From: Actinocorallia herbida
GTDB lineage: Bacteria > Actinomycetota > Actinomycetes > Streptosporangiales > Streptosporangiaceae
Length of the DNA: 64,000 bases
Direction: 5' to 3'
NCBI RefSeq assembly: GCF_003751225.1
Contig: NZ_RJKE01000001.1
Coordinates: 1,488,001-1,552,000 of the forward strand
Position 1 is the stretch's first letter, and each line of letters begins with the position of its first letter. The notes under the pieces were generated by a model. That model did no database searches and was not told the DNA's origin. It saw only the letters and a program-made list of their open reading frames with translations. This document shows positions 1 through 64,000 of this stretch, piece by piece. The position numbers and the translations under genes were made by a program.

Positions 1-81
1 CTGGAGAAGTTCGGCGGGGACACCGTGGAGGAGACCGCGCGCAACGCCCGCGCCTACCTCGAGTCTCTGGTGGTCAAGTGA
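1..81 (+). CDS. aroC: Chorismate synthase, C-terminal end (partial)
   Basis: Only the last 26 codons are inside the window. They read LEKFGGDTVEETARNARAYL and then a short tail ending VVK and TGA. This KFGGD...RN..AYL ending is typical of the C-terminus of actinobacterial chorismate synthase, which makes chorismate from EPSP. The stop codon overlaps the GTG start of aroK (GTGA), as expected for a translationally coupled aro operon. The identification rests on a short tail plus context, so it is good but not absolute. Confidence 0.8.
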   Translation: MEKFGGDTVEETARNARAYLESLVVK

Positions 82-587
82 GCCCCCGCGCCGTCCTCAT
101 CGGTCCCCCCGGCAGCGGCAAGACCACGATCGGGGTGGCGCTCGCCGCCCTCCTCGGGGTGGACTTCCGCGACACCGACGCCGACATCGTGCTCAAGACC
201 GGCAAACCGGTCGGCGACATCTTCGTCGACGACGGCGAGGCGCGCTTCCGCGAGCTGGAGCGGGCCGCGGTCCGTGACGCGCTCGCCGAACACGACGGGG
301 TGCTGGCTCTCGGCGGCGGCGCGATCCTCGCCCCGGAGACCCAGGAGCTGCTGGCCGGGCACCGCGTGGTGTACCTCGACGTCTCCCTGGAAGAGGCGGT
401 CAAGCGCGTCGGCCTGAACTCCGTGCGCCCGCTGCTGGTGTTCAACCCGCGCTCGCAACTGCGCAAGCTCATGGCCGAGCGGCTGCCGATCTACCAGCGG
501 CTCGCCGAGATCACCGCGGCCACCACCGGCCGCGCCGAGGACGAGGTCGTCGCCGAGATCGCGGCGGCCCTGGAGACCGTGCGATGA
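78..587 (+). CDS. aroK: Shikimate kinase
   Basis: This 169-residue protein phosphorylates shikimate at O3 with ATP. The P-loop [11 protein letters not shown] is at residues 9-19, followed by the shikimate-binding DTDADI segment and the ALGGGAIL loop; the lid region contains RPLL. Length is normal for AroK. The GTG start overlaps the aroC stop by 4 nt, and its own stop overlaps the aroB ATG by 4 nt (ATGA), so the aro genes form one tightly coupled unit. Confidence 0.96.
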
Positions 588-1663
588 GCGACGCGAGCAG
601 GATCACGGTAAGCGGCGAGCAGCCCTACGACGTCGTGATCGGCACCGGGGTGCTGGGCGAGCTGCCCGCCCTCGTCGGGGAGAAGGCCAGGACGGTCGCG
701 GTGGTCCACTCCGCGGACCTGCCCGAGCTGGTCCGCCCCGTCCTGGACGTCCTGCGCGGCGCCGGGTACGCGGTGCACGCGCTGCCGGTGCCCGACGGCG
801 AGGCGGCCAAGAACGTCGAGGTGCTCGCCGGGCTCTGGTCGGACTTCGCCAGGCTCGGCGTCACCCGCTCCGACGCGATCGTCGGCGTCGGCGGGGGAGC
901 GGCCACCGACCTCGCCGGGTTCGCCGCGGCGTCCTGGCTGCGCGGCGTCCGGTGCGTCCTGGTCCCGACCACCCTGCTCGCGATGGTCGACGCCGCGGTC
1001 GGCGGCAAGACCGGCATCAACATCGCCGAGGGCAAGAACCTCGTGGGCGCCTTCGCGCCGCCCGCCGGGGTGCTGTGCGAACTCGGCACGCTCGCCACGG
1101 TCCCGCGCGAGGACTACATCTCCGGCCTCGCCGAGACGATCAAGGCGGGGTTCATCCGGGATCCGCGGATCCTCGAACTCGTCGAGGAGGACCCCGAGGG
1201 GGCGGCCTCCCCGTCCGGTCCGCACACCCGCGAGCTCGTCGAGCGGGCCGTCCAGGTCAAGGCCGACGTGGTCGGCGCGGACCTGAAGGAGTCGGGCCTG
1301 CGCGAGATCCTCAACTACGGCCACACTCTCGCGCACGCGATCGAGAAGGTCGAGCACTACGCCTTCCGGCACGGCCACGCCGTCGCCATCGGCTGCGTGT
1401 ACGCCGCCGAGCTGGGCCGCCTGGCCGGCCGGATCGACGCCGACCTCGTGGCGCGGCACCGCGAGGTGTTCGCCTCGGTCGGCCTGCCGACCTCCTACCG
1501 GGCGGACGCCTGGCCCGCGCTGCGCGAGGTCATGAACGTCGACAAGAAGACCCGGGGCGCGACCCTGCGCTTCGTCGTGCTGGACTCCCTGGGCGAGTGC
1601 GGCCGCCTCGCGGGCCCGTCGGAGGAACTGCTCCAGGCGGCCTACCTGGAGGTGGCGCGGTGA
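584..1663 (+). CDS. aroB: 3-dehydroquinate synthase
   Basis: This 359-residue NAD- and metal-dependent enzyme converts DAHP to 3-dehydroquinate. Visible family motifs are [16 protein letters not shown] (NAD-binding), [20 protein letters not shown], and the metal-ligand region [11 protein letters not shown]. Full length for the family. It overlaps aroK (ATGA) and aroQ (GTGA) by 4 nt each, fitting sequential steps of the same pathway. Confidence 0.97.
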
Positions 1664-2091
1664 CGACGGTCCTGGTCCTGAACGGCCCCAACCTGCGCCG
1701 CCTGGGCACCCGTGAGCCGGAGATCTACGGCGCCGACACCTTCGACGACCTCGTGGACCTCTGCCGCCGCACCGGTGCCGAGCTCGGCCTGAAGGTCGAG
1801 GTCCGGCAGACCGACGACGAGGCCGAGATGATCGGCTGGGTGCACGCCGCCGCCGACGCCCGCACCCCGATCATCCTCAACCCCGCGGCCTTCACCCACT
1901 ACTCCTACGCGCTGCACGACGCCCTCGCCCAGCGCACGGCCCCCCTCATCGAAGTCCACATCTCCAACCCCCACACCCGCGAGGAGTACCGCCACACCTC
2001 CGTGGTCTCCTCCGTCGCGTCCGGCGTCATCGCCGGCTTCGGCCTCAACTCCTACGTCCTGGCCCTCCACGCCCTCAAGAACCTCCTCTAG
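1660..2091 (+). CDS. aroQ: Type II 3-dehydroquinate dehydratase
   Basis: The GTG start overlaps the aroB TGA by 4 nt and gives a 143-residue type II dehydroquinase, which forms 3-dehydroshikimate. The N-terminus [21 protein letters not shown] carries the family LNGPNLN-like motif; downstream [16 protein letters not shown] and [17 protein letters not shown] match the catalytic-His and substrate-binding blocks. The tyrosine of IYG is the expected lid-region catalytic residue. It is the last gene of the aro operon and is followed by a hairpin and non-coding repeats. Confidence 0.96.
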
Positions 2092-2138
2092 CCCCGCCTC
2101 CGCCGCGGGCCGTACCCGCCCGCCGCCCGCCGCCCGCG

Positions 2139-2167
2139 ACGCCGCTCGCGGTCTGGGGCCGCGGCGT
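2139..2167 (+). terminator. Candidate hairpin after aroQ
   Basis: ACGCCGC (2139-2145) can pair with GCGGCGT (2161-2167), 47 nt after the aroQ stop. There is no U-run, which is common for actinomycete terminators. The stem is short, so confidence is low. Confidence 0.35.
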
Positions 2168-2250
2168 TCTGCCGGGCCTCGTACCCATCGGCAGACCTCC
2201 CGGCATTGATCGTCGCTGAGTGCGCTGCGCCGCCGGGGCCCGCGCCCTTG

Positions 2251-2590
2251 GACCGCCCTTCGCAGGTGACGCCGATCGCGGTTCGGGGCGCGGTGCGCTT
2301 CGGCGGGTCGTGTGGCGTTCGGGTGGTCTTCTCGGGTGGTGTCGATCGCCCTTTGACCGGTCTTCGCAGGCGACGCCGATCGCGGTTCGGGGGGCGGTGC
2401 GGTTCGGCGGGTCGTGTGGCGTTCGGGCGGTCTTCTCGGGTGTGTCGATCGTCGGCCCGGATGCGGTGCGCTATCGGGCTTTGTGGCCTTCGGGCGGTCT
2501 TCTCGCGTGTTGATCGCGCAGCCCCGGGCGCGGTGCGCTTTCGCGGGTCGTGTGGCGTTCGGGCGGTCTTCTCGGGTGGTGTCGATCGTC
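2251..2590. repeat. Four-copy degenerate tandem repeat in a non-coding gap
   Basis: The gap between aroQ and the TetR gene (2092-2637) has no supportable gene but carries a repeated unit. A core of about 54-59 bp occurs at 2290-2348, 2394-2451, 2463-2516 and 2530-2588. Each starts GCGGTGCG and contains TTCGGGYGGTCTTCTCG and a TGATCG/TCGATCG end. Copies 1 and 2 also share an upstream block (2251-2289 and 2355-2393) containing CGACGCCGATCGCGGTTCGG or a close variant. Spacing is about 104, 69 and 67 bp. All copies are in the same orientation. Function unknown. Confidence 0.8.
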
Positions 2591-2637
2591 GCTCTGGAGG
2601 GGCTCGGGCCGTCGGCTTGGGCGTGGTCGGCCGCGGG

Positions 2638-3231
2638 TCAGTCCTCGTCTGTTTCTTCGGGGGGGTCCGGCGGGGTCATCGCGGAGGCGACGAGGGATTC
2701 GAGTTCGTCGGCGATGGCGTCCAGGGCGTCGGTGTTCTTGGCGGCGCGGGAGAGGATGGTGGCGCCCTCTACGGCGGAGACGATGAGGGTGGCGAGGGTG
2801 GCGGCGCGGGCGGGCGGGCAGCCGCCGGAGACGAGGCCCGCGGCGAGGGTCTCGCGCCAGCGGCGGAAGGCCGCGGCGGCGGCTTCGGCGAGCTGCGGGG
2901 CCTCTTCGTGGGACTCGATGGTGACGGCGGCGATGGGGCAGCCCGCCTGGAATCCGCTGCGCAGCAGCACCTGCCGCCACCAGCCGATGAACGCGTGCAT
3001 GGCCGCGCGCGGGTCCTCGCTGATCGCCGACTCGGTGCCCGCCGCGATGAAGTCGCCCGCGTAGCGCATCGCCTCGACGGCGAGCTCCACCTTGCCGCCG
3101 GGGAAGTGGTGGTAGATCGAGCCGCGCGGCGCGCCGCTGTGCGCGATCACGTCGCGGAATCCTGTTCCGCTGTAGCCGCGTTCCCGGAACAGGTACGCGG
3201 CACTGCGCACCATGCGCTGCTTGGCACTCAT
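2638..3231 (-). CDS. TetR family transcriptional regulator
   Basis: This 197-residue protein has the TetR N-terminal helix-turn-helix: RMVRSAAYLFRERGYSGTGF, then GSIYHHFPGGK, the highly conserved recognition-helix region. The C-terminal part resembles the LmrA/YxaF-like ligand-binding domain (GCPIAAVTIE...). The start is ATG at 3231. A CATAAT hexamer (minus strand, 3243-3238) lies 6 nt before it, suggesting a leaderless transcript. It is divergent from the enoyl-CoA hydratase-like gene, which it may control together with itself; the ligand is unknown. Confidence 0.9.
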   Translation of the reverse strand: MSAKQRMVRSAAYLFRERGYSGTGFRDVIAHSGAPRGSIYHHFPGGKVELAVEAMRYAGDFIAAGTESAISEDPRAAMHAFIGWWRQVLLRSGFQAGCPIAAVTIESHEEAPQLAEAAAAAFRRWRETLAAGLVSGGCPPARAATLATLIVSAVEGATILSRAAKNTDALDAIADELESLVASAMTPPDPPEETDED

Positions 3232-3254
3232 TGTCTCATTATGCCAGTATCCCT

Positions 3255-3265
3255 ATGACGGTCAT
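3255..3265. promoter_or_regulatory. Candidate TetR operator palindrome
   Basis: The 77-bp divergent gap between the TetR gene and the hydratase-like gene contains ATGACGGTCAT, an 11-bp palindrome with a central G. It sits between the two start codons, where an autoregulating TetR protein usually binds. No direct evidence of binding; this is inference from position and symmetry. Confidence 0.4.
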
Positions 3266-3308
3266 CATAATCAGCGAAGAGCCGCATGATCCCCCTATCG
3301 GAGGACAC

Positions 3309-3986
3309 ATGATCGAGATCGACGACGCCGGGTCCGGGGTCCTCGTCCTGCGCCTGACCCAGGGGGAGAACCGGTTCAGCCCGGACTTCCTCGACGCCTT
3401 CGGCAAGGCGCTCGACGAGGTCGAGGGCACCGCCAAGGCCCTCGTGACCACCGGCGAGGGCAAGTTCTACTCCAATGGCCTCGACCTGGACTGGCTGTCG
3501 GGCAACGGAGACAAGTTCGACTGGTATCTAGGCCGCGTCCACGCGCTGTACGCGCGGATGCTCGGCCTGAACCTGCCGACCGTCGCGGCGGTCAACGGGC
3601 ACGCCTTCGCGGGCGGCGGGATGCTGTCCCTGGCCCATGACTTCAGCGTCATGCGGGCCGACCGCGGCTGGTTCTGCCTGCCCGAGATCGACCTGAAGAT
3701 GCCGTTCTCTCCGGCGATGGTGGCGCTGATCCAGGCGAAGCTGCCCAAGGAGACCGTGCACGAGGCCGCGCTGACCGGCCGCCGCTACACGGGCACCGAG
3801 TCGGTCGCGGCGGGGATCGCCCACCACGCCGTCGCCGAGGACGAGGTGCTGGCCAAGGCCGTCGAGGTCGCGACCGCGCTGGGCGCCAAGGACGGCAAGA
3901 GCTTCGGGGCCATCCGCCGGACGCTGTACCGGCCCGCGCTGAACGCGCTCACGGACGCGGCCGCGGCCGCGGCCACGGGCTCCTGA
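3309..3986 (+). CDS. Enoyl-CoA hydratase/isomerase family protein
   Basis: Starting at ATG 3309, preceded by GGAGG at 3300-3304, this is a 225-residue crotonase-fold protein. GKFYSNGLDLDWL and AAVNGHAFAGGGMLSLAHDF form the two oxyanion-hole/CoA-binding blocks, and a Glu is present in LPEIDLKMPFSP. The short length and the single visible acid suggest an enoyl-CoA isomerase-like enzyme rather than a classic two-glutamate hydratase, but the substrate is not predictable. An in-frame ATG at 3231 exists but overlaps the TetR start and lacks an SD. Probably regulated by the divergent TetR. Confidence 0.87.
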   Translation: MIEIDDAGSGVLVLRLTQGENRFSPDFLDAFGKALDEVEGTAKALVTTGEGKFYSNGLDLDWLSGNGDKFDWYLGRVHALYARMLGLNLPTVAAVNGHAFAGGGMLSLAHDFSVMRADRGWFCLPEIDLKMPFSPAMVALIQAKLPKETVHEAALTGRRYTGTESVAAGIAHHAVAEDEVLAKAVEVATALGAKDGKSFGAIRRTLYRPALNALTDAAAAAATGS

Positions 3987-4077
3987 CCGGCCACCCCACC
4001 TGAACCATCCGGATATGACGCCCGGCATACTGAATCTCATTCGGTAGGTCGGCACCTTCTTCGAGGAGATCACCACT

Positions 4078-5127
4078 ATGCGCATCGGAATGCCCCTGGG
4101 TTACGCGGGCGGTTTCAAGGAAGCCGTCACCGAGCTCGTCGACTTCGAGAAGGCCGGGCTCGACATCGTCTACGTGCCCGAGGCCTACAGCTTCGACGCG
4201 GTCAGCCAGCTCGGCTACATCGCGGCCAAGACCGAGCGGCTGCAGATCGCCTCGGGCATCCTCAACATCTACTCCCGCACCCCCGCCCTCATGGCGATGA
4301 CGGCCGCGGGCATCGACTACGTCTCCGACGGCCGCTTCACCCTCGGCCTCGGCGCGTCCGGCCCGCAGGTCATCGAGGGCTTCCACGGCCTGCCCTACCA
4401 CGCGCCGCTCGGCCGCACCCGCGAGGTCATCGAGATCTGCCGCCAGGTGTGGAAGCGCGAGGCGCCGCTGAACTACGAGGGCAAGTACTACACGCTGCCG
4501 CTGCCCGCGGAGAAGGGCACCGGTCTCGGCAAGGCGCTGAAGATCATCAACCACCCGGTGCGCAAGTCGATCCCGGTCGAGATCGCCGCCATCGGCGAGA
4601 AGAACGTGGAGCTCGCCGCGGAGATCGCCGACGGCTGGCAGCCGATCTTCTTCCTGCCGGAGAAGGCGGGCGACGTGTGGGGCGACTCCCTCGCCAAGGG
4701 CAAGGCCAAGCGCTCCGCGGAGCTGGGCGACCTCGGCATCTCCGTGGCCGCCTCCCTGGCGATCGGCGACGACGTCGAGGGCTACCTCGACTTCGGCCGC
4801 CCCCACCTCGCCCTCTACATCGGCGGCATGGGGGCCAAGGGCAAGAACTTCTACAACTCCCTGTGCCGCCGTTACGGCTGGGAGAAGGAGGCCGAGGAGA
4901 TCCAGGACCTCTACCTGGCCGGCAAGAAGGCCGAAGCCGCCGAGAAGGTCCCCGCCGAACTCCTCAAGAACATGTCCCTCATCGGCCCCGAATCCTGGGT
5001 CAAGGAGCGCATCGCCGCCTTCAAGGCCGCCGGCGTCACCACCTTCAACATCACCCCCGTCGCCGCCGACCACAAGGGCAAGCTCGCCCTCATCGAACGC
5101 TTCAAGGGCTTGGTCGAAGAAGCGTGA
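4078..5127 (+). CDS. LLM-class F420-dependent oxidoreductase
   Basis: This 349-residue luciferase-like TIM barrel resembles F420-dependent LLM oxidoreductases of actinomycetes: an early DFEKAGLDIVYVPEAY strand, KTERLQIASGILNIYSRTPA, and GRFTLGLGASGPQVIEGFHG, the glycine-rich block typical of the family. A GAGGAG motif at 4061-4066 may be the ribosome site, somewhat distant. The substrate is unknown. It stands alone, with a short gap upstream and a strong hairpin downstream. Confidence 0.9.
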   Translation: MRIGMPLGYAGGFKEAVTELVDFEKAGLDIVYVPEAYSFDAVSQLGYIAAKTERLQIASGILNIYSRTPALMAMTAAGIDYVSDGRFTLGLGASGPQVIEGFHGLPYHAPLGRTREVIEICRQVWKREAPLNYEGKYYTLPLPAEKGTGLGKALKIINHPVRKSIPVEIAAIGEKNVELAAEIADGWQPIFFLPEKAGDVWGDSLAKGKAKRSAELGDLGISVAASLAIGDDVEGYLDFGRPHLALYIGGMGAKGKNFYNSLCRRYGWEKEAEEIQDLYLAGKKAEAAEKVPAELLKNMSLIGPESWVKERIAAFKAAGVTTFNITPVAADHKGKLALIERFKGLVEEA

Positions 5128-5132
5128 TTTCC

Positions 5133-5171
5133 GGCCCGGCCTCCGGCCCCCTGGGGACCGGAGGCCGGGCC
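5133..5171. terminator. Bidirectional hairpin terminator
   Basis: GGCCCGGCCTCCGG (5133-5146) and CCGGAGGCCGGGCC (5158-5171) form a perfect 14-bp stem with an 11-nt loop. It lies between the convergent LLM oxidoreductase and amine oxidase genes. No T-run. Confidence 0.75.
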
Positions 5172-5209
5172 GACGAACAGGTCGGGCAAGAGCTCGGTCT
5201 GAACGATTC

Positions 5210-6697
5210 TCAGACCAATGCCACGACTTCGGAGGCGGCCCGCTCGCCCGACCTCACGGCGCCGTCCATGTATCCCGTCCAGAAGTCGGCGGTTTCGGTG
5301 CCGGCCCAGTGGATGAGGGCGTGGGGGGCGCGGAGGGCTTCGCCGAACTCGGTGAGGACGCCGGGGGCGGCGATGCCGGTGGGGCCGCCGCCGCTGAAGG
5401 GGTCGGCGTCCCACAGGTGGTAGGCGTAGTGGGAGGGGGCGGCGGCCTGGGCGCCGAAGAGCTTGACGAACGAGGCGAGGCAGGCGGTGGCGATCTCGGC
5501 GTCGCTCTTGCCGTGCAGTCTGCGCATGTTCGTCTGGTTGACGAAGCCCATGAGGAGGCCGCGGGAACCGTCCGCGGGGCTGTTGTCGAAGGTCGCGTCG
5601 ATGGCGCCGGAGTCGGCGACGGCCTGGCCGGTGAGGCCGTCGGCCCGCCAGAACGGGGTCGGGTAGACCGCGACGAACTTGGCGACCGATCCCATCGGGA
5701 AGCGCTGGATCAGCTGGGCGCGCGAGGCGGGCAGGCCGGGCCGGAACTCGATGCTCGCGGTCTGCTGCGGTGACATCGCGACGATGACGCGCTTGGCCGA
5801 CACCTGGAGGGCGTCGCTCTCGACGAGGGCGCGCGGCCCGCCGTCCAGGGTGATCCGCCGGACGCGGGTGTTCAGCTTCACCCGGTCGCCGAGCTGGGCG
5901 GCGAGGCGCAGCGGGATCTCCTGCGAGCCGCCGGTGATGCGCAGTTCCTGCCCGCCGCCGGCGGTGTTGATGAGCCGGTCGATGTTCCCGGCGTTCGCGG
6001 CGTTGCCGGCGGACGCGATGTAGTTCAGCACGTAGAGGAGGGAGACCTCCTTGGAGCGGACCGACAGGGTCGAGGAGATGAACGCGTCGAACAGGAACCG
6101 GGCGCCGGCGCTGACGGTGTTGAGGCGCGACCAGGTGTGAAAGGTCTGGGAGTCCCATTCCTCGGCCTTGGCGGCGGTCCAGGGCCTGCCGGGGGTGATG
6201 GTCGCGGCCATGCCGCTGAGCGTGGTCATCGCCAGTTCGAGGTCGACGACGCCCCAGTCGGGCGGGACGGCGCCGAGGAGGCCGTCGGTGGCGTAGGTGG
6301 AGCGCTTGTTGCTGCGGTAGTAGACGTTCTTGCCGGTGTTGTAGGTGGGGAACGTCTGGACGCCGAGGCTCTGCGCGAGGGCGGCGATGCGGTCCTGGGT
6401 CGGGCCGATGAACTCCGCGCCGCCTTCGGTGACGGTCCCGTCGCCGAGCGTCATGCCGTAGACGCGCCCGCCCGCGCGGTCGCGGCCTTCGAGGACGACG
6501 ACGGACTTGCCCGCGGCGACGAGGTCCCGGGCGGCGGTGAGGCCGGAGAGACCGCCGCCGACGACGCAGACGTCGACCTCGAGGGGCTCACCGGGGTCTC
6601 CCGGGGCGGCCGAGGCGCTGGTGGCGGGGAGGGCGGCGAGCGAGGCCGCGGAGACCACGGCGCCTCCGAGCATCCTTCTGCGGCTTACTGACGTCAT
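5210..6697 (-). CDS. Tat-exported flavin monoamine oxidase family protein
   Basis: From ATG 6697 (GAAGGA 8 nt upstream on the minus strand) the product is 495 residues. The N-terminus MTSVSRRRMLGG plus a hydrophobic stretch ending SASAA is a twin-arginine signal. The FAD dinucleotide-binding motif VCVVGGGLSGLTAARDL follows, then GRDRAGGRVYG, and a C-terminal HWAGTETADFWTGYMDGAVRSGERAA block typical of flavin amine oxidases. It probably oxidises an amine or amino acid outside the cytoplasmic membrane; the substrate is unknown. A longer start at 6760 would hide the Tat signal, so I reject it. Confidence 0.92.
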   Translation of the reverse strand: MTSVSRRRMLGGAVVSAASLAALPATSASAAPGDPGEPLEVDVCVVGGGLSGLTAARDLVAAGKSVVVLEGRDRAGGRVYGMTLGDGTVTEGGAEFIGPTQDRIAALAQSLGVQTFPTYNTGKNVYYRSNKRSTYATDGLLGAVPPDWGVVDLELAMTTLSGMAATITPGRPWTAAKAEEWDSQTFHTWSRLNTVSAGARFLFDAFISSTLSVRSKEVSLLYVLNYIASAGNAANAGNIDRLINTAGGGQELRITGGSQEIPLRLAAQLGDRVKLNTRVRRITLDGGPRALVESDALQVSAKRVIVAMSPQQTASIEFRPGLPASRAQLIQRFPMGSVAKFVAVYPTPFWRADGLTGQAVADSGAIDATFDNSPADGSRGLLMGFVNQTNMRRLHGKSDAEIATACLASFVKLFGAQAAAPSHYAYHLWDADPFSGGGPTGIAAPGVLTEFGEALRAPHALIHWAGTETADFWTGYMDGAVRSGERAASEVVALV

Positions 6698-6862
6698 GTG
6701 CCGTTCCTTCAGGGGGTGCGGGGCCGGACGGATATGAAGAAGACTCACGTTGAACGGCACAAGCTAGGGGAAGCGGCAGCCGCCGATCAAGGGAATCGAT
6801 CAGGAAAGCCGGTGGAGCGCGCCGCCCGCGCCGCCCGCGGCCGGGCGAATTAGGCTCGAAGG

Positions 6863-7912
6863 ATGCCGCAGATCCACCAGCAGCGCCGCGCCGCGCTCGC
6901 CGCGAGGCTCCAGGCCCCGGCCGCGCTGATCACCCGCCTCGTCAACGTCCGCTACCTGACCGGCCTCGAGTCCTCCAACGCCGCCGCCCTGGTGTTCGCC
7001 GACGGCCGCGCCGTACTGGCCACAGACGGCCGTTATGCCGGGACCGCCGCCGTCGCCGCGCCCGACCTGGAGACGGTGATCACGCCGCGCGTCGCCGAGG
7101 CGCTGATCGAACGGGCGGGGCCCGAGCTGGCCTTCGAGGCGCACGACGTCACCGTCGAGGACCACGCGCGGCTGTTCTGCGACGTGCGCGCGACCCCGCT
7201 CGGCCACCTCGTCGAGGAGCTGCGCGCGGTCAAGGACGAGGCGGAGATCGACCTCCTGCGCCGCGCCTGCGCGCTCACCGACCGGGCGTTCGCGCTGGTC
7301 CTGCCGCTGCTCGCGCCCGGCGTCACCGAGCGGCGCGTCGCGGTCGCCCTGGAGCGGCACATGATCGACCTCGGAGCCGACGGGATCGCCTTCCCCTCGA
7401 TCGTCGCGAGCGGCCCCAACGGGGCGGTGCCCCACCACGTCCCGGGCGACCGGCCGCTGGCCGACGGCGACCTGGTGACGATGGACTTCGGCGCCCAGGT
7501 CGGCGGATACCACGCCGACATGACCAGGACCGTCGCCGTCGGGTCCGCCGCGGCCTGGCAGCGGGAGGTCTACGGGCTCGTCGCCGAGGCCCAGCGCGCG
7601 GCGGTCGCCGCGGCGGTGCCGGGCGCGGACGTCGCCGCGGTGGACGCCGCGGCCCGCACGGTGATCGCCGCGGGAGGGCACGGTGCGGACTTCACGCACG
7701 GCCTCGGCCACGGAGTGGGCCTGGAGATCCACGAGGCGCCGATGCTCGGCCCCTCCAGGACCGGTAAACTGGGGGATCGAGTTCCCGTCACCGCCGAACC
7801 GGGCGTCTATCTCGCCGGCCGCGGCGGTGTGCGGATCGAGGACACGCTCGTGGTCCGCGCGGACGGCCCGGAGATCCTCACCCAGACCACCAAGGAGCTG
7901 CTGGTCCTGTGA
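6863..7912 (+). CDS. M24 family Xaa-Pro aminopeptidase
   Basis: This 349-residue protein has a creatinase-like N-domain ([19 protein letters not shown]) and an M24 catalytic domain with the metal-ligand segments [34 protein letters not shown] and TAEPGVY. It resembles YpdF/PepQ-type aminopeptidases that release residues ahead of proline. It lies just upstream of efp, an arrangement I know from other Gram-positive genomes; EF-P acts on proline stretches, so the link may be functional. A TAGGCT hexamer 6 nt upstream suggests a leaderless mRNA. Confidence 0.93.
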
Positions 7913-7949
7913 CGTACAGGGCCGCGGCCGATACGGAAAGACGATTCGA

Positions 7950-8510
7950 GTGGCGACGACGAACGACCTCAAGAACGGCCTGGTAGTGAAGCTCGACAAC
8001 GGCGAGCTGTGGTCGGTGGTGGAGTTCCAGCACGTCAAGCCGGGCAAGGGGCCCGCCTTCGTCCGCACCAAGTTGAAGCACGTCAAGTCCGGCAAGATCG
8101 TGGACAAGACCTTCAACGCCGGTTTGAAGATCGAGACCGCGACCGTCGACAAGCGCGACATGCAGTTCTCGTACAAGGACGGCGACGACTACGTCTTCAT
8201 GGACAACGAGACGTTCGAGATGCTCTACGTCTCGCCGGCCGTCCTGGGTGACGCGGCCAAGTTCCTGCTGGACAACGGCCAGGCGATGCTGGCGCTCCAC
8301 GAGAGCGAGGTGCTCTACGTCGAGCTGCCCGTCACCGTGGAGATCATCGTCAAGCACACCGACCCGGGCCTCCAGGGCGACCGCTCCACCGGCGGCACCA
8401 AGCCCGCCACGCTGGAGACCGACGCGGAGATCAAGGTCCCGCTGTTCATCACGACCGGCGAGAAGATCAAGGTCGACACCCGGACCGGCGACTACCTCGG
8501 CCGCGCCTGA
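7950..8510 (+). CDS. efp: Translation elongation factor P
   Basis: From GTG 7950 this is a 186-residue [23 protein letters not shown], then [18 protein letters not shown], the KOW-like domain whose PGKGPA loop carries the Lys that reaches into the ribosomal P site to relieve proline stalling. The C-terminal part contains [15 protein letters not shown], the family signature. It lies 37 nt after the peptidase and its TGA overlaps the nusB ATG (TGATG). Confidence 0.97.
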
Positions 8511-8926
8511 TGGCGGCTAGGTCCAAGGCCCGCAAGTACGCCTTCGAGATCCTCTTCGAGGCGCAGCAGCGGGACATCTCGCCGGGCGAGGTGGCGCTGC
8601 GGCGCGACAAGCCCAAGGGCGAGCAGCTGGCCGAGCAGGCGCACGCCGTCCGGATCATCGAGGGGGTGACCCGGCACCGCGAGCGGATCGACGAGCTGCT
8701 CGCCACCTACGCGGTCGGCTGGACCCTCGACCGGATGCCCGCCGTCGATCTGACGGTCCTGCGCATCGGCGCCTTCGAGCTGCTTTGGGCGGACGACGTG
8801 CCCGACGGCGTCGCCCTCTCGGAGGCCGTCGCCCTGGCGACGGACTTCTCGACCGAGGAGTCGCCGAAGTTCGTCAACGGCCTGCTGTCGCGGCTCCAGG
8901 AGCTCAAGCCGAGCCTGGCGCTGTAA
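8510..8926 (+). CDS. nusB: Transcription antitermination factor NusB
   Basis: This 138-residue all-helical RNA-binding protein acts in rRNA antitermination with NusE. ARKYAFEILFEAQQRD at the N-terminus and ALSEAVALATDFSTEESPKFVNGLL near the C-terminus are diagnostic. The start overlaps the efp stop by one base (TGATG), so the two are translationally coupled. The efp-nusB pairing is common in Gram-positive bacteria. Confidence 0.96.
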   Translation: MAARSKARKYAFEILFEAQQRDISPGEVALRRDKPKGEQLAEQAHAVRIIEGVTRHRERIDELLATYAVGWTLDRMPAVDLTVLRIGAFELLWADDVPDGVALSEAVALATDFSTEESPKFVNGLLSRLQELKPSLAL

Positions 8927-8937
8927 GCACGGTGATC

Positions 8938-8971
8938 GAGGCCCGGACCCCGAGGGCGGGGGCCGGGCCTC
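8938..8971 (+). terminator. Hairpin after nusB
   Basis: GAGGCCCGG (8938-8946) pairs with CCGGGCCTC (8963-8971) 11 nt after the nusB stop. No U-tract follows. Confidence 0.65.
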
Positions 8972-9031
8972 GCGCATGCCCGCCACCGGCCCCTCCAGCG
9001 GAATGTCACAGCCCGTGGTTAGGGTGGTGGC

Positions 9032-9841
9032 ATGACCGTGGAGGAAGGCCTGTCCCGCGCCGGCTCGGCCGCCGCGCACCCCGATCCCGCAGGTCCGCGG
9101 CACGCCGGGCCACGCGGCGCGCGGGCGTCCGCCGATCCGGTGTCCGTGGTGCGCGAGGCGCTGCGGCCCGTGCTGGCGGGCGGCCCGCTGGACGTCCTGG
9201 ACGTCGGCGGCGGCACCGGCCACTACGCGGTGCCGCTGGCCGCCCTCGGCCATCACGTCACCGTGGTGGATCCCAACGCCGACGCCCTGGCGATCCTGGA
9301 GCGGCGCGCCGCCGAGGCCGGGGTGGCGGTGCACGGAGTCCAGGGGGAGGCCGCCGACGTGGCGGCCCTGGTCGGGCCCGCCCGCGCGGACCTCGTGCTG
9401 TGCCACAGCGTCCTGGAGTACCTGGAAGACGTCCCACGCGGCCTCGCCGCCCTGGTGGAGGTCACCCGGCCCGGCGGGACCGTCAGCCTGCTCGTGCCGG
9501 GCGCGCTGGCCGCGGTGGTGCACCGGGCCGTGGCGGGGCACTTCGCGGAGGCCCAGCGGGCGCTGACGGCCGAGGACGGCCGCTGGGGCGACCGCGACCC
9601 CGTCCCGCGCCGGTTCACCCGCGCGGGGCTGCTGGAGCTCGCCGCGGGCGCGGGTCTCGCCGAGCCGCGGATCCAGGGCGTCCGGGTCTTCGGCGACCTC
9701 GTCCCGGGGGCCGCGGCGGAGGCCGATCCACGCGCCGCCGAGGCGCTCGCCGCGCTGGAGACCGCGGCCAGCGCCCACCCCGTCCTCGCCGATCTCGCGG
9801 CGCGGCTCCATCTCACCGCGCGCCGGCCCCGTGTCGCGTAA
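9032..9841 (+). CDS. Class I SAM-dependent methyltransferase
   Basis: This 269-residue protein has motif I VLDVGGGTGHYAVPLAALG, an acidic motif II loop VTVVDPNADAL, and LVLCHSVLEYLEDVP as the motif IV region, a typical Rossmann methyltransferase. The target is unknown. TAGGGT lies 6 nt before the ATG (9020-9025), suggesting leaderless expression. Its last 11 nt overlap dinB. The partnership with a DNA polymerase may be only positional. Confidence 0.88.
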   Translation: MTVEEGLSRAGSAAAHPDPAGPRHAGPRGARASADPVSVVREALRPVLAGGPLDVLDVGGGTGHYAVPLAALGHHVTVVDPNADALAILERRAAEAGVAVHGVQGEAADVAALVGPARADLVLCHSVLEYLEDVPRGLAALVEVTRPGGTVSLLVPGALAAVVHRAVAGHFAEAQRALTAEDGRWGDRDPVPRRFTRAGLLELAAGAGLAEPRIQGVRVFGDLVPGAAAEADPRAAEALAALETAASAHPVLADLAARLHLTARRPRVA

Positions 9842-11126
9842 ACAGCAGCTCCACCGGCCGGGCCCGTCGCGCGGCCCGCTCGCCGACGACTCCGGGTGCC
9901 CGATCCTGCACGTCGACATGGACGCCTTCTTCGTCTCGGTCGAGCTGCTGGAGCGGCCGGAGCTGCGCGGCCGTCCCGTCCTGGTGGGCGGGAAGGGGGC
10001 GCGCGCGGTCGTGTCGGCGGCCTCCTACGAGGCGCGGCGCTTCGGCGTCCACTCGGCGATGCCGATGACCCGGGCGCTGCGGCTGTGCCCGCAGGCCGTC
10101 GTCCTGACGCCCAGGCACGGCAGGTACGGCGAGGCTTCCCGGCGCGTCATGGAGATCCTCAGGTCGGTGACGCCCCTGGTGGAGCCGCTCTCGGTGGACG
10201 AGGCGTTCCTCGACGTCGCGGGCGCGGCGAAGCTGTTCGGCAGGCCGGCCGAGATCGCCGCGCTGATCCGGCGCAGGATCCAGGGCGAGCTGGGGCTGAC
10301 CTGCTCGGTCGGGGTGGCGCCGACCAAGTTCCTCGCCAAGCTCGCCTCGACCCGCTGCAAACCGGACGGCCTGCTCGTCGTCCCGGCCGACGGGGTGCTG
10401 GAGTTCCTGCACCCCCTGCCCATCGCGTCGCTGTGGGGGGTCGGGGAGCGCACCGAGGCCCGGTTGCGCGCGCTCGGCCTGGCCACGGTCGGCCAACTCG
10501 CCGCGATCCCCGTCGCGACCCTGCGGGCGGAGCTCGGCAACGCGCTCGGCGCCCATCTGCACGAGCTGGCCTGGGGCCGGGATCCGCGCGGCGTCACCCC
10601 CGAGACCCCCGATCGCAGCATCGGCGCGGAGGAGACCTTCGAGATCGACGTCGCCGATCCCGCCGAGGTCCGGAGGGAGCTGCTGCGGCTCGCCGAGCGG
10701 ACCGGGGAGCGGCTGCGCGCGGCGGGCCTGCGCGGCAGGACGGTCAGCATCAAGCTGCGCGAACCGGACTTCTCGACGATCACCAGGTCACGGACTCTGG
10801 CCGAGCCCACGGATCTTTCTCGTGTGATCTATCTCACAGCATGCGAGCTGTTCGAGGCATCCGGGCGGGAGCGGGTACCACTCCGATTGATCGGTGTCCG
10901 TCTGGAGAATCTGTCCGAGGCGGGCGAGGCACCCCGCCAGCTGGCCCTGGACGAGCCGGAGACGGGCTGGCGTGAGGCGGAGCAGGCGATGGACGAGGCG
11001 GCGCGACGGTTCGGCAGCGGGGCGATCAGGCCCGCGGCGCTACTGCCGCCCGGATCCCGCAGACCCCGGCGGGGCGTGAGTGACGCCCGGGACGCCGGGA
11101 GCGCAAGGGGAGGCGCCGATGCATAG
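9831..11126 (+). CDS. dinB: DNA polymerase IV (Y family)
   Basis: This 431-residue translesion polymerase begins at GTG 9831 inside the methyltransferase gene. ILHVDMDAFFVSVELLERPE holds the first catalytic acid; SYEARRFGVHSAMPM and PLSVDEAFLDVAGAAKLFG hold the steric-gate region and the second acidic pair. Helix-hairpin-helix thumb and little-finger domains follow (LWGVGERTEARLRALGLATV; VSIKLREPDF). It copies damaged templates with low fidelity. The proline/arginine-rich tail beyond the little finger is longer than in E. coli DinB. No obvious LexA box was found upstream. Confidence 0.95.
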   Translation: MSRKQQLHRPGPSRGPLADDSGCPILHVDMDAFFVSVELLERPELRGRPVLVGGKGARAVVSAASYEARRFGVHSAMPMTRALRLCPQAVVLTPRHGRYGEASRRVMEILRSVTPLVEPLSVDEAFLDVAGAAKLFGRPAEIAALIRRRIQGELGLTCSVGVAPTKFLAKLASTRCKPDGLLVVPADGVLEFLHPLPIASLWGVGERTEARLRALGLATVGQLAAIPVATLRAELGNALGAHLHELAWGRDPRGVTPETPDRSIGAEETFEIDVADPAEVRRELLRLAERTGERLRAAGLRGRTVSIKLREPDFSTITRSRTLAEPTDLSRVIYLTACELFEASGRERVPLRLIGVRLENLSEAGEAPRQLALDEPETGWREAEQAMDEAARRFGSGAIRPAALLPPGSRRPRRGVSDARDAGSARGGADA

Positions 11127-11152
11127 GTTCTGGTCCTACCGCCCGGGTTTTC

Positions 11153-11181
11153 TTCACTCAGGTCGTCTCGGCTCGTATTCT
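11153..11181 (+). promoter_or_regulatory. Candidate promoter of the DUF3040 gene
   Basis: TTCACT (11153-11158) and TATTCT (11176-11181) are separated by exactly 17 bp in the 137-bp gap upstream of the DUF3040 gene. The rest of the gap shows no other structure. Confidence 0.5.
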
Positions 11182-11263
11182 GGGCATATCACCGTTAGCC
11201 AGGTCCCCGTCCGGCCAAGGAGCGCCAGGCACCGGAACCACGGGGCAGTCGTTGGGAGGCACC

Positions 11264-11674
11264 GTGCCGCTCTCTGAGCACGAGCAACGTCTGCTCGACC
11301 AGATCGAGCATGCGCTGTATGAGGAAGACCCGAAGTTCGCGCATGCCGTCCGTACCACCAATCCGCGGAGCCACTACAAGCGTCAGATCATCAAGGCGGT
11401 GCTGGGCTTGGTGGTGGGCATCTTCGTGCTCATGGCCGGTCTGGCCGTCGGAAAAGGCGGCGTCACCGTCGCGATCAGTGTCACCGGCTTCCTTCTGATG
11501 CTCGCCAGCGGCGTCTGGGCGCTGTCGAGCTGGAAGCGGATGACGGGGATCGGCGTGACCGCCGACTTCGAGCCCGACGGAAACCCCGCCCCGCGTGGCG
11601 GAGGCCGTCAGTCCTCCGGCGGGTTCATGAACAAGTTGGAGGAGCGCTGGCGGCGCCGCTCCGAGGAGCAGTAA
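11264..11674 (+). CDS. DUF3040 membrane protein
   Basis: From GTG 11264, with GGGAGG at 11254-11259, the product is 136 residues: PLSEHEQRLLDQIEHALYEEDPKF is the DUF3040 N-terminal signature, followed by two adjacent membrane segments (AVLGLVVGIFVLMAGLAVG and VTVAISVTGFLLMLASGVWAL) and a polar, glycine/arginine-rich tail. DUF3040 proteins are common in actinomycetes just upstream of the dcw cluster, but their function is unknown. Confidence 0.9.
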   Translation: MPLSEHEQRLLDQIEHALYEEDPKFAHAVRTTNPRSHYKRQIIKAVLGLVVGIFVLMAGLAVGKGGVTVAISVTGFLLMLASGVWALSSWKRMTGIGVTADFEPDGNPAPRGGGRQSSGGFMNKLEERWRRRSEEQ

Positions 11675-11696
11675 CGCCGGCGAGCTTTGTACTGCG

Positions 11697-11729
11697 AAAA
11701 GGCCGCGCCCCTGACGGGCGCGGCCTTTT
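11697..11729. terminator. Bidirectional intrinsic terminator
   Basis: AAAAGGCCGCGCCC (11697-11710) and GGGCGCGGCCTTTT (11716-11729) form a perfect 14-bp inverted repeat with a 5-nt loop. The flanking A and T runs give a U-tract in both directions. It sits between DUF3040 (+) and the transglutaminase gene (-), so it can end both transcripts. Confidence 0.92.
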
Positions 11730-11795
11730 CGCGTCCTCGTGTCCCCGCGTTCTCGTGTCCCACGGCGCGCCGGGCGCGTCGCCCGGCCCGCGGGC

Positions 11796-14096
11796 TCAGC
11801 GCCCGAGCCGCCGGGCGAGGGCGTCCCGCAGGGCGGTCCAGCCACGCCGCACCGCGTCCAGGGACGAGGCGGGCAGGACCCGGGCCCGGACCGACGCGGG
11901 GCCGGGGACGGACTCGGACATGGCGCTGCGGACCGCCGCGGCGTCCTCGCGCAGCCCCTCCCTGCCCTGCGGGGGCAGCGCCTCGGGCGGCGCGTACCTG
12001 GCCAGCTCCTGGGCGAGGGCGATACGGGCCAGCGGCTGGGCCGCGGTGGGGCCGAGGCGTGGTCCGAGTCTGGCCACGACGGCCCGCGGCGACTCCGACC
12101 GCTGCCAGCCGAGCGCGTGGTCGAGGCTGTCGGCCCGCAGCTGTGCCCAGGCCGCGGTCGCCGGATCGGCGGTCCTCCGCCAGCGCAGCCGTGAGGCGCC
12201 CTCCCTCACCAGCCGCGGCAGCGCGCCGATCAGCAGGAGGGGCCACACCACGAGAAGCCACAGCAGCGGCTGGAGGAAGAACGGCAGCGCGGCGTCGGTC
12301 TCGGCGTCCTCCGGCACCGCGGCGGTGCCGGCCGTCTCGGTCGGCTCGGCGGAGGGGGTGTCCGAGGCCGACGGGACCGGGGTCTGGGTCTGCGGGCCGC
12401 TCTCCTGCTGGCCCGTCTGCCCGTCCTGGTTGCGCGGCGCCGTGTAGTCGGGCGTGCCGACGGAGGTCGGGGCGCCCGTCCCGCCCGGGGTCGGCTCGAA
12501 CCGCACCCAGCCGGTGCCCTCGAAGTACAGCTCGGGCCAGGCGTGCGCGTCCCGCTGCTTGACCAGGTAGCTGCCGTCGGGCTGCCGGGTCCCCGGCGCG
12601 TACCCGACGACGACCCGGGTCGGGATGCCCAGCGACCGCGTCATCAGCGCCATGGTCGCCGCGAACTGCTCGCAGTACCCGCGCCGGTCGTTCAGGAAGG
12701 CCATGAGGTCCGACAGCTGCGTGGGCGGGGCGGGTTCGAGCGAGTAGGTGAACTCCCGGGTGAACCAGCGCTGGATCGCCAGCGCCCGGTCGAACTGCGT
12801 CTTGGCCTTCGCGGTGATCTGCTGGACCATCGACTGGAGCTCGGCGGGCAGCTCCGGGACCCGGGTGTACTCCATGGGGCCGCCCCCGGACGCCCGGCGG
12901 AGCTGCGCCGCGGTGGGGGTCGCGCGGCGGCTCACGACGGAGTAGGTCAGGCCGTCGGCGTCGGAGCCGGTCGAGTAGACCATGAGCGACTGCCGGTCGA
13001 CCCGCCAGTCGTCGCCCTCGACGCTGACGTTCCGGGGCGCGTAGGGCAGCGCGAGGAACTTCATGTCCCGCACGTCGGGACCGATCGTGATCTCCGTCCG
13101 CGCGTTCACGTGGGCGGAGGCGCTGAGGCCGGGCACCCGCGGCAGGGTGATGCCGTCGGCGACGCGCGGGGCGGTGCCCGCCGCGAGCGGCGAGTACGTC
13201 CAGCGCTCCTCTTCGAACTTGTCGAGCGCGAAGATCCGCAGGTAGTCGGGTCGCGGGTCGTCGGTGGTGTACCGCAGGACCTCGGTGTCGCCGAGGTCGG
13301 TGAGCTTGCGCTTGAGGTCGACCAGCGGGTCGGCGGTGGTGATCGTGGCCGAGCCGCCGGTCCGCCGCTCGTCGAGATCGAGGATGCCGTGCGCGCCGAG
13401 GCCGGGCAGCAGTGCGGGGATCCCCACGGCCACCCCGATCGCGGCGAGGGCGACCCGCTTGCCCGCGGGCAGCCGGGGCACGCCCAGGGTGCCGTCGAGC
13501 CGCGACGGGACCGTCCGGCCCCAGGCGCCCACCCGCTCGCGGGCCTCCATCGCCAGCAGCACGAGGTAGCCGCCGGCGCCGAGCGCGAAGGAGATCCAGC
13601 TGACGCTCTCGGACGGCACCGCGACCGGGACGCTGTACATCGCCAGCAGCGGCAGCCCCGCCGGGGCGGCGCGGCGCAGCCGCACCGCGAGCAGGTCCAC
13701 CGTCGCCGCGACGAGCCCGACGCCGAACGCCGCGATGATCCGCACCCCGTCGTCGACGGGCAGGGGGGCGGCGTAGGTCTGGGCGGTGTGCCTGCCCTCG
13801 CGGAGCAGGGAGAGCATCTCGGAGATCGAGTCGGTGGTCGGGATCACCCACAGCAGCGCGTGGGCGCCGGTGAAGTACGCGGTGAGGTAGAGGTGCAGCG
13901 CGGCGAACGCGCCGACGAGGGTGAAGACCGGGGGCAGCCGGAACCGCCGCACCACCGCGCCCGCCAGGGCCACGACGGCGATCGCGCCCAGCGCGGGCAG
14001 GGCCCACGACCGGTCCTGGAACAGCGGCACGAGGCTCGTCGCGGCGAGCGCCGAGGCCGCCGCGGCGGCGACGGCCAGCGCGGGCCGCGGCTTCAT
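11796..14096 (-). CDS. Membrane-anchored transglutaminase-like protein (TgpA/DUF3488 type)
   Basis: From ATG 14096 (GGAGAGGA upstream) this is 766 residues. Several N-terminal membrane helices are followed by an extracytoplasmic transglutaminase-like domain: Cys in RRGYCEQFAATMALMTRSLG, His in RDAHAWPELYFE and an acidic residue in VRFEPTPGG complete the papain-like triad. A proline/threonine-rich linker, another membrane helix (LLWLLVVWPLLLIGAL) and a cytoplasmic tail end the protein. A GTG at 14123 overlapping the DUF58 stop (GTGA) is an alternative start. TgpA, DUF58 and MoxR genes usually travel together; their joint role in envelope biology is poorly defined. Confidence 0.9.
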   Translation of the reverse strand: MKPRPALAVAAAAASALAATSLVPLFQDRSWALPALGAIAVVALAGAVVRRFRLPPVFTLVGAFAALHLYLTAYFTGAHALLWVIPTTDSISEMLSLLREGRHTAQTYAAPLPVDDGVRIIAAFGVGLVAATVDLLAVRLRRAAPAGLPLLAMYSVPVAVPSESVSWISFALGAGGYLVLLAMEARERVGAWGRTVPSRLDGTLGVPRLPAGKRVALAAIGVAVGIPALLPGLGAHGILDLDERRTGGSATITTADPLVDLKRKLTDLGDTEVLRYTTDDPRPDYLRIFALDKFEEERWTYSPLAAGTAPRVADGITLPRVPGLSASAHVNARTEITIGPDVRDMKFLALPYAPRNVSVEGDDWRVDRQSLMVYSTGSDADGLTYSVVSRRATPTAAQLRRASGGGPMEYTRVPELPAELQSMVQQITAKAKTQFDRALAIQRWFTREFTYSLEPAPPTQLSDLMAFLNDRRGYCEQFAATMALMTRSLGIPTRVVVGYAPGTRQPDGSYLVKQRDAHAWPELYFEGTGWVRFEPTPGGTGAPTSVGTPDYTAPRNQDGQTGQQESGPQTQTPVPSASDTPSAEPTETAGTAAVPEDAETDAALPFFLQPLLWLLVVWPLLLIGALPRLVREGASRLRWRRTADPATAAWAQLRADSLDHALGWQRSESPRAVVARLGPRLGPTAAQPLARIALAQELARYAPPEALPPQGREGLREDAAAVRSAMSESVPGPASVRARVLPASSLDAVRRGWTALRDALARRLGR

Positions 14097-14119
14097 GTCC
14101 GGGTCCTCTCCGAGGGGCG

Positions 14120-15325
14120 TCACTGGCCCGCCCCCGCCCAGACCGACGGCAGGACCTCCAGCGAGGTCGGCGCGAGCACTCGCCACCCCGCGGCGTGCAG
14201 CACGGCGGCGCCCTCCGCGCCCTCCCCGGCGGTCAGGAGCGCGATCGGCGCGCCCGCGCCGCCCGAGGCGGCGAGCATGCGCGCCTCGTCGGGGGTGATC
14301 CGGCCGAGGACGGCGACGACGAGGCCCCCGGCGCCGCCGGGACCGGGTCCCGCCAGCGTGGCGGCCCCGGGAACGAGGCTCGGCTCGTCGGAAAGGGACA
14401 CGACGGCCAGGGCGTCGAGGAGTTCCCCGCCCGCCTCCGGGCCCGCCGGGTAGCTCACTGCGGCCTCCTGTCCCGCGTCGGTGGCCAGGCGGAGCGCCAG
14501 GCCCTCCTCGGCCAGGTGCACGCCCACCGAGGCCGCGACGGACACGGCGAGCTCGAACGACTCCTCCGAGGGGTGGGCGGTGCGGCGCGTGTCGAGCAGG
14601 AGCGTCGCGCGGCGTTGCCACTGCTGCTCCTCCCGCCGCACCATCAGCTCCCCGTAGCGCGCGGTGGACCGCCAGTGGACCCGGCGCAGGTCGTCGCCGC
14701 GCCGGTACTCGCGCGGTGCGAGGTCGTCCTCGCCGCCCACCGCGATCGCGCGCGAGCGGCTCTCCCCGTCGCCGTCCCACGACGACAGCATCCGCTGCGC
14801 GGGCAGGTCGACGATCCGGGGCGTGATGGTCAGGGTGTCGGTGAGGCTGAACGAGCGGGCCAGCTCCACGAGGCCGAACGGGTCGGCGAGCCGGACGGTG
14901 AGCGGCCCGACCCGGAACCTGCCCCGGACGTCCGAGCGCAGCCGGTAGCCGAGCTCCCGGAAGCCGTGCGGTTCGATCCGGTCCAGCACGAACCGGGCCC
15001 GGCCGCCGAGGGTGAACGGCACGCGATCCTCCACCAGCAGTAGGCCCGAGGGCATTTTGGAGACGTTCTCCAGTCTCAGGTCGGCCCGTGCCTCGTGCCC
15101 GGCCGGGAGCCGGGACGGCCACAGGCGGCGCGCGCAGGCCAGCCGGTAGCGGGTGCGGGAGACCGCGAGGGCGGAGATCAGGGGGAGCAGCAGGATCAGC
15201 AGGCCCGCGCGCAGCAGATCGCGCTCGCCCAGCAGGAACGAGCACACGACCGCGGTGAACCCCGCCGCGACGAACGACCTCCCGCGCGTGGTCAGTGCCT
15301 CCAGCGCCGCGGTGACGAATCCCAC
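14120..15325 (-). CDS. DUF58 domain protein (MoxR-associated)
   Basis: This 401-residue protein has two N-terminal membrane helices (GFTAVVCSFLLG and LLILLLPLISALAV), a beta-rich middle and the DUF58 core, recognised by REYRRGDDLRRVHWRSTARY followed by GELMVRREEQ. The C-terminal part resembles a degenerate vWA-like fold. It starts at GTG 15325, one base after the moxR stop. Family knowledge: DUF58 proteins partner with MoxR ATPases; no enzymatic activity is assigned. Confidence 0.9.
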   Translation of the reverse strand: MGFVTAALEALTTRGRSFVAAGFTAVVCSFLLGERDLLRAGLLILLLPLISALAVSRTRYRLACARRLWPSRLPAGHEARADLRLENVSKMPSGLLLVEDRVPFTLGGRARFVLDRIEPHGFRELGYRLRSDVRGRFRVGPLTVRLADPFGLVELARSFSLTDTLTITPRIVDLPAQRMLSSWDGDGESRSRAIAVGGEDDLAPREYRRGDDLRRVHWRSTARYGELMVRREEQQWQRRATLLLDTRRTAHPSEESFELAVSVAASVGVHLAEEGLALRLATDAGQEAAVSYPAGPEAGGELLDALAVVSLSDEPSLVPGAATLAGPGPGGAGGLVVAVLGRITPDEARMLAASGGAGAPIALLTAGEGAEGAAVLHAAGWRVLAPTSLEVLPSVWAGAGQ

Positions 15326-15326
15326 C

Positions 15327-16298
15327 TCAGCCGCGCAGGGGCAGCCGAGCCACGATCTCCGCGACGATCTGCTCGGGCTTGCGGCGCTCGACCCGCGCCT
15401 CGGCGGTCGGCAGCAGCCGGTGCGCGAGCACCGGTCCCGCGAGCGCCTGGAGGTCGTCGGGCAGCACGTACTCGCGCCCGTCGAGCGCGGCGCGGGCGCG
15501 GGCGGCCCGCACGAGCTGGAGGGTGGCCCGGGGAGAGGCGCCGAGGCGGAGGTCGGGGTGCTCGCGGGTGGCGGTGACGAGGTCGACCGCGTACTGCTTG
15601 ATCGCGGGGGCGGTGTGCACGCGCCGGACGGTCTCGACGAGCCCGCGCACCTCTTCCACGGTGGCGACGGGCTGGAGGTAGTCCAGCGGGCTCGCCGCGC
15701 CGTGCGCGTCGAGCATGTCGAGTTCGGCGGTGTAGCTGGGGTAGCCCATGGAGATCCGGGCGGTGAACCTGTCGCGCTGCGCCTCGGGCAGGGCGTAGGT
15801 GCCCTCCATCTCCACCGGGTTCTGGGTGGCGATGACCATGAACGGCCGCTCCAGCGGGTGGGTGACGCCGTCGACGGTGACCTGCCGCTCCTCCATGCAC
15901 TCAAGGAGGGCCGACTGGGTCTTCGGCGAGGCCCGGTTGATCTCGTCGCCGACGACGACCGTGGCGAAGATCGGGCCGGGGACGAACTCGAAGACGCGAC
16001 GGTCCTGCTGGAAGACGCTCACGCCGGTGATGTCGCTGGGCAGCAGGTCGGGGGTGAACTGGATCCGGCGGACCGTGCCGTCGACCGCGCGGGCGAGCGT
16101 CTTGGCCAGCATCGTCTTGCCGACGCCGGGGACGTCCTCGATGAGGAGGTGGCCTTCGGCGAGCATCACGGTCAAGGCGAGGTTGACGGCTTCGCTCTTG
16201 CCCTCGATGACCGACTCGACCGCGGATCTGATCTTCCCCGCGACGCCGGCCACGTCACCGAATCCGGTTCCGGCGCCGCTTCGCACACCCACTGTCAC
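15327..16298 (-). CDS. MoxR family AAA ATPase
   Basis: From GTG 16298 (GGAGAG just upstream) the product is 323 residues. Walker A is IEDVPGVGKTMLAKTLA, the Walker B/sensor region is VVGDEINRASPKTQSALLE, and MEERQVTVDGVTHPL and VIATQNPVEMEGTYALPEAQ are MoxR-specific. MoxR proteins are chaperone-like ATPases acting on vWA/DUF58 partners. It heads the three-gene minus-strand operon with DUF58 and the transglutaminase. A TTG at 16337 would extend the N-terminus by 13 residues. Confidence 0.93.
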   Translation of the reverse strand: MTVGVRSGAGTGFGDVAGVAGKIRSAVESVIEGKSEAVNLALTVMLAEGHLLIEDVPGVGKTMLAKTLARAVDGTVRRIQFTPDLLPSDITGVSVFQQDRRVFEFVPGPIFATVVVGDEINRASPKTQSALLECMEERQVTVDGVTHPLERPFMVIATQNPVEMEGTYALPEAQRDRFTARISMGYPSYTAELDMLDAHGAASPLDYLQPVATVEEVRGLVETVRRVHTAPAIKQYAVDLVTATREHPDLRLGASPRATLQLVRAARARAALDGREYVLPDDLQALAGPVLAHRLLPTAEARVERRKPEQIVAEIVARLPLRG

Positions 16299-16586
16299 GA
16301 ACTCTCCGCCCTGCTCGGTGATTTCCCCACGGCCCAATGTAGGGGCTTCTGACGCCCATGGTCCGGTCGCAGCATTATCCGTCTTTTGCCGGTGTTACCG
16401 ACAGTACGGCCTTGGCCGCCCGCCCGTCGCACCGACGGTGGAAAGTTCCACACCGACTCGGTGGGGAGGGCGCCCCGAAGATCATTCCGCGGGCCGTTCC
16501 CGCGGTCGCGCCGCGCCGTCGAGGGGGCGGCCGCCCCCACTTCGCCCCACCTGCCTTGAGCAGGGGTTTCGAGGGGCGGCGGGGTG

Positions 16587-16604
16587 CAAAAACGCACGTT
16601 TTTG
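16587..16604. promoter_or_regulatory. 18-bp palindrome just upstream of the mraZ promoter
   Basis: CAAAAACG (16587-16594) and CGTTTTTG (16597-16604) are perfect inverted copies with a 2-bp centre. It is unusually AT-rich for this sequence and ends 3 bp before the -35 box of the mraZ promoter. The 2-nt loop argues against an RNA hairpin and for a protein-binding operator. The binding protein is unknown. The remainder of the 16299-16713 gap, apart from the promoter and MraZ box, shows nothing I can support. Confidence 0.5.
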
Positions 16605-16607
16605 TAG

Positions 16608-16635
16608 TTGACGGTGGGGAGGAGTGGAGTACAGT
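16608..16635 (+). promoter_or_regulatory. Promoter of the dcw cluster (PmraZ)
   Basis: TTGACG (16608-16613) and TACAGT (16630-16635) are spaced by 16 bp, a good primary-sigma-type promoter. The MraZ repeats begin within the spacer and run through the -10 box, so binding would block RNA polymerase. Confidence 0.7.
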
Positions 16636-16649
16636 GGGGCGCTGTGGGG
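16615..16649 (+). promoter_or_regulatory. MraZ box: four 10-bp-spaced repeats
   Basis: TGGGG (16615-16619), TGGAG (16625-16629), TGGGG (16635-16639) and TGGGG (16645-16649) lie at an exact 10-bp period, each separated by 5 bp. This matches the established MraZ operator of TGGGN direct repeats spaced by 5 nt. The box covers the promoter spacer, the -10 region and the start of the transcript, as expected for autorepression of mraZ and the cluster. Confidence 0.85.
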
Positions 16650-16713
16650 CAAGGGTCCCACTGATTTATGGCTTTCCCGAGCTGTAGGGAATACGGCGCC
16701 AGGGGGTGGGGCC

Positions 16714-17145
16714 TTGTTCCTCGGCACCCATCCGCTGCGCCTGGACGACAAGGGGCGGCTGTTCCTGCCGGCCAAGTACCGCGAGGAGCTGTCAGGGGGA
16801 CTGGTGATCACGAAGGGCCAGGAACGCTGCCTGTATGTCTTCCCCGTGGCGGAGTTCGAGCGGATCACCCACGCCCTGTCGACGGCCCCGGTCACCGCCA
16901 AGGCGGTGCGCTCCTACAGCAGGGTCTTCTTCGCCAGCGCCTCCGATGAGGTCCCCGACAAGAGCGGCAGGATCACGATCCCGCCCGCGCTGCGCGCTTA
17001 CGCCGGCCTGGGCCGCGACTGCGTGGTGATCGGCGCCAACACCCGGCTGGAGATCTGGGACGCACCTTCCTGGGAGTCCTATCTCGCAGCCGAAGAGGAG
17101 TCCTTCTCCGACCTCTCGGAGGAGGTGCTGCCGGGAATTCTCTAG
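16714..17145 (+). CDS. mraZ: Transcriptional regulator MraZ
   Basis: The best start is TTG 16714 (GGGGGTGGG just upstream), because the encoded [20 protein letters not shown] matches the conserved MraZ N-terminus. The 143-residue protein has two SpoVT/AbrB-like repeats, each with a D-x-x-G-R motif ([16 protein letters not shown] and [18 protein letters not shown]). It forms ring-like oligomers and represses the dcw promoter through TGGGN repeats, which are visible upstream. Confidence 0.94.
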
Positions 17146-17336
17146 TTTGACCCGGGATGGGTATTTCCGTCCGGCCAGGTCTCCACCCGCTCTCCCCGCC
17201 AGCTGGCGCAGCTTCCCCGGCGCCAGGTGGCCCTTCCTCAGGGCAAGCGGTTGGGGACCTGGCCGGGCGAACGCCCCTCCCGGAGACGCATGTCCGATCG
17301 ACCGCGAGCGGTCGGCTGCCGTGGGGGAGTACCACC

Positions 17337-18290
17337 ATGATCGATCCCGGACACGTTCCGGTACTGCTTGACCGCGTCCTGCGGACGCTTGAGCCCGCCG
17401 TGGGGGCGCCGGGTTCGCTTTATGTCGACGGGACACTCGGCATGGGCGGGCACGCGGAGGCGATGCTCAGCGCATTCCCCTCCCTGCGGCTGCTCGGCCT
17501 GGACCGCGACACCGTCGCGCTGGAGCGCGCCGGCAAGCGGCTCGCCCCGTTCGGCGACCGCGTCACCCTGGTCCACGCCGTCTATGACGAGCTGCCCTCG
17601 GTGCTCGCCCGGCTCGGCGAGCCGACCGTCCAGGCCGTCCTGTTCGACCTGGGGGTGTCCTCGCCGCAACTGGACGAGCCGGACCGGGGGTTCGCCTACT
17701 CCTACGACGCGCCCCTGGACATGCGGATGGACCAGACGCGCGGGGCCACCGCCGCCGAGGTGCTCAACACCTACCCGCCCGGCGAGCTGGTGCGGATCCT
17801 GCGCGTGTACGGCGAGGAGCGCTTCGCCCAGCGGATCGTCTCCTCGATCGTCAAGGAGCGCGCGAAGGAGCCGTTCACCGGCAGCATGCGGCTCACCGAG
17901 CTGGTGCGCGCCGCGATCCCGGCCGCGGCCAGGCGCACCGGCGGCAACCCCGCCAAGCGCACCTTCCAGGCGCTGCGCATCGAGGTCAACAGCGAGCTGA
18001 CGGTGTGGGAGCGGGCGCTGCCCAACGCGCTCGACGCGCTGTCGGTCGGCGGCAGGATCGCCGTCCTGTCCTACCACTCGCTGGAGGACAAGATCACCAA
18101 GCGGGTCCTGGCCGACCGCACGACCGACCACACCCCGCCCGGGCTGCCCGTGCCGCTGCCCGGGATGGAACCGAAGTACCGCCTGCTGACCAGGGGCGGG
18201 GAGCAGGCCACCGAGGCGGAGATCGCCGGGAACCCGCGGGCCGCCTCGGTCCGCTTCCGCGCCGCCGAGCGGATCCGGGAGGACGCATGA
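17337..18290 (+). CDS. rsmH: 16S rRNA (cytosine1402-N4)-methyltransferase
   Basis: From ATG 17337, with GGGGGAG 7 nt upstream, the product is 317 residues. [10 protein letters not shown], the SAM motif [34 protein letters not shown] and the C-terminal ISYHSLED-like block ([17 protein letters not shown]) are diagnostic of RsmH (MraW), which methylates C1402 in the decoding site. It follows mraZ after a 191-bp spacer without a recognisable gene. Confidence 0.96.
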
Positions 18291-19198
18291 CGACGATCGA
18301 GCGCGGCGGACCGCGCGGACGTCGCGGGACCAAGCCCGCCCGCCGGGAGGAGGCCCCCGCTCCCGGACAGCCGGTCCAGACGGGGGAGGGCGCCCCCGCC
18401 GAGGAGGAGGCCCGGACCGCGCCCGCGCGCAGGCCGTCCCGCAAGGCGTCCCCGGACACCGCCGAGACGGCCGCGAAGACCGCGCGGAAGCCGTCCCGCA
18501 AGGCCGAGGCCAAGGCAGAGGGCAAGACGGAGGCCAAGGCGGAGGGCAGGACCGCGACGAAGCCCGTGGCCAAGCCCCCCGCCAAGCCCCCCGCCAAGCC
18601 CGCCGCGAAGCCCGTCGCCGACCCGGTGCCCGGTCGCGCCGCGCCGCGCCGCCGCGCGCCCGCCAAGGACCCGCGCCCGGCGCCCGCGCGCCGCCCCGCC
18701 GCGCCGCCCGCCAAGGAGCCGCGCCCCAAGGCCGCACGGCCCAAGGCGCCGGCGCACGACGGACGGCCGAGGGCGCCGTTCGTGCTGCTCGTGCTCTGCC
18801 TCATGGGCGGGGCGCTGGTGAGCCTGCTGGTGCTCAACACCGTGCTGGCCCGCGACTCCTTCACCCTCAGCGCCCTCCAGAAGAGCGAGCGGCAGCTGAT
18901 CCAGGACAAGCAGCAGCTGGTCGAGGACATCGCCCGCGAGGAGGCCCCCGAGCGGCTGGCGGCCAAGGCCGAGAACGAGGGCATGGTCCAGCCGGAGCAG
19001 CTCGCGTTCGTCGACCCGGTCGACGGCACCGTCACCGGCGGCAAGAAGCGGCCCGTCCCGTCGGCGGCCGCCGCCGCTGCCGCCGCGGCGGGCGTCATCG
19101 GGGTGCCAGGCGCGATCGTGCCCGGGGACGGCATCCCCGGCTACACCGGGACCCAGCCGGAAGTGCAGACCGACCCCGCGGCCCCGGGGGAGCGGTGA
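18287..19198 (+). CDS. ftsL: FtsL-like septum protein with a long basic N-terminal tail
   Basis: The ATG overlaps the rsmH stop (ATGA). The 303-residue product starts with about 160 residues rich in Lys, Ala, Pro and Arg, including repeated KPPAK/KPAAK-like units. One membrane helix follows ([21 protein letters not shown]) and then a coiled-coil segment ([27 protein letters not shown]) typical of FtsL/DivIC-type proteins, which link FtsQ and FtsI/FtsW at the septum. The call rests on topology and position between rsmH and ftsI; sequence similarity of FtsL is always low. Confidence 0.82.
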
Positions 19199-21177
19199 CG
19201 GACCGCCCGCGCACCCCCGGCGGGGCGGTCCCGCCGGGGCGGCGCCCGCGTCCGGCCACGCCGCGCCGCAGGCCGGGCGGCGGCGCGGGCACGCTGCCCG
19301 ACCCCGCCGCGCCGCGCGGCTCAGGGCCGCGCAAGGCCGCGCCCGCGTCCGGCCGGACCCAGGACCGGACCCAGGACAGGGCGCAGGAGCGGACCCAGCC
19401 GCCCCGGCCGCGCCCGCCGCGCCGTCCGCCGCCCAGGCGGCGCCAGACGATGCGGCTCAAGGACCCGATGAAGCGGCTGAACGCAGGGCTGCTCATCATC
19501 GCGTTCGTGCTGTCGCTGTTCGCCGGACGGCTCGTGCAGCTCCAGGGCATCGACTCGGGCAAGTACGAGGCCCTGGCGATGGACCAGCGGCTGCGCCGGA
19601 TCGAGCTGCCCGCCGTGCGCGGCACGATCACCGACGCCTCCGGCCGCCCCCTGGCGCTCACCCAGGAGGCCAGGGGCGTCTTCGCCGACCCGTCGCTCAT
19701 CGACCCGGCCAAGCGGACCGAGGTCGCCGCGCGCCTGTCGTCGATGCTCGGCCTCGACGTGCAGAAGGTCCTGGAGGCCATCAGCACGCCCGACAGCCGG
19801 TACGTCGTGCTGGCGCACTCGGTGACCCCCGAGAAGGGGCGGCTGGTGCTGTCGCTCGGCTACCGCGGCATCGGCGTGGTGCCCGAGTCGCGGCGGTCCT
19901 ACCCGTCGGACGCGGTCGCCGCGAACGTCGTCGGGTTCGTCAACCAGGCGGGCGACGGCGGCGCGGGGCTGGAGTACGCGCAGAACAAGCTGCTCAAGGG
20001 CGTGCCCGGCTGGCAGCGGGTGGAGATCAGCGCGGGCGACGGCCAGCACATCCCGATGGGCGAGGGCCAGACCCAGGAGCCCGTGCCCGGCCAGGGGCTG
20101 CGCCTGCACCTGGACCAGGACATCCAGTGGGAGGCCCAGACGGCCCTGGCGGACGCGGTCAAGGAGTTCAAGGCCGAGTCGGGGACCGTCGTGGTGATGA
20201 CCCCGGACGGCCGGGTCCTGGCGATGGCGTCGGTGCCGACCTTCGACCCCAACGAGTACGCCAAGGCCGATTCCAGCGAGCTCCAGAACCGGGTGGTGCA
20301 GGAGGCGTTCGAGCCGGGCAGCACCGGCAAGGTGATCACCGCCGGCGCGCTGCTCGAGGAGGGCCTGGTCACCCCCGAGAGCACGTTCGACGTCCCGGAC
20401 CACCTCTGGAAGTACGACAAGAAGTTCAAGGACTCCCACGAGCACGAGACCTACAAGAACATCACCTTCGGCGGCATCCTCGCCAAGTCCAGCAACGTCG
20501 GCACGATCATGGCGTCGGAGAACCTGCCCGACGACAAGCTCTACAACTATCTGACGGCGTTCGGCTTCGGCGCGGAGACGGGCGTCGGCCTTCCCGGGGA
20601 GACCCGGGGCCTGCTGCACCCGCCCTCGACCTGGAGCGGCACCGACAGGTACCCGATCTCCTTCGGCCAGACGGTGTCGGTCAACTCGCTCCAGATGGCC
20701 AGCGTGTACGCCACGATCGCCAACGGCGGGGTGCGGGTCACCCCGACCCTCGTCGCGGGGACGCTGGACGAGGACGGCGCGTTCACCGCCGCGCCCGCTC
20801 CGGCGAGCCGCCGCGTGATCAGCGAGGCGACCTCCCACCAGCTCATCCGGATGCTCGAAGGGGCGGTGGGCCGCGAGGGCACCGCGCCCGCCGCGCAGAT
20901 CCCGGGATACCGTGTCGCGGGCAAGACGGGCACGGCCGAGCGCTACGTGGAGAAGGCGGGAGGTTACAAGGGGTACACGGCCTCGTTCGCGGGCATGGCT
21001 CCGGCCGACGATCCACAGCTCGTCGTCCAGGTCGTGCTGCAAGATCCCAAGAAGAAGTACTACGGTGGCGATACGGCCGCCCCGGTCTTCCAGAAGGTCA
21101 TGTCCTTCGCCTTGAAGTCCCGGAAGGTGCCGCCCACGGGGACTGTCGCGCCGACGCTGAAGATGTTCGCCGACTGA
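19195..21177 (+). CDS. ftsI: Penicillin-binding protein (septal transpeptidase, PBP2b/FtsI type)
   Basis: The GTG overlaps the ftsL stop (GTGA). The 660-residue class B PBP has an arginine/proline-rich cytoplasmic tail of about 85 residues, one membrane helix (LLIIAFVLSLFAGRLVQLQ), a PBP dimer domain and a transpeptidase domain. The active-site motifs are STGK in EPGSTGKVITAG, SSN in AKSSNVGTIM and KTGT in VAGKTGTAERY. It cross-links septal peptidoglycan with FtsW. The basic tail matches that of its neighbour FtsL. Confidence 0.95.
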   Translation: MTDRPRTPGGAVPPGRRPRPATPRRRPGGGAGTLPDPAAPRGSGPRKAAPASGRTQDRTQDRAQERTQPPRPRPPRRPPPRRRQTMRLKDPMKRLNAGLLIIAFVLSLFAGRLVQLQGIDSGKYEALAMDQRLRRIELPAVRGTITDASGRPLALTQEARGVFADPSLIDPAKRTEVAARLSSMLGLDVQKVLEAISTPDSRYVVLAHSVTPEKGRLVLSLGYRGIGVVPESRRSYPSDAVAANVVGFVNQAGDGGAGLEYAQNKLLKGVPGWQRVEISAGDGQHIPMGEGQTQEPVPGQGLRLHLDQDIQWEAQTALADAVKEFKAESGTVVVMTPDGRVLAMASVPTFDPNEYAKADSSELQNRVVQEAFEPGSTGKVITAGALLEEGLVTPESTFDVPDHLWKYDKKFKDSHEHETYKNITFGGILAKSSNVGTIMASENLPDDKLYNYLTAFGFGAETGVGLPGETRGLLHPPSTWSGTDRYPISFGQTVSVNSLQMASVYATIANGGVRVTPTLVAGTLDEDGAFTAAPAPASRRVISEATSHQLIRMLEGAVGREGTAPAAQIPGYRVAGKTGTAERYVEKAGGYKGYTASFAGMAPADDPQLVVQVVLQDPKKKYYGGDTAAPVFQKVMSFALKSRKVPPTGTVAPTLKMFAD

Positions 21178-21240
21178 CCGCCAACCGGGACGTCGCCTCC
21201 GGCGTCCCACAGAGCAATGTCCGCACGAGAGAGTTACCAG

Positions 21241-22740
21241 ATGCGTCCTTCGAGCAATCCGGCGCGGCCGCTCACCGGCCTCGCCGAGCGGCTGGGGGTG
21301 CAGTGGCGGGGCGAGGGCGAGGTCTCCGGGATCACGCACGACTCCCGCCAGGTCCAGCCGGGCGACCTGTACGCCGCGCTCCCCGGGGCGCGGTTCCACG
21401 GGGCCCGGTTCGCCGCGCAGGCCGCCGACGCGGGAGCCGCCGCGATCCTCACCGACGCCGAGGGCGCCGCCGAGGCCGAGGCGACGGGCCTGCCCGTCAT
21501 CGTGGTCCGCGCGGTCCGCCCGGTGCTCGGCGACGCCGCCGCCTACGTCTACGGCGACCCGGCGCTGAGCCTCCTCCTGGTCGGCGTCACCGGCACCAGC
21601 GGGAAGACGACCACCGCCTACATCCTGGAGGCGGGCCTGGAAGGCTCGGGCCTGCCCGCCGGCGTCATCGGCACGGTCGAGACCCGGATGGCCGGCGAGC
21701 GCATGCCGTCGTCGCTGACCACCCCCGAGGCCACCGACCTGCACGCGATCCTCGCCACCGCGCGCGAGCGCGGCATCGGCGCGATGGCGATGGAGGTCTC
21801 CAGCCACGCGCTGGACCAGGGCAGGGTAGGCGGCGCCGTCTTCGACGTGGCGCTGTTCACCAACCTGTCGCAGGACCACCTCGACTACCACCCGACGATG
21901 CGCGACTACTTCAACGCCAAGGCCGCGCTGTTCACCCCGGCGCGCAGCCGGGTCGGCGTCGTCAACATCGACGACCCGTGGGGGCGCGAACTGGTCGCCC
22001 GCGCGGGGGTGCCGATCACCACGTTCTCGCCGTCGGGCGACAGGTCGGCCGACTGGTGGGCCGAGGAGGTCAGGATGGGCGCCGACGGCAGCGCCTTCCG
22101 GATCGTCGGCCCGCTCGGCATCGAGGCCGACGCCAGGGTGGACCTCGCCGGCCCCTTCAACGTCGCCAACGCGCTCGGCGGGATCGTCGCCCTGGTCGAG
22201 GCGGGCCTGCCGCTCCAGCGCGCGGTCCTGGGCGTGGCGCACATGCCGGGCGTGCCGGGCCGGATGGAGCGGGTCGACGAGGGCCAGGAGTTCGCGGCGC
22301 TGGTCGACTACGCGCACAAGCCGGGCGCGGTCGAGGCGGTGCTGGAAACGCTGCGGCCGGTCACCGCGGAACGGCTGATCATCGTGCTGGGCTGCGGCGG
22401 CGACCGCGACAAGGGCAAGCGCCCGCTCATGGGCGAGGCCGCGGTGCGGCTCGCCGATCTCGCCGTCTTCACCGACGACAACCCGCGCACCGAGGACTCC
22501 CTGGCGATCCTCGCCGCGATGGTCGAGGGCGCCCTGAAGGTCCCCGAGGGCGAGCGCGCCCATCTGGTCGTCGAGCCCGACCGGGCCGCCGCGATCGCGC
22601 TGGCGGTCGCCAGGGCGGGCCGCGGCGACGTCCTGGTCGTCGCGGGCAAGGGCCACGAGGTCGGCCAGTACGCCGCGGGGCGCGTCATCCCGTTCGACGA
22701 CCGCGAGGTCCTCGCCAAGGCCATCCGGGAGCGCCAGTGA
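21241..22740 (+). CDS. murE: UDP-MurNAc-tripeptide ligase (meso-diaminopimelate adding)
   Basis: This 499-residue ATP-dependent ligase adds the third residue of the stem peptide. The P-loop is LLVGVTGTSGKTTTAYILEAG; DDNPRTEDSLAI carries the DNPR signature that selects meso-diaminopimelate over lysine. I chose ATG 21241, which follows a GAGAGAG stretch; an in-frame ATG at 21217 is possible. A 63-nt spacer separates it from ftsI, and its TGA overlaps murF (GTGA). Confidence 0.95.
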   Translation: MRPSSNPARPLTGLAERLGVQWRGEGEVSGITHDSRQVQPGDLYAALPGARFHGARFAAQAADAGAAAILTDAEGAAEAEATGLPVIVVRAVRPVLGDAAAYVYGDPALSLLLVGVTGTSGKTTTAYILEAGLEGSGLPAGVIGTVETRMAGERMPSSLTTPEATDLHAILATARERGIGAMAMEVSSHALDQGRVGGAVFDVALFTNLSQDHLDYHPTMRDYFNAKAALFTPARSRVGVVNIDDPWGRELVARAGVPITTFSPSGDRSADWWAEEVRMGADGSAFRIVGPLGIEADARVDLAGPFNVANALGGIVALVEAGLPLQRAVLGVAHMPGVPGRMERVDEGQEFAALVDYAHKPGAVEAVLETLRPVTAERLIIVLGCGGDRDKGKRPLMGEAAVRLADLAVFTDDNPRTEDSLAILAAMVEGALKVPEGERAHLVVEPDRAAAIALAVARAGRGDVLVVAGKGHEVGQYAAGRVIPFDDREVLAKAIRERQ

Positions 22741-24146
22741 TCGCCCTCTCCCTGGACCGGATCGCGGCGCTCGCCGGGGGCACCGCCCACGGCGGCCCCG
22801 CGGACCCGGCCGCCTGCGTGGTGACCGGGCCCGTCGTCATCGACTCCCGGCTCGCCGAGCCCGGCGCGCTGTTCGTCGCGCTGCCGGGGGAGCGGGCCGA
22901 CGGCCATGACTTCGCGCCCGCCGCGGTCGCCAAGGGCGCCGTCGCGGTGCTCGGGACCCGGCCGCTGCCCGGCATCCCGACCGCGGTCGTCCCCGACGTG
23001 GTCGCGGCGCTCGGCCGGCTGGCCCGGGGCGTCCTGGCCGAGCTCCCCGAGCTGACGGTCGTCGGCGTCACCGGCTCGTCCGGCAAGACCTCCACCAAGG
23101 ACCTCCTGGCCCAGGTGTTCGCCGCGGCCGGGCCGACCGTCGCGCCGCCCGGGTCGCTGAACAACGAGATCGGGCACCCCCTGACCGTGCTGCGCGGCGA
23201 CGCGGCGACCCGCTACCTGGTGCTGGAGAAGGCCGCGCGCGGCGTCGGCCACATCCGTTACCTGACCGATATCGCCAGGCCGTCGATCGGCGTGGTCCTC
23301 AACGTCGGCACCGCCCACCTCGGCGAGTTCGGCGGCCGCGAGGCCGTCGCGCAGGCCAAGGGCGAACTGGTCGAGGCGCTGGACGCCGACGGCACCGCGG
23401 TGCTCAACGCCGACGACCCCCTGGTCGCGGCGATGGCCTCGCGGACCGCGGCCAGGGTCGTCACCTACGGCCGGGACCCCTCGGCCGACGTGCGCGCGGA
23501 GGCCGAGACCTACGACGGCGAGGGCAGGGCGTCCTTCACCCTCGTCACCCCCGAAGGCGCCGCGCCCGTCACCCTGCGCCTGCACGGCGCGCACGCCGTC
23601 TCCAACGCGCTGGCCGCCGCGGCGGCGGCACGGGCGGCGGGCCTGCCTGTGACCCTCGTCGCACAGGCGCTCTCGCAGGCGGCGCAGCTGAGCCGCTGGC
23701 GGATGGAGGTCACCCACCGGGCCGACGGCCTGACCGTGGTCAACGACGCCTACAACGCGAATCCCGAGTCCGTGCGGGCCGCCCTCGACGCGCTCGCCCG
23801 GATGGCGGAGGGGCGGCGGACCTACGCGGTCCTAGGCCCGATGGCGGAACTCGGTCCGTCCTCCGTTGCGGAACACGAGAAGATCGGACAACATGCCGCG
23901 CGGACCGGAGTGGCCGGTCTCATCGCGGTGGGCCCGGACGCGGCTCCCCTCCTCGAGGGCGCGAAGCGGATCGGGACATGGAACGGAGAGTGCGTACAGG
24001 TGGATGACGTCGGTACGGCCGTGGCCGTGCTGGGCGAACGGCTGGCCCCGCGCGACGTGGTGCTCGTCAAGGGCTCCCGGGTCGCAGGCCTGGAACGGGT
24101 GGCCCAGGCACTGCTCGCGGACGCCCCCCCGGAGGCTTCGGCGTGA
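22737..24146 (+). CDS. murF: UDP-MurNAc-tripeptide-D-Ala-D-Ala ligase
   Basis: The GTG start overlaps the murE stop. The 469-residue protein has the Mur ligase ATP motif [19 protein letters not shown], a central-domain [14 protein letters not shown] block and the C-terminal [19 protein letters not shown] motif specific to MurF. It adds D-Ala-D-Ala to complete the pentapeptide. The stop overlaps the mraY GTG (GTGA). Confidence 0.96.
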
Positions 24147-25216
24147 ACAACGTAATCCTGGCGAGCGGCTTCGCCCTCTTCATCGGCCTGCTCGGCACCC
24201 CCCTGTGGATTCGCCTGGTGGTCCGTCTCGGCTACGGCCAGATGATCCGCGAAGACGGTGTGGCGACGCACCTCAGCAAGCGCGGCACCCCCACGATGGG
24301 CGGCACCGTCATCGTCGTCGGCTCCCTGCTCGGGTACGCCGCGGCGCATTTGATCACCTGGACCCAGCCGACGATCTCGGCCGGCCTCGTGCTGTTCCTC
24401 ATGACGGGCCTGGGCGTGGTCGGCTTCATCGACGACTACATCAAGGTCTTCAAGCAGCGCAGCCTCGGCCTGCGCAGCCGGGCCAAGGCGACCGGCATCG
24501 TCATCGTCGGCGTGATCTTCGCGGTGGGGTGCCTCCAGTTCCCCAACGAGCTGACCATCACCCCGGCCGACACCTACCTGTCGTTCCTGCGCGACTTCGG
24601 GCCGAACATCGGCCCGTACCTGTTCGTGATCTGGGCGCTGATCCTCATCCAGGGCGTGTCCAACGGTGTGAACCTGACCGACGGGCTCGACGGCCTCGCC
24701 TCGGGCACCGTCGGCCTGATCCTCGCCGCGTACGTGATCATCGGCAACTGGCAGTTCCGGCAGAGCTGCGCGCAGGGCCTGGAGCCGCACTGCTACTGGG
24801 TCCGCGACCCGCTCGACCTCGCGGTCGTCGCGGCCGCCGTCCTCGGCGCCTGCTTCGGCTTCCTGTGGTGGAACGCGCCCCCCGCGAAGATCTTCATGGG
24901 CGACACCGGCTCGCTGGCGCTCGGCGGCGTCCTGGTCGGCCTGGCGATCACCACCCGCACCCAGATCCTGCTGGCCATCCTCGGCGGCCTGATCGTGCTG
25001 ATCACGATGTCGGTGATCCTCCAGGTAGGCTGGTTCAAGCTGAGCGGCAGGCTGCTCGGGCAGAACAAGCGGCTGTTCAAGATGGCGCCACTCCAGCACC
25101 ACTTCGAGATGTCGGGCTGGGCGGAGACGACGATCGTCGTCCGGTTCTGGTTGATCTGCGGGCTGTGCGTCGCCGCCGGCGTCGGACTGTTCTACCTGGA
25201 GTGGGTGCCGAAGTAA
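24143..25216 (+). CDS. mraY: Phospho-MurNAc-pentapeptide transferase
   Basis: This 357-residue protein has about ten membrane helices. It transfers phospho-MurNAc-pentapeptide to undecaprenyl phosphate, forming lipid I. The conserved cytoplasmic loops are visible: [26 protein letters not shown] with the Mg-binding aspartates, [27 protein letters not shown] and [12 protein letters not shown]. Start GTG 24143 overlaps murF; the stop TAA shares its last A with the murD ATG. Confidence 0.97.
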
Positions 25217-26607
25217 TGATCTTCAAGGACGTGCGCGTCGTCGTCGCCGGCCTCGGCGTGTCCGGCCGGGCCGCGGCCCGCGTGCTGGCCGGGCGCGGGG
25301 CCGTCGTCACCGGCGTGGACGCCCGCACCGAGGTCGACGGCGCCGCGGAGCTGGAGGCCGTCGGCGTCCGGCTCCGGCTCGGGGACGGCGACACCCTCCC
25401 CGAGGGCGCCGACCTCGTCGTCACCTCGCCCGGCTGGAAGCCGACCGCGCCCCTGCTGGCCGCTGCGGCGGCCGCCGGGGTCGAGGTCATCGGCGAGGTC
25501 GAGCTGGCCTGGCGGCTGCGCCCCGAAGAGGGCGCCGCCCCGTGGCTGGCGATCACCGGCACCAACGGCAAGACCACCGCGGTGCGGATGCTCACCTCGA
25601 TCCTGCGCGCCGCCGGCCTGGACGCGGTCGCCGTCGGCAACGTCGGCGAGCCGATCGTCGAGGCGGTGACGGCGGGGCACGACGTGCTGGCGGTGGAGCT
25701 GTCCAGCTACCAGCTGCACTGGTCGTCGAGCCTCGACCCGCGCGCCTCGGTGATCCTCAACGTCGCGCCCGACCACCTGGACTGGCACGGCTCCCTGGAC
25801 GCCTATGGCGCGGCCAAGGCCAAGATCTACGGCCCGGGCACCGTCCGGGTCTGCAACGCCGACGACCCCGTCACGGTCGCGCTCGCCGGGCCGGACGCCC
25901 AGGCGTTCACCCTCGGCACCCCCGCGCCCGGCGAGTTCGGCGTGGTGGAGGACCTCCTCGTCGACCGGGCGACCACCGAGGACCCCGTCCGCTCGGCCGA
26001 GGAGCTCGCCTCCCTGGCCGACGTGGCGCCCTTCGCCCCCCACAACGTCGCGAACGCGCTGGCGGCCGCGGCCCTGGCCAGAGCGGTGGGCGTCTCGTGC
26101 GAGGCGGTCCGTGAGGGGCTGCGCGCCTTCCGGCCCGACCCCCACCGCATCGCGCTCGTCACCGAAGTCGACGGGGTCGCCTACGTCGACGACTCCAAGG
26201 CCACCAACCCGCACGCGGCGGCGGCCTCCCTGGCCGCCTACGAGCAGATCGTGTGGATCGCGGGCGGCCTGCTCAAGGGCGCCGACGTCGAGGACCTCGT
26301 CCGCGCCGCCGCGCCGCGGCTGCGCGGGGCGGTGCTGCTCGGCGCCGACCGCGCCCAGATCGCCGACGCGCTCGCGCGACACGCCCCGGATGTCCCGGTC
26401 CTGGACGTCGCCGCCACCGACACTGGTGCGATGGATCTCGTGGTGACCGAAGCCGCCCGGCTCGCCCGTCCCGGCGACACCGTGCTGCTCGCCCCGGCGG
26501 GGGCGTCGATGGACATGTTCGCCGATTACGGGGCGCGCGGTGACGCGTTCGCCGCGGCCGTGCACCGGCTGGCGGGCCCCGGGGACGGCGGAAGCCCGGT
26601 CGCGTGA
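25216..26607 (+). CDS. murD: UDP-MurNAc-L-alanine:D-glutamate ligase
   Basis: From ATG 25216 (TAATG overlap with mraY) the product is 463 residues. The N-terminal Rossmann-like motif is VVVAGLGVSGRAAARVLA; the ATP motif is WLAITGTNGKTTAVRMLTSIL; VLNVAPDHLDWHGSLDAY and YVDDSKATNPHAAAASL are MurD central and C-terminal blocks. It adds D-Glu to UDP-MurNAc-L-Ala. The TGA overlaps the ftsW GTG. Confidence 0.96.
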   Translation: MIFKDVRVVVAGLGVSGRAAARVLAGRGAVVTGVDARTEVDGAAELEAVGVRLRLGDGDTLPEGADLVVTSPGWKPTAPLLAAAAAAGVEVIGEVELAWRLRPEEGAAPWLAITGTNGKTTAVRMLTSILRAAGLDAVAVGNVGEPIVEAVTAGHDVLAVELSSYQLHWSSSLDPRASVILNVAPDHLDWHGSLDAYGAAKAKIYGPGTVRVCNADDPVTVALAGPDAQAFTLGTPAPGEFGVVEDLLVDRATTEDPVRSAEELASLADVAPFAPHNVANALAAAALARAVGVSCEAVREGLRAFRPDPHRIALVTEVDGVAYVDDSKATNPHAAAASLAAYEQIVWIAGGLLKGADVEDLVRAAAPRLRGAVLLGADRAQIADALARHAPDVPVLDVAATDTGAMDLVVTEAARLARPGDTVLLAPAGASMDMFADYGARGDAFAAAVHRLAGPGDGGSPVA

Positions 26608-27869
26608 CGGTCACGGCCGGCGGAGAGCCGCAGAGCGGGGCCCGCCGCGGGCCCCGCGCCCACCTCGCGCACGTGCTCGGCCTGCTGGACCGGCCGCTCA
26701 CCTCCTACTACCTGGTGATCGGCTGCACCCTGCTGCTGCTGGCGCTGGGCCTGACGATGGTGCTGTCGGCGTCGTCGGTGAACCAGCTGAAGTCGACGGG
26801 TTCGGCCTTCACCCTGCTCCAGAAGCAGGCCACCTGGGTGGCGATCGGCCTTCCCCTCATGGCGGTCACCGCGATGCTGCCGCCCCGGTTCTTCCGGGTC
26901 GCCGCCTACCCCATCCTGCTGCTGTCGGTCCTGGCGCTCGCCCTGGTCCTGGTGCCGGGCCTCGGCCAGAACGTCAACGGCGCCACCCGCTGGCTCAGCT
27001 TCGGCGGCGGCATCCAGCTCCAGCCGTCCGAGCCGGCCAAGCTCGGTCTGGTGCTGTGGGGCGCGGACCTGCTGGCCCGCAAGGACAAGCTGCGGATGCT
27101 CAACGACTGGCGGCAGCTGCTGATCCCGCTGCTGCCGGGCTCGGGCCTGCTCGTCCTGCTGGTCATGCTCGGCAACGACCTCGGCACCACCCTCATCGTC
27201 TTCACGATCTTCCTGGCGCTGCTGTGGGTGATCGGCGCCCCGGCCCGGCTGTTCGTCGGGATGACCGGGCTCGTCGTCCTGCTCACCGCCATCCTGATCG
27301 TCGTCGAGCCCTACCGGATGAACCGCCTCACCGGCTTCCTCGACCCCACCGGCGACCCCCTCGGGGCCGGATACCAGAGCAACCAGGGCCTGTACATGCT
27401 CGGCTCCGGCGGCCTGTTCGGCACCGGGCTCGGCGAGGGCCGCGCCAAGTGGGAGTACCTGCCGCACGGCGACACCGACTTCATCTTCGCCGTCCTCGGC
27501 GAGGAGCTCGGCCTCGTCGGCACCCTGATCGTCCTCGGCCTGTTCGGCCTGCTCGCCTACGCGGGCCTGCGGGTGGCCCGGCGGGTGCGCGACCCGTTCA
27601 TGCGGCTCGCCGCGACCGGCGTCACCGCCTGGGTGGTGGTGCAGGCGATCGTGAACATCGGGGCCGTCATCAACGTCCTACCCATTACCGGAATCCCGCT
27701 GCCGCTGGTCTCCTATGGTGGTTCCGCGCTGATCCCGACCCTCATCGGGCTGGGCGTCCTGCTGTCCTTCGCCAAACGCGAGCCGGGAGCCCGGCAGGCT
27801 CTCGCCGCACGTGGCCCCGGACCGGCCGCCCGCGCTCTAAGCTGGCTGGGTCTGGGCCGGTCCAGATGA
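26604..27869 (+). CDS. ftsW: Septal peptidoglycan glycosyltransferase FtsW (SEDS)
   Basis: This 421-residue SEDS protein has about ten membrane helices. It polymerises lipid II with the FtsI transpeptidase. Visible blocks are [20 protein letters not shown], with a PSEPAKL motif, [17 protein letters not shown] and [18 protein letters not shown], and the C-terminal [15 protein letters not shown], all characteristic. GTG 26604 overlaps the murD stop. Confidence 0.96.
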
Positions 27870-27918
27870 ACCCCCCGTCCGAGATCCCGGGATCTCTCGC
27901 CAGAAAGGTCGTCGCGTC

Positions 27919-29007
27919 ATGAGGGTTGTTCTCGCCGGTGGCGGCACCGCCGGTCACATCGAGCCTGCGCTCGCCCTCGCCGACGCGCTCCGGAGAATGG
28001 ACCCGTCCACCCGGGTGACCTGCCTCGGCACCGAGCGCGGCCTGGAGACCACCCTGGTCCCGCAGCGCGGCTACGACCTGGCGCTCATCCCGCCGGTGCC
28101 GCTGCCCCGCACGCTCACCCCGAAGCTGCTGGCCGTCCCCGGCCGCCTCAACAGCGCGATCAACGCGGCGGCCGGGGTGCTGGACCGGACCGGCGCCGAC
28201 GTCCTGGTCGGGTTCGGCGGCTACGTCGCCAGCCCCGCCTACCTGGCCGCCCGGCGCAGGCACGTCCCGATCGTCGTGCACGAGGCGAACCCCAAGCCGG
28301 GCATCGCCAACAAGCTCGGCGCCCGCTTCACCGACCACGTCGCGGTCTCCCACCCCGACACCCCGCTGCCGAACGCCCAGTTCGTCGGCATCCCGATCCG
28401 CCGCCAGATCGCCGAACTCGACCGGCTGGCGATCGGCGACAAGGCCCGCAGCTACTTCGGGCTCGACGCCGACCTGCCGACCCTCCTGGTCTTCGGGGGC
28501 TCCCAGGGGGCCCGCTCCCTCAACCGGGCCGCGGTCGCCGCCGCGCCCGCGTTCCGCGCCGCCGGGGTGCAGGTGCTGCACATCGTCGGCAAGAAGAACA
28601 CCGAGGAGGCCGAGCCCGGCCGTCCCGGCGAGCCCCAGTACGTCACCATCCCGTACTGCGACCGGATGGACCTCGCCTACGCCGCGGCGGACCTCGCGAT
28701 GTGCCGGTCCGGCGCGATGACCTGCGCGGAGCTGTCGGCCGTCGGCCTGCCCGCCGCGTACGTCCCGCTGCCCATCGGCAACGGCGAGCAGGCCCTGAAC
28801 GCCGCGCCCATCGTCAACGCGGGCGGCGGGATCATGGTCGAGGACAGCCGGCTCAGCCCGCAGTGGATCGTCGACCACGTGCTGCCGATCCTGCGGAACG
28901 CCGACCTGGTCGTCCAGATGTCGGAGGCCGCCGCGTCCATGGGCCGCCGCGACGCGGACGCGACCCTCGCGCGGATGGTCTTCGAGGTCGTCCGCGCCGG
29001 CCGCTAG
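27919..29007 (+). CDS. murG: Undecaprenyl-PP-MurNAc-pentapeptide GlcNAc transferase
   Basis: This 362-residue GT28 enzyme converts lipid I to lipid II at the membrane face. The N-terminal glycine-rich loop [35 protein letters not shown] with [13 protein letters not shown], and the C-terminal [13 protein letters not shown] and [18 protein letters not shown] donor-binding segments are all present. AGAAAGG lies upstream of the ATG. It is 49 nt after ftsW. Confidence 0.96.
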
Positions 29008-29049
29008 GCGGCAGGTCGAACGACGCCCAGGCCCCACAGGTCACGAGAG

Positions 29050-29073
29050 ATGCAGAAGGTAGAAAGCCGTTGA
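29050..29073 (+). CDS. Possible 7-codon leader peptide overlapping murC
   Basis: ATG 29050, preceded by GAGAG, opens a frame encoding MQKVESR that stops with TGA 29071-29073, overlapping the TTG start of murC (TTGA). It could couple ribosomes into the weak murC start. It is too short to judge by composition and could be chance. Confidence 0.25.
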   Translation: MQKVESR

Positions 29074-30458
29074 GTCTGGTCAGCCCCGTCGACGTCGTCC
29101 CCGCCGATCGGCTGGGCCGCGTCCACTTCATCGCGATCGGCGGCGCCGGCATGTCCGGCATCGCCAGGATCATGCTGGCCCGCGGCATGGCCGTCTCCGG
29201 CAGCGACGCCAAGGACTCCGAGCTCCTCCGCGAACTCGGCGACCTCGGCGCCCGGGTCCACGTCGGCCACGACGCCGCCCACCTGGGCGACGCGGACACC
29301 GTGGTGGTCTCCACCGCGATCCGCGAGACCAACCCCGAGCTGGTCGAGGCCCGCGCGCGGGGACTGCGCGTCCTGCACCGGGCCGCCGCCCTCGCCTCGC
29401 TCATGGCCGGAAGGCGGGCCGTCGCCGTCGCCGGGACCCACGGCAAGACGACCACCACCTCCATGCTCACCGTCGCCCTTCAGGCCGCCGGGCTCGACCC
29501 GTCGTACTGCATCGGCGGCCAGCTGGTCACCACCGGGCTCGGCGCCGACGAGGGCGGCGGAGACGTGTTCGCGGCCGAGGCCGACGAGAGCGACGGCTCC
29601 TTCCTCATGTACACCCCGCGCGTCGCGGTGATCACCAACGTCGAGGCCGACCACCTCGACAACTACGGCGGCTTCGCCGAGGTCAAGGCGAACTTCGCCA
29701 GGTTCATCGAGCGGATCGAGCCGGGCGGCGTCCTCGTCGCCGGGATCGACGACCCCGTCGTCCGGGAGCTCGCCGCGGCCGCCCCCAAGGTGATCACCTA
29801 CGGCGAGGCCGAGGACGCGGACCTCCGCGTCACCGCCTTCACCCCGCGCGGTCTCGGCTCGACCTTCCAGGTGCCGGGACTCGGCGAGGTCGCGCTGTCC
29901 GTCCCCGGCCGCCACAACGCGCTCAACGCCGCGGCCGTCATCGCGGTCGCGACCGCGCTCGGCGCCGACCGCGACGCCGTCGTCAAGGGCCTCGCGGAGT
30001 TCGGAGGCGCCCGCCGGAGGCTGGAGCTGAAGGGCGAGGCCGGCGGCGTCCAGGTCTTCGACAGCTACGCGCACCACCCGACCGAGCTGACCGCCGACCT
30101 GTCGGCCACCCGCGACTACGTGGGCGAGACGGGCCGGGCCCGGATCATCACGGTCTTCCAGCCCCACCTGTACAGCCGCACGCGCTTCTTCGCCGCCGAG
30201 TTCGGCGCGGCGCTCGGCGCCACCGACGTGGCCGTGGTGCTCGACGTCTACGGCGCGCGGGAGGACCCCGAGCCCGGCGTGACCGGACGGCTCATCTCCG
30301 ACGCCGTCCCGGCCGGGCCCGAGGTGCACTACCTCCCCGACTTCGCCACCGCCGCCGCCGAGGTCGTCGCGCTCGCCCGGCCCGGCGACGTCGTCATCAC
30401 CGCGGGCGCGGGCGACGTCACCACGCTCGGCCCCGCGATCCTCGGCCTGCTGGCCTGA
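29070..30458 (+). CDS. murC: UDP-N-acetylmuramate:L-alanine ligase
   Basis: The only reasonable start is TTG 29070 (AGAAGG about 10 nt upstream), giving 462 residues. The UDP-binding motif is VHFIAIGGAGMSGIARIM; the ATP motif AVAGTHGKTTTTSML; VEADHLDNYGGFAEVKANF and SYAHHPTELTADLSATRDY are MurC blocks. It attaches L-Ala to UDP-MurNAc, the first amino acid step. It lies 62 nt after murG, as in other actinomycetes. Confidence 0.95.
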   Translation: MSLVSPVDVVPADRLGRVHFIAIGGAGMSGIARIMLARGMAVSGSDAKDSELLRELGDLGARVHVGHDAAHLGDADTVVVSTAIRETNPELVEARARGLRVLHRAAALASLMAGRRAVAVAGTHGKTTTTSMLTVALQAAGLDPSYCIGGQLVTTGLGADEGGGDVFAAEADESDGSFLMYTPRVAVITNVEADHLDNYGGFAEVKANFARFIERIEPGGVLVAGIDDPVVRELAAAAPKVITYGEAEDADLRVTAFTPRGLGSTFQVPGLGEVALSVPGRHNALNAAAVIAVATALGADRDAVVKGLAEFGGARRRLELKGEAGGVQVFDSYAHHPTELTADLSATRDYVGETGRARIITVFQPHLYSRTRFFAAEFGAALGATDVAVVLDVYGAREDPEPGVTGRLISDAVPAGPEVHYLPDFATAAAEVVALARPGDVVITAGAGDVTTLGPAILGLLA

Positions 30459-30532
30459 GGGACGCGCCCCGGCACGTCCATTCGGGCGTGTCGGGGACGG
30501 ACGGGACACGTCCGGCGCGCCATCATCGTCAG

Positions 30533-31282
30533 ATGCCCCAGACGCCCCCGCCCGCCAGGACCCGTCCCGCGCCCCCGGCCGCCGAGCCCGCCCGTCCGCA
30601 GGGCCGCGACCGCTGGAAGGTGCTGTTCGTCGTCCTGCTGCTCGCGGGGCTCGTCGGCGCGGCCGTCTGGGTCGTCCTCGGCTCGCGGCTGCTGGTCGTG
30701 CGGGACGTGGAGGTGCGGGGCCTGTCGCTGCTCAGCCGCAAGCAGGTGCTGGACGTGGCGCTGGTCCCCGTCGGCACCCCGATGGCGCGGCTCGACGCCG
30801 GCGCGGTCGAGCGGCGGATCTCCGCGGTGCGCGAGGTGGAGTCGGTGAAGGCCGAGCGGGCGTGGCCCACGACCCTGGTGATCCGGGTCGTCGAACGGGT
30901 GCCGGTGGCGGTGGTGGCGGGGGAGGGCGGCTACGCGCAGCTCGATCGATTCGGTGTGACAGTTCTCACCGGCCCGCGCAAGCCCGGCCACCTGCCGGAA
31001 CTCGTCGTGGCGGCGCCCGGCGCGGGCGATCCGGCGACCAGGTCGGGCCTCGCGGTGCTGCGCGATCTGCCGGACGGGTGGCGGGCCCGGCTGACCGAGG
31101 TCGAGGTGCCGGGTCCCGAACACGTCGTACTGCGGCTGAACGGGGGCGTCGCCGTGGTCTGGGGTGCGGCCGAGCGGGGCGCCGAGAAGATCAAGTTGCT
31201 GGAGGCGCTGCTTTCCACGAAAGCGGGAAAGGCGGCCCGGACCATAGATGTGAGTGCCCCGGGAGTGGTCACTACCAGATGA
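30533..31282 (+). CDS. ftsQ: Cell division protein FtsQ/DivIB
   Basis: This 249-residue bitopic membrane protein has a proline-rich cytoplasmic N-terminus, one membrane helix (VLFVVLLLAGLVGAAVWVVL), then the POTRA domain beginning LLVVRDVEVRGLSLLSRKQV and the beta domain with RVVERVPVAVV. FtsQ scaffolds FtsL/FtsB at the septum. No convincing SD precedes either ATG 30533 or the in-frame GTG 30488, so the exact start is uncertain. Confidence 0.91.
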   Translation: MPQTPPPARTRPAPPAAEPARPQGRDRWKVLFVVLLLAGLVGAAVWVVLGSRLLVVRDVEVRGLSLLSRKQVLDVALVPVGTPMARLDAGAVERRISAVREVESVKAERAWPTTLVIRVVERVPVAVVAGEGGYAQLDRFGVTVLTGPRKPGHLPELVVAAPGAGDPATRSGLAVLRDLPDGWRARLTEVEVPGPEHVVLRLNGGVAVVWGAAERGAEKIKLLEALLSTKAGKAARTIDVSAPGVVTTR

Positions 31283-31352
31283 TCGGTAATTCCCGCGAAT
31301 CGGGGCGAGCGGCGCGCACTACGACACGCCGAATTCCTCGGTGCGCGGTTAG

Positions 31353-31381
31353 TTGACCCTGATGGGGGGCGGCCCTACTGT
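31353..31381 (+). promoter_or_regulatory. Promoter upstream of ftsZ
   Basis: TTGACC (31353-31358) and TACTGT (31376-31381) are separated by exactly 17 bp in the 208-bp ftsQ-ftsZ gap. This would allow ftsZ and the downstream ylmE-sepF-yggT genes to be made independently of the dcw promoter; dedicated ftsZ promoters are well known in actinomycetes. The AT-richer stretch that follows (31399-31440) could hold a second promoter. Confidence 0.7.
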
Positions 31382-31490
31382 CCCTAGCAGCCCTCAGGTT
31401 TACATAACTGTAAGCCTCAAGTAGAGGGTAAAGGTTAGTCCCCGTAGTACGAGTAGTCCGAACAGCAAGCTAGCGGAAAGGCCCCTCACC

Positions 31491-32774
31491 GTGGCAGCAC
31501 CGCAGAACTACCTCGCGGTCATCAAAGTCGTCGGCATCGGCGGTGGCGGTGTCAATGCCGTCAACCGGATGATCGAAGAGGGGCTCAAGGGCGTCGAGTT
31601 CATCGCGATCAACACCGACGCGCAGGCGCTGCTCATGAGCGACGCCGACGTCAAGCTCGACGTCGGCCGCGAACTGACCCGCGGCCTCGGCGCGGGCGCC
31701 AACCCCGAAGTCGGCCGCAAGGCCGCCGAAGACCACCGCGAGGAGATCGAGGAGGTCCTCAAGGGGGCCGACATGGTCTTCGTCACCGCGGGAGAGGGCG
31801 GCGGCACCGGCACCGGCGGCGCCCCCGTCGTCGCGAACATAGCGCGCACCCTCGGCGCGCTGACCATCGGTGTGGTCACCCGGCCGTTCAGCTTCGAGGG
31901 CAAGCGCCGCGCGATGCAGGCCGAGGCGGGGATAGAGACCCTGCGCGACGAGGTCGACACCCTGATCGTCATCCCGAACGACAGGCTGCTGTCGATCTCC
32001 GACCGGCAGGTCAGCGTCCTGGACGCCTTCAAGGCGGCCGACCAGGTGCTCCTGTCCGGTGTCCAGGGCATCACCGACCTCATCACCACCCCCGGCCTGA
32101 TCAACCTCGACTTCGCCGACGTCAAGTCGGTCATGTCCGGGGCGGGCTCCGCCCTCATGGGCATCGGCTCGGCCCGCGGCGACGACCGCTCGGTGGCCGC
32201 GGCCGAGATGGCGATCTCCAGCCCGCTGCTGGAGGCCAGCATCGACGGCGCCCACGGCGTCCTCCTGAGCATCTCCGGCGGGTCGGATCTCGGCCTGTTC
32301 GAGATCAACGAGGCCGCGCAGCTCGTGTCCAACGCCGCGGCGTCCGACGCCAACATCATCTTCGGCGCGGTCATCGACGACGCGCTGGGCGACGAGGTGC
32401 GGGTCACCGTGATCGCGGCGGGCTTCGACGAGCTCCAGCCGGCGGCACCCGAACCGGAGGCCAAGAAACTGCCACCGCCTCCTCCCCGGCCCACGGTCAC
32501 CGAGGCGGCGGCGAAATCCACCGCTTCGGTGCCGGAACCCACCTCGGCGCCCGCGGCGGAGCGGACCCCCGAGCCCGTCGCCGAGACGGAGCCGGTCGCC
32601 GAGGCCGCCGGTGACGAAGAGTCGGACGCGGCGCACCCTAAGGTGCCGCGGCCGGCGCCGGAGCCGCCCGCGGTGACCCGGATGGACCGTTTCCTCGGCG
32701 GCGAGCCGGTCCGGCGTCGCACGCCCCCGGTCGAGTTCGAAGAAGAGATCGACGTGCCGGACTTCCTGAAGTAG
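31491..32774 (+). CDS. ftsZ: Cell division GTPase FtsZ
   Basis: From GTG 31491 (GGAAAGG upstream), 427 residues. [19 protein letters not shown], the tubulin signature [16 protein letters not shown] and the T7 loop [15 protein letters not shown] are present. A variable acidic/proline-rich linker ends in the conserved C-terminal peptide [11 protein letters not shown], the docking site for SepF. FtsZ polymerises into the Z-ring. Confidence 0.98.
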
Positions 32775-32794
32775 CCCCTCCCCGAAACAGGATC

Positions 32795-33496
32795 ATGACT
32801 CGTGCAGATGAGCTCGCGGACGCCTTGGAGGGCGTCCGCGCGCGCATCGCGCTCGCGTGCGACAAGGCCGGGCGCGACCCGGCCGAGATCACGCTGATCG
32901 CGGTGACCAAGACCAGGCCCGCCTCCGACGTCCGGCTGCTGGCCGGGCTCGGGGTGACCGACGTCGGGGAGAACCGCGACCAGGAGGCGGGCGCCAAGGC
33001 CGCCGAGTGCCGTGATCTTCCGCTCACCTGGCACTTCGTCGGCAGGCTCCAGACGAACAAGGTGAAGTCGGTGCTGCGGTACGCCTCGGTCGTCCACTCC
33101 GTGGACCGGCCGAGGCTGGTCACGGCGCTGTCGGCGGAGGCGGTGGAGCGGCCGGAGCCGGTGCGCTGCCTCGTCCAGGTCTCGCTCGATCCCCCGGAGG
33201 CCGACGGGCGCGGGGGCGCTCGGGCCGAGGACGTTCCGGCGCTGGCCGAGGCGATCGCGCAGGCTCCCGGGCTGGAGCTGGGCGGGGTCATGGCGGTGGC
33301 GCCGCTGGGGGAGGACCCGGGTCCGGCCTTCGCCAGGCTCGCCGAACTCGCCGCCGCGATCAGGGCGGATCATCCCGAGGCGCGGATCGTCTCGGCGGGC
33401 ATGAGCGGGGACCTCGACGAGGCGATCGCCTGTGGTGCGACACACGTCCGCATCGGTACGGCGTTGCTCGGCGGCAGACGGGCAATCGTCGGGTAA
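32795..33496 (+). CDS. YggS/YlmE family PLP-binding protein
   Basis: This 233-residue COG0325 protein binds pyridoxal phosphate through the Lys of LIAVTKTRPASDV. DVGENRDQEAGAK, WHFVGRLQTNKVKSV and the C-terminal SAGMSGDLDEAIACGATHVRIGTALLG are family blocks. It takes part in vitamin B6 and amino acid homeostasis rather than a known catalysis. It lies only 20 nt after ftsZ, where actinomycetes usually carry pgeF (YfiH) between the two; that gene is absent here. Confidence 0.94.
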   Translation: MTRADELADALEGVRARIALACDKAGRDPAEITLIAVTKTRPASDVRLLAGLGVTDVGENRDQEAGAKAAECRDLPLTWHFVGRLQTNKVKSVLRYASVVHSVDRPRLVTALSAEAVERPEPVRCLVQVSLDPPEADGRGGARAEDVPALAEAIAQAPGLELGGVMAVAPLGEDPGPAFARLAELAAAIRADHPEARIVSAGMSGDLDEAIACGATHVRIGTALLGGRRAIVG

Positions 33497-33580
33497 TGTC
33501 CGCCCTGTAGGTAGCGGACGCCGTCCGACAAGAGGGTCGAAACCAGACACTCTGGACGGGATTTCGGATCGGAGGGGTCC

Positions 33581-34075
33581 ATGGCCAGCGCGATGCGCAA
33601 GATGGCGGTCTATCTCGGCCTCGTCGAGGACGACCGCTACGACTACGACGATTACGAGGACTACGACGAGGCGGAGACCGCGGCCGAGACCGCCGTCCCG
33701 CGCCGCAGGCAGCCGGTCGAGGAGGACGCCGCGGCGCAGCTCGCCCTCGACCCCCCGGCTCCGCCGCGCGAGCGCACCCAGCCCGCCCTCTCCGATTTGG
33801 CGCGTATCACTACGCTTCACCCGAGGACGTACAACGAGGCACGTCTCATCGGCGAGCACTTCCGTGAGGGCACGCCGGTGATCATGAACCTCACCGAGAT
33901 GATCGACAGCGACGCCAAGCGTCTCGTCGACTTCGCGGCCGGCCTCATCTTCGGGCTCCATGGGAGCATCGAGCGCGTTACTAACAAGGTGTTCTTGCTG
34001 TCCCCCGCCAATGTTGAGGTCACCGCCGAAGACAAGGCCCGGATGGCAGAACGCGGATTCTTCAACCAAAGCTGA
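33581..34075 (+). CDS. sepF: Cell division protein SepF
   Basis: This 164-residue protein begins [18 protein letters not shown], an amphipathic membrane-targeting helix, followed by an acidic Tyr/Asp-rich linker and the SepF core ([43 protein letters not shown], and a C-terminal [10 protein letters not shown]). SepF anchors FtsZ to the membrane in Gram-positives lacking FtsA. GGAGGGG lies just upstream of the ATG. Confidence 0.96.
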
Positions 34076-34096
34076 CAGCCACATGCGAGAGTGTCC

Positions 34097-34402
34097 GTGA
34101 CAGTCGTTGGAGCCGTTCTTACGGTGATCTTGTATCTGTTCCTGCTGGTCTTGATCGGCAGGTTGATCCTCGATTACCTCAAGTTGTACGCGGAGAGCAC
34201 GTCTAAGCAGCCTTGGCGGCCCCAGGGAGTCGTCCTCCTGTTCGCCGAACCGATCTGGACGATCACCGAGCCGGTCCTCGTGCGGCTGAGGCGTATCTTC
34301 AAACCGTTGCGATTGGGTAACGTGAGTCTCGACCTGAGTTTCATGGTGCTGTTCCTGATCGTCTTGATCCTCATCAGGGTGGTCGGTGCACTGACGACAT
34401 GA
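34097..34402 (+). CDS. YggT family membrane protein
   Basis: This is a protein of about 101 residues with two membrane helices (VLTVILYLFLLVLIGRLILDY and LDLSFMVLFLIVLILIRVVGAL) around a polar loop with WTITEPVLVRLRRIF, typical of YggT/YlmG. I prefer GTG 34097, 6 nt after GAGAG; GTG 34091 is in frame. YlmG proteins sit between sepF and divIVA across Gram-positives; their role in division or membrane organisation is unclear. Confidence 0.92.
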   Translation: MTVVGAVLTVILYLFLLVLIGRLILDYLKLYAESTSKQPWRPQGVVLLFAEPIWTITEPVLVRLRRIFKPLRLGNVSLDLSFMVLFLIVLILIRVVGALTT

Positions 34403-34473
34403 TCGTCTTCGCCGTGGGGCTTTGATCGGATACCGTCCTGTGGACAGACTCCAAGCGCGCCAAGGAGACCAAC

Positions 34474-35361
34474 ATGCCGCTGACACCCGCGGATGTGCGG
34501 AACAAGCAGTTCAGTACGACCAGGCTGCGGCCCGGTTATGACGAGGAAGAGGTAGACGCCTTCCTTGATGAGGTCGAGGCAGAGCTCGACAGGCTGATCC
34601 AGGAGAACGAGGAGCTGCGCGCGAAGCTGGCCGAGTGCCTGCGCGGCAAGGTGCCCGCGATGGCCGCGCCCATCGTGGAGCCCAAGCCCGACCTGGCACC
34701 GCAGATGCCCGAGCCGATGCTCCAGCAGCAGCCGCCGATGCAGCCGCAGCAGGTCGAGCCGGTCATGGGCCTCACCCAGCACGCCGCCGAGCAGATCAAC
34801 CCGCGGCCTTCCACCGAGGACAACATGGACACCGCGGCGCGCGTGCTCGCGCTGGCGCAGCAGACCGCCGACCAGGCGATCGCCGACGCCCGCCGCGAAG
34901 CCGACGAGCACCTCGGCCGGGCCCGCCGCGAGGCGGAGGACATTCTCGGCAAGGCGCGCCGCCAGGCCGACCAGATCGTTTCCGAGGCCCGGTCCCGCGC
35001 CGAGCAGCTCGACCGCGACGCCCAGGAGCGGCACCGCCAGGTCATGGGCTCGCTCGTGCAGCAGCGTGAGGAGCTGGAGCGCCGCGTGGACGACCTGCGC
35101 GCCTTCGAGCGCGAGTACCGCAGCCGCCTCAAGGCCTACCTCGAGGGTCAGCTGCGTGAACTCGAGGCCGGCGCCGAGACGTTCCAGCCTTCGCTGACCG
35201 GACCGCAGCAGCCCGTCGCCGTGCCCGTGCACGCGGGGGCCACGCAGTCCGCGCCCGTCGTCACCGGCCCGACTCCGTTCCCGCCCCCGTCCGAGCCCGC
35301 CCAGCACGGCGGCGCGACGGGTGCGTTCCACGTGGGCGAGCCTCCGCAGGACCGACGCTGA
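34474..35361 (+). CDS. divIVA: DivIVA/Wag31 polar growth protein
   Basis: This is 295 residues. The N-terminal membrane-binding DivIVA domain reads MPLTPADVRNKQFSTTRLRP and then GYDEEEVDAFLDEVEAELD; a Gln/Pro-rich linker follows, then a long coiled coil (TADQAIADARREADEHLGRA and on) and a proline-rich tail. DivIVA marks negatively curved poles and directs apical wall synthesis in actinomycetes. AAGGAG lies upstream of the ATG. Confidence 0.96.
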   Translation: MPLTPADVRNKQFSTTRLRPGYDEEEVDAFLDEVEAELDRLIQENEELRAKLAECLRGKVPAMAAPIVEPKPDLAPQMPEPMLQQQPPMQPQQVEPVMGLTQHAAEQINPRPSTEDNMDTAARVLALAQQTADQAIADARREADEHLGRARREAEDILGKARRQADQIVSEARSRAEQLDRDAQERHRQVMGSLVQQREELERRVDDLRAFEREYRSRLKAYLEGQLRELEAGAETFQPSLTGPQQPVAVPVHAGATQSAPVVTGPTPFPPPSEPAQHGGATGAFHVGEPPQDRR

Positions 35362-35405
35362 CCCGTCGCCGGCGGGATGAGCCGGTTTCGCGCGAGGGGA
35401 CGGAC

Positions 35406-35483
35406 GTGTCCTGCGGTGGGCGCTATGGCCTTCCGCAGACACGGCATGTCATCGCCTGACCTGTGACACGGTCGTCAGGCGAT
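35406..35483 (+). terminator. Two hairpins between divIVA and the next gene
   Basis: GTGTCCTGCGG (35406-35416) pairs with CCGCAGACAC (near 35432-35442) with one bulged base; then ATCGCCTGAC (35451-35460) pairs with GTCAGGCGAT (35474-35483) perfectly over 10 bp with a 13-nt loop. The first probably ends the divIVA transcript. The second, followed by no T-run, could be a terminator or an operator for the next gene. Confidence 0.5.
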
Positions 35484-35581
35484 AGGGTGCTGCCCACGGC
35501 GGTGGTCCCGCCCGTTGAGGCGTCCGCACCGGCCGCGAGGCACCGCCGCGAGACCGGGAACCGGGGAGTTAGGGAGACCTA

Positions 35582-37012
35582 GTGATCATCCTGAGTGGCC
35601 TGCTCGTGATCGGTGCGATCGCGCTGCTGGTGGCGGGGATAGTCGTGCAGGACGAGGCGGTCGTAGGACTGCACGGGCTGCAGTTGATGTACATCTCGAT
35701 AGCCGTCAGCATCGTGTCGTTCCTCTGCCTGGCCATAGGGGTCTTCCTGCGCCGCAAGGAGCTGTTCGGCACCGCGCCGGCCCGCGCCGCGGCGCCCAAG
35801 TCCCGCCAGCCGGGCCGGGCCGCCCGACAGGCCGCAGCCCGGACGGTCGAGGAGGAGCCCGCCGAGCGCGAGGAGGCGACACCGGTCGCCTTCCCGATGC
35901 CGTCGGGTCAGGTCCCCGAGGACGCGATCGTGCACGTGGTGCCCGGCCGCAAGCGCTACCACCTCGACAGCTGCCGGCAGCTCGCCGGCCGCCAGACCGA
36001 GGAGCTCACCTACGTCGAGGCGCAGGAGGAGGGGTTCAGCCCCTGCACCGCCTGTCTGCCGGACACCGCACTGGCGGCGCGCGCCATTGCGGGTCCGGCG
36101 GATGAGGACGGTGCGTCCTCCGGCCTCGACGGTGAGCCGTCGGGCGCCACCGGGTCGGACGCCCCGCGTCCGGGAGCCGAGCCGTTCCCGACCATCGCCG
36201 ACACCCGGCGCACGGAGTTCTCCGCGGCGCCGTACGCCGACGCCCCGTTCGGCGGCGACGCGCCTTACGGCAGCGACTCGCCGTACGGCGAGATCTCCTA
36301 CACCAGCGACACCTCCGCCTACCGCGGCGAGACCTCGTTCGGCGGTGCCGACAGGTTCGAGCGGCCCGAGCGGCCCGAGCCCGTCGACCGGTGGAGCACC
36401 CCCGTCGACCCGGCGCCCGCGCCGCTGCCCGCCCCGTCGCTGTCGCCGGTGGAGGACACCGTGACGGACTGGGTGCCCACGCCGTTCCCGCCGAGCCCGC
36501 TCGACAAGGACTTCCCGATTCAGGACCACCCCGCCGAGTCCGAGCCGGAGCCCGCCGAGGAGGGCGACGGCCACTGGAAGCGGGTGGTCGAGCCCGTCGC
36601 CGCCGAGCCCGTCGCCAGGACCGGTCAGGTCAAGGTCATCGACGAGGAGCCGGAGCCGGAGCCGGAGGAGCCTTCCGCGCCGCTGCCGATCGTGCCCGCG
36701 CCCGCGGCCGAGGTGGCCGCCGAGGCCGGGCCCCTGGTGAGCGTGCCGGAGTCCCGGGAGTCCGACGACGCCCTGGCCGTCGAGGCCGAGGAGCACGACG
36801 AGGCCGGGGACGACGTGGCGGAGTCGGCCGCCGAGGGCCCGCTCGTGCGGATCCTGTCCGGCACCAAGCGCTACCACCGGCCCGAGTGCGCCCTCATCGA
36901 GGACATCGGCGAGGACGACGAGGATCTGGAGTCCCTGCCGCGCGGCGAGGCCAAGGACCGGGGCTGCACCCCCTGCCTGGTCTGCCAGCCCGACAAGGAG
37001 CCCGCGGTCTGA
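35582..37012 (+). CDS. Membrane protein with two HxxxC-CxxC modules and a disordered linker
   Basis: This is 476 residues from GTG 35582 (GGGAGA upstream). Two membrane helices lie at about residues 1-22 and 30-57. At about 115-160 comes KRYHLDSCRQLA...EGFSPCTACLPD, and at about 420-474 KRYHRPECALIED...RGCTPCLVCQPD. Both have the pattern KRYH-x3-C followed by PC-x2-C-x-PD, suggesting paired metal sites like Ada- or nuclease-tail Cys/His modules. Between them is an acidic, Pro/Glu-rich, probably disordered region with PYG repeats. I do not recognise a named family. It follows divIVA. Confidence 0.8.
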   Translation: MIILSGLLVIGAIALLVAGIVVQDEAVVGLHGLQLMYISIAVSIVSFLCLAIGVFLRRKELFGTAPARAAAPKSRQPGRAARQAAARTVEEEPAEREEATPVAFPMPSGQVPEDAIVHVVPGRKRYHLDSCRQLAGRQTEELTYVEAQEEGFSPCTACLPDTALAARAIAGPADEDGASSGLDGEPSGATGSDAPRPGAEPFPTIADTRRTEFSAAPYADAPFGGDAPYGSDSPYGEISYTSDTSAYRGETSFGGADRFERPERPEPVDRWSTPVDPAPAPLPAPSLSPVEDTVTDWVPTPFPPSPLDKDFPIQDHPAESEPEPAEEGDGHWKRVVEPVAAEPVARTGQVKVIDEEPEPEPEEPSAPLPIVPAPAAEVAAEAGPLVSVPESRESDDALAVEAEEHDEAGDDVAESAAEGPLVRILSGTKRYHRPECALIEDIGEDDEDLESLPRGEAKDRGCTPCLVCQPDKEPAV

Positions 37013-37030
37013 TCCGCAGCCGAGCAGCGA

Positions 37031-37061
37031 AGCACCCCGTGCCCGATGGGCGCGGGGTGCT
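37031..37061. terminator. Hairpin terminator between convergent genes
   Basis: AGCACCCC (37031-37038) pairs with GGGGTGCT (37054-37061), with an inner GCCC/GGGC extension. It is located between the Cys/His membrane protein and the DUF1707 gene. Confidence 0.75.
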
Positions 37062-37098
37062 GTCGTCTTTCCGCCCGGGGCTCGGCGGGGCCCGGGGA

Positions 37099-37728
37099 TC
37101 AGCCCAGGAGGTCCTTCCAGCGGCCCTTGCCCTTGGGGGGCTTGCGCTTGAAGTCGAGGCCGCCGAGCAGGACGAAGCCGGTGAAGCGGATGACCGGCGC
37201 GTTCGGGTCGAGGGTGTCGTTCTTCGGGTCGCCCGCGCCGCCGAGGACGGCCGTGGTGTCGACCTCCACCCGGACGCCCGGCGGCACGGTCACCTCGACG
37301 CCGCCCAGGAGGCAGCTGACGTTGACGACGACCTCGCGCTGGGTGAGCACCGCGTTCCGGAAGTCGAGTTCGACCCCGCCCAGCACGCAGTTGACCGTCG
37401 TGACCGGTTCGACGAGCCAGCGGCCCTTGCGCTCCACGCCGCTCAGCACGCAGGTGATCGTGCTGGACGGCCTTGACGGCGGGGGAAGCTCGGCGTCGTC
37501 CTTGCGCAGCGAGACCCGGGGCCGCGCGGAGTCCTGGGGGAGGTCGGCGGTGAGGGGGGCGAGCTCTGCGTAGGTCTTGGCGGCGTACAGCAGCTCGAGG
37601 CGCTCGGAGTGCTCCTCGGGGCTGAGGCGGCCTTCGGCCATGGCCGTGCCGAGGAGCGCCGCGACCTCGTCCCGGTCGGCGTCGGAGGCGCGAAGGTCGG
37701 GCTTCTTTTCGAGTTCCACGCCTTCCAC
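37099..37728 (-). CDS. DUF1707 and LiaF-like domain protein
   Basis: This 209-residue protein has an N-terminal DUF1707 (LRASDADRDEVAALLGTAMA...GRLSPEEHSERLE) and a C-terminal repetitive beta domain with four related VLxGVE/LLGGVE units, as in LiaF/DUF1707 envelope-stress proteins. There is no signal or membrane helix. It lies downstream of ileS on the same strand. The GTG at 37728 is the longest start; GTG 37719, 7 nt after a CATAGT hexamer, is an alternative. Function is unknown. Confidence 0.85.
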   Translation of the reverse strand: MEGVELEKKPDLRASDADRDEVAALLGTAMAEGRLSPEEHSERLELLYAAKTYAELAPLTADLPQDSARPRVSLRKDDAELPPPSRPSSTITCVLSGVERKGRWLVEPVTTVNCVLGGVELDFRNAVLTQREVVVNVSCLLGGVEVTVPPGVRVEVDTTAVLGGAGDPKNDTLDPNAPVIRFTGFVLLGGLDFKRKPPKGKGRWKDLLG

Positions 37729-37783
37729 TATGGCCTAGGCGGAAGGGTCTCCCCAGGGTTCTCGGGCGAGATGCGGGGAATGT

Positions 37784-37811
37784 CGGGGTGGACCCCTAAG
37801 GGTCCACCCCG
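37784..37811 (-). terminator. Terminator of ileS
   Basis: CGGGGTGGACCC (37784-37795) and GGGTCCACCCCG (37800-37811) form a perfect 12-bp stem with a 4-nt loop, a few bases past the ileS stop. Confidence 0.8.
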
Positions 37812-37816
37812 ATGCG

Positions 37817-40800
37817 TCACACCCGGCTCAGGGCGAACGCCAGACCCAGGTCGGCGTCGGTGTGGGTGGGTTCGGCGGCGCCCTCGGTGAGGGCGTCGGC
37901 GAGGACCTCTCCGGCGACCTCGGCACCGTGCGCGCGCAGCGCCGCGGCCATGTCGCCGTCGGTCGCGGTCCAGACCAGCCGGATGCGGTCGGTGACCTCG
38001 AGGCCGGACTGCTTGCGGGCGTCCTGGATCATCCGGACGGCCTCGCGGGCGAGGCCCGCCAGGCGCAGCGCGGGGGTGATCTCCAGGTCGAGGGCGAGGG
38101 TCTCGCCGCCCGCGGACTCCACGGCCCAGCCGGAGCGGGGCCGCTCGGTGACGATGACGTCGCCGGCGCCCAGCTCGACCGTGCCGACCTGGGGCACCTC
38201 GAAGGTGTGGGCGCCCGCGCGCACGTCCGCGACGAGCTCGACCGGGTCGGCCGCGGTGACCGCCTTGGCGACCAGCGGGGTCTGCTTGCCGTACCGCTTG
38301 CCCAGCTCGCGGAAGTTCGGCTTCACCTCGTACTCGACGAGGTCGCCGCCGATCGACGACAGGTCCTCGAACGCGCCGACGTTCAGCTCCTCGGCGATCT
38401 GCGCGCGCAGCGCCTCGGGCAGCCCCGCCCAGCCCGGCGCGCCGACGAGGGCGCGGCCGAGCGGCTGGCGGATGCGGACCGCGGAGGACGTGCGCGCCGC
38501 CCGCCCGAGGTCGACCAGCCGGCGGACGAGCGCCATCTGGGCGGTGAGCGCGGTGTCGACGAGCGCGGGGTCGGCCGTCGGCCAGTCCGCCAGGTGGACG
38601 GACTCCGGCGCGCCCTCGGGCTTGAGCACGTCCCAGACGTGGTCGGTGAGGAACGGGACGAGCGGGGCCATGAGCCGGGTGAGGGTCTCCAGGCACTCGT
38701 ACAGGGTCGCGAAGGCCGAGTGGTTCTCCGGGGTGGTCGGGCCCTCCCAGAAGCGGCGGCGGGAGCGCCGGACGTACCAGTTGGACAGGTCGTCGACGAA
38801 CTCGGTCAGGCGCCGGCCCGCGGCCTGGGTGTCGAACACCTCAAGGGCGGCGGTGACCTCAGCCGTCGTGCGGTGGAGTTCGGCGAGCGCCCAGCGGTCC
38901 AGCAGCGGCCGGTCGGCCGGGGCGGGCGCCTCGGCGAGTCGCGCCGGGGTCCAGGCGCCGTCCTGGGCCGCCGCGGCGTTGGCGTACAGGACGAAGAACG
39001 ACGCGGTGTTCCAGTAGGTCAGCAGGACCTTCCGGACGATCTCCTCAAGGGCGGCGTGGCCGACGCGCCGGGCCGCCCACGGGGAGCCGGAGCAGGCCAT
39101 GAACCAGCGCAGCGCGTCGGCGCCGTGCTGCTCCATGAGGGGGAGCGGCTGGAGGACGTTGCCGAGGTGCTTGGACATCTTCCGGCCGTCCTCGGCGAGG
39201 ATCAGGCCGAGGCACAGGACGTTCTCGTACGAGGACTTGTCGAACACCAGGGTGCCGACGGCCATCAGCGAGTAGAACCAGCCGCGGGTCTGGTCGGTGG
39301 CCTCGCAGATGAACTGGGCCGGGTAGTTGGCCTCGAACTCGGGCAGGTCGGTGTACGGCGCGCCGTGCTGGGCGAACGGCATGGAGCCCGAGTCGTACCA
39401 GGCGTCGATGACGTCGGGGACGCGCTTGGCGGTCTGCGCGCAGACCGGGCAGCCGAAGGTGACGTCGTCGACGAACGGGCGGTGCGGGTCGAGCTCGGAG
39501 TGGTCCTCGCCGGCCAGCTCCGACAGCTCCTTCAGCGAGCCGACGCAGGTGACGTGCTCGTCCGGGCAGATCCACAGCGGCAGGGGCGTGCCCCAGTACC
39601 GCGAGCGCGACAGGGACCAGTCGACGTTGTTGCGCAGCCACTCGCCGTACCGGCCCTCCTTGATCGTCTCGGGGAACCAGTTCGTCCCGGCGTTCTCGCG
39701 GAGCAGCGCGTCCTTGACCGCGGTGGTGCGGATGTACCAGGCGGGCAGCGCGTAGTACAGCAGCGCGGAGTGGCAGCGCCAGCAGTGCGGGTAGCTGTGC
39801 TCGAAGTGGCTGCCGCGGAACAGCAGGCCGCGCTCGCGCAGGTCCTCGGTGAGGCGCTCGTCGGCCTCCTTGAACAGGACGCCGCCGACCATCGGGACGT
39901 CCTCGGCGAAGCGTCCGTCGGGGCCGATCGGGTTGACCACGGGCAGGCCGTAGCGCTTGCAGGTCTGGAGGTCGTCGGCGCCGAAGGCCGGGGCCTGGTG
40001 GACGAGGCCGGTGCCGTCCTCGACGGTGACGTAGTCGGCCAGCAGGACGAAGTGGGCGCCCGGGATCTCGACCAGCTCGAACGGCCGGGAGTACGGGGTG
40101 CGCTCCAGCTCGGTGCCGGAGAAGGACTCGCGGGCGGTCCAGCCCTCGCCGAGCGCGCTCTCCAGCAGGGGCTCGGCGACGATCACCGGCTTCTCGCCGT
40201 CCTTGACCGCCACCACGTAGGTGACGTCCGGGTGCACGGCGACCGCGGTGTTGGACACCAGGGTCCAGGGCGTGGTGGTCCAGATGAGCAGGTCGGCGCC
40301 CTCGAAGCGGCCGGACGTGACGGGCATCCGCACGTAGACCGAGGGGGAGGAGACCGTCTCGTAGCCGCCGGGCTGGCCCAGCTCGTGGTCGGACAGGCCG
40401 GTGCCGCAGCGCGGGCAGTACGGGGTGATCCGGTGGTCCTGGAAGAGCAGGCCCTTGTCCCAGATGACCTTGAGCGACCACCAGACCGACTCGACGTAGG
40501 CAGGGTCCATGGTCCGGTAGGCGTTCGCCAGGTCCGTCCAGTAGCCCATGCGCTCGGTCATCTCTTCGAACGCGTCGGTGTGCCGCATGACCGAGGCGCG
40601 GCAGCGCTCGTTGAACTCGGCGATGCCGTAGGCCTCGATCTGGGGCTTGCCGGACAGGCCCAGCTCCTTCTCGACGGCCACCTCGACGGGCAGGCCGTGG
40701 CAGTCCCAGCCGGCCTTGCGGGGCACGTTGAAGCCCTGCATGGTCTTGAAGCGCGGGAAGACGTCCTTGAAGACGCGGGCCTCGACGTGGTGCACGCCGG

Positions 40801-40963
40801 GCATGCCGTTGGCGGTGGGCGGGCCCTCGTAGAAGACCCAGCGGGGGCCGTCGGCGTTGCGGTCGAGGGAGCGCTGGAAGATCTTCTCGTCCTGCCAGCG
40901 GCTCAGCAGGTCGCGTTCGAGGGCGGGCAGATCCACCTGGGCGGGCAGGGGCCGGAAGGACAC
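37817..40963 (-). CDS. ileS: Isoleucyl-tRNA synthetase
   Basis: This is a class I synthetase of 1048 residues from GTG 40963, with AAAGG about 10 nt upstream. The HIGH-region is at about residue 58 (TANGMPGVHHVEARVFKD), KMSKH in DGRKMSKHLGN is near residue 595, the editing domain lies between, and AGWDCHGLPVEVAVEKELG is conserved. CPRCG is a zinc-type pair. Size and the HHVEA sequence match the long actinobacterial (ileS2-like) form, which in other organisms tolerates mupirocin; that trait is inference. A TTG at 40981 would add six residues but lies in the T-box sequestrator. Confidence 0.95.
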   Translation of the reverse strand: MSFRPLPAQVDLPALERDLLSRWQDEKIFQRSLDRNADGPRWVFYEGPPTANGMPGVHHVEARVFKDVFPRFKTMQGFNVPRKAGWDCHGLPVEVAVEKELGLSGKPQIEAYGIAEFNERCRASVMRHTDAFEEMTERMGYWTDLANAYRTMDPAYVESVWWSLKVIWDKGLLFQDHRITPYCPRCGTGLSDHELGQPGGYETVSSPSVYVRMPVTSGRFEGADLLIWTTTPWTLVSNTAVAVHPDVTYVVAVKDGEKPVIVAEPLLESALGEGWTARESFSGTELERTPYSRPFELVEIPGAHFVLLADYVTVEDGTGLVHQAPAFGADDLQTCKRYGLPVVNPIGPDGRFAEDVPMVGGVLFKEADERLTEDLRERGLLFRGSHFEHSYPHCWRCHSALLYYALPAWYIRTTAVKDALLRENAGTNWFPETIKEGRYGEWLRNNVDWSLSRSRYWGTPLPLWICPDEHVTCVGSLKELSELAGEDHSELDPHRPFVDDVTFGCPVCAQTAKRVPDVIDAWYDSGSMPFAQHGAPYTDLPEFEANYPAQFICEATDQTRGWFYSLMAVGTLVFDKSSYENVLCLGLILAEDGRKMSKHLGNVLQPLPLMEQHGADALRWFMACSGSPWAARRVGHAALEEIVRKVLLTYWNTASFFVLYANAAAAQDGAWTPARLAEAPAPADRPLLDRWALAELHRTTAEVTAALEVFDTQAAGRRLTEFVDDLSNWYVRRSRRRFWEGPTTPENHSAFATLYECLETLTRLMAPLVPFLTDHVWDVLKPEGAPESVHLADWPTADPALVDTALTAQMALVRRLVDLGRAARTSSAVRIRQPLGRALVGAPGWAGLPEALRAQIAEELNVGAFEDLSSIGGDLVEYEVKPNFRELGKRYGKQTPLVAKAVTAADPVELVADVRAGAHTFEVPQVGTVELGAGDVIVTERPRSGWAVESAGGETLALDLEITPALRLAGLAREAVRMIQDARKQSGLEVTDRIRLVWTATDGDMAAALRAHGAEVAGEVLADALTEGAAEPTHTDADLGLAFALSRV

Positions 40964-40973
40964 GGCGGTCGCA

Positions 40974-41245
40974 CCTTTCAAGACTGAACTTCTGGGACGG
41001 AAGTCTGGTGAGTCTTGAAGGGACGACCTCGGGCGATGCGCTCGCCGGGCCGCGGTACCACCCCTCTTGACCGAGCCCGACGCTTCGGGCGCGATCCACT
41101 TCGTTCAGTCCGGCTGCCGGTTCTACTGGGCCTCGGGTGAAGGCCCGGGGCCGTTCTTCCGGCGGCTCCGGGGTGATTGCCCCATCGCTGCCTTGCCGAC
41201 GACTGTCACGATTGTAGAGCCACTCGGTGATCGCGCTCGACCCGG
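40974..41245 (-). promoter_or_regulatory. T-box riboswitch (translational) controlling ileS
   Basis: On the minus strand the leader contains AGGGGTGGTACCGCGG (41066-41051), the canonical T-box that pairs with uncharged tRNA. Upstream is a very short stem I (GAGC...GCTC) whose loop holds GATCACCGAGTGG, giving an AUC isoleucine specifier (41231-41229). Downstream, AGTCTTGAA (41011-41019 plus strand) pairs with its complement at 40977-40985, so the AAAGG ribosome site of ileS would be sequestered. This matches the short-stem-I, translation-type T-boxes known for actinobacterial ileS. The 41273-41569 stretch shows nothing I can support. TTGACC (41272-41267) could be its -35, but no good -10 is seen. 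Confidence 0.9.
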
Positions 41246-41569
41246 TTTCCGGCCGTCGGGGTCTTCGGTCAAGGAGCACCCAAGGGAAGGTGAGGAAGAT
41301 GGCTGTGCGGCCGGTGATCCGGGCGGGTCCCGGGGCGTGCGGCCGCCGGCGGGCGCGACCAGTCGGGGAAAGGTCGCCGAGATCGACGGTGATGTGATCC
41401 AGCTCACTGAAAAGATCGACCAATTGCGCGGTTCCTGACACCGCGTCGTGGGGCATATGCGGGTGGTGACCGATCGGCAGCGCCCCCGGGTGTTTGCCGT
41501 CCCGCCGAATGGAGACCTATGCTTCCCGCACTGCCCGTCGAAGAGAAGCTCGACGCGAGGGGGCCCGCG

Positions 41570-42055
41570 ATGGCCGGAACCGCGAGCGTGAAGAACAAGT
41601 CGGCACAGTCCAAGCCCGCCGCCGACAAGGCGGCAGCCGAGAAGGCGAAGGCGGCGGCCAAGGCCGACGCGCTCCCCGTGCGCGAGGGCGAGGAACACTG
41701 GACGGTCAAGGAGCTCGCCGAGGTCAGGACCAGGCTGAGCGCGGAGATCGAGGAGTTCACCGCGGAGATCAGGGCCGCGCAGAACCAGGCCGCCGAACAC
41801 GGCGACTCCGGCGAGGGCGCGGGCGACGACCAGGCCGACGCGGGCGCCAAGACCTACGAGCGGGAGCACGAGCTCGCGCTGACCAACAACTGCCGCGATC
41901 TGCTGGAGCAGAACGAGCGCGCGATCGCGCGCATCGACGCGGGCACCTATGGTGTATGTGACAACTGCGGGCAGGCGATCGGCAAAGCGCGCCTCCAGGC
42001 CTTCCCGCGGGCGACTCTGTGTGTGACATGCAAACAACGCGAGGAGCGTCGCTGA
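41570..42055 (+). CDS. TraR/DksA family zinc-finger protein
   Basis: From ATG 41570 (GAGGGGG 6 nt upstream) this is 161 residues. A Lys/Ala-rich N-terminus is followed by a coiled coil (EVRTRLSAEIEEFTAEIRAAQ) and the C4 zinc finger CDNCGQAIGKARLQAFPRAT...LCVTCK near the C-terminus. DksA/TraR proteins bind the secondary channel of RNA polymerase, but the actinobacterial members are poorly characterised. ATG 41519 with GGAG 4 nt upstream is an alternative. It lies upstream of lspA, overlapping it. Confidence 0.9.
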   Translation: MAGTASVKNKSAQSKPAADKAAAEKAKAAAKADALPVREGEEHWTVKELAEVRTRLSAEIEEFTAEIRAAQNQAAEHGDSGEGAGDDQADAGAKTYEREHELALTNNCRDLLEQNERAIARIDAGTYGVCDNCGQAIGKARLQAFPRATLCVTCKQREERR

Positions 42056-42723
42056 GCGACGCCAACGATTCTCAGGGAGCCGGGACCATTTCCGATGCGC
42101 AGACGGGGTCCCGGCCCCGACGTCATATCGTCCTGTTCGGGTGCGTGGCACTGCTGGCCGTGCTGATCGACCAGGTCGCCAAGATCGTGGTCGTGGCGAC
42201 GCTGGAGGGCCAGCGCCCGATCGAGCTGCCGCTCGGCATCAGCACGCTGCGCGTGGTGCGCAACGCGGGCGCGGCCTTCTCCATCGGCACCGGGATGACC
42301 TGGATCTTCACGATCATCGCGCTCGGCGTGGCCGTGGCGATCATCCGCTACGCCAAGGATCTGCGCAGCACCCCGTGGGCGATCACGCTCGGCCTGCTGC
42401 TGGGCGGCGCGGTCGGCAACCTGATCGACCGGCTGGTCCGGGCGCCGGGCGTCTTCCACGGCCATGTCGTCGACTGGATCGAGTGGCCGGCCTGGCCGTT
42501 CTTCGACGGGTGGCCGGTGTTCAACCTCGCCGACTCCTGCATCCTCTTCGGCGGCGCCTTCGCCGTCCTCCTCGCCGGGCTCGGCTACCAGCCGGACGGC
42601 TCCCGCGAGACCAAGGCGTCACGCGAGGAGGCCGCCGAGGAGGCCCCTGACGAATCCGTCGAGGACGCCCCGGCACCCGCCGACAGGACCCCGGCCGACG
42701 CCGCGCCGGAGGTGAAGGAATGA
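42028..42723 (+). CDS. lspA: Lipoprotein signal peptidase (SPase II)
   Basis: This aspartyl protease of about 231 residues cleaves signal peptides of prolipoproteins in the membrane. Four membrane helices are visible; [22 protein letters not shown] and [12 protein letters not shown] hold the conserved blocks with the catalytic aspartates. An acidic, alanine-rich cytoplasmic tail follows. The start is uncertain: ATG 42028 lies inside the dksA-like gene without an SD, whereas CTG 42052 has GAGGAG 5 nt upstream and overlaps the preceding stop (CTGA). The stop overlaps rluD (ATGA). Confidence 0.93.
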
Positions 42724-43649
42724 GCGATCAGCGCTCCCTCTACGTGCCCGAGGGCCTTGAGGGCGAACGGGTCGACACCGCGCTGGCCAGGCTGTTCGGC
42801 CTCTCGCGCGGCCGCGCCGCCGAGGTGATCGCGGCCGGCGACGTGCAGATCGACGGCCGCGAGGTCGCCAAGTCCGACCGGGTGACCGCCGGGGCCTGGC
42901 TGGAGGTGCTGCTCCCGCCGCCGCCGAGCGCCCCCGTGCCGATCGCCGAGCCCGTGCCGGGCATGGCGATCGTGTACGAGGACGACGACATCATCGTGGT
43001 CAACAAGCCCATCGGGGTCGCGGCCCACCCCACCACCGGCTGGACCGGCCCGACCGTGATCGGCGGCCTGCTGGGCACGGGCCACACCGTCGCCACGAGC
43101 GGCGCGGCCGAGCGCCAGGGGATCGTGCACCGGCTGGACGCCAACACCACCGGCTGCATGGTGGTGGCCAAGAGCGAGCGGGCCTACTCGCGCCTCAAGC
43201 GCGCCTTCCACGACCGCGAGGTGACCAAGCGCTACCACGCCCTCGTCCAGGGCCACCCGGACCCGTTCCGGGGCACCGTGGACGCGCCGATCGACCGGCA
43301 CCCGTCCGGCAACGGGCGGTTCGCGGTGGTCGCGGGCGGCAGGCCCTCGGTCACCCACTACGACACGATCGAGGCGTTCCGGGCGGCGTCCCTGCTGGAC
43401 ATCACCCTGGAGACCGGCCGCACCCACCAGATCCGGGTGCACATGTCGGCGCTGCGCCACCCGTGCGTCGGCGACCTGCTCTACGGGGCGGACCCGACCC
43501 TCGCCGCGCGCCTGGGCGTCCAGCGCCAGTGGCTGCACGCGGTCAAGCTGGGCTTCATGCACCCGGCGACCGACGAGTACGTCGAGTTCACCAGCGCCTA
43601 CCCCGACGACCTCCAGAAGGCGCTGGACGTCGTCGCGGCGGAGTCCTGA
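42720..43649 (+). CDS. RluD/RluA family pseudouridine synthase
   Basis: This 309-residue protein has an N-terminal S4 RNA-binding domain ([21 protein letters not shown]) and the RluA catalytic core: [12 protein letters not shown], then [17 protein letters not shown] with the catalytic aspartate in HRLD, and [19 protein letters not shown]. It isomerises uridines in 23S rRNA. The catalytic motif is HRLDANTTG rather than the common HRLDKDTSG, but the Asp is intact. It lies between lspA (4-nt overlap) and the GNAT gene (TGATG). Confidence 0.94.
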
Positions 43650-44164
43650 TGGTGATGGCGCCGGAGCCGGAGATCGTCCTCGTGGAGGGCGCGGAGGGCC
43701 TCGGAGACGCCTTCGAGGTCCGCTTCGAGGTCTTCGTCGGCGAGCAGGGCGTGCCCGAGGAGATCGAGGTCGATGACCTCGACGACGTCGCCGACCACTT
43801 CGTCGCACGCTCCGGCGACGTCCCGCTCGGCACGGTCCGGCTGCTCACGCGGGTGCGCGAGGGCGTCGGCGTGCTCGGCCGCCTCGCGGTGCGCGAGCCG
43901 GCCCGGGGCACGGGCCTGGGCGCGGCGCTGGTGCGGGCGGTGGAGGACCACGCGCGCGCACGCGGCCTGAGCGCGATCGAACTGCACGCTCAGACCCACG
44001 CCGCGGGGTTCTACGCCCGCCTCGGCTACACCGCGTTCTGCCCGGTGCACGGGCGCCCCGGCGAAGCCGGGTTCTCAAAGTGCCCGTGCACCGGGCCAGG
44101 GGAGTACGGTCCGGAGGAGATGGAGGCGGGCATCCCGCACGTCTGGATGAGGCGCGAGCTGTAG
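43649..44164 (+). CDS. GNAT family N-acetyltransferase with an internal insertion
   Basis: From ATG 43649 (TGATG overlap with rluD) the product is 171 residues, similar to ElaA-type acetyltransferases: EVRFEVFVGEQGVPEEIEVD at the N-terminus, the acetyl-CoA loop LAVREPARGTGLGAALV, and FYARLGYTAF. Normally this is followed directly by an EAGIPHVWM-like end. Here about 24 residues rich in Cys, Gly and Pro intervene (about residues 130-153), encoded by a palindromic DNA segment. The substrate is unknown. Confidence 0.88.
   Translation: MVMAPEPEIVLVEGAEGLGDAFEVRFEVFVGEQGVPEEIEVDDLDDVADHFVARSGDVPLGTVRLLTRVREGVGVLGRLAVREPARGTGLGAALVRAVEDHARARGLSAIELHAQTHAAGFYARLGYTAFCPVHGRPGEAGFSKCPCTGPGEYGPEEMEAGIPHVWMRREL
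44040..44096. repeat. Nested palindrome inside the GNAT gene
   Basis: GCCCGGTGCACGGGC (44040-44054) and GCCCGTGCACCGGGC (44082-44096) are perfect 15-bp inverted copies. Between them CCCGGC (44057-44062) and GCCGGG (44066-44071) form a second hairpin with a GAA loop. The whole element fits the stretch that interrupts the usual GNAT C-terminus and keeps the reading frame open. Confidence 0.8.
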
Positions 44165-44169
44165 GGGGC

Positions 44170-44691
44170 TCAGCCCTCGATCTCGCCCAGGCTGACGCGC
44201 ACAGCGTGGATCGCCGCGTCGTAGAGGTCGGACTCCACCAGGGACGCGCCGGGGAAGCGGGCCAGCTCGCGCTGGAGGTCGGCGACCGACAGGTGGCTGA
44301 TCAGCAGTGCGAGCGCGGTGCTGCCCGGCGGGACCGCCTCGCGCAGCTCGGCGATCTTCTCGTCCTTGATCCCGGTGTCGATCAGTTTGCCGAGCAGCGC
44401 GCCGCCGCCCGCGCTCGCCGCGCCCGCGACGAGCCCGCCGACCGGCCCGCCGAGCAGGGTGCCCAGCAGCAGGCCCCACATCCCCGCGCCCAGGGCGCCC
44501 CGCCCCGGGGTGACGTCGCGGGTCTCGCGGACGATCGACTTGCCGTCGGGTTCCCGCTCGATGAAGACCGCGTCGTGCACCTGGAGCTGCTCGTGCTTCT
44601 GCATCCGGGCCGCGGTGAGCATGAACTCGCTCGCCTTGAGCGGGTCGTCGAACCCGATCACGAGGAGTTTCTGCTGCGGTTGGTCTGCCAT
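44170..44691 (-). CDS. DUF1269 family protein
   Basis: This 173-residue protein begins MADQPQQKLLVIGFDDPLKA, with a conserved DUF1269 pattern, a central glycine/alanine-rich membrane-inserting segment (GALGAGMWGLLLGTLLGGPV...VAGAASAGGG) and a C-terminal ALALLISHLSVADLQRELAR part. DUF1269 proteins are predicted membrane-associated stress proteins without known activity. It is convergent with the GNAT gene, 5 nt between stops. Confidence 0.87.
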   Translation of the reverse strand: MADQPQQKLLVIGFDDPLKASEFMLTAARMQKHEQLQVHDAVFIEREPDGKSIVRETRDVTPGRGALGAGMWGLLLGTLLGGPVGGLVAGAASAGGGALLGKLIDTGIKDEKIAELREAVPPGSTALALLISHLSVADLQRELARFPGASLVESDLYDAAIHAVRVSLGEIEG

Positions 44692-44744
44692 GATCCCCAC
44701 CCTTCCCGTCCGGGACTCTCCCGGAACTTCACTACGATGGGATC

Positions 44745-45023
44745 ATGCGCCCGATTGATTCAGAAACCGCCACATTGGCGGAGGTGCGTTCCGCCATCGA
44801 CCAGGTGGACGCGGAACTCGCCGCGCTGCTGGAGCGCCGCGCCGCCCTCGCGGCCGAGGTGCAGCGGATCAAGCCCGTCGGCGGGCACCGGGGGCGCGAC
44901 GCCGCCCGGGAGGCCGCGATCGTCGAGGCGATGCTGCCGCTCGCGCCGAGCTTCTCCCGCGAGCACCTGGCCCGGATCATGAACGCGGTCATCGAGGCCG
45001 GCCTCGACGCCTCGGGCGTCTAG
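44745..45023 (+). CDS. Chorismate mutase (AroQ class)
   Basis: This is a single-domain protein of 92 residues. EVRSAIDQVDAELAALLERR, then AALAAEVQRIKP and GRDAAREAAIVEAML give the conserved Arg/Lys active-site set of AroQ-fold mutases, which convert chorismate to prephenate for Phe/Tyr synthesis. TACGAT (44733-44738) 6 nt before the ATG suggests leaderless transcription. Confidence 0.92.
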   Translation: MRPIDSETATLAEVRSAIDQVDAELAALLERRAALAAEVQRIKPVGGHRGRDAAREAAIVEAMLPLAPSFSREHLARIMNAVIEAGLDASGV

Positions 45024-45034
45024 GCTCAGGGCCC

Positions 45035-45523
45035 ATGGCGAAAGGCGCATCCAAGGGCACCCCGGCGACCGTCGCGGCGGCGAAGGCGGGGATCCAGTAC
45101 AGCCTGCACCCTTACGAGGTCGACGAGCACGCGGCCTCCTATGGCGAGGCCGCGGCCGAGGCGCTCGGCGTCCCGCCCGAGCGGCTGTTCAAGACCCTCC
45201 TGGCCGAGGTGGACGGCAGGCTGACGGTCGGGGTGGTGCCCGTGGCGGGCCAGCTCGACCTGAAGGCGCTGGCCGCGGCCGTCGGCGGCAAGAAGGCCCA
45301 GATGGCCGAGCCCGCCGATGCCGAGCGGGCCACCGGCTACGTGGTCGGCGGGATCAGCCCGCTCGGGCAGCGCAAGCGGCTCCCGACCGTGGTCGACGAC
45401 AGCGCGTCAGCGTTCCCGACCGTCTACGTCTCCGCCGGGCGGCGCGGCCTCCAGATCGAACTCGCCCCCGCCGACCTCGTCCGCCTCACCGGCGCCGGGC
45501 TGGCCGCCATCGGCCGCAGGTAG
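45035..45523 (+). CDS. ybaK: Cys-tRNA(Pro) deacylase (YbaK/EbsC)
   Basis: This 162-residue trans-editing protein removes Cys from mischarged tRNA(Pro). SYGEAAAEALGVPPERLFKTL holds the family core with the catalytic lysine in RLFKTL, and GYVVGGISPLGQRKRLPTVVD is diagnostic. TAGGCT 8 nt before the ATG overlaps the stop of the chorismate mutase gene. Its last 117 nt overlap the opposite-strand DUF2567 gene. Confidence 0.93.
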   Translation: MAKGASKGTPATVAAAKAGIQYSLHPYEVDEHAASYGEAAAEALGVPPERLFKTLLAEVDGRLTVGVVPVAGQLDLKALAAAVGGKKAQMAEPADAERATGYVVGGISPLGQRKRLPTVVDDSASAFPTVYVSAGRRGLQIELAPADLVRLTGAGLAAIGRR

Positions 45524-46003
45524 CCGCCGGGCGACGTCCAGCGCCTCGAGGACGCCGAAGGCGATCACCGAGACGAGCGGCCAGAGCGTCAGGACACCCT
45601 TGGCCTGGAGGTCGAGCGGGCCGAGGACCCGAGTGCCGTCGGCCCCGGAGGCGACCGCCCGGGTGAACGCGGCGAGGCCGAACCGGTGGCCGAGCCACCA
45701 GGCGACGAACGAGCCGAGCAGGCCTCCCGTGCCCAGCGCGAGGACCAGGGCGACGTCGCGGCCCCTGCCGCCCCGCCAGTAGGCGAGGGCCCCGGCCGCC
45801 AGGCCGAAGGCCGCGCAGACCGCGGCGAACCTGCCGTCGGCGCCGATGAGGTCCTGCGTCTCGGGGTCGAGGAGGTGCGCCTTCCCCGAGACGATGATGT
45901 ACTCCGGCCGGACGGCCAGCCACACCCACAGCAGCCCGGCGGGTACGCCGACCAGGGCCAGCGTCCCGGTCAGGGTCGCCCAGACGCGCAGTTGCCGGGC
46001 CAA
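45407..46003 (-). CDS. DUF2567 membrane protein
   Basis: This is about 198 residues with four membrane helices (first LTGTLALVGVPAGLLWVWLA; also FAAVCAAFGLAAGALAYW, LALGTGGLLGSFVAWWLG and LTLWPLVSVIAFGVLEAL). The sequence between helices (GKAHLLDPETQDLIGADGRF) is a DUF2567 hallmark. The TTG at 46003 follows AGGAG by 9 nt. The polar C-terminal tail of about 38 residues is encoded antisense to the end of ybaK, so it may be an accidental extension. Function is unknown. Confidence 0.87.
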   Translation of the reverse strand: MARQLRVWATLTGTLALVGVPAGLLWVWLAVRPEYIIVSGKAHLLDPETQDLIGADGRFAAVCAAFGLAAGALAYWRGGRGRDVALVLALGTGGLLGSFVAWWLGHRFGLAAFTRAVASGADGTRVLGPLDLQAKGVLTLWPLVSVIAFGVLEALDVARRLPAADGGQPGAGEADEVGGGEFDLEAAPPGGDVDGRER

Positions 46004-46114
46004 ATAGTCACGCTCCTGACGTCCCGGAAAGTTGATCTCTCGCAGCGTAACGCCACCGAGGGGTCCCTCCGGGAAGGGGACACAAACCGGGCCGCCGCGG
46101 GTAGTGTTCCGAAC

Positions 46115-46798
46115 ATGTCAGGATTCAGCTCGGCGTTCGAACGCCTCGGTGCCGCGCTGTCCGCCATCGTCCTGTCCCAGCAGGAGATCCTGGCGGCCCG
46201 ACTGCCCCGCGCCGACTGGAGCGCCGACCTCAACGGCCGGACCTACACCAGCGGGGAGACCACTGTAAGGGTGAACCTCCTCGGCAGCTACGCCTCACGA
46301 GAGCGTACCTGGTTGTGGGGATGGGCCAACGCCCAGTTCGGCCCCGCCCACCCCGCCGTCGTGCCGACCATGGCCGTCCGGGAGCTGGGCACCCGCCTGG
46401 GCGTGCCGGAGTTCACCGACCCCGAGGTCGACCTCTCATGGTTCGAGGGCGGCCACGCGGGCCATCTGATCGCCGTCGCGGCCGCCGGGGTGCTCGGCGG
46501 GTCGGGCTACATAGGCGCGGGCTACGACGGGGGCTCGGCCTACCTGCTCGTCGACGACCCCGCGATCCCGCCCCCGGCCTTCGACGCCGCCGCCGTGCCC
46601 GCCCTGATCGGCAAGGCCGTCTCGCTCTTCCCCGCCGACCCCCAGCTGACCCTCACCCGCTTCCTGGCCCACCACCACGTGCCCCACCGCCGCTCCGGCG
46701 CCCGCACCGAGGCCCGGCTGCCCGGCGGCGGCACCGCCTCCGCCGACTTCTCCGGCGAGCCCGCCTTCGCCGACTGGGCCACCCCCGCCCGCGTCTGA
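46115..46798 (+). CDS. DUF6882-like protein
   Basis: This 227-residue soluble protein contains [20 protein letters not shown], typical of DUF6882-like actinobacterial proteins, followed by a small helical core ([23 protein letters not shown]). I assign the family by pattern only. Start ATG 46115, 7 nt after TAGTGT (46102-46107), suggests leaderless expression. Function is unknown. Confidence 0.72.
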
Positions 46799-46880
46799 CC
46801 GGCCCCATCGGCCCCGCTCGGCGTCTCAGCACCTGAAACCGATTCCCGACCCCGGCGTCGCTGTCCGTAGACTTGGCTCT

Positions 46881-49868
<2,988 letters not shown>

Positions 49869-49872
<4 letters not shown>

Positions 49873-50081
49873 CCGGGTTCGCCGCCGGGGTGCTCGCCGA
49901 GGAGGGGACGGTCGGCCTCTTCGGGATCTCGGTGCCGTGGACGGCGATGCTGCTGTTCGCGGTCGCGCTGTTCCTCGCCTCCGGCGTGTACAGCTTCATC
50001 AGGCAGGGACTCAAGGTCGCGGCGGTGATCCTCGCGGTGCTGACCGTGCTGTCGGTCCTCGCCGCGATGGGCAGGCTGTGA
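49869..50081 (+). CDS. Small membrane protein in the his operon
   Basis: This 70-residue protein has two membrane helices ([20 protein letters not shown] and [18 protein letters not shown]) and little else. The GTG overlaps the hisB stop and hisH follows within 13 nt. I recall a small hypothetical at the same position in other actinomycete his operons. I know no function. Confidence 0.8.
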
Positions 50082-50094
50082 GGGAGGGATGGGA

Positions 50095-50721
50095 ATGAAG
50101 AACATCGTCATCCTCGACTACGGGTCGGGGAACCTGCGCTCGGCCGAACGCGCGGTGGCCAGGGTCGGCGCCGAGGTCACCGTCACGTCGGACTTCGACA
50201 CCGCGCTGAACGCCGACGGCCTGGTCGTCCCGGGCGTCGGCGCGTTCGCCGCCTGCATGGCGGGCCTCAAGTCGGTCCGCGGCGAGCAGATCATCGGCCG
50301 CCGCCTGGCCGGGGGCCGCCCGGTCCTCGGCATCTGCGTCGGCATGCAGATCCTCTTCGCCGAGGGCGTCGAGCACGGCATCACCACCGAGGGCTGCAAC
50401 GAGTGGCCCGGCACCGTCGAGCGCCTGCACGCCCCGGTCATCCCGCACATGGGCTGGAACACCGTCCAGGCCCCGTCGGACTCCGTCCTCTTCCGCGGCC
50501 TCGACCCCGACACCCGCTTCTACTTCGTGCACTCCTACGCCGTCCGCAAATGGGAACTCCACCCCGAGCGCATGGCCCCTCCCATCGTCACCTGGGCCGA
50601 ACACGGCGAACCCTTCGTCGCCGCCGCCGAGAACGGCCCCCTCTCCGCCGCCCAGTTCCACCCGGAGAAGTCCGGCGACGCCGGCGCCACCCTCCTCACC
50701 AACTGGCTCACCACCGTGTAG
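50095..50721 (+). CDS. hisH: Imidazole glycerol phosphate synthase, glutaminase subunit
   Basis: This 208-residue class I glutamine amidotransferase feeds ammonia to His[19 protein letters not shown], the nucleophile Cys in [15 protein letters not shown], and His/Glu of [10 protein letters not shown] form the triad. ATG 50095 has GAGGGAGGG properly spaced upstream; ATG 50089 is immediately next to it and less likely. It ends the first his block, although HisF, its partner, is 6.5 kb downstream. Confidence 0.96.
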
Positions 50722-50730
50722 CGCGCGCCC

Positions 50731-50778
50731 GTACATGCACGATGCTCCGGCCGCCTGGCCGGAGCATCGTGCATGTAC
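50731..50778. repeat. 22-bp perfect inverted repeat after hisH
   Basis: The arms are 50731-50752 and 50757-50778, exactly complementary over 22 bp, with a 4-nt loop GCCT. The left arm begins GTACATGCACGATG. There is no U-tract. It can end the hisH transcript but is far longer than other hairpins here. Confidence 0.85.
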
Positions 50779-50869
50779 GCGCCGGCCGCGGCACGCCGGA
50801 GTGTCGACACCTCTTGAGCATTTCCGATGCGGTTGGCACAGGGGCGGAAACGACCGTGCCCCGGGCGGC

Positions 50870-51100
50870 ATGCCGAAGCAGAGGGACGGGCTGCTCTCCC
50901 TCGTCTGCCTGCGCAACCGGATCATGCGTCACGAGCCCGTCCACGACCGTGACCTCGCCGCCGACCACGAGAAGATCCGCCGGATGCCGCGGTACCTGTC
51001 GATCGATCTGGCCGACCACGTGGCCGCGGTCACGCGGGTCGCGGAGGTCCTGTCGCGCAAGGACGACGTCTGCGCGGGCCTCACCGCGCCGAGGTTCTGA
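50870..51100 (+). pseudogene. Abi-like protein C-terminal remnant
   Basis: The 76-residue frame LLSLVCLRNRIMRHEPVHDR followed by DLAADHEKIRRMPRYLSIDL resembles the C-terminal end of actinobacterial Abi-like (abortive infection related) proteins, in which LRNRI-x-HHEP is conserved. Here the second His pair is RH. The N-terminal two-thirds of such proteins is missing; upstream DNA shows no matching domain. I call it a fragment, low to moderate confidence. Confidence 0.55.
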
Positions 51101-51109
51101 GGAGGCGCT

Positions 51110-51891
51110 GTGGCGGATCTGGTCACGATGGCCGAGATCGCCCGCCGCTGCGGCGTGCGGCGCGGCGCGGTGAGCAACTGGCGCCGCAGACATCCCGGAT
51201 CTCCGGCCCCGGCCGAGACGCTCCGAGGGCGGGATCTCTTCCCTCCAATGTGCGTCCCTCCTTCCTCGCCATGGGTGGGCCGGGAGTCGGCGTCGTGGCC
51301 GCCGGGCAGATCGGGCAGGACCACGGGATCAGAGGGTTCGGGGCCCGCAAGGTGCCACCGCACGTTGCGGCGGGGTTGGAAAGGTTCCGTCTCGAGGAGG
51401 GGGATCTCGTCTGCGTCCGGTGCGGGGAACTCGGCCGGGTCGCGCAGGTCGGCGCGGAGCATGAGGGCTGGCTCACCGGAACGTCGTGCCTGCGGATCCG
51501 GGTCAAGGAGCGAACCGCCCTCCGCCCCCGCCATCTGCTCCAGGTTCTCGCTCGGCGGGAGACGGTGAGATGGCTCGTCGCCCGCTCGCCCCGCTCGGTG
51601 ATCGCCAGTCTCCGGACCCGCACGCTCCTGGACCTGCCGGTGGTTCTTCCCCCCACGGCGGAGCAGGAGGCGATCTTGGCGGTCCTGGCGTCCCTCGACG
51701 CCGAGGAGGCCGTGCACCGCAGGGTCGCGGAGGAGACGGCGCGACTGCGGTCCGGCCTCGCCGAGAGGCTGCTCGACGGCGAGTTCACCGTGACGACGGG
51801 CGATCTTCGGGCATCGGGCCGCCTGCCGGCCGGCCCGCCGGTCTTCGGAGGGGCCGGTGAGGGGCGCTGGACGGTGATACTGGGGGGATGA
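51110..51891 (+). pseudogene. Remnant of an N6-adenine DNA methylase/specificity gene
   Basis: Positions 51110-51235 encode MADLVTMAEIARRCGVRRGA VSNWRRRHPG-type sequence, the helix-turn-helix start of solitary actinobacterial N-6 methylases. In another frame, 51250-51891 encodes GDLVCVRCGELGRVAQVG, then GTSCLRIR, RTRTLLDLPVVLPPTAEQEA and ILAVLASLDAEEAVHRRVAE, matching a type I S-subunit-like target-recognition tail. The catalytic middle (FxGxG and NPPF/Y motifs) is absent and the frame shifts between the two parts, so this looks like an internally deleted gene. The tail overlaps the next ATG (ATGA). Confidence 0.65.
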
Positions 51892-52199
51892 GCAAGGAGA
51901 GGGCTCGGCGGAGGGCCGAGCGGGAGGCTGCGGCGGCTGCGGCGGCCGAGCGGAATCGGGTGCGGCAGGTTCGGCGGACCAGGGTGCGGCGGGCCGTGGG
52001 GAAGGTGCTGCCCACGGGGGCGGCGGGGGCCGCGGCTCGGGCGCGGAGGGCGCGGTTCGGGGCCGTGGTGGTGTTCCTGGTGGCCGTGCAGGGCTTCGCC
52101 TGGGGGCTGGGGTTCGGGGGGATGGAGCGGTTCGCGGTGCTGGTGGTGTCGCTGCTGGTGGTGCCCGTGGCGGCGTTCCTGGCGTTCGACCGGCGGTGA
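51888..52199 (+). CDS. Small basic membrane protein
   Basis: This is 103 residues. A strongly basic N-terminus (KERARRRAEREAAAAAAAER) and two C-terminal membrane helices (FGAVVVFLVAVQGFAWGLGF and FAVLVVSLLVVPVAAFLAFD). Its ATG overlaps the end of the methylase remnant. A known pattern of actinobacterial hypothetical proteins; function is unknown. Confidence 0.75.
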   Translation: MSKERARRRAEREAAAAAAAERNRVRQVRRTRVRRAVGKVLPTGAAGAAARARRARFGAVVVFLVAVQGFAWGLGFGGMERFAVLVVSLLVVPVAAFLAFDRR

Positions 52200-52233
52200 T
52201 CGCGGGGGCGGGGAATGCGCGGGCGGGGTGGAT

Positions 52234-52249
52234 GGTTTAAAGTTCAACC
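52234..52249. promoter_or_regulatory. Imperfect palindrome upstream of pirin
   Basis: GGTTTAAAGTTCAACC has two mismatched arm positions and is AT-rich against its surroundings. It lies 20 bp before the pirin ATG, a suitable place for an operator or a core promoter. I cannot name the regulator. Confidence 0.35.
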
Positions 52250-52268
52250 AACCAGGGAGGTGCGTCTG

Positions 52269-53027
52269 ATGCAGGCGGCGGCGGTGGACATCCGGCGGGC
52301 GGATGAGCGGGACAAGACCAAGATCGACTGGTTGGACTCCAAGCACTCGTTCTCGTTCGGGGGGCACTACGACCCGGACAACACGCATCACGGCGTGCTG
52401 TTGGTCAACAACGACGACACCGTGAAGCCCGGGATGGGGTTCGAGACGCATCCGCATCGGGACATGGAGATCGTGACGTGGGTGCTGCGCGGGTCCCTGG
52501 TGCACCAGGACTCCGAGGGGCACAACGGGGTGATCTACCCGGGGCTGGCGCAGCGGATGAGCGCGGGGACCGGGATCCTGCACTCGGAGAAGAACGACTC
52601 CTGGAGCCTCGAGGGCGGCGACGAGCACGCCGAGCCCGTCCACTTCATTCAGATGTGGGTGGTTCCCGACGAGGCGCGGATCAAGCCCGGCTACGAGCAG
52701 CTGGAGATCGGCGACGAGCTCCTGCGCGGCGGCCTCAAGACGGTCGCCTCCGGCATGGCCAAGCACGAGTTCGACACGGCGATCCGGATCAAGAACAAGT
52801 TCGCGGCGCTGCACGTCGCGCGGCTGGAGGCGGGCGGGTCGGTGACCCTGCCGGACGCGCCCTATCTGCACCTGTTCGTCGCACGCGGCGACGTCGAGCT
52901 GGAAGGCGCGGGGGCGCTGCGCGAGGGCGACGCCGTGCGATTCACCGCCACCGGCGGCCAGAAGGTCACCGCGACGGACGCGGCGGAGGTCATGGTCTGG
53001 GAGATGCACGCCAAGGTCGCCGCCTGA
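52269..53027 (+). CDS. Pirin family protein
   Basis: This 252-residue bicupin starts at ATG 52269 with GGGAGG upstream. The N-terminal metal-binding cupin shows FETHPHRDMEIVTWVLRGSL and MSAGTGILHSEKN, with the His/His/His/Glu ligand set (HPHRD and HSE). Pirins include quercetin dioxygenases and redox-responsive regulators; which applies here cannot be told. Confidence 0.93.
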   Translation: MQAAAVDIRRADERDKTKIDWLDSKHSFSFGGHYDPDNTHHGVLLVNNDDTVKPGMGFETHPHRDMEIVTWVLRGSLVHQDSEGHNGVIYPGLAQRMSAGTGILHSEKNDSWSLEGGDEHAEPVHFIQMWVVPDEARIKPGYEQLEIGDELLRGGLKTVASGMAKHEFDTAIRIKNKFAALHVARLEAGGSVTLPDAPYLHLFVARGDVELEGAGALREGDAVRFTATGGQKVTATDAAEVMVWEMHAKVAA

Positions 53028-53054
53028 CGGCCTGACGAGCACGACCCGGGGAAA

Positions 53055-53097
53055 CACGAAGACCGCCCGCCCCTGAGAGGGGCCGGGCGGTCTCGTG
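53055..53097. terminator. Bidirectional hairpin terminator
   Basis: CACGA (53055-53059) and GACCGCCC (53061-53068) pair with GGGCGGTC (53085-53092) and TCGTG (53093-53097), with an inner CCCC/GGGG pairing, giving a long stem between the convergent pirin and GH15 genes. Confidence 0.8.
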
Positions 53098-53101
53098 GTG
53101 C

Positions 53102-54931
53102 CTACGGGCGGACCAGTGTGCCGTTGTTGTCCAGCGCGCGGTCGAGGTTGACCGCGGCGCTGATCAGCGCCAGGTGGGTGAACGCCTGCGGGAAGTTGCC
53201 GAGCGCCTCGCCGGACGGGCCGATCTCCTCGGCGTACAGGCCGACGTGGTTGGCGTAGGTCAGCATCTTCTCGAAGACCATCCGGGACTCCTTGACGCGT
53301 CCCGCCGCGGTCAGGGCGTCGACGTACCAGAAGGAGCAGAGGTTGAAGGTGCCCTCCTCGCCCTCCAGGCCGTCGTGGCCGGTCGCGGCGTACCGGTGCA
53401 CGAGGCTGTCGGAGACGAGCTCCTTGCCCAGGTGGTCGAGCGTCATGAGGAAGCGCGGGTCGGTCGGGCCGGAGAACTTGAGCATCGGCATGCACAGCAC
53501 GGCCGCGTCGAGCAGCTTGCTGCCCGGGTGCATGACGTAGGCGCCGATCTCCGGGTCCCAGCACTCCTGCTGGACGAACCGGTAGGCCTTGGCCGCGAGG
53601 CGCTGCCACTTGTTGGACCGTGCCGGGAGGCCGCGGTCGCGGGCCAGGCGCAGCGCCCGGTCGAACGCGGTCCAGGTCTGCAGGCCCGAGTAGGTGAAGC
53701 GCTGGCGGCCGCCGCGGACCTCCCAGATGCCCTCGTCCGGCTCCTCCCAGTGGTCGGCGAGCCAGTCCAGGCGCTTGGACAGGGTCTGCCACAGGTCGTA
53801 GGAGATCGGGACTTCGCGGTTGTACATGTACACCGCTTCCATGATCTCGCCGTAGACGTCGAGCTGGCGCTGCCCCGCGGCGCCGTTGCCGATCCGGACG
53901 GGACGGGACCCGCGGTAGCCCTCGAGGTGGTCCAGCGTGTGCTCGGGGATCTTGTCGGACCCGTCGACCGAGTACATGATCATGACGTCGCGCTCGAGGG
54001 TGGCCTCCTCGCAGCGGAGCTGGAGCCACTCCATGAACGCCGCGGCCTCCTCCAGGAAGCCGAGCTGCATCAGGGAGTAGATCGTGAAGGCCGAGTCGCG
54101 CAGCCAGGCGTAGCGGTAGTCCCAGTTGCGCACGCCGCCGATCCCCTCGGGCAGCGACGTGGTGGGCGCGGCGACCAGGGCGCCGGTGGGGTGGTAGACG
54201 AGCAGTTTCAGCGCCAGCGCGGAGCGGTGGACCATCTCACGCCAGCGGCCCCGGTAGCGGGACTGCCCGATCCACTTCTGCCAGAACTCCTGGGTGCGCA
54301 GGAACATCTCGTCCGCCTCACCCGGCACCAGCGGGTGCACCTGGCCCTGCCACTCCAGGACGACGTCGACGGTCTCGCCCTCATCGAGCGTGAACGTCGC
54401 CTTCACCCCGTCGCCGTCGTGGATCAGCGGCACGTTGGAGCGCAGCACGAAGCGGCCGGCCGAGGAGGTGAACACCGCGCCCACCCCTTCGACGATCTCG
54501 ATCTCGTGCGAGGCGCGGGCGTAGTCGAACGCCGGGTAGCAGCCCAGCTCGAAGGTGGCCCGGCCGCGCACCGCGCGCGCCTGGCGCACGATGAGGTCGC
54601 GGGGCGGGGCCGACCCGCTGGTCTCCGGCACCATGAAGTCGATGACCTCGCCGACGGCCTCCGCGGTGAGGAAGCGCGTCATGAGGATGTTGGTGTCGGG
54701 CAGGTAGAGCTGCTTGGGGCGGTTGGCCGACCGGCAGGACAGCGAGAAGAAGCCGCCCTTGCGCGCGTCGAGCAGGGAGGCGAACAGGGACGGGGCGTCG
54801 AAGCGCCCCGGACAGAACCAGTCGATGGTCCCGTCGGTGCCGACGAGTGCGACGGTGCGCAGATCGCCGACGATCGCGTGTTCTTCGATGGGCAGGTAAC
54901 GGCCGTACTGGACCGATCCATTTCGAGGCAC
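53102..54931 (-). CDS. Glycoside hydrolase family 15 protein (glucoamylase/trehalase-like)
   Basis: This 609-residue cytoplasmic protein begins RYLPIEEHAIVGDLRTVALV and then GTDGTIDWFCPGRFDAPSLF, the GH15 N-terminal beta domain. The (alpha/alpha)6 barrel carries GGVRNWDYRYAWLRDSAFTI, WEEPDEGIWEVRGG with the likely acid, and EEGTFNLCSFWYVDAL. Mycobacterial proteins of this layout are trehalases; others hydrolyse maltodextrins. No signal peptide, so an intracellular disaccharide role is plausible. GTG 54931 is the start. Confidence 0.92.
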   Translation of the reverse strand: MPRNGSVQYGRYLPIEEHAIVGDLRTVALVGTDGTIDWFCPGRFDAPSLFASLLDARKGGFFSLSCRSANRPKQLYLPDTNILMTRFLTAEAVGEVIDFMVPETSGSAPPRDLIVRQARAVRGRATFELGCYPAFDYARASHEIEIVEGVGAVFTSSAGRFVLRSNVPLIHDGDGVKATFTLDEGETVDVVLEWQGQVHPLVPGEADEMFLRTQEFWQKWIGQSRYRGRWREMVHRSALALKLLVYHPTGALVAAPTTSLPEGIGGVRNWDYRYAWLRDSAFTIYSLMQLGFLEEAAAFMEWLQLRCEEATLERDVMIMYSVDGSDKIPEHTLDHLEGYRGSRPVRIGNGAAGQRQLDVYGEIMEAVYMYNREVPISYDLWQTLSKRLDWLADHWEEPDEGIWEVRGGRQRFTYSGLQTWTAFDRALRLARDRGLPARSNKWQRLAAKAYRFVQQECWDPEIGAYVMHPGSKLLDAAVLCMPMLKFSGPTDPRFLMTLDHLGKELVSDSLVHRYAATGHDGLEGEEGTFNLCSFWYVDALTAAGRVKESRMVFEKMLTYANHVGLYAEEIGPSGEALGNFPQAFTHLALISAAVNLDRALDNNGTLVRP

Positions 54932-55062
54932 TCTTTTGATGGTCCTCGCTTGTGTGATGGGCGGATTGCGGACGTGTTAACAGCGTGATCCGTTATACGG
55001 ACCAGCGGGTAACTCCACTTGCCAGGATAGGTCGGCCTCGGGGGCGGATGTGCCGTGTTGGG

Positions 55063-55974
55063 TCAGGAGGGGCAGGTGCCCCGGTATTCGTTGATCTCTC
55101 GGGTCGGGAAAGCCGGACCTGGGCATAGAAACCGGTCGTATCTGGTGTCTTCATCGACATAACGCTTCAACCAGGACACCGTGTACTTGGTGATCACCGG
55201 ATTGGGCGTGATGAAGCTCAGGTGCCCGCGCTTGCGCAATTCGATGTAGGCCTTCTCCGGAGCGCGCGTCATGCTCTGGTAGAACGGCTCGGCGTGGCTG
55301 CGGACGGGCGCGACCCGGTCGTCGTCGGAGCCGAAGACGAGGGTCGGCACCCGGATCGTCCGCCAGTCCCGCTCCAGGTGCCACGGCGCGAGCGGCACGG
55401 CGGCCTTGAGGCCCGGCCGCTGGGCCGCCGCGCGCAGCACCGCGCCGCCGCCCATGGAGTGGCCCATGACCGCGAGGCGGGACGGGTCGATCCGGTCGCG
55501 GACGGGGCCGGTGGCCAGCCGGTCCAGCGCGGCGAGCAGCTGGGTGGCGCGGGCGTCCGGCCGGTCCGTGCGGTGCTTGGCGTTCAGGGTGAGCACCACG
55601 AACCCGTGCGAGGCGAGGAGCGGGCCGTAGACGGCGATCGACTTCTCGGTGCCGAGGAAGCCCGGCATGATCGCCACCGCGCCGAACGTCCCCTGGGAGA
55701 TGTCGACGGGGTAGTGCAGGGTGCCCGCGGCGGTGCCCCGCCCGGCCACCAGCCGGGTCCTGGCGACGGCGAAGGGGCCGCCCGAGGCCGTCAGGGACGC
55801 CTCGGTGGGCGCGGGGCCCCGCTGGTAGGGGCCCGTGCCCGCCGGGGCCGCCGGGGCGGCCTGGACGGGCAGGAGGGCCACCAGGGCGGCGAGCGGGACG
55901 GACAGGACCCGCGAAAGGGTCGAGAGCAAGGGGAGCGCCCCTCTCACTGGGAAGGCGAGTGATCCGACGATCAC
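55063..55974 (-). CDS. Secreted cutinase / PET-hydrolase-like esterase
   Basis: This is 303 residues from GTG 55974 (GTG 55947 also possible). A hydrophobic signal ending near VQAAPAAPA is followed by a mature part beginning YQRGPAPTEASLTASGGPF, closely like Thermobifida cutinases. Numbered from 55974, the triad is Ser173 (GHSMGGG), Asp219 (DDDRVAPV) and His251 (KRGHLSF); the Ser-Asp-His spacing equals that of TfCut2 as I recall it. The substrate-clamp aromatic is Phe106 (PGFLGTE) where TfCut2 has Tyr; Trp198 (PWHLERDW) and Met174 are kept. FLCPGP and RGTCPS hold the C-terminal disulfide (Cys284, Cys301). Confidence 0.9.
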   Translation of the reverse strand: MIVGSLAFPVRGALPLLSTLSRVLSVPLAALVALLPVQAAPAAPAGTGPYQRGPAPTEASLTASGGPFAVARTRLVAGRGTAAGTLHYPVDISQGTFGAVAIMPGFLGTEKSIAVYGPLLASHGFVVLTLNAKHRTDRPDARATQLLAALDRLATGPVRDRIDPSRLAVMGHSMGGGAVLRAAAQRPGLKAAVPLAPWHLERDWRTIRVPTLVFGSDDDRVAPVRSHAEPFYQSMTRAPEKAYIELRKRGHLSFITPNPVITKYTVSWLKRYVDEDTRYDRFLCPGPAFPTREINEYRGTCPS

Positions 55975-56091
55975 GAAGTGTGATCCCAGGTGCCGGGGCT
56001 TGTCCGCGCGGCACGCGTGCCGGATAGGAAGATCATTCGTTGCGGGGAGGGGAAAACGCCGGTCAAGGCCGTTCCCGGTAGGCTTTCCGGC

Positions 56092-56811
56092 ATGACCCTG
56101 ACGCTCCTTCCCGCCGTTGACGTCGCCGATGGCCAGGCCGTGCGCCTGGTGCAGGGCGAGGCCGGCACCGAGACCGGCTACGGCAACCCCCTCGACGCGG
56201 CCCTCGCCTGGCAGAGCGCGGGCGCCGAGTGGATCCACCTCGTCGACCTGGACGCCGCCTTCGGCCGCGGCTCCAACCGCGAGCTGCTGCGCGAGGTCAC
56301 CGGACGGCTGGACGTCAAGGTCGAGCTCTCCGGCGGCATCCGCGACGACGCCTCCCTGCGCGCCGCCCTCGACACCGGCTGCGCCCGGGTGAACCTCGGC
56401 ACCGCCGCGCTCGAGGATCCCGAGTGGACCCGCCGCGCCATCGCCGAGTTCGGCGACCGCATCGCCGTCGGCCTCGACGTGCGGGGCACCACCCTCGCCG
56501 CGCGCGGGTGGACCCGTGAGGGCGGCGACCTGTGGGAGGTGCTGGACCGGCTGGAGGCCGACGGCTGCCCCCGCTACGTCCTCACCGACGTCACCAAGGA
56601 CGGCACGCTGCGCGGCCCGAACGTCGAGCTGCTGCGCGAGGTCTGCGGCCGCACCGACAAGCCGGTGATCGCCTCCGGCGGCGTGTCCTCCCTGGAGGAC
56701 CTCAAGGTGCTGAAGGACCTCGTGCCGCTCGGCGTCGAGGGCGCGATCGTCGGCAAGGCGCTCTACGCGCAGGCCTTCACGCTCGAGGAAGCGCTGGAGC
56801 TCACTCGATGA
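56092..56811 (+). CDS. hisA: Phosphoribosyl isomerase A (HisA/TrpF, PriA)
   Basis: This is a 239-residue TIM barrel. [20 protein letters not shown] and then [20 protein letters not shown] match actinobacterial PriA, which serves both histidine (HisA) and tryptophan (TrpF) synthesis. [20 protein letters not shown] and [13 protein letters not shown] are the second phosphate-binding half. TAGGCT (56079-56084) 7 nt before the ATG is a leaderless promoter candidate that would drive the second his block. The stop overlaps ridA. Confidence 0.95.
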
Positions 56812-57197
56812 TCGAACGGATCTCCTCGGGTGGACCCTGGGAGGACCTGATCGGGTACTCGCGGGCGGTGCTGGCGGGCGACATGGCGTTCGTCTCCGGC
56901 TGCACCTCGACGGTGGACGGCGAGGTCGTCCACGTCGGTGATCCTTATGAGCAGACCCGCACGGCGTTCCAGATCGCCCTGTGGTCGCTGGAGCGGCTCG
57001 GGCTGTCGATCCGGGACGTCGTGCGGACCAGGATGTACGTCACCTCGGCCGAGCACACCGACGCGGTGGGCCGCGCGCACGGCTCGCTGTTCCGCGACGT
57101 GCGGCCCGCGGCGTCCATGCTGATCGTCGCCGGCCTGCTCGACTCGCGGATGCTGGTGGAAGTGGAAGTCGACGCGTACCGGGGGGCAGTGGCATGA
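56808..57197 (+). CDS. RidA family protein
   Basis: This 129-residue YjgF/RidA-fold protein has [20 protein letters not shown] and [20 protein letters not shown], ending with [20 protein letters not shown], in which the Arg is the usual imine-binding residue. RidA deaminates reactive enamine/imine intermediates. Position between hisA and hisF is common in actinomycetes. ATGA overlaps on both sides. Confidence 0.92.
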
Positions 57198-57955
57198 GCG
57201 TGGCCGTGAGAGTGATCCCGTGCCTGGACGTCGACGCCGGCCGGGTCGTGAAGGGCGTCAACTTCCAGAACCTGCGCGACGCGGGCGACCCGGTGGAGCT
57301 GGCGCGCCGGTACGACGCCGAGGGCGCCGACGAGCTGACGTTCCTGGACATCACCGCGTCCTCCGGCGACCGGTCGACCACCTATGACGTGGTGCGCCGC
57401 ACCGCCGAGCAGGTGTTCATCCCCCTCACCGTCGGCGGCGGCATCCGCACCGTCGAGGACGTGAACAAGCTGCTGCGCGCGGGCGCCGACAAGGTGTCGA
57501 TCAACACCGCGGCGATCGCCAGGCCCGAGTTCCTGCGCGAGGCCGCGCACCGCTACGGCAGCCAGTGCATCGTGCTGTCGGCCGACGCGCGGCGCTGCGC
57601 CGACACCCCCTCGGGTTTCGAGGTGACGACGCACGGCGGGCGCAAGGGCACCGGCATCGACGCCATCGAGTGGTGCCGCAAGGCCGAGGAGCTCGGGGTG
57701 GGCGAGATCCTGCTCAACTCGATGGACGCCGACGGCACCAAGACCGGCTTCGACCTCGAGATGCTGCGCCGGGTCCGCGAGGTCGTCGGCGTGCCCGTCA
57801 TCGCCAGCGGCGGCGCGGGCGCCCTGGAGCACTTCCCTCCCGCGGTCGAGGCGGGCGCCGACGCCGTCCTCGCCGCCTCGGTGTTCCACTTCGGCGACCT
57901 CCTCATCTCCGAGGTGAAGAGCGCCATCAGGGCCGCCGGCCACGAGGTCCGCTGA
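57194..57955 (+). CDS. hisF: Imidazole glycerol phosphate synthase, cyclase subunit
   Basis: This 253-residue TIM barrel forms imidazole glycerol phosphate and AICAR using ammonia from His[21 protein letters not shown] with the catalytic Asp, [37 protein letters not shown] and [20 protein letters not shown] are diagnostic. It overlaps ridA (ATGA) and is followed by a strong hairpin that ends the operon. Confidence 0.97.
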
Positions 57956-57957
57956 GA

Positions 57958-57996
57958 GCTGCTTTCGCCCGGGTCCCCGGCGCGGGCGAAAGCAGC
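57958..57996 (+). terminator. Hairpin terminator after hisF
   Basis: GCTGCTTTCGCCCG (57958-57971) and CGGGCGAAAGCAGC (57983-57996) form a perfect 14-bp stem. Starts 2 nt after the hisF stop. Confidence 0.85.
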
Positions 57997-58020
57997 CAGT
58001 CATACGCATAACCTGGCGGG

Positions 58021-58863
58021 GTGAATGTTGCGATCGCCACTTTCGTCGACCTGCCCGAAGGCGATGAGGACACTCCCGCGCTCATCGCCGAGCTCGGCGC
58101 GCTGGGCCATCGCGCCGAGGCGGTGCGCTGGGACGGCCCGGCCGACTGGGCCGCGTACGACCTCGTCCTCGTGCGCAGCACCTGGGACTACTCGACGCGG
58201 CTCGGGGAGTTCCTGGACTGGGCCGCGCGGGTGCCCCGGCTGGAGAACACCGCCGAGGTGCTGCGGTGGAACACCGACAAGAGCTATCTGCGGGAGCTCG
58301 GCGCGGCGGGCGTGCCCGTCGTGCCGACGCTCTGGGACCCGGCTGAGCTGCCCGAATGGCCCGACTACGTGATCAAGCCGGCGGTCTCCGCGGGCGCCCG
58401 CGACACCGCGCGATGGTCGGCGGAGGAGGCCGTCCCGGCCGCCGCGCACCTCGCGCGGCTCCGCGGCGAGGGCCGCACGGTCATGGTCCAGCCCTACCTC
58501 GACGCGGTCGACACCGCGGGGGAGACCGCCCTGGTCTTCTTCGACGGCGAGTTCAGCCACGCCGTCCGCAAGGCCCCGATCCTCACCGCGGGCGCCGGCG
58601 TCCAGCCGATGATCGCCGACACCAAGGACGAACGCGAGCAGATCACCCCCCGCGCGGCCTCGAAGGCCGAACTCGCCCTCGCCGCCGCCGTCCTGGCCGC
58701 GGCCCCCGGGAACCCGCTCTACGCCCGCATCGACTTCATCCCAGGCCCCGACGGCGACCCCGTCCTCCTGGAACTCGAACTCGCCGAGCCGTCCCTCTTC
58801 CTGCACCACGCCCCGGGCTCCGCCGCCCGCCTCGCCTCCGCGATCGTGAAGAGACTCGGCTGA
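58021..58863 (+). CDS. ATP-grasp domain protein (RimK-like)
   Basis: This 280-residue protein has the pattern of ATP-grasp ligases: ATFVDLPEGDEDTPALIAEL, YDLVLVRSTWDYSTRLGEFL, ENTAEVLRWNTDKSYLRELG, KPAVSAGARDTARW, and the Mg-binding LARIDF-like LYARIDFIPGPDGDPVLLEL with a terminal ELAEPSLFL. Such proteins resemble glutathione or ribosomal-S6 ligases; the substrate here is unknown. GTG start with TAACCT 6 nt upstream suggests leaderless expression. Confidence 0.87.
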   Translation: MNVAIATFVDLPEGDEDTPALIAELGALGHRAEAVRWDGPADWAAYDLVLVRSTWDYSTRLGEFLDWAARVPRLENTAEVLRWNTDKSYLRELGAAGVPVVPTLWDPAELPEWPDYVIKPAVSAGARDTARWSAEEAVPAAAHLARLRGEGRTVMVQPYLDAVDTAGETALVFFDGEFSHAVRKAPILTAGAGVQPMIADTKDEREQITPRAASKAELALAAAVLAAAPGNPLYARIDFIPGPDGDPVLLELELAEPSLFLHHAPGSAARLASAIVKRLG

Positions 58864-58873
58864 CTCTCGCATC

Positions 58874-58901
58874 GCGGCTCCTTCGTCGACGAAGGAGCCG
58901 C
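58874..58901. terminator. Bidirectional hairpin terminator
   Basis: 58874-58901 is a perfect 28-nt self-complementary sequence with a central GTCGAC (left half GCGGCTCCTTCGTC). It sits between the convergent ATP-grasp and lipoprotein genes. Confidence 0.8.
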
Positions 58902-58911
58902 GGCGCCGGGG

Positions 58912-59256
58912 CTATTCGGTGACGGTGACGCCGGTGGAGATCTCCAGGATGACGTTGTCCGGGGTGATGGACTTGACGCGGATGTTGAAGTCGCCGGACT
59001 GTTCCTGGCCGTCGAGGGGGACGGTGACGTTCTTGCCGCCGATGTTGACGGTGACGGTGGTGTCGGTGGCCTCGACGAGCTGGGCGTCGACGCCCAGGAC
59101 GCTCGCCTTGGCGTCGACGCCGCGGTCGAAGGTGACGGTACAGGTGCCGGTGGTGAGGGCGCAGTCGGTGTTCTCGCTCGAGCAGGCCGACACCGTGCCG
59201 AGGGCGAGGGCGAGCAGGGGGGCGGCCAGGAGGAGGCGCGTCTTAGCGGAGATCAT
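58912..59256 (-). CDS. Lipoprotein of unknown function
   Basis: This 114-residue protein has a lipoprotein signal (MISAKTRLLLAAPLLALALG...TVSAC), lipobox V-S-A-C with Cys25 as the acylated residue. The mature domain has two further cysteines (CALTTGTC) and beta-rich threonine/valine sequence. ATG 59256 has TACACT (minus strand 59269-59264) 7 nt upstream. I know no family. Confidence 0.82.
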   Translation of the reverse strand: MISAKTRLLLAAPLLALALGTVSACSSENTDCALTTGTCTVTFDRGVDAKASVLGVDAQLVEATDTTVTVNIGGKNVTVPLDGQEQSGDFNIRVKSITPDNVILEISTGVTVTE

Positions 59257-59402
59257 GCGAGCGAGTGTAGGCGGAGCGCGGCGGCGCGCACATCGCGCCA
59301 GGGGACCACTCTCCCGTGCTCCGGAGGGAGGACGCGGGGGGTCCGGCCGATACCAGGCGACGATTTCCGGCGGGGATCTCGAGCGCCGTCACCCGTCGGG
59401 CG

Positions 59403-60638
59403 TCACAGGTCGGGCGCGGACCTGTCGACGGCGGCGGAGACCACACCGGGCTCCTCGGCCGCGCAGGTGGCCAGGCGGCGCAGCCGCAGGCCGTTGTCCT
59501 CGGTGAGGGGGGCCATGCTCGCGCCGATCCGGCGGGCCTCCTCCTCGCAGTCCCACAGGGCCTCGGCGGCGTACGCCTCGGCGGTGTGCGGGGCGGTGCG
59601 CAGCAGCGCGGTGAGCAGCCGCGGCCGCAGGTAGGCGTACTCGGTGGCGGTCCAGGCCTCCTTGAGCAGCGACACCGCCGCGCCCGCGCGCAGCCGCCCG
59701 AGCCCTTCGACGGGGTGCGCGGCCCGGCCCCAGGCGTTGGCCTTGAGGGCGGCGGCGAGGTCGTCGACGAGCACGGGGACGTCCTGGGCGGTGCCGTGCC
59801 CGGCGAGGATCGCGATCGCGACCTTCCGGCAGCCCGGTGTGCCGGACGCCCAGCGGCGCGCGCTCGGCAGGGCCGCGGGCCCGCATTCGCGCAGCGCCCG
59901 GCAGATCACGCCGCGCCATCTTCCGGCGCCCTCGGGCAGGAACTCCTCCGCGAGATCGAACAGGGCGGGACTGCGGCGTCTGCCGAGTTCCAGGATGGCC
60001 TCCACGGAGGCGTCCGAGCGCTGGTGGGCCAGGGCGACGAGTTCGCCGTCGGAGCCGGTCGGGCGGGCGTGCTCCCGGGCACGGGGGGTGGGGCCGGAGC
60101 CCCGCCTGGAGACGGCCTCGGCGATCACCGGGTACTCGGCGGCCCACTGCCGGATCACCGGGTTGCCCGGGTCGTCGACGAGCCAGTGCAGGTCGTCCTC
60201 GTCGCAGCGCGCGGCGGCGACCGCGCCGAGTCCGGGGACCAGGGCGGGGTCGCCGAGGGAGACCAGGGCGTCCAGCGCCTCGAACCAGTGCGCCCCGTCG
60301 GCCGCGTAGCGGCGGAGCGGGGCGGCGGCCTCGCGGCGGCTCAGCCGGACGAGGTCGGTGAGGGTGTCGATGGTGAGCGAGGCGCGCCACTCGTCGCCGT
60401 CGTCGGCGTCGGCGGGGTCGAACAGGTGGTCCGACAGCGGGTGGACGGGCAGCTCGAGGTCGACGATCAGGCGCGCGTAGTAGAGGCTGCGCGACTCCAC
60501 CTGGCGATCCCACCTGGGGTCCCTGCGGACGCAGTCGTACACGAACTCCCCTGAGCCGCGGGTGCGCGCCGCGCGCCTCGCGGCACGGCCGAGACCGCGC
60601 TGGAGCTGGCCGTGCAGGGTGTCGACGGGTTGCGTCAC
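59403..60638 (-). CDS. HEAT-repeat-like hypothetical protein
   Basis: From GTG 60638 (GGTGGA 8 nt upstream), 411 residues beginning VTQPVDTLHGQLQRGLGRAA. The helical body repeats patterns such as GDPALVPGLGAV, HWLVDDPGNPVIRQWAA, CRKVAIAILAGHGTAQDVPV and GLGRLRAGAAVSLLKEAW, which look like HEAT/Armadillo-type helical units. Long upstream starts exist (as far as 60812) but are poorly supported. Function unknown. Confidence 0.75.
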   Translation of the reverse strand: MTQPVDTLHGQLQRGLGRAARRAARTRGSGEFVYDCVRRDPRWDRQVESRSLYYARLIVDLELPVHPLSDHLFDPADADDGDEWRASLTIDTLTDLVRLSRREAAAPLRRYAADGAHWFEALDALVSLGDPALVPGLGAVAAARCDEDDLHWLVDDPGNPVIRQWAAEYPVIAEAVSRRGSGPTPRAREHARPTGSDGELVALAHQRSDASVEAILELGRRRSPALFDLAEEFLPEGAGRWRGVICRALRECGPAALPSARRWASGTPGCRKVAIAILAGHGTAQDVPVLVDDLAAALKANAWGRAAHPVEGLGRLRAGAAVSLLKEAWTATEYAYLRPRLLTALLRTAPHTAEAYAAEALWDCEEEARRIGASMAPLTEDNGLRLRRLATCAAEEPGVVSAAVDRSAPDL

Positions 60639-60835
60639 ATGTGCGTCCACCACGCCAGCATGCGCAGGTGAGGACACGGGGGGCAAGTGCCTTTTCCCTG
60701 ACGGGCCCGGATGATCACCGGACATCACCCCGTCATCGGCTTTTGTCACCTCCGAGTGATCTTCCGGGAATAACCGTCGGTGCCCGATGGTAGGGATGGA
60801 TGCCGAAATCATTGGGTAACGCTGGGAGATCTTTC

Positions 60836-62677
60836 GTGACAGAACGGGTCAACCCCCGGGTACTGCGCGCAGGCCTACGGGTGCTGGGGGTGGCGATCCG
60901 CACCGAACCGCTCATGTTCACGCTGTCCGTCGTGGCCAGCGCGCTCTACGGCGGGATGACGGTGGCGAGCGCCTGGGTGCTCGGCGAGGTCACCGAACGG
61001 GTGATCCTCCCGGCCTTCGCCGCGGGGGAGACCACGAAGGGGGCGCTCGCCGCGGGCGGGGCGGCGATCGTCGCCGTCTCGGTGCTCAAGGCGCTCGGGG
61101 TGGCCGGCCGGCGCTTCTGGGCCGGTCTCATGCAGTACAACCTCCAGGCCCGCTTCCGCAGGTCGGTGACCCGCCAGTACCTGCGGCTGCCCCTCGCCTG
61201 GCACCACCGGCACCCGACCGGCCAGCTGCTGTCCAACGCGAGCAGCGACATCGAGGCCGCGTGGGCGCCCATCGCGCCGCTGCCGATGGCCGTGGGCGTG
61301 GTGTTCATGCTGGTCTTCGCGGCCTTCTCGATCCTCGCGGTGGACCTTCCCCTGGCCGTCGTCGGCTTCCTGCTCTTTCCGCTGATCGCGCTGCTCAACC
61401 TCGTCTACCAGCGCGTCCTGTCGCCCAGGGTGGCGCGCGCGCAGCAGTTGCGGGCCGAGGTGAGCGAGGTCGCGCACGAGAGCTTCGAGGGCGGCCTCGT
61501 GGTCAAGACCCTCGGGCGGGAGGCCGCGGAGACCGAGCGGTTCCGGACCGCCGCCGAACGGCTGCGCGACGCCAACGTCGACGTCGGCAGGGTGCGCGGC
61601 CTGTTCGACCCGGTGCTGGAGTCCCTGCCCCGCTTCGGGGTGCTCGCGGTGCTGCTGTTCGGTTCGATGAGGCTCGACGCGGGGGCGATCGACACCGGCG
61701 ACCTCGTCCAGGTCTGCTACCTGTTCACGCTGCTGTCGTGGCCGGTCCGGTCCCTCGGGTGGGTCCTCGCCGAACTGCCCCGCAGCGTCGTCGGGTGGGA
61801 CCGGGTCCGGGCCGTCCTGGACGCCGAAGGCGCGATGCCGTACGGGAAGGGCGCTCTCGCCGTCGAGGTCGCCGCCCGCCTGGAGGCGGAGGACCTGACC
61901 TTCGGGTACGCCGATGACACCACGGTGCTCTCCGGCGCGAGCCTGAGCGTCGCGCCCGGCCGGACCGTGGCCGTCGTAGGGCCGACGGGCTCGGGCAAGT
62001 CCACGCTGGCGTCCCTGCTCGTCCGGCTGGTCGACCCGCGTGCGGGCGCCGTCCGGCTCGACGGGACCGACGTGCGGGACCTCGCGCCCGGCGAGGTCGC
62101 CCGCGCCGCGGCCCTCGTCCCCCAGGACACCTTCCTGTTCGACGACACCGTGCGCGGCAACGTCGACCTCGAAGGCGACCTCGCCGACGCCGACCTCTGG
62201 GCGGCGCTGCGCCTCGCCCAGGCCGACGGGTTCGTGGCGGGCCTGCCCGACGGCCTCGACACCCGGCTCGGCGAGCGCGGCGCGACCCTGTCGGGCGGCC
62301 AGCGCCAGCGCCTCGCGCTGGCCCGCGCGCTCGTCCGCAGGCCGCGCCTGCTCGTCCTGGACGACGCGACCTCCAGCGTCGACCCGCAGATCGAGGAGCG
62401 CATCCTCGGCGGCCTGCGCGAGAGCGCGGCGAGCGTCGTGGTCGTCGCCTACCGCAAGGCCACCATCTCGCTCGCCGACGAGGTCGTGCACCTCGTGCGC
62501 GGCAGGGTCGCCGACCGCGGCACCCACGCCGAGCTGCTCGCCCGCTCGGCCGCGTACCGGGACCTGGTGAACGCCTACGAGCACGCCGAGGCCGAGCGGC
62601 CCGACGAGGGCCCGCCCGACGGGACGGCGCTGGAAGGGGCCGACGGAGCCGACGCGGGAGAGGACGTGAGGGCATGA
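60836..62677 (+). CDS. ABC exporter half-transporter with degenerate catalytic site
   Basis: From GTG 60836 (GGGAGA upstream) this is 613 residues: six-helix membrane domain at about 25-310, then an ATPase domain with Walker A VVGPTGSGKSTLAS and a normal LSGGQRQRLALARAL signature. Walker B is LLVLDDATSSVD, with Asp in place of the catalytic Glu, and the H-loop is VVAYRKATI with Tyr in place of His. This matches the catalytically inactive site of heterodimeric exporters such as TM287/288. The partner follows directly (ATGA overlap). Substrate unknown. Confidence 0.9.
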   Translation: MTERVNPRVLRAGLRVLGVAIRTEPLMFTLSVVASALYGGMTVASAWVLGEVTERVILPAFAAGETTKGALAAGGAAIVAVSVLKALGVAGRRFWAGLMQYNLQARFRRSVTRQYLRLPLAWHHRHPTGQLLSNASSDIEAAWAPIAPLPMAVGVVFMLVFAAFSILAVDLPLAVVGFLLFPLIALLNLVYQRVLSPRVARAQQLRAEVSEVAHESFEGGLVVKTLGREAAETERFRTAAERLRDANVDVGRVRGLFDPVLESLPRFGVLAVLLFGSMRLDAGAIDTGDLVQVCYLFTLLSWPVRSLGWVLAELPRSVVGWDRVRAVLDAEGAMPYGKGALAVEVAARLEAEDLTFGYADDTTVLSGASLSVAPGRTVAVVGPTGSGKSTLASLLVRLVDPRAGAVRLDGTDVRDLAPGEVARAAALVPQDTFLFDDTVRGNVDLEGDLADADLWAALRLAQADGFVAGLPDGLDTRLGERGATLSGGQRQRLALARALVRRPRLLVLDDATSSVDPQIEERILGGLRESAASVVVVAYRKATISLADEVVHLVRGRVADRGTHAELLARSAAYRDLVNAYEHAEAERPDEGPPDGTALEGADGADAGEDVRA

Positions 62678-64000
62678 CCGCACTGAACGAGACGGCCCTT
62701 GACGAGGGCGCGTTCGCCACCCTGCGCCGGGGACTCGCGATCACCCCGGAGTTCCGGCGCGGCCTCGGCCTGACCCTGCTGCTCGCGCTGGTCGCCACCG
62801 CGGGCCGGGTGGTCATCCCGATCGCGGTCCAGCAGACGATCGACCACGGCCTGCCCGGCGCCGGCGGGGGCGACCTCGGGTACGTCAGGAACGCCGTCCT
62901 GCTGTGCGCGGCGGCCACCGTCGTCACCGCGCTGTCGGCCTATCTGATGAACGTCCGGCTCTACCGGCGCACCGAGGGCTCCCTCGCGACGCTGCGGGTC
63001 AAGGCGTTCCGGCACGTGCACGACCTGTCGATGCTCACCCAGGGCGGGCAGCGGCGCGGGGGCCTCGTGTCGCGCGTCACCGGCGACGTCGACCAGATCA
63101 GCCAGTTCATGCAGTGGGGCGGGCTGATGTTCCTCGTCTCGGCGGGCGAGATCGTCGTCGTCACCGGGCTGATGGCCGTCTACTCCTGGGAGCTCACCCT
63201 CATCGTCTGGGTCGCCTTCCTGCCGCTGGCGTTCGCGCTGCGCTTCTTCCAGAAGCTGATCTCGCGCGCCTACCTGGCGGTCCGCGAGCGGATGGGCGAC
63301 CTGCTGGCCGCGGTCAGCGAGTCCGTCGTCGGCGCGCCGGTGATCAAGGCTTACGCGGCCGAACGGCGCACCGCCGAGCGGGTGGACCAGGCCGTCGAGG
63401 AGGGGCGCACCGCGCAGAAGCGGGCGCAGGCCCTCGTCGCGCTGACCTTCCCGACGAGCGAGATCGTCGCGGCGGTCGCCACCGGGGCCGTCGTCGTCGG
63501 CGGCGTGCTGCTGGGGATCGGCGGCGGCATCACCGCGGGCGAGCTCGTGGCGTTCCTGTTCCTGGTGACCCTGTTCGTCAGCCCCATGCAGCAGGCGACG
63601 GAGATCCTCAACGACGCGCAGAACGCGATCGCGGGCTGGCGCCGGGTCCTCGGCGTGCTGGACACCGAGCCGGACGTCGCCGACCCGGGCGCGGACGGCG
63701 AGGTGCTCGCGCGCGGGCCCGTCGAGGTCCGCTTCGAGGACGTGGCGTTCGCCTACCCGTCGGGGCCGCGGGTCCTGGAAGGGGTCGACGTGCGGATCCC
63801 GCCGCAGGCCCGGATCGCGGTCGTGGGCGAGACGGGCTCGGGCAAGACGACCTTCGCCAAGCTGCTGACCCGGCTGATGGACCCCGCCGAGGGGACCGTC
63901 CGGGTCGACGGGGTGCCGCTGGACCGGGTGCGGTTCTCCTCGCTGCGCGAGCGGATCGTCATCGTGCCGCAGGACGGGTTCCTGTTCGACACCACGCTCG
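62674..64000 (+). CDS. ABC exporter half-transporter (partial, runs off window)
   Basis: From ATG 62674 (overlapping the previous stop), 442 codons are visible. Membrane domain of six helices (ALVATAGRVVIPIAVQQTID; SGGLVSRVTGDVDQISQF-type intracellular loop), then the ATPase domain with Walker A VVGETGSGKTTFAKLLTR. Signature and Walker B lie beyond the end. Probably the catalytically active partner of the preceding half-transporter. Confidence 0.92.
   Translation, partial: MTALNETALDEGAFATLRRGLAITPEFRRGLGLTLLLALVATAGRVVIPIAVQQTIDHGLPGAGGGDLGYVRNAVLLCAAATVVTALSAYLMNVRLYRRTEGSLATLRVKAFRHVHDLSMLTQGGQRRGGLVSRVTGDVDQISQFMQWGGLMFLVSAGEIVVVTGLMAVYSWELTLIVWVAFLPLAFALRFFQKLISRAYLAVRERMGDLLAAVSESVVGAPVIKAYAAERRTAERVDQAVEEGRTAQKRAQALVALTFPTSEIVAAVATGAVVVGGVLLGIGGGITAGELVAFLFLVTLFVSPMQQATEILNDAQNAIAGWRRVLGVLDTEPDVADPGADGEVLARGPVEVRFEDVAFAYPSGPRVLEGVDVRIPPQARIAVVGETGSGKTTFAKLLTRLMDPAEGTVRVDGVPLDRVRFSSLRERIVIVPQDGFLFDTTL

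Follow-up and report, generated by a model that had tools for sequence, protein, structure and literature searches.

The window, a stretch of 64,000 nucleotides (G+C 72%) from the genome of Actinocorallia herbida (9.8 Mb in one contig), contains on its minus strand a gene of the polyester-hydrolase/cutinase family at positions 55063..55974, recognized from its translation and from profile and PDB matches. The gene encodes a protein of 303 amino acids, read from a GTG start at 55974. A sequence-only reading of this DNA had given the same coordinates, at which we likewise found an open reading frame, but had left the strand unstated; the plus strand of 55063–55974, in the frame shown, is interrupted by stops. 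The GTG start is supported by the orthologue in a congener (G002), whose open frame ends at a stop codon only five codons upstream of the aligned start position. Residues 1–49 (55828..55974, minus) form an N-terminal leader that is signal-peptide-like by eye, and most PDB matches of the protein start at residues 46–52. A scan for sigma-70 promoters between 52900 and 56300 found none.

By alignment, the catalytic triad of the encoded protein comprises Ser173 (55456..55458, minus, as are all positions in this paragraph), the nucleophile in the motif GHSMGGG, Asp219 (55318..55320), and His251, which is located together with Leu252 (equivalent to Leu210 of PHL7) in the loop RGHLSFITPNPV (55195..55230). 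Phe106 (55657..55659; PHL7 Phe63) aligns as the aromatic clamp and presumed oxyanion-hole residue, and Trp198 (55381..55383; PHL7 Trp156) as the second clamp residue. Leu107 (55654..55656) is found where Thr is usual (PHL7 Thr64), and Arg138 (55561..55563) where Gln is usual (PHL7 Gln95). The only 2 cysteines of the protein, Cys284 (55123..55125) and Cys301 (55072..55074), both occupy conserved disulfide columns. The triad and clamp positions agree exactly with those given in the sequence-only reading, which had also described a C-terminal disulfide pair.

The gene lies between hisH (50089–50721) and hisA (56092–56811), for which the bifunctional HisA/TrpF model passes its cut-off. A GH15/trehalase-like gene (53102..54931, minus) is encoded on the same strand within the same hisH-hisA insertion. 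Profile matches to GH15, HisH, and HisA confirm the neighbors that had been described, a GH15 gene next to the cutinase gene and his genes on both sides. A profile match also identified a pirin-like gene (52215–53027, plus) between hisH and the GH15 gene; no pirin match was found at the same place in G002. The latter genome does contain an orthologue of the cutinase gene, about 72–73% identical, in the same position and accompanied by the GH15 gene.

We compared this arrangement across 100 genomes, that of the window included. At the limits set, hisA was found in 96 and hisH in 96, and both were located on one contig in 86. The median gap between hisH and hisA in these 86 genomes is 120 bases, and the gap measures 5,374 bases in the genome of the window and 3,455 bases in G002, the only 2 of the 86 with a cutinase and a GH15 gene in between. 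In a third congener (G001), the gap is 1,636 bases and the family member is located on another contig. Around 33 kb separates hisH and hisA in 2 further genomes (G076 and G098), without a family member at E up to 1e-20, and all remaining gaps are shorter than 900 bases. A search for his genes near homologues, which covered L001–L120 of the loci L001–L143 and reached 1.5 kb to each side for loci of the compared genomes, likewise returned only the genome of the window and G002. As the placement between hisH and hisA is limited to these two, we regard the cutinase and GH15 genes as a local insertion common to 2 species, rather than as conserved genes of the his operon. A functional tie between the cutinase and the GH15 enzyme was considered and rejected: adjacency means little here, with GH15 relatives (E up to 1e-100) present in 93 of the 100 genomes.

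The region contains several smaller features. The ORF at 51250–51891 (plus) matches PF01420, the specificity domain of type I restriction systems, only weakly (23.0 bits, with a cut-off of 22) and is perhaps a remnant. The stretch from 50718 to 51882 is without a DNA match in G002. A few bases after hisH lies a 26-base inverted repeat of terminator-like shape (50727–50782; 96% complementary, 4-base loop). Beside hisF, an ORF at 58021–58863 (plus) encodes a ligase-like protein, which reaches 252 bits on the D-cycloserine synthetase model NF058666, below the cut-off of 360.

Judged by its sequence, the window gene is a clear member of the PET-hydrolase-like family, as had been proposed. The encoded protein matches the Pfam profile PF12740 (PETase, PET hydrolase-like) with 329.7 bits (E = 1.7e-98; gathering cut-off 28), over profile positions 4–263 of 263 and protein residues 47–302. 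Among PDB chains, 190 distinct sequences matched at E up to 1e-3, the top match having an E-value of 1.6e-95; PHL7 variants lead the best 60 of these, followed by other polyester hydrolases and cutinases, and the alignments to solved structures are near full-length. PHL7 (7nei) is the closest of the 4 reference enzymes compared, with 54.3% identity, followed by the Thermobifida fusca cutinase (L006; 49.3%), LCC (48.4%), and IsPETase (43.7%); identity to one engineered PHL7 variant is 58.9%. The columns of the triad, Trp198, and Cys284 are common to all 4 enzymes. Cys301 aligns with a cysteine of PHL7, IsPETase, and the T. fusca cutinase, and the corresponding cysteine of LCC lies 3 columns off. 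At the clamp position, PHL7 has Phe, and the 3 remaining enzymes have Tyr.

Within the family, the protein is of type I by most sequence features that are described for this class of polyester hydrolases (PMC10076380, PMC12442448). The catalytic Ser is preceded by His (His172), the aromatic clamp of Tyr or Phe plus Trp is present (Phe106, Trp198), and Cys284 and Cys301 would form a single disulfide at the conserved pair, the second pair of IsPETase being absent. No extended loop follows the catalytic His, where the alignment with a PHL7 variant has no gap; small gaps relative to this variant lie around residues 75 and 156 and close to the C-terminus. The description of the class also comprises an alpha/beta-hydrolase fold that brings the triad residues together, for which the near full-length alignments mentioned above are the observation at sequence level, and the hydrolysis of PET or another polyester. 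The one departure is in subsite II, where Leu252 replaces the Phe described directly after the catalytic His. As PHL7, which has Leu210 at this position, is also classed as type I in PMC12442448, this Phe is not a strict feature. The characteristics of type II PETases (IsPETase, PE-H), in which Trp precedes the Ser and an additional disulfide is present, are not found in a protein with His172 and 2 cysteines. Neither are those of type III as given for HaloPETase1 in PMC12442448, which lacks the aromatic clamp and has GHSQG, where the window protein has Phe106/Trp198 and GHSMG.

On the NCBIfam model NF051441, for bis(hydroxyethyl) terephthalate hydrolase, the protein scores 363.7 bits, below the equivalog cut-off of 520. 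Two of the 6 other proteins scanned pass (L002, 522.2; L026, 531.9). As the T. fusca cutinase (453.8) and 3 other relatives (L114, 518.3; L071, 402.2; L084, 348.7) also fall short, the cut-off is evidently narrow, and a score below it should not be equated with inactivity.

Two features had been singled out in the sequence-only reading as departures from TfCut2-type enzymes, namely the Phe at the clamp and the His loop, with its GHL. The features stated for the latter enzymes were correct, as the clamp of the T. fusca cutinase reads GYTG and its His loop DGATHFAPNIP. The departures themselves, however, lost their distinction. Phe occupies the clamp position in 48 of the 106 rows of our second alignment (window included) and in 47 of the 108 other rows of the first, as well as in PHL7, and a family survey quoted in PMC10213408 gives Tyr for 51% and Phe for 46%; we therefore rejected the Phe clamp as a rarity. 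In PHL7, the F63A variant is reported at 16% of wild type, and F63Y as only slightly reduced (PMC10076380). Leu after the catalytic His is uncommon but known: it is found in PHL7 (Leu210), where other known type I enzymes are said to have Phe (PMC9303343), and for SM14est, one passage of PMC10213408 gives Leu210 and another Phe210. The GHL loop is not unique either, since PHL7 has HL and Leu is present in 6 of the 39 rows of the group of relatives defined below (window included) and in 1 of 55 others. With Phe63 and Leu210 both present in PHL7, the 2 differences from TfCut2 are those of PHL7 itself. Both odd-looking features are common to many relatives, and by its sequence the window enzyme is another member of a well-studied family and no surprise.

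To place the gene among its relatives, we used rows that were chosen by their likeness to the window protein (the best 80 of 104 relatives in the first set, and some of the matches from 2 genome searches), so that residue proportions are valid for this sample only. A quick tree of 112 rows placed the window gene in an 18-row group (SH-aLRT 96). In the second alignment, Phe occupies the clamp in 17 of these 18 rows (window included) and in 31 of the 88 others. Less usual are Leu107, Arg138, Arg249, and Ile255, as the 88 rows outside this group predominantly have Thr (79), Gln (69), Ala (77), and Asn (56) at these positions, respectively. We then added 23 relatives from a search of 341 family genomes, 27 of these genomes having a match with an E-value of 1e-91 or less, and removed 5 rows with long branches, together with 32 rows that were near-duplicates or further relatives. 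In the resulting 98-row tree, the window gene belongs to a 39-row group with a support of 97/92, the bootstrap being unsettled. PHL7, LCC, the T. fusca cutinase, IsPETase, and the second copy in the same genome all lie outside of this group. It includes 5 rows from named Actinomadura genomes, as well as 4 Pseudonocardiaceae rows (L052, L069, L073, and L077) that were outside the 18-row group.

The triad is kept in all 39 rows of the group and in all 55 others. Every row of the group has Phe at the clamp, and the equivalents of PHL7 residues 63, 132, and 156, which make up the clamp and oxyanion positions, are kept throughout (39/39). The residue after the clamp is Thr in only 3 of the 39 rows, versus 53 of the 55 outside. 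Three residues past the catalytic His, 23 of the 39 rows have Phe and 10 have Pro, versus Pro in 53 of 55. Two rows of the 18-row group, L056 (with Tyr and Thr at the marker places) and L115, had been removed ahead of the second tree for their long branches; with both restored, the counts become 40 of 41 for the clamp Phe and 4 of 41 for the Thr. It is possible, if somewhat doubtful, that these proteins constitute a separate actinobacterial branch, marked by a near-invariant Phe clamp, an aliphatic residue for the Thr beside it, variability at the position of Gln95, and Phe frequently taking the place of Pro in the His loop, and that this branch could have its own substrate range. We found no assayed or solved member among the open-licence papers and the few PDB chains that were aligned, all of which have Thr after the clamp, and a PDB search with locus L074 gave no match at a strict limit. 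A group profile was also tried for sorting PDB chains and was rejected, as the scores of members and non-members overlap.

The genome of the window encodes 2 strong family members, in addition to a weak third match (E 5e-4), and by sequence comparison the window gene is the diverged copy beside an ordinary one. This other copy (G000:C1:7922475-7923359; L002, L118) is syntenic with a gene of G002, at 85% identity. As it scores just over the NF051441 cut-off, it may offer the more promising starting point for PET activity. Divergence between the window genome and G002 was calculated as NG86 values only, with silent sites perhaps near saturation. The dN of the cutinase is 0.209, versus 0.013–0.057 for HisH, GH15, HisA, RidA, and HisF, and its dS is 0.603, versus 0.263–0.478 for the same genes; the DcsG-like ORF nearby has a dN of 0.123 and a dS of 0.578. 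The resulting dN/dS is approximately 0.35 for the cutinase, 0.04–0.22 for the neighbors in the his region, 0.37 for the ordinary copy, and 0.27–0.34 for 2 further pairs. Unusual selection on the cutinase was therefore rejected, given that dS is raised too and dN/dS resembles that of the ordinary copy. Within the one insertion in the 2 congeners (L116 against window positions 50089–58863), the GH15 proteins are 98% identical and the cutinases about 72–73%, and the silent-site divergence of the cutinase is also the higher.

Taken together, the encoded enzyme very likely belongs to the actinobacterial polyesterase-lipase-cutinase family and, in its catalytic mechanism, is a serine ester hydrolase, and the leader-like N-terminus suggests that the enzyme is probably secreted. 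By analogy with the aligned residues of PHL7, Ser173 would attack the ester carbonyl, assisted by a charge relay of His251 and Asp219; the oxyanion hole would be formed by the backbone amides of Phe106 and Met174, and Phe106 and Trp198 would hold the acyl part. With less certainty, we infer that the enzyme naturally acts on aliphatic polyesters, cutin- or suberin-like ones among them, and on acyl esters. As to measurable PET hydrolysis, our prediction is evenly balanced. In a published screen, for which 74 candidates were chosen (14 of them reported before), some hydrolysis of PET was seen for 37 of the 51 family candidates that were expressed (PMC9772341). In the lining of subsites I and II, Leu107, Arg138, Arg249, and Ile255 stand where the tested enzymes have Thr, Gln, Ala, and Asn, respectively, so a shift of specificity away from polyester is conceivable. 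Subsite I has Val221, like the Val of AML, the lipase/cutinase of Amycolatopsis mediterranei. This relative with a Phe clamp is reported to degrade PCL and PBS, but to leave PLA and PET undegraded at 30 °C (PMC7851449).

More specific readings of the substrate are compatible with the family and mechanism proposed here. The enzyme could be mainly a lipase or acyl-ester hydrolase acting on a non-polymer substrate, such as lipids, acylated glycans, or a secondary metabolite, with any polyester hydrolysis being incidental. The loop by subsite I differs strongly between the window protein (NAKHRTDRPD) and its G002 orthologue (SSVRRADFPD), which suggests that the active site is not restricted to one polymer, and a chain named lipase (1jfr) is among the best 60 of the 190 PDB matches. 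We nonetheless consider this reading somewhat unlikely, as the clamp and oxyanion residues are kept throughout the 39-row group, with Tyr in a single dropped row (L056), and as the divergence is unremarkable when silent substitutions are taken into account.

Efficient PET hydrolysis in the manner of PHL7, to which the shared Phe clamp, the Leu following the catalytic His, and the GHSMG box would point, seems more improbable still. The window enzyme is identical to PHL7 at positions 62, 63, 130–132, 156, 177, 180, 185, 189, 209, and 210, the last of which is reported as the main contributor to PHL7 activity (PMC10076380), and the proportion of active candidates in the screen mentioned above is encouraging. 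Set against this, PHL7 lies outside the 39-row group, its Thr64, Leu93, Gln95, Ile179, and Asn213 are replaced by Leu, Thr, Arg, Val, and Ile, and AML, as described in PMC7851449, illustrates that clamp and triad do not suffice for PET activity. The mature window protein is basic (computed pI 10.0), like LCC and IsPETase, as is the G002 orthologue (9.6); the computed pI is 5.9 for the second copy in the genome and 5.1–5.2 for 2 other members of the window's group. Because PHL7 and the T. fusca cutinase are acidic by computation, however, charge says little about PET activity. Finally, a misread intracellular enzyme of the dienelactone-hydrolase type, a family whose nucleophile is a Cys, can practically be dismissed: PF01738 (DLH) does exceed its low cut-off (23.8 versus 21 bits), but the same protein, with its Ser173 nucleophile and its leader, scores far higher on PF12740, and no chain so named is among the best 60 of 190 PDB matches, so that the outcome which the sequence-only reading had named as fatal, best hits to dienelactone hydrolases, did not occur when checked by sequence.

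The preferred reading, a serine hydrolase of the polyesterase-lipase-cutinase family, would on its own add one more candidate to a family in which more than 100 PETases are said to have been characterized (PMC12442448). The presence of an ordinary and a diverged copy in one genome, on the other hand, provides a natural comparison, in which one can ask whether the residues next to the clamp and those of the His loop decide if aliphatic polyester or PET is preferred.

Among known systems, PHL7 (PES-H1; 7nei, from compost) resembles the window enzyme in its triad, GHSMG motif, Phe clamp plus Trp, Leu after the His, the equivalents of His185 and Phe189, and the Cys pair; it differs at positions 64, 93, 95, 179, and 213, in lying outside the 39-row group, and in being acidic rather than basic. 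AML, likened here through its published description only (PMC7851449), is a secreted family member with the same Phe, Met, Trp, and Val substrate contacts, but its catalytic His is followed by Phe (F257), and Ala112 stands two residues past the clamp. The TfCut2-type cutinase of T. fusca, at 49.3% identity, shares the triad, the clamp Trp, and the Cys pair, and differs in its Tyr clamp (GYTG) and its GATHFAPNIP loop. The second copy in the same genome belongs to the same family with 46.9% identity, but is of the ordinary type, with GYTAYQSS and HFAPNSAN, an acidic protein, and an NF051441 score (522.2 bits, over a 258-aa part) that passes the cut-off.
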